Assembly (NCBI GenBank): GCA_001801625.1
Contig: MGYE01000065.1
Coordinates: 52,334-88,816, forward strand
Direction of reading: 5' to 3'
Origin: Gammaproteobacteria bacterium RIFCSPHIGHO2_12_FULL_42_10
GTDB lineage: Bacteria > Pseudomonadota > Gammaproteobacteria > DSM-16500
DNA length: 36,483 nucleotides
The position numbers and the translations under genes were made by a program. Positions 1-36,483 of this stretch are shown here, piece after piece (the first letter of the stretch is position 1; each line of letters begins with the position of its first letter). A model generated the notes under the pieces. The model had not been told where the DNA came from and did not search any database. It saw nothing but the letters and a program-made list of their open reading frames with translations.

Positions 1-775
1 GTTTATTAACAATGTTACTAAGATAATATGACAACATTCCAATATATTCATGAATGGCAATATTACTGGTACTTAACCCCTCTAATGAAGGTAAATAATT
101 TAAAAAATATTGGTTAGGCTGTAATATAATATATCCCATAGGGGCCGCTATAATTTTAGTATTAGTGTTATGAAAAGACGAATTAAAAGTATACATAGCA
201 CGTGGAATATGCCAGGCATTCGTTACTAAATATGCCACATCAATTCTATTGCTTTGCAAGATAGGCACCATTAAATTACCTTCATCTTTTGTTGTAGTGC
301 TTTTATCTTCTTTCCATGCGGTAGGTATTTTGAAATAATCTCTCAGCTCCTGAAGCATTAAATCAGCCTCAGTGGGAGAAAATTTATCTAAATTACCTCC
401 CGATACAATAATCGGCAGATGTGTTTTGTTGTATAGATAAGCAGCATAATGCAATCTAAATTGTGTGGCATCACTAAGAATATGGCCACTTCTATATTCG
501 GGAGAAATTCCTTTACCTCCTCCTAGAACTATAATTGCACAGGAAGCTTTTTGTTTTGGAAATTGGTCTGTTTGTAACAAAGGATATTGATACTGTAATC
601 GATCAATTAAAAATTGAGCAATGATAGGGGTGCTTAATAACCATAAACTCAAAAAAGAGATAGTCATTAAACATTTACCAAATCGTTTATAGTAGCGTAG
701 AAAAAAAAATCCGCTTACGGCTAATAATAAATTGATATTTGGCGGTAACAACCAAATCTGAATAAAATATAACAT
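1..775 (-). CDS. ElyC/SanA/YdcF family (DUF218) membrane-anchored protein, C-terminus cut by window edge
   Basis: Manual minus-strand translation MLYFIQIWLLPPNINLLLAVSGFFFLRYYKRFGK...CAIIVLGGGKGISPEYRSGHILSDATQFRLHYAAYLYNKTHLPIIVSGGN...TKDEGNLMVPIL...VAYLVTNAWHIPRAMYTF; VLGGG, SGG and TNAWHIPRA motifs are typical of DUF218. Missing from the ORF track because it has no stop inside the window. Confidence 0.85.
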   Translation of the reverse strand, partial: MLYFIQIWLLPPNINLLLAVSGFFFLRYYKRFGKCLMTISFLSLWLLSTPIIAQFLIDRLQYQYPLLQTDQFPKQKASCAIIVLGGGKGISPEYRSGHILSDATQFRLHYAAYLYNKTHLPIIVSGGNLDKFSPTEADLMLQELRDYFKIPTAWKEDKSTTTKDEGNLMVPILQSNRIDVAYLVTNAWHIPRAMYTFNSSFHNTNTKIIAAPMGYIILQPNQYFLNYLPSLEGLSTSNIAIHEYIGMLSYYLSNIVNK

Positions 776-1014
776 ATCATAAAACCACACGATTTAAAAT
801 TCCATTTACATTTTTATGTGCAATATAAATAAAATGATGAATTAAAACCAATTAATATAATTGTATAAAAAAACAACAGACTCTTAGTAAGAAATCTCAT
901 GAGATTATTCCTAAATATAAATGCTTCCGTGTTTACTTTAATCTTTTTATATCATTCACTCTATGCATTGTCATCCTTCGGTGTAAAAAACACCCCCAGG
1001 ATGATCATGTGTAT

Positions 1015-1260
1015 GAAATATGAAATTATTTATAAATTATTAATTAATATTATATATTTTTATATTTTTTATTTTATTTACTATAGGGGGTATTAATTGT
1101 GTATTAATTGATTTAATTTAATTAAATCATTAAGTTATAATAATAACAACTTGTGGAAAGATTCTGTATTTTAAACCCATTTTCTGTGGATAAGTCTGTT
1201 GAAAAAAATTAAGTTTTATTATTAATAGGTTAATAACAGCTTATTAGCTTTTGATACACA
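1015..1260. other. AT-rich intergenic segment with DnaA-box-like 9-mers (origin-like, unproven)
   Basis: Very AT-rich 1015-1150; perfect TGTGGATAA (reverse complement TTATCCACA) at 1185-1193; weaker matches TGTGTATTA 1098-1106, TGTGGAAAG 1152-1160, TGATACACA 1252-1260. Confidence 0.35.
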
Positions 1261-1357
1261 TAGTTGTAGGGAAAATACCTCTTTTAAAGCTTTTCCTATA
1301 AAATGAGAGAACGTCTGATACGTTTCTTGAGATGATGTTGGTAAGGGTAATTAGTTT

Positions 1358-2635
1358 ATGCAATTAAATACGTTAGAAGATTGGTTGGGCTATCTCTATA
1401 CCCTTCACAACAAAGAAATTGATCTAGGCCTTGGTCGGGTAAAAGAGGTTGCTAGACGATTGGATTTACTCACATCGAATTGCCCCACCATTATAGTAGG
1501 CGGAACAAACGGCAAAGGTTCCACTGTGAAAGGGTTAGAAGCCATTTATCAGAAAGCCAATTATCGAGTAGGTGCTTTTACAACCCCATTTCTAATGAAA
1601 CATAATGAACAAGTGCGTGTTTGTGGGCAATTAGCAAACGATAGCGAATTTTGCTCGGCATTTGAAAAAATTAACCAGGCAAGAGGCGATATCACCTTAA
1701 CTATTTTTGAATTTAATACATTAGCCGTTTTGTTAATTTTTAAAAACAACTCGCTTGATGTATTAATTTTAGAGGTGGGTTTGGGCGGTCGTTTGGATGC
1801 TGTGAATATAATTGATGCAGATGTTTCTATTGTGACAAGTATTGCGCTTGATCATACGGATCGCTTAGGCGATACGCGTGAAAAAATCGCTTTCGAGAAA
1901 GCGGGTATTTTCCGTTCTAATCAACCTGCTATTTGCGGTGATACGGATCCACCTAACTCACTTGTGGATTATGCGAATCAACTGAATGCACCACTATATT
2001 GTCAGAATAATCATTTTACTTATTATGAAACTGGAAACCATTGGACCTGGCAATTTGGTACAACCAACTATCGCAATTTACCACTTACCTCGCTTTATTT
2101 ACAGAATATGTCAACGGCTCTCGCGGCGATTACTTTATTGCAATCCATATTGCCTGTTGATGAAAATTCAATTAGAAGTGGATTAAATGACGTGGCACTC
2201 ATCGGACGCTGTGAAGTCATTCCGGGACGAGTGACCATTATTTATGATGTTGCGCATAACCCAGCCGCTATTTTCTTACTCGTAAAGAAATTATGCGCTA
2301 CCATCCCAATTAAGACAGATAGAACGGTTAGCAAGACGTACGCTCTCTTTTCTATGCTTGCCGATAAAGATATCGATAGCAGCATTCAAGTGATTAAAAA
2401 TAAGATTGATCATTGGTATGTTGCACCTTTATTTACCAATCGGGCTGCGAGCAAAGAACGTTTAGAGGCGGCTTTTAGTGCGAATCAGATTCAAGCCGTG
2501 ACAGTTGAATCTTCAGTTGATGCGGCGCTACAATCATTGGCGCAACTTGTTAAACCGGATGATTGTGTCGTGATATTTGGATCATTCCATACTGTCGCTG
2601 AAGCTTTAAAAGCACGTGAACACATTTCAATTTGA
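1358..2635 (+). CDS. folC: bifunctional folylpolyglutamate synthase/dihydrofolate synthase
   Basis: VGGTNGKGST P-loop, LGGRLDAVNI, SIALDHTDRLGDTREKIAFEKAGIFR, YDVAHNPAA motifs. Confidence 0.95.
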   Translation: MQLNTLEDWLGYLYTLHNKEIDLGLGRVKEVARRLDLLTSNCPTIIVGGTNGKGSTVKGLEAIYQKANYRVGAFTTPFLMKHNEQVRVCGQLANDSEFCSAFEKINQARGDITLTIFEFNTLAVLLIFKNNSLDVLILEVGLGGRLDAVNIIDADVSIVTSIALDHTDRLGDTREKIAFEKAGIFRSNQPAICGDTDPPNSLVDYANQLNAPLYCQNNHFTYYETGNHWTWQFGTTNYRNLPLTSLYLQNMSTALAAITLLQSILPVDENSIRSGLNDVALIGRCEVIPGRVTIIYDVAHNPAAIFLLVKKLCATIPIKTDRTVSKTYALFSMLADKDIDSSIQVIKNKIDHWYVAPLFTNRAASKERLEAAFSANQIQAVTVESSVDAALQSLAQLVKPDDCVVIFGSFHTVAEALKAREHISI

Positions 2636-3903
2636 TGTAGGCGTAAATAATCAACTGGCTTCCTAGACAAATAAATAGAAAGCGCCGTTGTTTCAATATC
2701 TCTTTCTGAATATTTTTTCTCTGTTAAAAGAGAAAGATAGCTTTTTCTAGAGTGTCCAACCAATAAGCGCACCCCTAATTTTGAAAAATGCTCTATTTCT
2801 CTAATCACAGCGAACGATTGTTCTGCCATTTTGCCAAATCCAACACCGGGATCAAAGATGATTCTGTGACGCGCAATTCCTCGTTTTTCTAATTCATTAA
2901 GTCGATTTTCGCCCCATTCATAAACTAAACGAATCACATCTTCATGACGCGGTAAAACACAGTTTCGTCGTTCCGGAATATTTAAGTGGTGCATGACAAC
3001 AAAATCACATTGAGATTGTACAATGATGTCTTGCATCCGCAGATCATCTAAACCAGAAACATCGTTGATCCAATCGACACCGTAATGTAGGGCTTTTTCT
3101 GCAACATCTGCGTGTCGTGTATCTACGCTAATCTTTGGCATCAAAGAAAATGATTTTTTGATAAGGTATATCTCATGAAGAATAGGTTCTAATCGCGCCC
3201 ATTCTGTTTGCGAATCGATTGGTTCTGCAGTGGGGCTGGTAGATTCTGCACCAAAATCTAATATGGATGCGCCATCTAAAATGAGCTGTTTTGCTTGTGC
3301 GATAGCATACTCAGTATTGAGATACTTGCCGCCATCAGAAAAAGAATCTGGGGTAACGTTAATTGTACCGATGAGCTCTGGGGTATCGATTCGGTGATAA
3401 ATTTGGTGCGTTTGTAGAGGCGCATTTTTTGAGAAACGAGAGCCCCATTTTTCCACATGCTCTGCTGCTGTTTTGCCTTGCCATATGAAAAAAGGCGCAA
3501 TGTCAGCTAATGGCCACAATGCAAAAGGACGATTGAACAGCTCTTTTTGTGGAATGGTTAAATGATCGCTCGTTATTTGTAGCTCATCCCACGCCAAAAT
3601 ATCAATATCAATCATACGCGGCGACCAACGTTCTTTATTTTGATTTCTACCCAGATGAATTTCAATGCGTTTTAGCTGCCCCAGTAATTCAGCAGGTGCG
3701 AGGGATGTCTCAATTGCAATCGCTGTGTTGATGTAGGCCATATTCCAGTGATCTGGCGCATGATCGGGTAGTAAAGCCTCTGAGACATAGAGAGGCGCTA
3801 CGCGTATCACTGTGACGCCTGGAATGACTCTGATGTGTTGCAAAGCTCGTCGTAAATAGGAAAGCTTATCGCCGATGTTTGATCCGAGGCCGAGTATGAT
3901 CAT
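2491..3903 (-). CDS. folKP: fused HPPK-DHPS (FolK-FolP)
   Basis: N-terminal HPPK (GLGSNIGDKLSYLRRAL, RWSPRMIDIDILAWDE) followed by DHPS (GTINVTPDSFSDGGKYL, GASILDFGAESTSP, VDWINDVSGL, IIFDPGVGFGK, LLVGHSRKSYL). Confidence 0.95.
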   Translation of the reverse strand: MIILGLGSNIGDKLSYLRRALQHIRVIPGVTVIRVAPLYVSEALLPDHAPDHWNMAYINTAIAIETSLAPAELLGQLKRIEIHLGRNQNKERWSPRMIDIDILAWDELQITSDHLTIPQKELFNRPFALWPLADIAPFFIWQGKTAAEHVEKWGSRFSKNAPLQTHQIYHRIDTPELIGTINVTPDSFSDGGKYLNTEYAIAQAKQLILDGASILDFGAESTSPTAEPIDSQTEWARLEPILHEIYLIKKSFSLMPKISVDTRHADVAEKALHYGVDWINDVSGLDDLRMQDIIVQSQCDFVVMHHLNIPERRNCVLPRHEDVIRLVYEWGENRLNELEKRGIARHRIIFDPGVGFGKMAEQSFAVIREIEHFSKLGVRLLVGHSRKSYLSLLTEKKYSERDIETTALSIYLSRKPVDYLRLHQIEMCSRAFKASATVWNDPNITTQSSGLTSCANDCSAASTEDSTVTA

Positions 3904-4062
3904 GAGGAACTCTGTTGAAATTTCATTTAAATTTATTTGTTTGCCAAAGGTAATTCACGAGCCGTAAGAAATTTCTCTGATTTTAATGCCCGCTTGACCG
4001 AGCTTATTATATTGCATATGATTTTTTGCGCCCGCTGAGGAAAATGAGGATTTTAAACAATT

Positions 4063-4692
4063 ATGAGCAAACATACAATTATTTGGTTACATGGACTGGG
4101 TGCAAGCGGCGATGACTTTGTATCGCTTCCAGATGCGCTTAAGTTGCCACCAGAAATGGACATGCGATTTGTTTTTCCAAATGCACCGATGATGCCCGTT
4201 ACGCTCAATCAAGGATACACAATGCGGGCTTGGTTTGATGTTTATGGGCTCTCAGCAGAATCAAAAATTGATGTAGCAGGCATTCTGCGTTCATGTGATT
4301 TTATTAATCAGCTTGTAGATACAGAGATTGCAAGAGGCGTGCCATCCCACCGAATTTTGTTAGGTGGTTTTTCGCAAGGCGCTGCAATGGCGCTTGTGGC
4401 AGGACTGACTTTTAAAAAGCAGTTAGGCGGTGTGATTGCACTTTCGGGTTTTTTACCCATGGCACGCGAGGTATTTGAAACAGCGAGTGCTGTTAATCGT
4501 TCCGCACCCATTTTTTTAGCGCATGGAAAAGCAGATTCTGTTGTTGTCTACACATTAGGCGAAATGACATATGAAGCGCTTTTGAAAGCAGGATACTCTG
4601 TTTCTTGGCACGCTTATGAAAGCATGCCGCATACGGTATCAGATAAAGAAATATTAGATATCAGTCAATGGATGAAAAACCTTCTAGGTTAG
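4063..4692 (+). CDS. alpha/beta hydrolase, carboxylesterase/phospholipase (carboxylesterase type 2 family)
   Basis: IIWLHGLGASGDDF, FPNAPMMPVTLN, AWFDVYGL, GGFSQGAAMAL nucleophile elbow, H near C-terminus (PHTVS). Confidence 0.92.
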   Translation: MSKHTIIWLHGLGASGDDFVSLPDALKLPPEMDMRFVFPNAPMMPVTLNQGYTMRAWFDVYGLSAESKIDVAGILRSCDFINQLVDTEIARGVPSHRILLGGFSQGAAMALVAGLTFKKQLGGVIALSGFLPMAREVFETASAVNRSAPIFLAHGKADSVVVYTLGEMTYEALLKAGYSVSWHAYESMPHTVSDKEILDISQWMKNLLG

Positions 4693-5297
4693 CTCATGAG
4701 GACTGAGATACCGCCGGAGATTAATTGTTCGTTGCCGGTACTACTGCTACCTTGCATGCGCGTCCACTCCGCGAGGAAGGCAATTTCTGGCATCAGATAA
4801 TATTGCAGACCAAGGCCAGTAAAGAGGCCCGTTGCGCTATGGCTTGAGCCGCCAACGCTAACTGAATTTGCAGATGTAGAATCTGTGATAGATAAGTGGG
4901 AAACGATGTGGCCTACCCCAACTTTAGCAAACGCTTCAAGCCCAGAATCAATAATCGGGACAATGCCTTTTGCGGCCGCATCGTAGGAATAGTAAGTTGA
5001 GTTGCCGATTTTTGTGTCACTTGAAGAAATTTTCCACGGCCCATTTGGATAGCGCGTATAACCTATTTCTATGCCTAAGAACGGCATAAATTTGTATCCG
5101 ACATTAGCATTGGCGCCAAGACCCGATCCACTGACGCTGACATTGTTCGGTGTATCTTGATTGTTGAGCGTGGCGGACCCCACATCGGCTTCAAAATACC
5201 AACCATATGGAAGAGATTGCATAGCCCAGGTGAATGTTGTGGGTAACAAAACAGCAAGTCCTACCAGCGTAGAGCGAAGTATATTTTTGTACTGCAC
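4689..5297 (-). CDS. outer membrane beta-barrel protein (OmpA-like N-terminal/opacity-like fold)
   Basis: Signal peptide ending TFTWA, GYKFMPFLGIEIGYTRYP, alternating aromatic strands, barrel-like C-terminus; GTG start with AAGGAG SD. Confidence 0.75.
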   Translation of the reverse strand: MQYKNILRSTLVGLAVLLPTTFTWAMQSLPYGWYFEADVGSATLNNQDTPNNVSVSGSGLGANANVGYKFMPFLGIEIGYTRYPNGPWKISSSDTKIGNSTYYSYDAAAKGIVPIIDSGLEAFAKVGVGHIVSHLSITDSTSANSVSVGGSSHSATGLFTGLGLQYYLMPEIAFLAEWTRMQGSSSTGNEQLISGGISVLMS

Positions 5298-5337
5298 AAA
5301 CAGTCTCCTTAAAATAGCAGTGATATCATTTTCGTTA

Positions 5338-5461
5338 CAGCAATTCCCGCTAACTAGTTGCCTTGGGTGTTATTCCGCACAATGGCTCGTCGGCCGCAGG
5401 CCTCCTGCGCTTGACTTCTTGCTACATAACACCCAAGGCAACTAGTTAGCGGGAATTGCTG
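5338..5461. mobile_element. palindromic MITE-like element, copy A
   Basis: ~36-bp terminal inverted repeats CAGCAATTCCCGCTAACTAGTTGCCTTGGGTGTTAT / ATAACACCCAAGGCAACTAGTTAGCGGGAATTGCTG; flanked by 9-bp direct repeat TTTTCGTTA (5329-5337 and 5462-5470); near-identical copy at 23147-23269 in opposite orientation. Confidence 0.9.
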
Positions 5462-5469
5462 TTTTCGTT

Positions 5470-5497
5470 AGTATATACTTGTGTCACGTCTGCGCAA
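5470..5497 (-). promoter_or_regulatory. possible sigma70 promoter for the outer membrane protein
   Basis: Minus strand TTGCGC - 16 nt - TATACT, ending at the element/target-duplication border. Confidence 0.4.
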
Positions 5498-5524
5498 GTA
5501 GTAGGAATGTTTTGTGCGTGGCCG

Positions 5525-7600
5525 CTACCCTTGCAATAAGGCGATATCTGCGACTTGTAAAAATAACTCTCGTAATTGTGCTAGCAACAATAAACGATTT
5601 TCGCGTTTTAGCGGATCGTCCGTCATGACCATGACCTGATCAAAAAAGTGATTGATGGGTTGATTGAGCTCTGCTAATTGCAGCAAAATTTGATCATATT
5701 GTTTTTTGGCATATAATTTTAGAACGATTGAGCTTTTTATTTTTAATTGCTCAGCTAAATCTCTCTCAGCGTCATTCTCAAAATAAAGAGGATTGATGGT
5801 GGATGCAGTCATAGCCTGTTTTTGTTGGTTTAAGAGGTGGCTGATGCGTTTATTTGCTGCGCTTAATTCTTTTGCTTCATTCAGTCGCATAAATTGCTGG
5901 ACCGCTTGAATGCGTTGATTGATGTCTTGAAAATGTGTTGATTCACGTGCGATGACGGACATAAAGATATCGTTTGTAATGCCTTGCTCAAGATACCAGT
6001 GACGCAAACGTTCACGTATAAAATCAAACACAGCTTGTACGACTGTTTTGTTGATCAATAACGAAGCATAGGATGCTGCTGAAAATTTTAGCATGTCTTC
6101 CAAATCAAGATCTATTTTCTGTTCAATGAGAATGCGCAGCAATCCCAATGCAGTCCGTCTCAATCCGTATGGGTCTTTATCGCCCGTTGGAAGACGATTC
6201 ATGCCTATGGTGCCAACTAGGGAATCGATGCGATCAGCGATTCCTATTATTTTCCCCATTTCATGCGCGGGCAATATATCGCCAGCAAATCGTGGATAAT
6301 AGTGTTCTTCAATTGCCTGCGCGATTTCCGGTAATTCGCCATTAAGGCGAGCATATTGGCCGCCCATGATGCCTTGTAGTTCTGGAAATTCATTGACCAT
6401 GCTAGTTGTGAGGTCGGTTTTACAAAGCAGCGCGGCACGTGCCGCTTGTTTATCATTTATTTTACTTACAGAAGCAATATGTGCAGAAAGCGTGCTGATG
6501 CGCTCTGCTTTATCGAACAACGATCCCAATTTTTCTTGAAAAACCACTCCTTTGAGTGGCGTGAGTCGTTCCTCAAGGCTGAGCTTTTGATCTTCTCTGT
6601 AAAAGAAATCAGCATCCTTGAGTCGGGCACGCAGTACGCGTTCATAACCATGAATGGTGTGCTGTTCGTCGCGACTTTTAATGTTGCTGATGACAACAAA
6701 TTGCGGCAGAAGCTGATTGTTTTTATCTAGAATAGGAAAATAACGTTGGTGATTTTGCATGGCGGTGATTAAGACGCTGCTTGGTAAGTTTAAAAAATCA
6801 ACATCAAACGATCCTAATAAGGCAGAAGGCCATTCGACCAGTCCTGTGACTTCATTTAACAATGATGTATCCATCAATACATGATTGGGGTTAGCGATTT
6901 TCTCTGCCGATAAGCGTATTTTTTCTCGTCTTTTTTCAAAGCTTACGATGACATAATGCTCTGCAAGAACAGTTTCATACTCGGATTCAGAAGTTAGCTT
7001 GATTGCAGCGGGTGCATGGAAACGATGTCCATAGAGCAGGTCGCAAGTCGGATAGCCAAAAACATCAGCGTGGAGATTGAGTTGATTATACATGATGAAA
7101 ATAGCATGGATGGGGCGCACAAAGGGTTGACTACCCTCACCCCATCGCATGCGTTTTTTTATAGGCAAAACAAGAAGTGCTTGTTGAACGAGAATGGGCA
7201 ATGCTTGATTGATAGATTGACCGGGAATCGTTTTTTTAAATACCAACCATTCGCTCTCAGACGTTTGTAGCTTAGAAAGCGCTTCGTAGGTTAATCCACA
7301 TGATTTTGCAAAACCAATCGCAGCGGGAGTTGGACTGCCTTTTTCATCAACCGCTGTTTTTTTACTAGGACCCTTGCGTTCGCTCAAACTGTCTTTAGAC
7401 TGACTGGTAAGCTTTTTAATAAGTATAGCAAGACGGCGAGGCGTTGAGAAAATGTGGGTGCTGTCAAAAGTGAATGCTTCTTTATTTAGAGAGGTTTCGA
7501 TGAGCTCACAAAAATCTTTCGCCAATTGTAATGATGATTTTGGTGGCAGCTCTTCTGTTAAAATTTCAATGAGACAATCGGCTGTGTTATGTGGGAGCAT
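5525..7600 (-). CDS. glyS: glycine--tRNA ligase beta subunit
   Basis: [14 protein letters not shown]-terminus, [44 protein letters not shown] motifs. Confidence 0.97.
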
Positions 7601-8492
7601 GTGTGTTTTCTTTTAATAGCGGAAAACCAAGTTGTTCGCGAGCTTGATAGTAATTTTCTGCGACAGCTTTGGCTAGCTTTCTAATTTTTAATATGTGATG
7701 TTGTCGCAGAGTGACTGATAGCGCTTTTCTGGCATCTAACAAATTAAAGGTATGTGATGCTTTCAAGACCATCTCGTAAGCGGGTATTGGAAGATTCGCT
7801 TCAATTAAACGCAAACTTTCTGTTTCGTAAAAATAAAAATGATCAAAGAGTGTTTTGATGTCTGCCATTTCAAAATAATATTGCGACATTTCAACTTCCA
7901 TCTGGTGGTAAATGTCGCCATAGGTGATGAGGCCATTTGGCCCTTCATGCCAGGCAAGATCATAAACATTGTCTACCCCCTGAAGCGACATAGCCAATCG
8001 TTCTAGTCCATAAGTAATCTCACCGGTGATGGGTTTGCATTCTAGGCCACCTACCTGTTGAAAATAGGTAAATTGCGTCACTTCCATGCCATTTAACCAC
8101 ACTTCCCATCCTAAGCCCCACGCACCTAATGTGGGAGCTTCCCAGTCGTCTTCAACAAAACGAATATCATCGATTAGTGTATCAACACCCAGCATTTTCA
8201 ATGAATCTAGATAGAGCGCCTGAATGTTTAGTGGAGATGGCTTCAGAATTACTTGAAATTGATGGTGTCGCCCAACGCGATTTGGATTATCGCCGTACCG
8301 ACCATCTGTTGGTCTGCGACTAGGTTGCACATAAGCTGCATGCCAGGGCTCAGGGCCAATTGCCCGTAAAAAACTAGCTGTGTGAAAGGTGCCTGCGCCC
8401 ACTTCCATATCAAGCGGTTGCATATAGACACAACCTTGCTTACCCCAATAGGTTTGCAAGGTTTGCATAATGTTTTGTAAGGTATTTTTCAT
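7587..8492 (-). CDS. glyQ: glycine--tRNA ligase alpha subunit
   Basis: [58 protein letters not shown]; internal ATG at 8492 ([13 protein letters not shown]) preferred over the 8570 ORF start. Confidence 0.97.
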
Positions 8493-8565
8493 GAGATAAA
8501 TAATAACAGTGAAACATTGATATTGCGAGATGATGGTAGCGCGATCGTTTTTGCATCCAGCTATT

Positions 8566-8591
8566 GTCATTCCCGCCTACGCGGGAATGAC
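8566..8591. repeat. short REP-like palindrome
   Basis: GTCATTCCCGC-CTAC-GCGGGAATGAC, 11-bp perfect arms. Confidence 0.75.
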
Positions 8592-8691
8592 ACACCAAAA
8601 GATAGGTGTCAGCGGCGTTTGCTGAATAGGGATAGATGAGATAGTATTTAAGTGACTCACTTAATATTATTACCTCGATGAGGATGAATAT

Positions 8692-9165
8692 ATGCAACAG
8701 AAAATTCTTTCTACGTTGATTGCGCTGATGTTTTTTTCTCTCCCTCAAGTGAGCATGGCAGATACTTGTCCTAGCGTGGATGATATTAAACATAAAACAT
8801 TCAGTGGACACTGGAAGGCTTATGATAGTGACACCGATAAGGTGCTTGCACCCGATCGTTTGGCGGATGCAATTGCTGCAATTGACCGCTTTGCGCTGGT
8901 TGAGTGGACAGATACGAAACAACATGTCGGTATGATTCACTGTTATTACCGCGATAAACATGGCTCTAACCTGGAAGCTTATTTTGCAACGGAGCATTTT
9001 AAGCCAAATAATACAAATAAAGCATGGTACGCTGTGACAGGTTATATGCATTGTGCTGATGGTAGAGAGCAATGCCTCTTTGGAAGCCCGAGCCCCGTCG
9101 TTCAAGTGGCGCGAGAGGCTGCGTCTTCTAAGAGTCAGGCGTTGCCTGTGAAGAGTAACTCATAG
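8692..9165 (+). CDS. small secreted/periplasmic protein of unknown function
   Basis: Signal peptide MQQKILSTLIALMFFSLPQVSMA, four Cys in mature part, AGGATGA-type SD upstream. Confidence 0.75.
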   Translation: MQQKILSTLIALMFFSLPQVSMADTCPSVDDIKHKTFSGHWKAYDSDTDKVLAPDRLADAIAAIDRFALVEWTDTKQHVGMIHCYYRDKHGSNLEAYFATEHFKPNNTNKAWYAVTGYMHCADGREQCLFGSPSPVVQVAREAASSKSQALPVKSNS

Positions 9166-9254
9166 TGGTGTAGTCATGCAGTAGCTTTCTGGATTGCTTC
9201 GGCATGAAAAACACGCCTCGCAATGACGAATTCTGCGCAAAAAAAACGATTTAT

Positions 9255-9306
9255 TTACTAACTCACCTTACGCCTCTGGATGACAGCGCGTAAGGTGAGT
9301 TAGTAA
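9255..9306. repeat. perfect 19-bp inverted repeat with 14-nt loop
   Basis: TTACTAACTCACCTTACGC ... GCGTAAGGTGAGTTAGTAA. Confidence 0.8.
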
Positions 9307-9355
9307 TGCCCTTTGCTAGTGATGATCGTGTTTTGGATGATCAAGGTATCTCTCT

Positions 9356-10375
9356 ATGCAACATGCACTCATTAAAGCACTATCGCAGCAGGTCATTCAG
9401 CAAGAAGTTGCAATGACGCTACTTGGCTCTGCATTGTTTCAAAATATTCCTTCACGATTACAAAACAAACATAGTCCGCGCGGACGTTTTTTGTTTGTGG
9501 GTCCTGGTTTCTCTGGCCGCAAGACCGCAGCGAGCGCTTTGGCGGAGCAGTTATTTGAGCAGCAGGCCGCCTATTATATTGCGAGATCTCTCCCTCACTA
9601 TGTTCATTTGACGGATATAAAATTACAGTGTCAGGTCAGTCAGCAATATTATTCTATGCAGTCGGCTATTCAAAAAACGCCCCATGCTATTTTTTTGTTT
9701 GATGAGATTGAGAATTTATCACCTACTCTGCTCCATGAGTTTTCAGCGATACTCAGCACGGGCTTCTTCTTTGACGAACAGTGTATGACTTATGATTTTC
9801 GTCGTGCCATTATGATTTTTACAACGTCAATTGGAGCGGCGCATCTCGCATCATTTGGGGGTTCTAACATCCCCAGGGAAGATAGCGATGCAACTTATCT
9901 AACAAAGTTGTTAATGCAAGCTCAAAAAATAACCGAAGATAACACATCATTAGATATCGCAAATCAAATCACTGAAAAAATGATGCCAGATATTTTAAAG
10001 GTTTTTCCTAGCTGTTTTTGTAGGGAAGTAGATGTCATTCCTTTTTTTTCATTGGATCAGGATGCCATCTCAAAAGTTATTCGAAAAAAGTTAACATACC
10101 TAGATGAGATGTTGCGTGCGCAGTATGAGGTAACGCTTAGTTTTGCACCGATGGTAGTGCGTTTTTTATCGCAACAAATGGCAATCAAGCACGTGTTTGA
10201 CTATCAGTATACTCATCCGGAAAGAATTTTTTCTCAAATTTATACCGCTATAGAGCAAGCACTGCTCACAAAACCACCCAAAGAAAATGCTGAGAAGCCA
10301 CAGCAATTGTTTTTACAGATACAGGAAGGTGGACGAGGGTTGCAGTGTGATTGGCTAGTCATTGCAGTCAGCTAA
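9356..10375 (+). CDS. stand-alone AAA+ ATPase resembling a Clp/Hsp100 D2 module
   Basis: FLFVGPGFSGRKTAASALAEQLF (Walker A-like), AIFLFDEIENLSPTLLHEFSAIL (Walker B), FRRAIMIFTTSIGAAHL (sensor 1 region), small C-terminal domain. Confidence 0.75.
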   Translation: MQHALIKALSQQVIQQEVAMTLLGSALFQNIPSRLQNKHSPRGRFLFVGPGFSGRKTAASALAEQLFEQQAAYYIARSLPHYVHLTDIKLQCQVSQQYYSMQSAIQKTPHAIFLFDEIENLSPTLLHEFSAILSTGFFFDEQCMTYDFRRAIMIFTTSIGAAHLASFGGSNIPREDSDATYLTKLLMQAQKITEDNTSLDIANQITEKMMPDILKVFPSCFCREVDVIPFFSLDQDAISKVIRKKLTYLDEMLRAQYEVTLSFAPMVVRFLSQQMAIKHVFDYQYTHPERIFSQIYTAIEQALLTKPPKENAEKPQQLFLQIQEGGRGLQCDWLVIAVS

Positions 10376-10384
10376 TCGTTAACC

Positions 10385-10915
10385 TTATATCATTCTCTTC
10401 AAAAGGTCGTCTTTGCGAATAAATTGATGATACAGCGCTGCTAAAAAATGCATTGAAATCAGCGCAATCAGAATGAGTGCAATGGTACCATGCAAATCAA
10501 ATAACATAGAGATAAATGCCTTATTGCCATGAATAGGCAAAGCAATTTCCCATTTTCCCAGATGCGGTGGCTTGCCGGCAGCAGAGGCACCCATCCAGCC
10601 TGCAAGTGGCATTAGAATTAAAAATGCATAAAGCGAAAATTGTACTGTTTTCTCTGCTAGTTTTTCCCAGCCCGCTGTATTAGGTAGTGCAATGGGCTTT
10701 GTGTTAAAGAGCGTCCAAATGAGCCGCAATAGCATGATGGATAAAATGATAACACCCGTAACTTTATGAATATTATAGGTTAATGGCTGTATACCTTTAG
10801 AAAAGTCATCTAGAAAATAGCCGAAGATTAGCATGGAGATGGCTAATAATGCGACGAGCCAGTGAAAGAATTTTGCGATGATTCCATAAGTCTTGGGTGT
10901 ATTTCTCAGGGACAT
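10385..10915 (-). CDS. cytochrome b561 family protein
   Basis: KFFHWLVALLAISMLIFGYFLDD, IHKVTGVIIL, DLHGTIALILIALISMHFLAALYHQFIRKDDLLKRM. Confidence 0.93.
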   Translation of the reverse strand: MSLRNTPKTYGIIAKFFHWLVALLAISMLIFGYFLDDFSKGIQPLTYNIHKVTGVIILSIMLLRLIWTLFNTKPIALPNTAGWEKLAEKTVQFSLYAFLILMPLAGWMGASAAGKPPHLGKWEIALPIHGNKAFISMLFDLHGTIALILIALISMHFLAALYHQFIRKDDLLKRMI

Positions 10916-10933
10916 ATTAGGCCTATCGTTGTT

Positions 10934-10960
10934 GCCGCCCTAGTTTAAACTGAGGGCGGC
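10934..10960. terminator. hairpin between pilin and cytochrome b561 genes
   Basis: GCCGCCCT AGTTTAAACTG AGGGCGGC; no strong T-tract. Confidence 0.45.
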
Positions 10961-10973
10961 TAACAATTGATGA

Positions 10974-11417
10974 TTATTTTGAAGCGTCGTAAGTGTATTT
11001 GACAGTGGTACCGCACGCAGTTATATTTGTGAATTTTGTATTGGATGACAATCGCGCTTTAACAATGGTGCAAACAGCAAGGTTAGTTGGTATGGTTACG
11101 GTGTAGGTTGCTCCAGCCATATTAGAGACGACAATCGGCAAACCTCCAACAGGGGAGAGTAGATTGTTGGCGCCCACTACGCTGGTTAATTGTGTAGTAG
11201 TAATGCCTGTGTACGAACCAACTGATGCTTGTAAGCTATCCATGCCAGCTGCAATAGCTTGTATCTCTTCCATAACAGAGTTTGCTTGCTGGGCGGTTGT
11301 GGCAGATTGGTAGTAGCGGATAGACAGTACGATAATAATCGACGCGATTGCTAAAACCAGCAAAACCTCAAGTAAGGTGATGCCTTGCTGTTTTTTGAAT
11401 AGTTGTTCCATCAACAT
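10974..11417 (-). CDS. type IV prepilin-like protein
   Basis: Short leader then QQG/ITLLEVLLVLAIASIIIVLSIRYY, type IV pilin N-terminal helix. Confidence 0.85.
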   Translation of the reverse strand: MLMEQLFKKQQGITLLEVLLVLAIASIIIVLSIRYYQSATTAQQANSVMEEIQAIAAGMDSLQASVGSYTGITTTQLTSVVGANNLLSPVGGLPIVVSNMAGATYTVTIPTNLAVCTIVKARLSSNTKFTNITACGTTVKYTYDASK

Positions 11418-11581
11418 ATCTCCTTTGTTATTTGTTATATAAAGCCATCACACAAACTTCAGTATTCATTATGTTACCTTTTGCACGGCATTGGCAAGCG
11501 TGTTTTGTTTAAATCGTTTCTTTTTTGACTATGCTGTATGATTGTCTTAATTAGTACAAATATGGTACTGTATCGCTCGTG

Positions 11582-11764
11582 CTAGCCCGGATATTTCATC
11601 ATATAGCGTAACGAGGGCGTGAAAATGGCTTGTCTGCAAGGCGCAAGAAGAAAAATGGCTGGGAGCATATTGTATATATGCGACCAGTCATTTTTCTTCT
11701 TGCAACGCAGCAGACAAGCCATTTTCACGTCCGCAGGTGCTATATGATGAAATATCCGGGCTAG
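11582..11764. mobile_element. 183-bp near-perfect palindrome, MITE-like
   Basis: 26-bp outer arms CTAGCCCGGATATTTCATCATATAGC (11582-11607)/GCTATATGATGAAATATCCGGGCTAG (11739-11764) plus inner arms CGTGAAAATGGCTTGTCTGC/GCAGACAAGCCATTTTCACG and GCAAGAAGAAAAATGGCTGG/CCAGTCATTTTTCTTCTTGC. Confidence 0.8.
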
Positions 11765-11772
11765 ACCATGGG

Positions 11773-12186
11773 ATGAATCGCATGATTCGTATTAGTAAAA
11801 TGACTGATTATGCCATCTTGGTGATGGGGGCGCTTGCAAAGCGCCCTGAGGCTATTTTAAGCGCTGCATCGCTCGCTTCTACCTTGCGCCTTAGCGTGCC
11901 TACGGTGAGTAAAATTTTAAAAACACTCTTATTGGCTGATTTGGTTAAGGCAATGCGCGGCTCAGAAGGCGGGTATTGTTTATCGCAACCCGCAGCTTCT
12001 ATTACGATTGCTCGTGTTGTTGCTGCAATGGAAGGTGATCTTGCGGTGACAGAATGCTGTGAAAGCAGCAGATTATGCACGATCGATTCCTTTTGTGCCC
12101 TGAAAGAAAATTGGAAAAAAATTAATAAAATGCTGAATGTTGTTCTATCAAAATGGACCATTCAGGATATGTTGAAGCCATTGTAG
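11773..12186 (+). CDS. Rrf2 family SUF-system Fe-S regulator
   Basis: MIRISKMTDYAILVMGALA, SAASLASTLRLSVPTVSKILKTL wHTH, CCESSRLCTIDSFC cysteines; start at 11773 or 11782, ORF upstream of it lies in the palindrome. Confidence 0.9.
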   Translation: MNRMIRISKMTDYAILVMGALAKRPEAILSAASLASTLRLSVPTVSKILKTLLLADLVKAMRGSEGGYCLSQPAASITIARVVAAMEGDLAVTECCESSRLCTIDSFCALKENWKKINKMLNVVLSKWTIQDMLKPL

Positions 12187-12195
12187 AGCAGACTG

Positions 12196-13635
12196 ATGAC
12201 GAATGAATTTGTACAAGCAGTGATCGATAAAAACTATCCTTATGGTTTTGTTACGTCTATTGAGTCAGATACTCTCCCGCCCGGCTTAAACGAATCCGTG
12301 ATTCGTCAGATTTCTGCCAAAAAAAATGAACCCGCTTTTATGTTAGCGTGGCGTCTTAAAGCCTTTGAATATTGGCAGACGTTGACGCCTCCTAAGTGGG
12401 CGCATTTAAAAATTCCTGCGATTGATTATCAAAGTATGAGTTATTATGCTGCTCCGAAATCAAAGAAAACCGTCAATAGTATCGAGGAGGTTGATCCTGC
12501 GCTACTAGAAACTTACAAAAAGCTTGGCATTCCTTTGCACGAGCAGGGTCGATTGGCAGGCGTTGCGGTGGATGCTGTTTTTGATAGTGTTTCTGTCGCA
12601 ACCACCTTTAAAGAAAAATTAAGAGAAGCCGGCGTTATTTTTTGCTCATTTTCTGAAGCGGCAGTTTTGCATTCAGAACTGGTTGAAAAATACTTAGGCA
12701 CGGTTGTGTCTTACCAAGATAATTTTTTTGCTGCCTTAAATGCCGCTGTATTTAGTGATGGTTCGTTTGTGTATGTGCCAAGTGGCGTGCGTTGTCCGAT
12801 GGAATTATCGACCTACTTTCGCATTAATGAGGCAAAGAGTGGCCAGTTTGAGCGTACTTTAATTGTAGCAGAAGCGGGTAGCCATGTTAGCTATTTAGAA
12901 GGGTGCACCGCACCAATGCGGGATGAGAATCAATTGCATGCTGCGGTGGTTGAGTTGATTGCGCTTGATCGTGCTGAAATTAAATATTCTACTGTACAAA
13001 ACTGGTATCCGGGCGATCAAGATGGGCGAGGCGGCATCTTTAATTTTGTAACAAAGCGCGGCGCTTGTCGCGGCGCACATTCTAAAATTTCTTGGACGCA
13101 AATTGAAACGGGATCTGCTATTACTTGGAAATATCCTAGTGTGATTTTGCAAGGCGATCATTCAACTGGGGCATTTTATTCGGTTGCACTAACCAATCAT
13201 CATCAGCAGGCAGATACAGGCACGAAGATGGTTCATATTGGGAAGCATACGCGTAGCACCATTATCTCTAAAGGCATTTCAGCGGGTCGTGGAAAGAACA
13301 CGTATCGAGGGTTAGTGCGTGTCGCGCCACGTGCGAGCGGTGCGCGTAATTACACACAATGTGATTCCTTATTGCTGAGCGATACAAGCAGCGCCAATAC
13401 TTTTCCCTATATTGAAGTTAAAAATAAAGACACTCTGGTGGAACACGAAGCTTCTACCTCAAAGATTAGCGAAGATCAGTTATTTTACTGCAGACAGCGC
13501 GGATTGAATGTTGAAGATTCGATTTCAATGATTGTGAATGGTTTTTGCAAGCAAATTTTTAAAGAATTACCAATGGAGTTTGCTGTAGAGGCGCAAAAAT
13601 TACTTGAGGTGAGCTTGGAAGGGAGTGTGGGGTAG
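12196..13635 (+). CDS. sufB: Fe-S cluster assembly protein SufB
   Basis: [75 protein letters not shown]. Confidence 0.98.
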
Positions 13636-13654
13636 CGCTGTGTGGCAATATGCC

Positions 13655-13741
13655 GCTATGACTTGGGGATGCGAATTTGTTTGCGTCATGCCACTGGCAT
13701 GACATGCTTATGAAATCGCATTTTGAAGCATAATGGGTATA
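13655..13741. repeat. degraded relative of the 25306-25484 palindromic element
   Basis: TCGCATTTTGAAGCATAATGGGTATA (ending 13741) matches TCGCATCTTGGAGCGTAATGGGTATA (ending 25485) at 23/26; opposing GATGCGAATTT arm on the left; central GTCATGCCACTGGCATGAC palindrome 13685-13703. Confidence 0.55.
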
Positions 13742-13756
13742 CGACAAGAGGTGTAT

Positions 13757-14515
13757 ATGTTAGCGATTAAAAATTTAGAAGTGAGTATCAAAGACCAGCA
13801 GAAGCAGATTAAACCCATTTTACAGGGCGTTGATCTCACCCTTTCAAAAGGCAAGGTGGCTGCCATCATGGGCCCCAATGGGTCAGGAAAAAGTACCTTG
13901 GCAAATGTGCTTGTTGGTCGTGATGGTTATCGTATAACAAATGGTTCCGTGTTATTGCATAATGAAGATCTGTTGTCGGTTTTGCCGGAAGAGCGTGCCG
14001 CAATAGGGTTGTTTCTCGCGTTTCAATATCCTGTAGAAATTCCAGGCGTGAATAATATGTATTTTATTCGCACGGCATTGAATAGCCTGAGAAAAAAACA
14101 AGGACAGTCGCCGCTTGATGCGGGTGATTTTTTGATGTTCCTCAAACAGAAGCTGCATCAGTTTGGTTTTGATGAATCGCTTTTAAAACGAGCTGTCAAT
14201 GAAGGTTTCTCAGGCGGTGAGAAAAAACGTAATGAAATATTGCAGATGCTGATATTGGAGCCTAGTTTTATTATTTTAGATGAAATTGATTCTGGTCTTG
14301 ATATTGATGCGCTTCAAATGATTTCAAAAGCAGTGAATAGTTTGCGCGATGCTAACCGCAGTATTTTAATGATCACACATTACCAACGTTTATTGGATTA
14401 TATTGAGCCTGATGTGGTGCATGTGATGGCGAATGGAAAAATAATCGAGACAGGCGATAAGATGCTTGCACATCGGTTAGAGAAAGAAGGATATGGTTGG
14501 CTGCAAGATGCATAA
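13757..14515 (+). CDS. sufC: Fe-S assembly ATPase SufC
   Basis: GPNGSGKSTLANVLVG, FSGGEKKRNEILQM signature, LDEIDSGLDIDAL; start MLAIKNLEV at 13757 after AAGAGG. Confidence 0.98.
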   Translation: MLAIKNLEVSIKDQQKQIKPILQGVDLTLSKGKVAAIMGPNGSGKSTLANVLVGRDGYRITNGSVLLHNEDLLSVLPEERAAIGLFLAFQYPVEIPGVNNMYFIRTALNSLRKKQGQSPLDAGDFLMFLKQKLHQFGFDESLLKRAVNEGFSGGEKKRNEILQMLILEPSFIILDEIDSGLDIDALQMISKAVNSLRDANRSILMITHYQRLLDYIEPDVVHVMANGKIIETGDKMLAHRLEKEGYGWLQDA

Positions 14516-15746
14516 CTCACTTACTCAAAATCGCTGGGAAGCTTTTCTTGCACATGGATTGCCTAATCGATCAAATGAGCGGTTTAAATATCATGATTTC
14601 TCGTTTCTTTTGAAAAGTGCATTGGCGAATGCAACACGTTTAGATGAGACAGCGGCATTGCGTGAATGTGTGGATGCACATCGATTACGGGAGAAACCCA
14701 GTATTTTGTTGGTGTTGGTGAATGGTTATTTTGTTCCGGCTTTATCGGATTTAGAACGCATACCTGATGATGCGATCGTAACCTGTATTCATGAAGCGCG
14801 GACTTTATATCCTGATTGGGTAGAACAATATGGATCGCTTCCGATTGATCAAACAAAATATCCTTTTGCCGAGTTAAATGCACAGTCTTACAGTGATGGT
14901 TTGTTTATTTATTTAAAAGCAGGATGCAACTTAACAGATCCAATACATTTGTTATCGATCGGCATGAATACAGAAGCTTTTATTGCTCAACCACACCATA
15001 TCATTGTACTTGATATAGCGAGTCGGCTGACGTTAATTGAAGAGTACGTCTCGCTGCATGATGCTGTCAGTTGCCTGACTAATGTCCTGATGAATGTTGT
15101 ATTAAAAGAAAAAACTTTCTTTAATCATTGTAAAATTCAAAATGAACAGTCATCCGCTTTGCATTGTTCAAATACTTTTATTAAACAGAAAAAAGATAGC
15201 CAATCCGTCTTGACGCATTTCTCTAAAGGCGGGGTGTTTTCTCGAGAAGACTGGATGGTGCTATTGGAAGAGATGGGGGCATCGTGCATGACGGCGGGAC
15301 TGTATCACGCAAAGCGCAATCATCAGTCCGTTGCACATTATGTGGATATCAAGCATGCAGCACCTGCCTGCCGAAGTGACATGTTATACAAAGGTATTGC
15401 AGATAAAAAATCTCGCGCTATTTTTGATGGTCGATTATCAGTCGATGAATGTGCCTCTAAAACAGTCGCCACACAAACCAACCGGCATTTGCTTTTATCA
15501 AAAGATGCAGAAGCTTATTCAAAACCATCGCTTGAAATTAATGCACAAGATGTTTCATGTAAACATGGCGCAACAACGGGGCATCTTGATTCAGAAGTCT
15601 TATTGTATTTGCGTTCGCGTGGTATTTCTTATCAAGAAGCGATCGAAATATTTTTGAGTGGTTTTTCTGAAGAAGTGATTCAGCGCGTCATGGATCCTGC
15701 TGTGCGGGCACATGTAAGAGAGGCAATGAGCGTTGTGAGCGAATAA
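14508..15746 (+). CDS. sufD: Fe-S cluster assembly protein SufD
   Basis: Position after sufC, DGRLSVDECASKTVATQTNRHLLLSKDAEAYSKPSLEINAQDVSCKHGATTGHLDSEVLLYLRSRGI; overlaps sufC end. Confidence 0.96.
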   Translation: MHNSLTQNRWEAFLAHGLPNRSNERFKYHDFSFLLKSALANATRLDETAALRECVDAHRLREKPSILLVLVNGYFVPALSDLERIPDDAIVTCIHEARTLYPDWVEQYGSLPIDQTKYPFAELNAQSYSDGLFIYLKAGCNLTDPIHLLSIGMNTEAFIAQPHHIIVLDIASRLTLIEEYVSLHDAVSCLTNVLMNVVLKEKTFFNHCKIQNEQSSALHCSNTFIKQKKDSQSVLTHFSKGGVFSREDWMVLLEEMGASCMTAGLYHAKRNHQSVAHYVDIKHAAPACRSDMLYKGIADKKSRAIFDGRLSVDECASKTVATQTNRHLLLSKDAEAYSKPSLEINAQDVSCKHGATTGHLDSEVLLYLRSRGISYQEAIEIFLSGFSEEVIQRVMDPAVRAHVREAMSVVSE

Positions 15747-15750
15747 TAAT

Positions 15751-16971
15751 ATGAATCAATATCGAGATGATTTTCCAATATTAAAGTGTATGAATCGAGG
15801 CAAGCCCATGGTCTATCTTGATTCTGCCGCATCAACACAAAAGCCGCGTGCTGTTGTGGATGCAATGTCGCATTTCTATTATAACGATTATGCCAACATT
15901 CATCGCGGTATTTACGAATTAAGTGAGCGTGCCACGCGTATTTTTGAAAGCGCTCGAGAAGATGTAAGGCGATTCATTAACGCAAGACATATAGAAGAAA
16001 TTATATTCGTGCGTGGCACAACAGAAGCGATTAATTTAGTTGCAGAAAGTTATGGGCGTACGCATTTTAAAACAGGCGATGAAGTGATCGTCAGCGCGAT
16101 GGAGCATCACGCAAATATTGTGCCTTGGGTGATGCGCGACTTGCATCTTAAAGTCATCCCGCTTTTGGAGTCAGGCGAATGTGATCAGGCAGCCTATCGA
16201 CAATTGTTTACATCAAAAACAAAATTGGTAGCACTGACGCATGTTTCAAACGTACTGGGTACCATTAATCCTGTGCGCGAGATGATACAAATTGCGCATG
16301 CGCACGGCGTGCCCGTGCTTGTAGATGGCGCACAAGCAGTGCCACATTTTGCTGTCGATGTAGCAGCACTTGATTGCGATTTTTATGCGTTCTCAGGACA
16401 CAAAATGTATGGTCCGACGGGTACTGGCGTGCTATACGGCAAGCGAGCACATTTAGATGCGATGCCGCCTTATCAAGGCGGCGGCGATATGATTGAAACC
16501 GTGTCATTCGATAAAGTCACTTTTGCAAAAACACCCAATAAATTTGAAGCGGGTACGCCTGATATTGCAGGCGTTGTCGGTCTTTCTGCTGCGATTGGGT
16601 ACTTAGAAAAGATCGGCATGTCATCTATTGCAGCGCACGATGCTGTGCTTTTAGCTGATGCTGAAAAAAAATTAAGCACGATTGCTGGTGTGCGTATAAT
16701 AGGATGTGCAACCAAGAAAGTAGGCGTTATTTCATTCGTGATTGAAGGTGTGCATCCACATGATGTTGGAACGGTATTGGACCATGCGGGTGTCATGGTG
16801 CGCGCAGGGCATCATTGTGCAATGCCTTTGATGAAAAGACTGGGTGTGCATGCGACTGTACGTGCTTCATTTGGTATTTATAACGATATAGCCGAAGTAG
16901 ACGCGCTAATAGCAGCTATAGAAACAGCGCAGAAAATGTTTGCTGGCCGCTGTTTACATGAGAGTGCGTAG
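15751..16971 (+). CDS. sufS: cysteine desulfurase SufS
   Basis: VYLDSAASTQKPRAV, ANIHRGIYELSERAT, FSGHKMYGPTGTGVLYGK PLP lysine motif, VRAGHHCAMPLM. Confidence 0.98.
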   Translation: MNQYRDDFPILKCMNRGKPMVYLDSAASTQKPRAVVDAMSHFYYNDYANIHRGIYELSERATRIFESAREDVRRFINARHIEEIIFVRGTTEAINLVAESYGRTHFKTGDEVIVSAMEHHANIVPWVMRDLHLKVIPLLESGECDQAAYRQLFTSKTKLVALTHVSNVLGTINPVREMIQIAHAHGVPVLVDGAQAVPHFAVDVAALDCDFYAFSGHKMYGPTGTGVLYGKRAHLDAMPPYQGGGDMIETVSFDKVTFAKTPNKFEAGTPDIAGVVGLSAAIGYLEKIGMSSIAAHDAVLLADAEKKLSTIAGVRIIGCATKKVGVISFVIEGVHPHDVGTVLDHAGVMVRAGHHCAMPLMKRLGVHATVRASFGIYNDIAEVDALIAAIETAQKMFAGRCLHESA

Positions 16972-16980
16972 GAAAGCATC

Positions 16981-17433
16981 ATGTCATTAGAAGAATTATA
17001 CCAAGATATCATTGTAGACCATGGTAAGTCACCACGAAATAGTGGTGTGCTGTCTGCTGCAACGCATCAGAAGGTCGGTCATAATCCGCTTTGCGGCGAT
17101 AAATTAGTGTTGTATTTGATTGTACAAGATGACGTCATCCAAGATGCACGCTTTGAAGGAGTGGGATGTGCTATCTCTGTCGCGTCCGCTTCTTTGATGA
17201 TAGAAACTATTAAAGGCAAAACAACACAAGCTGTTGCTACCCTGTTTAGTCAGTTTCATTTACTAGTAACAGAAGGCAAAGCGCCCAACCAAGCGCTAGG
17301 TAAGTTGTTGGCGTTCAGCGGTGTTTATCATTTTCCCATTCGTGTTAAATGCGCAACGCTTGCGTGGCATACCTTAAACGTTGCATTAGAAGAAAATAGC
17401 AGAAGAAAACAGCGGAGTGAAGTAAGCGAATGA
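16981..17433 (+). CDS. sufU: SufU-type scaffold/sulfur-transfer protein
   Basis: IVDHGKSPRNSG, NPLCGDKL, FEGVGCAISVASASLM, FPIRVKCATLAWHTL with SufU-type insertion. Confidence 0.92.
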   Translation: MSLEELYQDIIVDHGKSPRNSGVLSAATHQKVGHNPLCGDKLVLYLIVQDDVIQDARFEGVGCAISVASASLMIETIKGKTTQAVATLFSQFHLLVTEGKAPNQALGKLLAFSGVYHFPIRVKCATLAWHTLNVALEENSRRKQRSEVSE

Positions 17434-17780
17434 ATCCTAATATTACGGTGACTGCAGATGCGCTTTCACATATCGAAAAAATCATCACTAAAGCGCTTTG
17501 TTTGGGTTTGCGTTTGTCTGTTAAAAAAACAGGGTGTTCTGGCTATGCCTATTCATTTGAACGTGTAGAAACAGTGAATGAAAAAGATTTTTTGCTCGAG
17601 CTTGCACCGCTTGTCAAAATTTACATTGATAGTGCATGGTTGACTTGGTTTGATGGATTAAAAATCGATTTTGTTGAAGAAATAAAAATGGGTTTAAAAC
17701 AAAAGCGTTTGACGTTTATTAATACGAAAGAAAGTGCAAGATGTGGTTGTGGCGAAAGCTTTCAGATGAATGGAGGCTAG
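17430..17780 (+). CDS. sufA: HesB/IscA/SufA A-type carrier
   Basis: LRLSVKKTGCSGYAYSF and CGCGESF motifs. Confidence 0.9.
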   Translation: MNPNITVTADALSHIEKIITKALCLGLRLSVKKTGCSGYAYSFERVETVNEKDFLLELAPLVKIYIDSAWLTWFDGLKIDFVEEIKMGLKQKRLTFINTKESARCGCGESFQMNGG

Positions 17781-17781
17781 C

Positions 17782-18318
17782 ATGTTAGGCAAACAAGCAT
17801 TAGATGTAAAACGTGAGATAGAGGTCACCCTCATTCCATCGGGTGCTAAAGTCATGCTACAAGAAGGCACGCAAGTGTTTGTGACGCAGGCGTTAGGCAA
17901 TGCTTACACTGTGTATGTGAATGGCAATTTAGTACGTGTTGCAGGCAAAGATGGTGATGCATTAGGACTCGTCATTTTGGCAGAAGCAGATGTGAATGCC
18001 TGTGCTGGTACAGTAGAAGAGAAAATTTGGAAGCAGCTCAAGACTTGTTTTGATCCTGAAATTCCAGTCAATATTGTTGATCTTGGTTTGGTGTATCATG
18101 TTGTTGTGCAAGAAGAGCCCGATGCTTGTCGTGCTGAAATCGTGATGACGCTCACTGCGGCAGGCTGCGGTATGGGGCCTGTGCTTGTTGGTGAGATAGA
18201 AGAAAAAGTACGCACGATCGCAGGTGTGACAGAAGTAAAAGTAGAGCTAACTTTTGATCCGCCCTGGGATCGAGAAAGGATCAGTGATGAAGCAAAACTA
18301 CAATTAGGGTTGATGTAG
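17782..18318 (+). CDS. sufT: SufT-like DUF59/MIP18 Fe-S assembly protein
   Basis: CFDPEIPVNIVDLGLVYHV, MTLTAAGCGMGPVLVGEIEEKVRTIAGVTEVKVELTFDPPWDRERIS; start at 17782 after GGAGG. Confidence 0.92.
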   Translation: MLGKQALDVKREIEVTLIPSGAKVMLQEGTQVFVTQALGNAYTVYVNGNLVRVAGKDGDALGLVILAEADVNACAGTVEEKIWKQLKTCFDPEIPVNIVDLGLVYHVVVQEEPDACRAEIVMTLTAAGCGMGPVLVGEIEEKVRTIAGVTEVKVELTFDPPWDRERISDEAKLQLGLM

Positions 18319-18355
18319 GGTCTGTTGATTATTATTTAATTTATTCGGAGGCGTG

Positions 18356-18667
18356 ATGAGTATACAAGATATTATCAAACAACAAATTAGTGAAAATCCC
18401 GTTATATTGTATATGAAGGGAAGCGTAGAGTTGCCAAAGTGTGGATTTTCATCACGTGCCGTGAATCTCCTGAAAGCGTGCGGTGTCGCCTTTGCTGCGA
18501 TTGATGTACTGCAAGATGAAGCGATTCGACAGGGAATCAAAATTTATTCAAATTGGCCCACTATTCCACAACTTTACATTAATGGCGATTTTATTGGCGG
18601 CAGCGATATCATGGATGAAATGGCTGAAACGGGCGAATTACAACAGTTGATTGATGCGATTGCATAG
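18356..18667 (+). CDS. grxD: monothiol CGFS glutaredoxin
   Basis: MKGSVELPKCGFSSRAVNLLKACG, WPTIPQLYINGDFIGGSDI. Confidence 0.96.
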   Translation: MSIQDIIKQQISENPVILYMKGSVELPKCGFSSRAVNLLKACGVAFAAIDVLQDEAIRQGIKIYSNWPTIPQLYINGDFIGGSDIMDEMAETGELQQLIDAIA

Positions 18668-18688
18668 CCGCATTTACTTGTAAGACAA

Positions 18689-18715
18689 TATATGGTCATG
18701 TAATATGACTATATA
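18689..18715. promoter_or_regulatory. inverted-repeat operator upstream of the antitoxin gene
   Basis: TATATGGTCAT-GTAAT-ATGACTATATA, arms 10/11 matching, 24 bp before the antitoxin ATG. Confidence 0.5.
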
Positions 18716-18739
18716 AATCGACTGGATTATGGAGGCGCT

Positions 18740-18961
18740 ATGTCTCAATTTAACATTCATATCGCTAAAGCACGTTTTTCTGAGTTAATACAGAAAGCCT
18801 TGCTAGGCGAAGAAGTGATTATCGCGAAAGATAACAAACCAATTGCTAAAATTGTTCCTTTTAAACTTTCCAAAAGTAAGCGTCGTTTGGGATTGGCGAA
18901 AGGTTTAGTTGAGATTTCCGCTAATTTTAATGAATTTTTGGAAGACTTTAAGGACTATTAA
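18740..18961 (+). CDS. Phd/YefM-family antitoxin
   Basis: MSQFNIHIAKARFSELIQKALLGEEVIIAKDNKPIAKIVPF. Confidence 0.92.
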   Translation: MSQFNIHIAKARFSELIQKALLGEEVIIAKDNKPIAKIVPFKLSKSKRRLGLAKGLVEISANFNEFLEDFKDY

Positions 18962-18962
18962 A

Positions 18963-19349
18963 ATGAAAGTGCTGCTAGATACACAAGCATTTTTATGGTT
19001 GAGCGTAGACTCAGCGTTTCTCAGCAAAAAATCGAAGAAAGTATTTTTAGAGGAAAAAAATGATTTATATTTGAGTCTTGCGTCTGTTTGGGAAATGTCA
19101 ATTAAAACAAGTATTGGTAAGCTAAAAGTGCCTGGTAGTGTGGAAGCATTTGTTCTAACACAATTACATGAAAATTCTATTTTACAATTACCCATTCACT
19201 TTCGCCATGTTGCACGTGTAGAGGATTTGCCATTTTGTCATCGCGATCCATTTGATCGTTTGTTGATATCGCAGGCTTTAGAAGAAAAAATGGCTATTTT
19301 GAGCAACGATGCTGTTTTCGATAAGTATGCAGTTGATCGAATATGGTAG
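18963..19349 (+). CDS. PIN-domain toxin (VapC-like)
   Basis: MKVLLDTQAFLWLSVD, ASVWEMSIKTSIGKL, HRDPFDRLLISQALEEKMAILSNDAVF; ATG at 18963, 1 nt after antitoxin stop. Confidence 0.92.
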   Translation: MKVLLDTQAFLWLSVDSAFLSKKSKKVFLEEKNDLYLSLASVWEMSIKTSIGKLKVPGSVEAFVLTQLHENSILQLPIHFRHVARVEDLPFCHRDPFDRLLISQALEEKMAILSNDAVFDKYAVDRIW

Positions 19350-19373
19350 TGCGTTTTTCTATAAGTATAAAAT

Positions 19374-20498
19374 ATGCCTATCACGTTATTTAATATAACA
19401 AATTTTAGAAATTTGTCAGCTGTTTCTCTCTCCGCTGTTTCCCCTGGGTGCAATATTATTCATGGGATGAATGGTAGCGGCAAAACGAGCATGCTTGAGG
19501 CAATACATACGTTAGGATTGGGCCGATCGTTTCGCAGTAGTGCAACGCGCGAATTAATTCGTCAACAAACAGATAAATTTACATTATTCGCGCAAGTATT
19601 ACGCAATAAAACACATCATAATACAACCATTGGTATTGAACGTACTGAGTTGGGTGCGCTGAGATGGCGTGTTGATGAAAAAGAAGTGTCGGCAGCGGCT
19701 GATGTGGTGTCCATTTTGCCCATGCGCATTATCAATTCGCATTCCCATGATTTGATCGAGCTAGGACCCAATTTTCGTAGAAAATTTTTAGATTGGGGTT
19801 TATTTTACCAATTCGATGATTTCTTGCCCTGCTTTAAGCGATTTGAAATGTCGCTTAAACAGAGAAATACCCTATTGCGTGAAAAAAAATTCGCAAAGAC
19901 ATGTTTTGACGGCCTTTATGAGCGGGAATTAGACAGCTGGACAGAGGTGCTAGCGAAGCAAGCGGCAGAATTAACGCAGTTTAGACGACAATATGTGAAA
20001 TTGCTCCTACCTTTCTTGATGAATGCCATTGAAATGCTCTCGGTCATTCCGCAAGCTCAAATTAAATATGATCCAGGTTGGGATGAAGATCGGTCTTATG
20101 CGACTATTTTGGCTGATAATGCACGCGAAGACTGTCAGATGGGCTATACGCAGTACGGCCCACATCGTGCCGACCTAGAGATTTTGATCAATGCCGTACC
20201 TGCAAAGCATTTTTTATCCAGAGGACAGCAAAAACTATTAGTTTGCGCGATGGTGCTTGCACAAGGCGCGCTATTAAGCGCAGAACGTGGAAATCAGGTC
20301 ATCTATCTGGTTGATGACCTGCCGTCAGAGCTAGACCAGATAAGTCGTCAAAAGCTGATTGCTTTGTTGATGGCACAACAAACACAAGTCTTCATGACAG
20401 CCATTGAAAAAGAAATGGTTGATTCTCATATTCAGCAGACATCCACTTTGCCAATCAAGATGTTTCACGTGAAACATGGCGAAATTGTGGCGAAATGA
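19374..20498 (+). CDS. recF: DNA replication/repair protein RecF
   Basis: NFRNL, GMNGSGKTSMLEAIHTLGLGRSFR, YGPHRADLEI, LSRGQQKLLVCAMVLAQ, VDDLPSELD. Confidence 0.97.
   Translation: MPITLFNITNFRNLSAVSLSAVSPGCNIIHGMNGSGKTSMLEAIHTLGLGRSFRSSATRELIRQQTDKFTLFAQVLRNKTHHNTTIGIERTELGALRWRVDEKEVSAAADVVSILPMRIINSHSHDLIELGPNFRRKFLDWGLFYQFDDFLPCFKRFEMSLKQRNTLLREKKFAKTCFDGLYERELDSWTEVLAKQAAELTQFRRQYVKLLLPFLMNAIEMLSVIPQAQIKYDPGWDEDRSYATILADNAREDCQMGYTQYGPHRADLEILINAVPAKHFLSRGQQKLLVCAMVLAQGALLSAERGNQVIYLVDDLPSELDQISRQKLIALLMAQQTQVFMTAIEKEMVDSHIQQTSTLPIKMFHVKHGEIVAK
20461..20476. promoter_or_regulatory. parS site 1 (inside recF 3' end)
   Basis: TGTTTCACGTGAAACA, perfect 16-bp palindrome matching TGTTNCACGTGAAACA. 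Confidence 0.9.
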
Positions 20499-20687
20499 AA
20501 AGACCTATTTTTATTTAACAAACATGTGAACAAATGGGCAATAAAAGCCTTTATTATTGCCTTTTCTGGCCTCTTATTTTCTGTGCTGTTAGGCAAAAAT
20601 ATGCTATTATTTGCCAAGGATTTATCTCGAATATTGTTAAGACGACTTCATATAAATTAGCTGTCACCGCAGGAGATGACATCTCCA

Positions 20688-23781
<3,094 letters not shown>

Positions 23782-23988
23782 TATATATCAGTTGAGAGTA
23801 CACTGCCCACTGTCATCCAGAGGCTAAGTTTTTTGCGCCGAAGGATCTCCCCGGAAATGCAATTTCTCATTCAGGGCCGGGAATGACAAGTTGCGATTTA
23901 TGCAGCAATGCCCAATGCCAGTCTTAATCTGCCTAAATCAAAAAATTTTATAATTAATTGATTTTTAAAGCATTAAAATCCGAACTAG

Positions 23989-24330
23989 TTACGATACTGC
24001 TTTCCTTCTTTCTTCAGGCTGAATTGCCAACCGATAGCCAAGTCCTTTTAAAATTAATTCAAAAGTACCAAGTGTTGGATTACCTTTTTCAGATAATACC
24101 TGATAAAGATTCTGGCGGTTTAAATGTGTTGCCTTAGCTAAATGCCCCATACCACCTTTTGCCTCTGCTATATTGCGCAAAGCAATCAACAATGACTCAA
24201 CATCGCCATCCTCGTGGTATTCTTCCATTGCGATACGTAGATATAAATCTGCTTCTTTAGGTTTTTTAAGCGATTCTATCAGTTCATCATAATAGCTCAT
24301 CGTATTTTTAATTATTTTAGCTTTACTCAT
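23989..24330 (-). CDS. addiction-module antidote (HigA-like, HTH)
   Basis: DLYLRIAMEEYHEDGDVESLLIALRNIAEAKGGMGHLAKATHLNRQNLYQVLSEKGNPTLGTFELILKGLGYRL. Confidence 0.88.
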   Translation of the reverse strand: MSKAKIIKNTMSYYDELIESLKKPKEADLYLRIAMEEYHEDGDVESLLIALRNIAEAKGGMGHLAKATHLNRQNLYQVLSEKGNPTLGTFELILKGLGYRLAIQPEERRKAVS

Positions 24331-24437
24331 CGCTACGCTCCTTCAAGTCATGCCAGTATGCTTTAGCTATCTTGATATCTTTCTTTTGACTACTCTTATC
24401 GCCCGCACAAAGCAGAACCAGGATATATAGCTCTGTC
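24324..24437 (-). pseudogene. truncated RelE/HigB-type killer protein (C-terminal remnant)
   Basis: Minus-strand translation ELYILVLLCAGDKSSQKKDIKIAKAYWHDLKERSDE*, typical C-terminus of the toxin partner; N-terminal part absent, replaced by apaH 3' end. Confidence 0.75.
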
Positions 24438-25254
24438 ACCCCTCGCGCTCACATTGTACGTTAAATTGCTTGCCGTCTTCTAATCGCATGGCTGTTAAGC
24501 AGCCTCCCCAAACGCATCCTGTGTCGAGAGGAAAAAGGTTGGGCATATTAGTTTTTCCGGAGAGAGCCGCCCAGTGACCAAATATAATTTTAAGATCGGT
24601 ATTGATGCGCGAGGAGACCTCAAACCAGGGAATAATATCATTGGGTTTATCAATAAGATTGCCTTTGTATTTCAAATTTAAACGTCCATCTGGATAACAA
24701 AAACGCATACGTGTGAAATAATTGACTGCAACACGCAGACGTTCTTCTGAGGGAAGAGAGCCATCCCAGTGATCAGGTAGATTTCCGAAAAGACTATTTA
24801 GTGTTGATTCGCGCAAATTGCCTTGTAACGCAATTTCAATTTCTTTTGCGATACATTGTGCTTCGGACAAGCGCCAGGTGGGCGCAAGCCCTGCATGTAC
24901 CATAATGTAATGAAGTGTTGGGTGGTAGACCAAGAATGGGCGATGACAGAGCCATTCGATTAGTTCAGTGCAGTCTGGGGCTGTTAAAATAGGTTGGAGT
25001 GTATCGCTTTTATGTATTTCACGTATTTTATAGAAAACACCAATTAAATGCAGATCGTGATTGCCTAAAATGATTTGGTGTTGACTCCCCAATGCTTTCA
25101 AGAAGCGCAATACTTCAAGTGATTGTGGGCCACGATTCACTAAATCGCCCGCGCACCAAAGTATATCTTTCTTTTGATCGAATGCTATTTTTTTGAGCAA
25201 TGCTTGGAGTGCTGTAAAACAGCCCTGAATGTCGCCAATGGCGTAAGTTGGCAT
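24436..25254 (-). CDS. apaH: symmetrical bis(5'-nucleosyl)-tetraphosphatase
   Basis: YAIGDIQGCFTALQALL, CAGDLVNRGPQSLEVLRFL, LGNHDLHL, FGHWAALSGK, DTGCVWGGCLTAMRL. Confidence 0.98.
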   Translation of the reverse strand: MPTYAIGDIQGCFTALQALLKKIAFDQKKDILWCAGDLVNRGPQSLEVLRFLKALGSQHQIILGNHDLHLIGVFYKIREIHKSDTLQPILTAPDCTELIEWLCHRPFLVYHPTLHYIMVHAGLAPTWRLSEAQCIAKEIEIALQGNLRESTLNSLFGNLPDHWDGSLPSEERLRVAVNYFTRMRFCYPDGRLNLKYKGNLIDKPNDIIPWFEVSSRINTDLKIIFGHWAALSGKTNMPNLFPLDTGCVWGGCLTAMRLEDGKQFNVQCEREG

Positions 25255-25305
25255 GGCGTTTTAAAAACCTTATTTAATTCATGCGAATCATGATGATAAT
25301 AACAA

Positions 25306-25484
25306 ATACCCATTACGCTCCAAGATGCGAACTTTATCATCCCATCTTGCGGTGAACTTGGGAAGTTTTTTACAAGAAAAATCCTCACAATACAACGAGT
25401 ATTGTTGCGGTTTTTCTTGTAAAAAACTTCCCAATTTCTTGCAATCTGGGCGTTAAAGTTCGCATCTTGGAGCGTAATGGGTAT
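25306..25484. mobile_element. 179-bp palindromic MITE-like element upstream of apaH
   Basis: 31-bp perfect outer arms ATACCCATTACGCTCCAAGATGCGAACTTTA (25306-25336) / reverse complement (25454-25484); inner 24-bp perfect arms TTGGGAAGTTTTTTACAAGAAAAA (25358-25381) / reverse complement (25411-25434). Confidence 0.85.
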
Positions 25485-25558
25485 ATGCTGTGCGCTGTCA
25501 CCTTAAAGAGCATTTCTTTGATTTAGATGTATGAGAAATGATTGGACCTTCTCTCCCC

Positions 25559-25596
25559 GTCACCCTCCTCCCACAAAAGCGTGGGAGGAGGGTGAC
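25559..25596. repeat. strong 15-bp hairpin downstream of the aldo/keto reductase
   Basis: GTCACCCTCCTCCCA-CAAAAGCG-TGGGAGGAGGGTGAC. Confidence 0.7.
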
Positions 25597-25603
25597 GCTG
25601 TGT

Positions 25604-26374
25604 TTATTGCTTTTTCTTAACTGCTAGCTCTGTTTGTGCAGTATTTTCTCGTAAATGTGTGGGATTAATTGTTCCGATGATCACGCTGGTAACGCCTGGT
25701 TCGTTTAGTGCAAATTGCAATGATGGTGCTTGTAAGTGGCCGCTTGAGAGCGCTTTTTTAATGAAAATACCCTTATTCTTTTCGTTGGCATAGGTTAAGA
25801 CCGGGCGCTCATCTGTATAAGCCGCATTAAATGAGACCATGGCAAGATCAGTCTGATCGATGGTCGCAAGCCCTCCTGCGATCGTTTTGGTGGACATGCC
25901 AAAAGCGCGAATCTTGCCTGCTTCTTTTAAGCGATCGAGTGTTTCAAATACCGCTTCTTCATGAATCAGTTTGAGATCTTCGCCGTTTGAGTGAACAAGC
26001 ACGATATCTAGATAATCAGTGTGCAGGCGCCGCAAGCTTCGGTTAACACTTGCCTCAAGCCCTGCTTTTGAAAAATCAAATCGTGAAGCGTCGTTTACCC
26101 ACTCTTCCCCTGCTTTGGTTGAGATGACCCAGTTTTTTCGTTGGTTTTTTAATAATTTCCCTAGACGCTCTTCAGAGACACCATAAGCTGGCGCAGTATC
26201 TAGTAAGTTGATACCGCAATCTGATGCAATAGCTAGTAAATCACAAAGCGCATGATCTTCTGGCAACGTAAATGCGGTTTTGTATTTGACACCCGTTGTA
26301 CGACCCCATTTGACTGTACCAAGCCCTATTTGACTGACAATGATGCCTGTTGTGCCGATGATGTTTTTTAGCAA
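25604..26374 (-). CDS. aldo/keto reductase
   Basis: IGLGTVKWGR, GINLLDTAPAYGVSEERLGKLL, VISTKAG, DYLDIVLVHSNG, SVIIGTINPTHLREN; TTG start at 26374 with GGAG SD is preferred to the 26479 ORF start, which overlaps the upstream gene. Confidence 0.9.
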   Translation of the reverse strand: MLKNIIGTTGIIVSQIGLGTVKWGRTTGVKYKTAFTLPEDHALCDLLAIASDCGINLLDTAPAYGVSEERLGKLLKNQRKNWVISTKAGEEWVNDASRFDFSKAGLEASVNRSLRRLHTDYLDIVLVHSNGEDLKLIHEEAVFETLDRLKEAGKIRAFGMSTKTIAGGLATIDQTDLAMVSFNAAYTDERPVLTYANEKNKGIFIKKALSSGHLQAPSLQFALNEPGVTSVIIGTINPTHLRENTAQTELAVKKKQ

Positions 26375-26403
26375 AATTTTATCTCCAGCCCTGTTGATGA
26401 GTT

Positions 26404-27600
26404 TTAAAATATTTCCCAAGGAGGGATGGCGCAAGATGGATGGGGCCACGCAGCCAGTGCCTCTTTGTGAGGTTGACATGGTGTTAAATGAGTCAATTGC
26501 AACTGCTGCATAATATCATCTGTCAATTTAGGTGCTAAAGCGAGTTTCGTTGGCCAGGCAATGATGGTATTGCCAATTGTTTTGGTAAAGCAAGTGATAG
26601 GCTTTAAACCGTCAGCCTGTAGTGGTTCTGCGCGATCAATTCTGATCGTTTCAAATCGTGCTGTAGAAAAATCCAACCATGGAAACAATAAGTTGAGTTC
26701 TTGTTTTGTGGCTGCAATTTGATTTGTTTTGTTGCGTTGTACGCCCTCTTCTGCTAGCAGTCCTCCCAAGTACCAAACCATGCTGCCATCTTGCCGATAG
26801 TGTGTTGTGACTGTTAGGCGTGGGCGCGCTGAAAAATTGAGACAATGTGCATAGAGAGGCGCGTGGAATGGCAGTTTAACCATGACCATGTGCAGCGGCC
26901 GTCGTTGCATCGCTAGCGCTTTTGTGTTGAGACGGTTGATGGCGATTTCGTTGCCCGTACCCGCTGTAAAAATATATCGCTGTGCTGAGAGGTTGATTTT
27001 CTGACAGCCCGCGTGGAGTGTCATGGACGTGATGTGACCGATTTCGTTTAGTTCAATGTCTTTTTCGGATAAATCTTCAATTTTAAAGAGTGTATTTTGA
27101 TTGGCATTCGCTAGCTCGCGAATCAAGACAGGGACATCTAGGACTGTTTCATTGATAGCGAATACATGTCCTTTAAAATCAGGATGCTGAAAAACAGACG
27201 GATAACTTTCTTTTGTGAGTGGTTCTACGTGGGCCTGTAGCGTAGAATTTGCTAAAAATTGCATCAATTTTGCTTTTGATGCGCGAGGTGACCACATGTA
27301 CTGTTTATTTGAAAGAATGGGGACGCGAGATAAGTCGCACTCTCCCAATCCTGCCAGGCTCTGCTGCCATCGCATTGGCATAGCAGCCATTGCCTCTGCA
27401 TCTTGAGTTAATTTTCCGGTCAATGCATATTTCATGCCGCCATGAATGATGCCTTGTGAGTGACCTGTTTGTCCGCCACCCAATGTGTTGAATTCGAACA
27501 GCATCGCAGAAAATCCAGTTTGTCGTAGTCTATTTAGCAGCCACAAGCCTGCAATGCCGCCGCCAAAAATAGCAATGTCTATGGAAACTGTTGTATGCAT
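26404..27600 (-). CDS. FAD-dependent oxidoreductase (DAO/GlpA-like)
   Basis: IAIFGGGIAGLWLLNRLRQTGFSAMLFE Rossmann motif, GGGQTGHSQGIIHGGMKY. Confidence 0.88.
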   Translation of the reverse strand: MHTTVSIDIAIFGGGIAGLWLLNRLRQTGFSAMLFEFNTLGGGQTGHSQGIIHGGMKYALTGKLTQDAEAMAAMPMRWQQSLAGLGECDLSRVPILSNKQYMWSPRASKAKLMQFLANSTLQAHVEPLTKESYPSVFQHPDFKGHVFAINETVLDVPVLIRELANANQNTLFKIEDLSEKDIELNEIGHITSMTLHAGCQKINLSAQRYIFTAGTGNEIAINRLNTKALAMQRRPLHMVMVKLPFHAPLYAHCLNFSARPRLTVTTHYRQDGSMVWYLGGLLAEEGVQRNKTNQIAATKQELNLLFPWLDFSTARFETIRIDRAEPLQADGLKPITCFTKTIGNTIIAWPTKLALAPKLTDDIMQQLQLTHLTPCQPHKEALAAWPHPSCAIPPWEIF

Positions 27601-27738
27601 GCGCTATTCTGATATGAGTGTTAGGTTGTTTTTTAAAGGATGACAGTATGAGTTAGCCAAGTATTTTATGTTATGCTATTTATATTAGATAGCATTTTTT
27701 GAAATGGTTGATGTTAACAAGGAGTGTTAGACAAACTT

Positions 27739-29334
27739 ATGTCGGAAGCATTGCTATCACCTACAGAAGAAGTCGCAAAACAAAGCGCGTTGCTAGAGCA
27801 ATATGCTAATGCAACCAAAACAAAAGTCGTGATGGGTTTAAAAGATCTTGATGAACAAGATAAAGTGCTTGGCGACATGTTTACGTGGTGTAAAGCGCAG
27901 GGAGATCTTGTTGTTCTAAGAAGCGCTACTATTTTATCGTCTTCCCCTACTTCAAGAACAGTTCAAAATTGCAAATCGTTGATGTTAAGCAAAGGCATTC
28001 ACCCAGGTATGGTGTTCGCTGCCGATATGGCCGTGATTCAACTGTTACTAATGACGGGTATCGAAGAAAATGATGCGGGTGCTGGCAAAGGCGAAACAAG
28101 CATTTTATTTAGTGACCAACAGCGTCATTTGCGCGATTTGGTGCTTGAAGCGATTCATCAAAAAGTCAGTGATATCCACATTCAAGTTAGACAGGGCAAT
28201 ACAATAATCCGTATGCGTCAACATGGCGAGCTCCATGTATTTGCAGAATGGTCTGAAAAATTAGGTCGTGAAATTGCGTCCGTTGCCTTCAATAAAGAAA
28301 CAGATCATGCCACTTCCCATTTCAACCCTCTGGTACCACAAGATGCTTCCATGCCGTTACGTTTAGGTGGTAACGACATTCGATTACGTTTAGCGAGTGT
28401 GCCTGCGCATGGCGGTTTTGATATGGTCATGCGTATTCTTGCAACAGGCGAGGAAAAATCAACAACGCTAGAAGAGCTTGGCTATACAAAAAAGCAAATT
28501 GAAATTATCGATATGGCAATGAGGCTGCCTTTTGGCGCCATTATCGTTGCGGGTCCAACAGGATCTGGTAAAACAACGACACTGGCTGTCTGTATGGAGA
28601 AAGTAGAGCCAAGTGCGAAACTATACACTATTGAAGATCCTGTTGAAAAAGTAGTGGAAGCTGCGACACAAGTCCCCGTTAATACAGAAAAAGCGGATCG
28701 TAGTTTTGCGAGTATGGGACGCGCTGCTTTGCGTATGGATCCAGATGTGATTATCTTGGGTGAAATGCGTGATGAAGATACGGCGTCTGTGATGGTTCGA
28801 GCATCCATTACAGGACATCTTGTGTTGACAACACTTCATACCAATCGAGCAACGGCTATTATTACACGATTAGTTGATATGGGTATCTCGCCCGTGCTGT
28901 TGAGCGATAGCAGCGTGTTGCGTTGTCTTGTCTGTCAACGATTGGTTGCTAAAGTCTGTCCCCATTGCGCTGTTTCTTTGACTGCTTCCGTCAAACATCA
29001 ATCTTATATTGCTGACTGGGAGGCGGTATTGGGTAAGGAAATCATTGGTCGTGCAAAAGCGCGTGGCAGTGGTTGTGATCATTGCAATCATACTGGTGTG
29101 AGTGGACGTACCGTGGTTGCAGAGGTTATTTGGGTTGATGAAGAAGGCAGGCAGTTTATTCAGAAATGCGATACGTTGGGTTGGGAGAAATATCTTAAAG
29201 AACACGGATGGATGGATTTTCGTGATCGTGCGATTGATCTCATTCAGGCAGGTATTTGCGATCCCTTTGAAGCTGAGAAAGTAGTTGGGCCGATCAACCC
29301 TTCTACACAAGCAAGAACATATACGTATACATAG
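27739..29334 (+). CDS. pilQ: type IVb pilus assembly/secretion ATPase (GspE/PilQ-R64 type)
   Basis: IIVAGPTGSGKTTTLAVCMEKVEP Walker A, DPDVIILGEMRDEDTASVMVRASITGHLVLTTLHTN, CPHC...CDHCNHTGVSGR zinc motif; GTG 27724 alternative start. Confidence 0.93.
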   Translation: MSEALLSPTEEVAKQSALLEQYANATKTKVVMGLKDLDEQDKVLGDMFTWCKAQGDLVVLRSATILSSSPTSRTVQNCKSLMLSKGIHPGMVFAADMAVIQLLLMTGIEENDAGAGKGETSILFSDQQRHLRDLVLEAIHQKVSDIHIQVRQGNTIIRMRQHGELHVFAEWSEKLGREIASVAFNKETDHATSHFNPLVPQDASMPLRLGGNDIRLRLASVPAHGGFDMVMRILATGEEKSTTLEELGYTKKQIEIIDMAMRLPFGAIIVAGPTGSGKTTTLAVCMEKVEPSAKLYTIEDPVEKVVEAATQVPVNTEKADRSFASMGRAALRMDPDVIILGEMRDEDTASVMVRASITGHLVLTTLHTNRATAIITRLVDMGISPVLLSDSSVLRCLVCQRLVAKVCPHCAVSLTASVKHQSYIADWEAVLGKEIIGRAKARGSGCDHCNHTGVSGRTVVAEVIWVDEEGRQFIQKCDTLGWEKYLKEHGWMDFRDRAIDLIQAGICDPFEAEKVVGPINPSTQARTYTYT

Positions 29335-29348
29335 TTAAGGATAACGTC

Positions 29349-30413
29349 ATGGATCTTTCATTGTACATGCTAAAGGATGTTGCATCTAATGTTGTCATGG
29401 CGATTAAACATTGGCGATTTGGCATTAAAAAACAACTTGGATTTTTAGAAGATTTTTCTGTGCTGATTAGTGATGGCATCCCGGCGAACCGTGCAATTGA
29501 AATGATGGTTGAAGTAACGCGGGGTTTAACACATGAAGTTGCGTTGAATGTTTCCCAGAAAATTGGAGAAGGCGCACAGTTAGCAGATGGGATGCGGGAT
29601 TGGTTTTCTCCCAACATCACTGAAATTATTCGTGTGGGTGAATCGGGTGGCGCATTAGCACAGACGATACAGTCTGCAATCAAGGCGCTGTCTCAACACA
29701 GTGTTGCAATGAGTGCGTTTGCAAGTGCAGTCGCTTATCCGTTGACGGTTATCGGAATGGCGTGCGGGATGATCATGTATCTCAATGGCTCTATCTTTAC
29801 TCAATTTCGCCAAATCAAGCCGGAAAGTGAGTGGCCACCTGCCGGACAAAGATTGGTAGTGCTTGCCTACATTGTGCAGCATTGGTGGTTAGCGTTTATT
29901 ATAGGCGTGTTCGTGTTGATAGTGGCAATTAAATACATACTAGCTAATTATACAGGTGGCGCGCGGAAAATATTGGATAATTATCCACCCTTCTCTTTAT
30001 ATAGAAAATTAGTTGCTTCACAGTTTTTAGAAACACTTGGTTTATTGGTTGAAAATGGCATTGTATTTAAGTCAGCGTTGCGTGTCATGCAGTATCAAGC
30101 ATCGCCTTATCTCAGCCAGCATATTTTGAAAATGGAAGAATTATTGGGGACGGGTAGAAACAATATTGCAGATGTACTATCGACTGGTTTAATTGAGGGA
30201 CATGATTTGATGCGCTTGCGTGTGATGGCCGAAGTCAAAGGATTTGAACATGGCCTTGTCAGAATGGGCGCGAAAGGGACGGAAGAGACAACGGCATTAC
30301 TGAAGCTGATTGCTCGTATTGTGGGAGGGTTATTATTAGCAGTGGGTGGTGGATTGGTGGTTGTCATTATGCAGGGTGTTTATATGACAGGCATGTCAAT
30401 GGGATCAGCTTGA
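29349..30413 (+). CDS. pilR: type IVb pilus inner-membrane platform protein (GspF/PilR-R64 type)
   Basis: LGFLEDFSVLISDGIPANRAIEMM, IIRVGESGGALAQTI, three hydrophobic segments. Confidence 0.88.
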   Translation: MDLSLYMLKDVASNVVMAIKHWRFGIKKQLGFLEDFSVLISDGIPANRAIEMMVEVTRGLTHEVALNVSQKIGEGAQLADGMRDWFSPNITEIIRVGESGGALAQTIQSAIKALSQHSVAMSAFASAVAYPLTVIGMACGMIMYLNGSIFTQFRQIKPESEWPPAGQRLVVLAYIVQHWWLAFIIGVFVLIVAIKYILANYTGGARKILDNYPPFSLYRKLVASQFLETLGLLVENGIVFKSALRVMQYQASPYLSQHILKMEELLGTGRNNIADVLSTGLIEGHDLMRLRVMAEVKGFEHGLVRMGAKGTEETTALLKLIARIVGGLLLAVGGGLVVVIMQGVYMTGMSMGSA

Positions 30414-31174
30414 TGTTGCGTCAATCTCAAGGCGTAACACTGGTTGAAGTGCTGATTGTTTTATCACTAGGCGCTGTTTTTATTTCATTTTCTTTACAGC
30501 AATATAATAGTTTTACCTTGAGTAATAACATCATGGCAGTGAATGCCAATGTCGATACACTTTTGCAAGCAGCTACTCGGTACTATCGTGCTAATTGTAG
30601 TGCAAAGAATGGACCTTTAGGCATTACACAACTTGTAGCGCCACAGGGTGTATCGCTGACAACACTTAGTCAAGGCGGCTATTTGTCGGCTACATTTCCA
30701 TCGTTTAATCCACTCGTTAATTCAATAGGTTCGGGATCAGGATATATTGTGCAATTTAACCCCTATACCATGCCGAGAATGATCAATGTTTGTAGCGATC
30801 CGCCTGCTTGTACAACGACAGCTCCTGCGCAAATCGGAAAAATTGTTTTGTGGAAAGTTCAGGTATCAGTTGCGCTGAATAGCATTGATCCCGACAGGCT
30901 GACTGCTTATCAAAAATATTTATCAGGCGATTGTCTATCAAAGATAGCAGGATCAATTGTTTCTCAATGCTCGCTTGGTGTCACGGGTCCTTATGTTGTT
31001 TTTGAACGCACCACTTCTTATGCTGCTGCTAATACTTTAGATGCAATATCTACGATGTGGACGGTCAATCCTCAGATAGAGCAGTTTAATCAGATGTATA
31101 CAACCTTTCCAATGACCTATTTAACAGGAACAAGTCATGTCCCAGAATATCAATATTTTTACTGCAATAACTAA
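30410..31174 (+). CDS. type IV prepilin-like protein
   Basis: MMLRQSQG/VTLVEVLIVLSLGAVFISFSLQQYNSF. Confidence 0.85.
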   Translation: MMLRQSQGVTLVEVLIVLSLGAVFISFSLQQYNSFTLSNNIMAVNANVDTLLQAATRYYRANCSAKNGPLGITQLVAPQGVSLTTLSQGGYLSATFPSFNPLVNSIGSGSGYIVQFNPYTMPRMINVCSDPPACTTTAPAQIGKIVLWKVQVSVALNSIDPDRLTAYQKYLSGDCLSKIAGSIVSQCSLGVTGPYVVFERTTSYAAANTLDAISTMWTVNPQIEQFNQMYTTFPMTYLTGTSHVPEYQYFYCNN

Positions 31175-31184
31175 GCCGTCAAGA

Positions 31185-32210
31185 ATGTATAAGAAGGCAT
31201 GTGTGATGCCTTTCAGTTGCGCTGCGAAAGGCTTTACACTGGTAGAAATATTACTCGTCATGGTTGTAATCTCTACCATTATTGTGATGGGATTGCAGTA
31301 TACACAGCAAAAAACATTAGCGATGCAAATTGATCGTACGGTTTATCAAATGCAATACATCATGAATGCAGGGCTCGCATATTATGTTGCAAATGGAAAG
31401 TGGCCAGGTGTGGTGGCTACACAATATAAGACCTGTGCTACTGGAACGGGTTGTTCGGCTGCGACTAACCCTTTGGCGCCCAATTTTTTACCAAAAGAGG
31501 TAGTGAATGTGATAGGTAAGATTGCAGGCGTATCAGGCTCGTATGTGTATGGCTACACAACTACTGGCACCTCATTAATCGGAGGTGGGTTGGGTGTGCC
31601 TGCTGGTAATTTTCAGGTGATTGGATATTTTGGTTCTACACCGACAGCAAAAGCAAAAGGAATGGTGGTTGCAGGCAAAATACCCTTTGCTTACTACGAT
31701 GAAACGAATAATGCAGTTGTGGGTTATGTGAATATTCCAGGACAGAATTTGAATAATGCGTCGGCAATAAATTTTGCTGGCCTGTATCATCACGGAGGTT
31801 GTGTGCCTGTTCCATCTTGTCCGATTAATCCTGCAACAGGCGCGCCATTAACGCCGCAGGTATTTGTGTTGCCCGTTTCGGTTTCAGGTGTTAATGATGT
31901 AGATGTAGATAGTGGTAGTACGAATATTTATCCGATTAGTAGTTTTACAGCTTATGCAATCGCACCTGATACAATACCTGGCGCCTGTCGTGCAGGTGGT
32001 TCCGCCGCAGATGCTTGTACGCCAATACAAGGAAACGCACCGGTGACCGGGAAGTACTGGCGCGCTTGTTTGCAAGTGATAACAGAAAAAGGTAATGTTG
32101 CTGTAACGCGATCAGATAAGTGGGGCGCGGATGTTACCTTGGCGGCTTTTACTCGATGTGCAATTAATAATGAGCCAGCAGGATCAACATTTTCTGTTTA
32201 TACAAATTAA
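31185..32210 (+). CDS. large type IV prepilin-like (minor pilin) protein
   Basis: CAAKG/FTLVEILLVMVVISTIIVMGLQYTQQ, long Cys-containing C-terminal domain; start ambiguous (31137, 31185 or 31206). Confidence 0.82.
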   Translation: MYKKACVMPFSCAAKGFTLVEILLVMVVISTIIVMGLQYTQQKTLAMQIDRTVYQMQYIMNAGLAYYVANGKWPGVVATQYKTCATGTGCSAATNPLAPNFLPKEVVNVIGKIAGVSGSYVYGYTTTGTSLIGGGLGVPAGNFQVIGYFGSTPTAKAKGMVVAGKIPFAYYDETNNAVVGYVNIPGQNLNNASAINFAGLYHHGGCVPVPSCPINPATGAPLTPQVFVLPVSVSGVNDVDVDSGSTNIYPISSFTAYAIAPDTIPGACRAGGSAADACTPIQGNAPVTGKYWRACLQVITEKGNVAVTRSDKWGADVTLAAFTRCAINNEPAGSTFSVYTN

Positions 32211-32286
32211 TTGCTTCCCACTTGATTACTAACATTAATATGGTTATCTTGGTTAGTGAAACTTAAAGTTGATAAGGATAAGTTAA

Positions 32287-32721
32287 ATGAAGCAATATGG
32301 ATGGCTGGTTAGTGTGCTCATTTCGCTCGCATCAATGAGTGTGCACGCAGGGTGGCAAGTTGCAGCACCCGCCTCTGCTGTTCCGGGCGAGCCTTTTTTT
32401 CAAGCCGGTATGCAACAATCAAAAAATACCTTTCCCTCTTCTTACGGTGCGCGGGCTTTCCCGAATCGGTACGCTAATCTTGGACAGCCAGCACAAATGT
32501 ATGCTGTTAGTATGAACGGGTCTTTAAAAGAAAATATTGAACGCATTATGAGCCGATACCATTGGAAAGTGCTCTGGAAAGCACCTTACGATTATAATTT
32601 CGATGGTCGTGTCACCGGCACAAGTTTGCCAAATGTCATTGATAAATTATTGAAGCCTTTCCCATTGCAGGGTGTTATGTACGTCTCTAATCGCACACTT
32701 ACTATCATGCCTCGAACGTGA
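32287..32721 (+). CDS. TcpQ/PilL-C-like type IVb pilus periplasmic protein
   Basis: Signal peptide, then SLKENIERIMSRYHWKVLWKAPYDYNFDGRVTGTSLPNVIDKLLKPFPLQGVMYVSNRTLTI. Confidence 0.72.
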   Translation: MKQYGWLVSVLISLASMSVHAGWQVAAPASAVPGEPFFQAGMQQSKNTFPSSYGARAFPNRYANLGQPAQMYAVSMNGSLKENIERIMSRYHWKVLWKAPYDYNFDGRVTGTSLPNVIDKLLKPFPLQGVMYVSNRTLTIMPRT

Positions 32722-32739
32722 ACTATAGGAAAATAGCGT

Positions 32740-34347
32740 ATGCTAAAAAAATGGATTTTTGTGTGGTTAGCTGCATTAATTACATTAACCGCTTGTCAGT
32801 CGCCAGTCTATAATCAGACAGAAGCAAATGTTGCAGATGCTAGAGAGAATATTGTCGCTCAACGACATAAGTCAGACAGAGATGCGTCACACCCATCATC
32901 CTTAGTTGTCAAGCAAGGTCTCTATGTCGATATGTCGCCTATCAGTGTATCGAGAGAACCCACTTGGTTGCGTAGTCGTATTGTGATGCGCGGTGATCAA
33001 TTACCATTTTCATATTATAGTCGCGCAGTGGTTGGTGGCTCCCCTACAATGATATTAACAAAATATCAGAATGGCTTAGATCCTGAAGTGCTTGTTAATA
33101 TAAATTATTCAGGTTCTATTAAGGGTGCGTTAGATGTATTGGCTTCCCGAACAGGTTATGTTTATACCGTTCACGACAATACAGTTTATTGGCAGGCGTT
33201 TATCACAAAAACATATGATATCGCTTTTATGCCAGGCTCCACAGATTATTTAATGGGCAAACAAGGTGGTGGCGGTAGCAGCAGCAGTTCTGCTGCTGCT
33301 GGTAGTGGCGGCGGAGGCGTAACGCAAAATTATAGCACCTCAGATTCATCAGATGATGAGTTTAGCAGCATGAGTGCTACATTATCTGTCTGGAAGGACG
33401 TACAAGACTCTATTAAGCAGATGCTTTCACCGCAAGGTAGTGTCACGATTTCACAGTCAACGACATCGGTTACTGTGCGCGATAAGCCCAACCATGTTGC
33501 ATTGATCGGTCAGTATATTGGTAATTTAAATAAACGACTCTCTAAGCAAGTCTTGATTAAAGTGCAGATATTGGAAGTAAAGCTAGAGAATGATTATAAC
33601 CTTGGTTTAAATTGGCAATTGATCGCTAATGCATTTCATAATTCGCCATTTATTGTTAATGGTAATTATGGGACGCCTATTAGTATTAGCCAGGTCTTTA
33701 GTGCGCAAACGGGTATTGGTGCCAATCCTGCACCTACTTACCCGCAGTTAGGTACGCAAGCGCAAAATGCGACGATTCCAAGCTGGACGATTCTATTCAA
33801 TGCGCTCAGTCAGCAAGGCAAAACATCCATTGTGACTGAGCCGCGTGTTGTGTGTCTTAACAATCAAGTCTCTGTTATTCGTATCGTTGAAAGTCAGGGG
33901 TATGTGGCGAGTGTTCAAAACACATCACTTGCTGGTAACGGTACTTCTGGGTCAACTTCGTTGAACACAGTAACCTCCCAGATTACCCCAGGAACGGTTG
34001 TAACAGGTCTCACGCTTTATCTCTTGCCGAAAATTTTAAACAAGAATGTCTATATGCAAGTTAATGCTGATATTTCTGCAAATCAAGGTATTCAAACATT
34101 TACAACGGGATCGGGATCGAATACATCTTCCGTTCAGTTGCCTAATATTTCTGAAAAACATTTTAATCAGCGCAGTATGATTCGCTCTGGCGATACGTTG
34201 ATCATGTCTGGTTTTAGACAGGTTGGCAATCAGGCGAAAGCTAATCAGTTCTTACGATCACAGGCTTTGGGTGGTGTAGGCGCACAACAACTTAACACAG
34301 AAACGATTATTCTCATTACGCCGATTCTTTTGCCCGGGATTGCATAA
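32740..34347 (+). CDS. pilN: lipoprotein secretin of type IVb pilus (PilN family)
   Basis: Lipobox ITLTAC, N-terminal secretin domain, VLIKVQILEVKLENDYNLGLNWQLI, GKTSIVTEPRVVCLNNQVSVIRI, NISEKHFNQRSMIRSGDTLIMSGF. Confidence 0.93.
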   Translation: MLKKWIFVWLAALITLTACQSPVYNQTEANVADARENIVAQRHKSDRDASHPSSLVVKQGLYVDMSPISVSREPTWLRSRIVMRGDQLPFSYYSRAVVGGSPTMILTKYQNGLDPEVLVNINYSGSIKGALDVLASRTGYVYTVHDNTVYWQAFITKTYDIAFMPGSTDYLMGKQGGGGSSSSSAAAGSGGGGVTQNYSTSDSSDDEFSSMSATLSVWKDVQDSIKQMLSPQGSVTISQSTTSVTVRDKPNHVALIGQYIGNLNKRLSKQVLIKVQILEVKLENDYNLGLNWQLIANAFHNSPFIVNGNYGTPISISQVFSAQTGIGANPAPTYPQLGTQAQNATIPSWTILFNALSQQGKTSIVTEPRVVCLNNQVSVIRIVESQGYVASVQNTSLAGNGTSGSTSLNTVTSQITPGTVVTGLTLYLLPKILNKNVYMQVNADISANQGIQTFTTGSGSNTSSVQLPNISEKHFNQRSMIRSGDTLIMSGFRQVGNQAKANQFLRSQALGGVGAQQLNTETIILITPILLPGIA

Positions 34348-35591
34348 TGCCTTACTTGACACGCGAAGATGGAACGCATTTTGTTATACCATCTTATCGT
34401 GATGTTATTTCTGTTAAGAACGCTGCCGCTGCTAAGAAAGAAATCATGCAGTTGAGTAGTAGTTATGGGCAATATATAGCGATACGTGAAACAGGGCCTG
34501 TTCAGTATGAGGTAGCTTACTCAAATGATACAGGCTATCTTTTTGGCGAGTCTGTTTGGCATTATTTTAAGCAGCCGCTTGAGATGATTTATTGCGAAGC
34601 TATTCCTAACACGACTGAAGTCATCTTGGTGATCGTGAAGGATTGGAGCGTTTATTTAGATGGTCGTTTTCCAGCCGATGGTGTGCAAGAAGAATTAGTC
34701 AGTTTTTTAACTCAATCTAATCATTTTGCTATTTATGTTTATGGCAATGTACCTATCAGTCAAACCTACGAGAAAGATAAATTCAGTTTTGAGCCAAGCG
34801 CTGTTCGCTCGTTTACCGTATTGGATGCGCCCATTTTTAATACCTTACCACTTTATCCTGCTTTTCAGTTGCAGACAGTAGATCGAGCAATAAAAGCGCG
34901 CGGTATTGGTATGTTGCCCGTTAAAAATTTCATAGGTGTCGGTGTTGCGGCAGTCGTTATATTGATACTGTGGATATACTTAAAGTCCGTTGGCGTATCA
35001 GTTCCCAAGAGTATTGCTGCGCAAATTAATCCTTATCAAACATTTAGTATTGCGCTTTCATCACCTGCGCCAGAGAAAGTGTTGCGAGTATTTTCAGATC
35101 GGTTGGTAACGGTATTTTCAATGCCCGGTTGGTTGCCGGGCCATATCAATTATGCTACGGGCAGTTTAACGATGTCTGTTCAGTCACAAGGTAGTAATAT
35201 TCAGACATTGCTTGATTGGGCGAATCGTAATAATGCTGTATTAACATTAAATGCAAATGGTATTGATATTGCTTTGCCAGTTACAATAGAGAATAGGCAA
35301 GCGCCAGTAAAAATATATTCCTTACAGCAAATTGTTATTGAATTTTCTGATAATTTAGCACTCATTTATCCGGGCAATCATCTATCTATCGCTCCTATTG
35401 TATCTGCAGGTGTTTATTCGACAATTGCATTGACATTAAGCATTGAGAGCCTGTCACCGGCCACAATAGCCTTGATTGGCAAAGCATGCCAAGGGTTGCC
35501 ATTAGTGTTAAATAATATGGATCTTGCTGTGGACTCAGATGGTTTATTGACAGGCAAAATTTCTTTTGAAGCATTAGGTACTCAACTATGA
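34347..35591 (+). CDS. pilO: type IVb pilus protein, PilO (R64) family
   Basis: Position after PilN, single TM near residue 200 (FIGVGVAAVVILILWIYL), PilO2-like cytoplasmic N-domain. Confidence 0.7.
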   Translation: MPYLTREDGTHFVIPSYRDVISVKNAAAAKKEIMQLSSSYGQYIAIRETGPVQYEVAYSNDTGYLFGESVWHYFKQPLEMIYCEAIPNTTEVILVIVKDWSVYLDGRFPADGVQEELVSFLTQSNHFAIYVYGNVPISQTYEKDKFSFEPSAVRSFTVLDAPIFNTLPLYPAFQLQTVDRAIKARGIGMLPVKNFIGVGVAAVVILILWIYLKSVGVSVPKSIAAQINPYQTFSIALSSPAPEKVLRVFSDRLVTVFSMPGWLPGHINYATGSLTMSVQSQGSNIQTLLDWANRNNAVLTLNANGIDIALPVTIENRQAPVKIYSLQQIVIEFSDNLALIYPGNHLSIAPIVSAGVYSTIALTLSIESLSPATIALIGKACQGLPLVLNNMDLAVDSDGLLTGKISFEALGTQL

Positions 35592-36349
35592 CTATTAATA
35601 CAGCTCAAATCACCCATATGAACTCACGCCAGTTAATCACAGCAGGTATTGCCATTTTGCTGTTTATCATTGTGGCCTGGTTGGTCGTCGGAATGTTCAG
35701 GCATGGTAAAGATGTGGTGCAGCCCGTCGCTACAGTTTCTGATGAACGTAATAAGACTTCCATGACGGGAGGCAATGCGCAATCTCAACAGGATTTATCG
35801 AATGTTGCGCAAAATAACAATCCACCGCCCACAACGAACGGCACGCCCGTTCCTGCTTCTCTTGATGTGACCCCAAATTCATCGCGTGAACAAGCTGCTT
35901 TTTCTGCTTTACAACATGAGATACAGGAAAAATATGTTGCAGCACTGAATGAATTGCAAATGTTGAGATTGACGCAGCAAATTGCAACGACCAATAAAGA
36001 AATTGCCGCTGCTAAACTAGATACCATTGTTGCTGAGAAGAAAATTGTCGATTTGCTTGCAAAACCAGTGCCTGCTTCCGAGGCATCAACGAATTATTCT
36101 CACGAATTATCTCGCCAACAAAGTGCCAGCCAATCTGAAGCCAATAGTTATATTGTGCTTTCGGTATCTGAGTTAATGCATAAATGGCGCGCGGTGATTG
36201 GCTCAAAGGGTAAACTATACAGCGTTTTTATTGGCGATATTTTACCGCCCGATCAGTCTACAGTTGTGGCTATCGACAAATATGGCGTCTTATTAGAAAA
36301 CCATGGCATTCAGCATAGAATTTCACTGGTGCCTGTTGCGAACGGATAG
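35588..36349 (+). CDS. pilP: type IVb pilus protein, PilP-like
   Basis: N-terminal TM, coiled-coil region, C-terminal VLSVSELMHKWRAVIGSKGKLYSVFIGDILPPDQSTVVAIDKYGVLLENHGIQHRISL. Confidence 0.75.
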   Translation: MTINTAQITHMNSRQLITAGIAILLFIIVAWLVVGMFRHGKDVVQPVATVSDERNKTSMTGGNAQSQQDLSNVAQNNNPPPTTNGTPVPASLDVTPNSSREQAAFSALQHEIQEKYVAALNELQMLRLTQQIATTNKEIAAAKLDTIVAEKKIVDLLAKPVPASEASTNYSHELSRQQSASQSEANSYIVLSVSELMHKWRAVIGSKGKLYSVFIGDILPPDQSTVVAIDKYGVLLENHGIQHRISLVPVANG

Positions 36350-36483
36350 TATGGGATAGTATGGTCCGTTCATTATTCTTTCTGGATCCCCGGACAAGCC
36401 GCGGCCATATCATTACCCATAAGTATGGACTAAAAAAATAGAGCCATATTAATTTTTCTCTGATTTCGAGATAATGCTACTTT

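Follow-up and report, generated by a model that had tools for sequence, protein, structure and literature searches.

The suf locus and its leader

The window, that is, the whole stretch of 36,483 nucleotides analysed here from the draft genome of Gammaproteobacteria bacterium RIFCSPHIGHO2_12_FULL_42_10, contains a suf operon headed by the gene of an Rrf2-family regulator, with a long palindrome directly upstream of this gene. The features discussed below are the following:

11542..11547, plus strand: putative -35 element (TTGTCT) of the conserved suf promoter; TTG is in register in nearly all of the 24 aligned genomes (consensus >=90%)
11553..11569, plus strand: AGTAC-N7-GTACT, presumably the operator to which the Rrf2-family SUF regulator itself binds; AGTACaaatatGGTACTGTAT is kept in 24 genomes of the family
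11566..11571, plus strand: putative -10 element TACTGT (extended, TGG-TACTGT), overlapping the operator and kept in relatives
11582..11585, no strand: left copy of the CTAG target duplication (YTAR flanks match in 13/18 own copies and 25/32 overall)
11586..11760, no strand: predicted non-autonomous IS1380-type MITE of 175 bp; 12 full-length copies in the genome, the suf copy equal to their consensus
11586..11598, plus strand: left terminal inverted repeat, CCCGGATATTTCA; the identical 13 bp terminate both ends of complete IS1380 elements
11748..11760, minus strand: right terminal inverted repeat, the reverse complement of CCCGGATATTTCA
11761..11764, no strand: right copy of the CTAG target duplication (same flank statistics, plus the sequence itself)
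11782..12186, plus strand: Rrf2-family SUF system regulator (TIGR02944; hmmscan 145.4 bits, cut-off 110.65; Pfam Rrf2)
12196..18318, plus strand: suf operon with sufB, sufC, sufD, sufS, a sufU-type scaffold gene, a sufA-like gene and sufT (NCBIfam matches)

Alignment of 24 upstream regions from the family revealed one conserved block, TTG-(N)-AGTACaaatatGGTACTGTAT, which in the relatives precedes the ATG by some tens of bases; in 23 relatives the Rrf2 gene (TIGR02944) lies just downstream of this promoter/operator (TTG...AGTACAAATATGGTACTGTAT). When searched for with at most one mismatch, the block matched at most once per genome and nearly always beside a SUF regulator gene. It is intact in the window, at 11542-11573, where it contains a candidate operator site, AGTACAAATATGGTACT, conserved in 24 genomes of the family. 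We infer that TTGTCT and TACTGT, separated by an 18-nt spacer, constitute the promoter, and that the inverted repeat extending over the spacer and the -10 element is the operator of the regulator. A preliminary description of this DNA had already recognised the AGTAC-N7-GTACT repeat, which the relatives indeed conserve, and had placed the promoter at TTGACT-N16-TTAATT, which is not the conserved one. It had also given two start codons for the regulator, 11773 and 11782; the latter (MIRISKMTDYA) is the most likely, its position being conserved in relatives, and the former was abandoned.

Judging from the spacing, transcription is predicted to start at about 11577-11579. The inserted element begins about 10 bp past the conserved promoter, and the right copy of its target ends 17 nt before the ATG at 11782. 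Its placement in the suf leader, between the promoter/operator and the regulator ATG, was described correctly from the outset, and so was its general architecture. The palindrome occupies 183 bp (11582-11764), with CTAG at each extremity and nested arms: a perfectly matching outer arm of 25 nt (11582-11606 / 11740-11764; 0 expected by chance), a first pair of inner arms that is 96% complementary (11615-11637 / 11710-11732), a second pair that is 89% complementary (11643-11670 / 11676-11703) and, at the centre, a 6-bp hairpin with a 5-nt loop. As DNA it folds with a predicted energy of -81.6 kcal/mol versus -25.7 for shuffled sequences (z = -16.8), and none of 200 shuffles was as stable. The element proper comprises only the 175 bp at 11586-11760, is palindromic over its whole length and has neither a transposase gene nor an ORF of note, both CTAGs being flanks outside it.

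The fold predicted for the leader RNA (11578-11812) reaches -145.3 kcal/mol (z = -18.5). A terminator scan detected no intrinsic terminator in or after the palindrome, and no outward promoter on the plus strand was found within the element. Because the conserved suf promoter is intact immediately upstream, transcription of the operon through the hairpin appears more plausible. As modelled, the suf mRNA probably starts with a very stable, near-continuous hairpin of about 180 nt, which may shield the 5' end, provide a site for RNase III, interfere with initiation or have no effect.

Copies of the palindrome within and outside the genome

The genome to which the window belongs is a draft of 1.43 Mb in 85 contigs, and the copy numbers given here derive from search results. 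It holds 12 full-length copies of the palindrome, the one at suf and 11 in other places, which are 94-100% identical. Many shortened copies are also present, with internal deletions down to a 29-bp fused end pair (C22), together with many one-ended remnants. Most copies are intergenic. The copies at suf and on contig C66 equal the consensus of the 12, the remaining ones differing from it at 1-11 positions; since it is identical to the family consensus, the suf copy looks young. On contig locus L030 (2024-2070) a truncated end leads straight into an ORF whose apparent ATG lies inside the element (GTGAAAATGGCT), so that the element may supply its start codon.

Several contigs of this assembly (G000: C23, C59, C50, C37 and C29) end within palindrome copies, and the repeat family itself thus fragments the assembly. 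In a draft of this kind, repeat collapse could conceivably have put the palindrome at suf artefactually. We regard the chance of this as next to negligible, given that the suf copy lies within an 88.8-kb contig, with unique sequence on either side and a proper target duplication, and that two-ended copies elsewhere, with other flanks, behave alike.

Outside this genome, the palindrome had no match in 16 other genomes of the same genus, and two weak end matches both came from one genome of another genus within the family. An exact search with YTARCCCGGATATTTCA returned 52 matches in the own genome, 4 in G029, 1 in G018 and 0 in other same-genus genomes. The plasmid and viral collections searched contained no copies, and a scan of genome contigs yielded two single-ended remnants, in the MAGs Gammaproteobacteria bacterium S010_25 and uncultured Marinicella. 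In several further genomes there are palindromes, about 60-260 bp in length, that share these ends and have mostly matching YTAR flanks; on this sequence evidence, the palindrome is therefore assigned to a wider class of whole-length palindromic passengers.

Two other palindrome families were observed in the window. One is about 125 bp long, palindromic over its whole length, with ends CAGCAATTCCCGC, and lies at 5337-5462 and 23147-23269; the genome has about a dozen near-full copies, at least two of which are flanked by identical 9-bp repeats (TTTTCGTTA; GCAGTAAGT), and because of these 9-bp repeats it is considered a different MITE family. The other, of about 185 bp (25303-25487), occurs in the genome once more in full (C68, 92%) and as two small remnants.

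Comparison of the insertion sites with relatives

The suf regulator gene of 23 relatives is not preceded by the palindrome; their short leaders have diverged and can be aligned only at the promoter, and the relatives are only about 46-63% identical in the regulator protein. A second comparison was afforded by a sister palindrome in G029, located directly after secF, at its stop TTAA. G021 has CTAA at the end of secF, with no insert between secF and the next gene. The left junction aligns between the two genomes and the right side has diverged, so that this comparison, which is not base-perfect, is supportive at the sequence level.

The preliminary description had taken the palindrome for a mobile element, as opposed to a single-copy structure conserved at this locus across relatives. 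What we found is the opposite of the latter: it is multi-copy, and missing at suf in relatives. Its location exactly in the predicted leader and its extremely stable fold are what would be expected of a regulatory RNA structure or attenuator dedicated to suf and kept for regulation, yet 23 relatives, in which the promoter/operator is conserved, lack it in front of the regulator gene, nearly identical sequence occurs at 11 other places in the genome, no match at the Rfam gathering threshold was obtained anywhere in the window and no terminator-like site was found. Such a function is accordingly extremely unlikely, and a conserved or ancestral attenuator was rejected on the absence from the 23 relatives.

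Target duplication

The four bases adjoining the element ends are CTAG, TTAG, CTAA or TTAA, i.e. YTAR. Among the two-ended copies of the own genome, a set unselected by flank, both flanks are identical in 13 of 18, versus 5.7 expected (p ~2e-4); the flanks differ in the other five (5/18), which we read as decay or recombination. When two-ended elements of other genomes are included, flanks match in 25 of 32 versus 10.0 expected, a result reached in 0 of 200,000 shuffles, the set from other genomes being slightly favourable since it consists of pairs with a matching flank or at most two end mismatches. These counts bear out the 4-bp target duplication that had been suggested from the CTAG ends with the caveat that CTAG is itself a palindrome, and the caveat is settled because TTAG and CTAA, which are not palindromes, are duplicated too. 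The YTAR of some copies appears to provide the stop codon of the upstream gene.

Origin of the ends

The combined end and target signature, YTAR-CCCGGATATTTCA, was searched across 369 gammaproteobacterial genomes with the reversed pattern as control; it was found in 31 of them, and the control in 0. One of these genomes, G392, carries a complete IS of 1570 bp with CTAG on both sides and CCCGGATATTTCA at its ends, whose transposase matches PF13701 (538 bits) and NF033539 transpos_IS1380 (403 bits, cut-off 180); in a second copy of 1571 bp one end has one mismatch. In the reciprocal test, eight IS1380 loci were located by protein and ends were then sought nearby, allowing at most two mismatches. 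YTAR-CCYGGATWTTTCA stood beside the gene at 11 of the 16 ends, and 0 times in 91 kb of control DNA. At loci L055 and L056, no convincing match to the ends was found; the former scores below the IS1380 model cut-off.

A protein search also recovered IS1380 transposase fragments in the own genome, on C4 and C68, which share 53% and 64% identity with that of G392. IS1380-like ends, among them TTAA-CCTGCATATTTCACC and CTAA-CCCGGATATTTTACC, occur there on C4 and C43, and one of the transposase fragments adjoins such an end. No intact IS1380 transposase was found in the draft genome; since C4 begins within a transposase gene, an unassembled intact copy is possible. The end pair on C43, 1.4 kb apart, was considered as an autonomous element and rejected, as it contains a Fic-domain gene in an IS1380 remnant and no transposase. 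A truncated MITE end on one side and an IS1380 right end on the other enclose this gene (L037:1282-2678), which was possibly captured between transposon ends.

Because complete IS1380 elements share the YTAR-CCCGGATATTTCA ends and the own genome holds IS1380 transposase fragments, the palindrome is, as judged from its sequence, a non-autonomous IS1380-type MITE. The preliminary description had instead pointed to IS5-type elements, and IS5 targets are compatible with 4-bp YTAR (CTAA-like) duplications; besides, an IS5-like transposase gene apparently adjoins the IS1380 remnant on C4, as read by eye. Derivation from an IS5-type element is nevertheless very unlikely, because the 13-bp ends lead to IS1380 by two independent routes, from ends to transposase and from transposase to ends, because the IS1380 remnants of the own genome bear such ends, and because the targets, YTAR, are broader than CTAG. 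The IS5 derivation was rejected once the ends had been traced to IS1380 elements.

Proposed history of the suf leader

We hold it to be very probable that a transposase-less MITE with IS1380 ends moved in trans into the 5' untranslated region of suf; the operon is then probably transcribed through its hairpin. An IS1380 transposase acting in trans would have moved the element into a YTAR site, here CTAG, duplicating its 4 bp. The insertion would have come to lie downstream of the promoter/operator (11542-11573), which is presumably auto-regulated, and upstream of the regulator's start codon (11782), extending the predicted leader from about 24 nt to about 203 nt; since then, the suf mRNA would begin with the hairpin.

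mRNAs that begin with a 175-nt hairpin commonly show altered decay or initiation, and this general experience speaks against an IS1380-type MITE that is a neutral passenger and leaves suf expression normal. Nonetheless, promoter and operator stay on their proper side of the element, as do the 17 nt preceding the ATG on theirs, most copies of the family are intergenic, and the suf copy equals the family consensus, hence looks young and without signs of adaptation. We give such neutrality a substantial chance, somewhat below even. A bolder proposal, that whole-palindromic IS1380-type MITEs form an undescribed class widespread in gammaproteobacteria and that, in addition, the suf copy has been recruited as an RNA element acting in cis (e.g. 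a 5' stabiliser or RNase III site) resetting Fe-S cluster biogenesis in this lineage, seems to us unlikely.

With these results, a previously anonymous repeat is linked to one particular transposase family, and YTAR-CCCGGATATTTCA provides a general end-and-target signature by which IS1380 elements, together with their palindromic passengers, can be found. The suf case suggests that the leader of an important metabolic operon can be remodelled by a mobile hairpin whose insertion spares both the promoter and the start codon. It also brought to light a candidate operator of the SUF regulator that is conserved and directly testable.

Comparison with known systems

With the IS1380 family (PF13701 / NF033539), as represented by the 1570-bp IS of G392 and several other gammaproteobacterial IS1380 elements, the palindrome has in common the 13-bp terminal repeat and the 4-bp YTAR duplication. 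Unlike these elements, it has no transposase gene, is 175 bp long and palindromic over its whole length, and no resemblance was seen inside the ends. It was thus rejected as an IS1380 element proper, since it encodes no transposase, and is better described as a derivative that makes use of IS1380 ends. Among bacterial families, IS1380 is the one with which piggyBac is usually compared. The piggyBac elements use 4-bp TTAA targets, variants such as TTAG and CTAA having been reported, and IS1380 serves as outgroup in piggyBac trees (PMC10813416). The likeness of the palindrome to the eukaryotic piggyBac elements, in the similar 4-bp target types, is an analogy only, through IS1380.

Bacterial MITEs, such as Correia elements, ERIC/NEMIS-type elements and TIMEs, resemble the palindrome in being small and multicopy with IS-like terminal repeats, and also in the lack of a transposase, the target duplication, the mostly intergenic location and the folding as RNA. 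MITEs have been defined as elements of about 30-300 bp with no transposase gene (PMC4133298). By this definition the palindrome is a MITE: it has the size and no transposase, its copies are dispersed and flanked by target duplications, and its terminal repeats are like those of an autonomous IS. Neither a description of IS1380-derived MITEs nor these ends in print were found in the literature searched, outside which most subscription papers lie, and their absence there is weak evidence for the novelty of IS1380-derived MITEs. MITEs as such are a known kind of element; what is informative here is the location of the suf copy.
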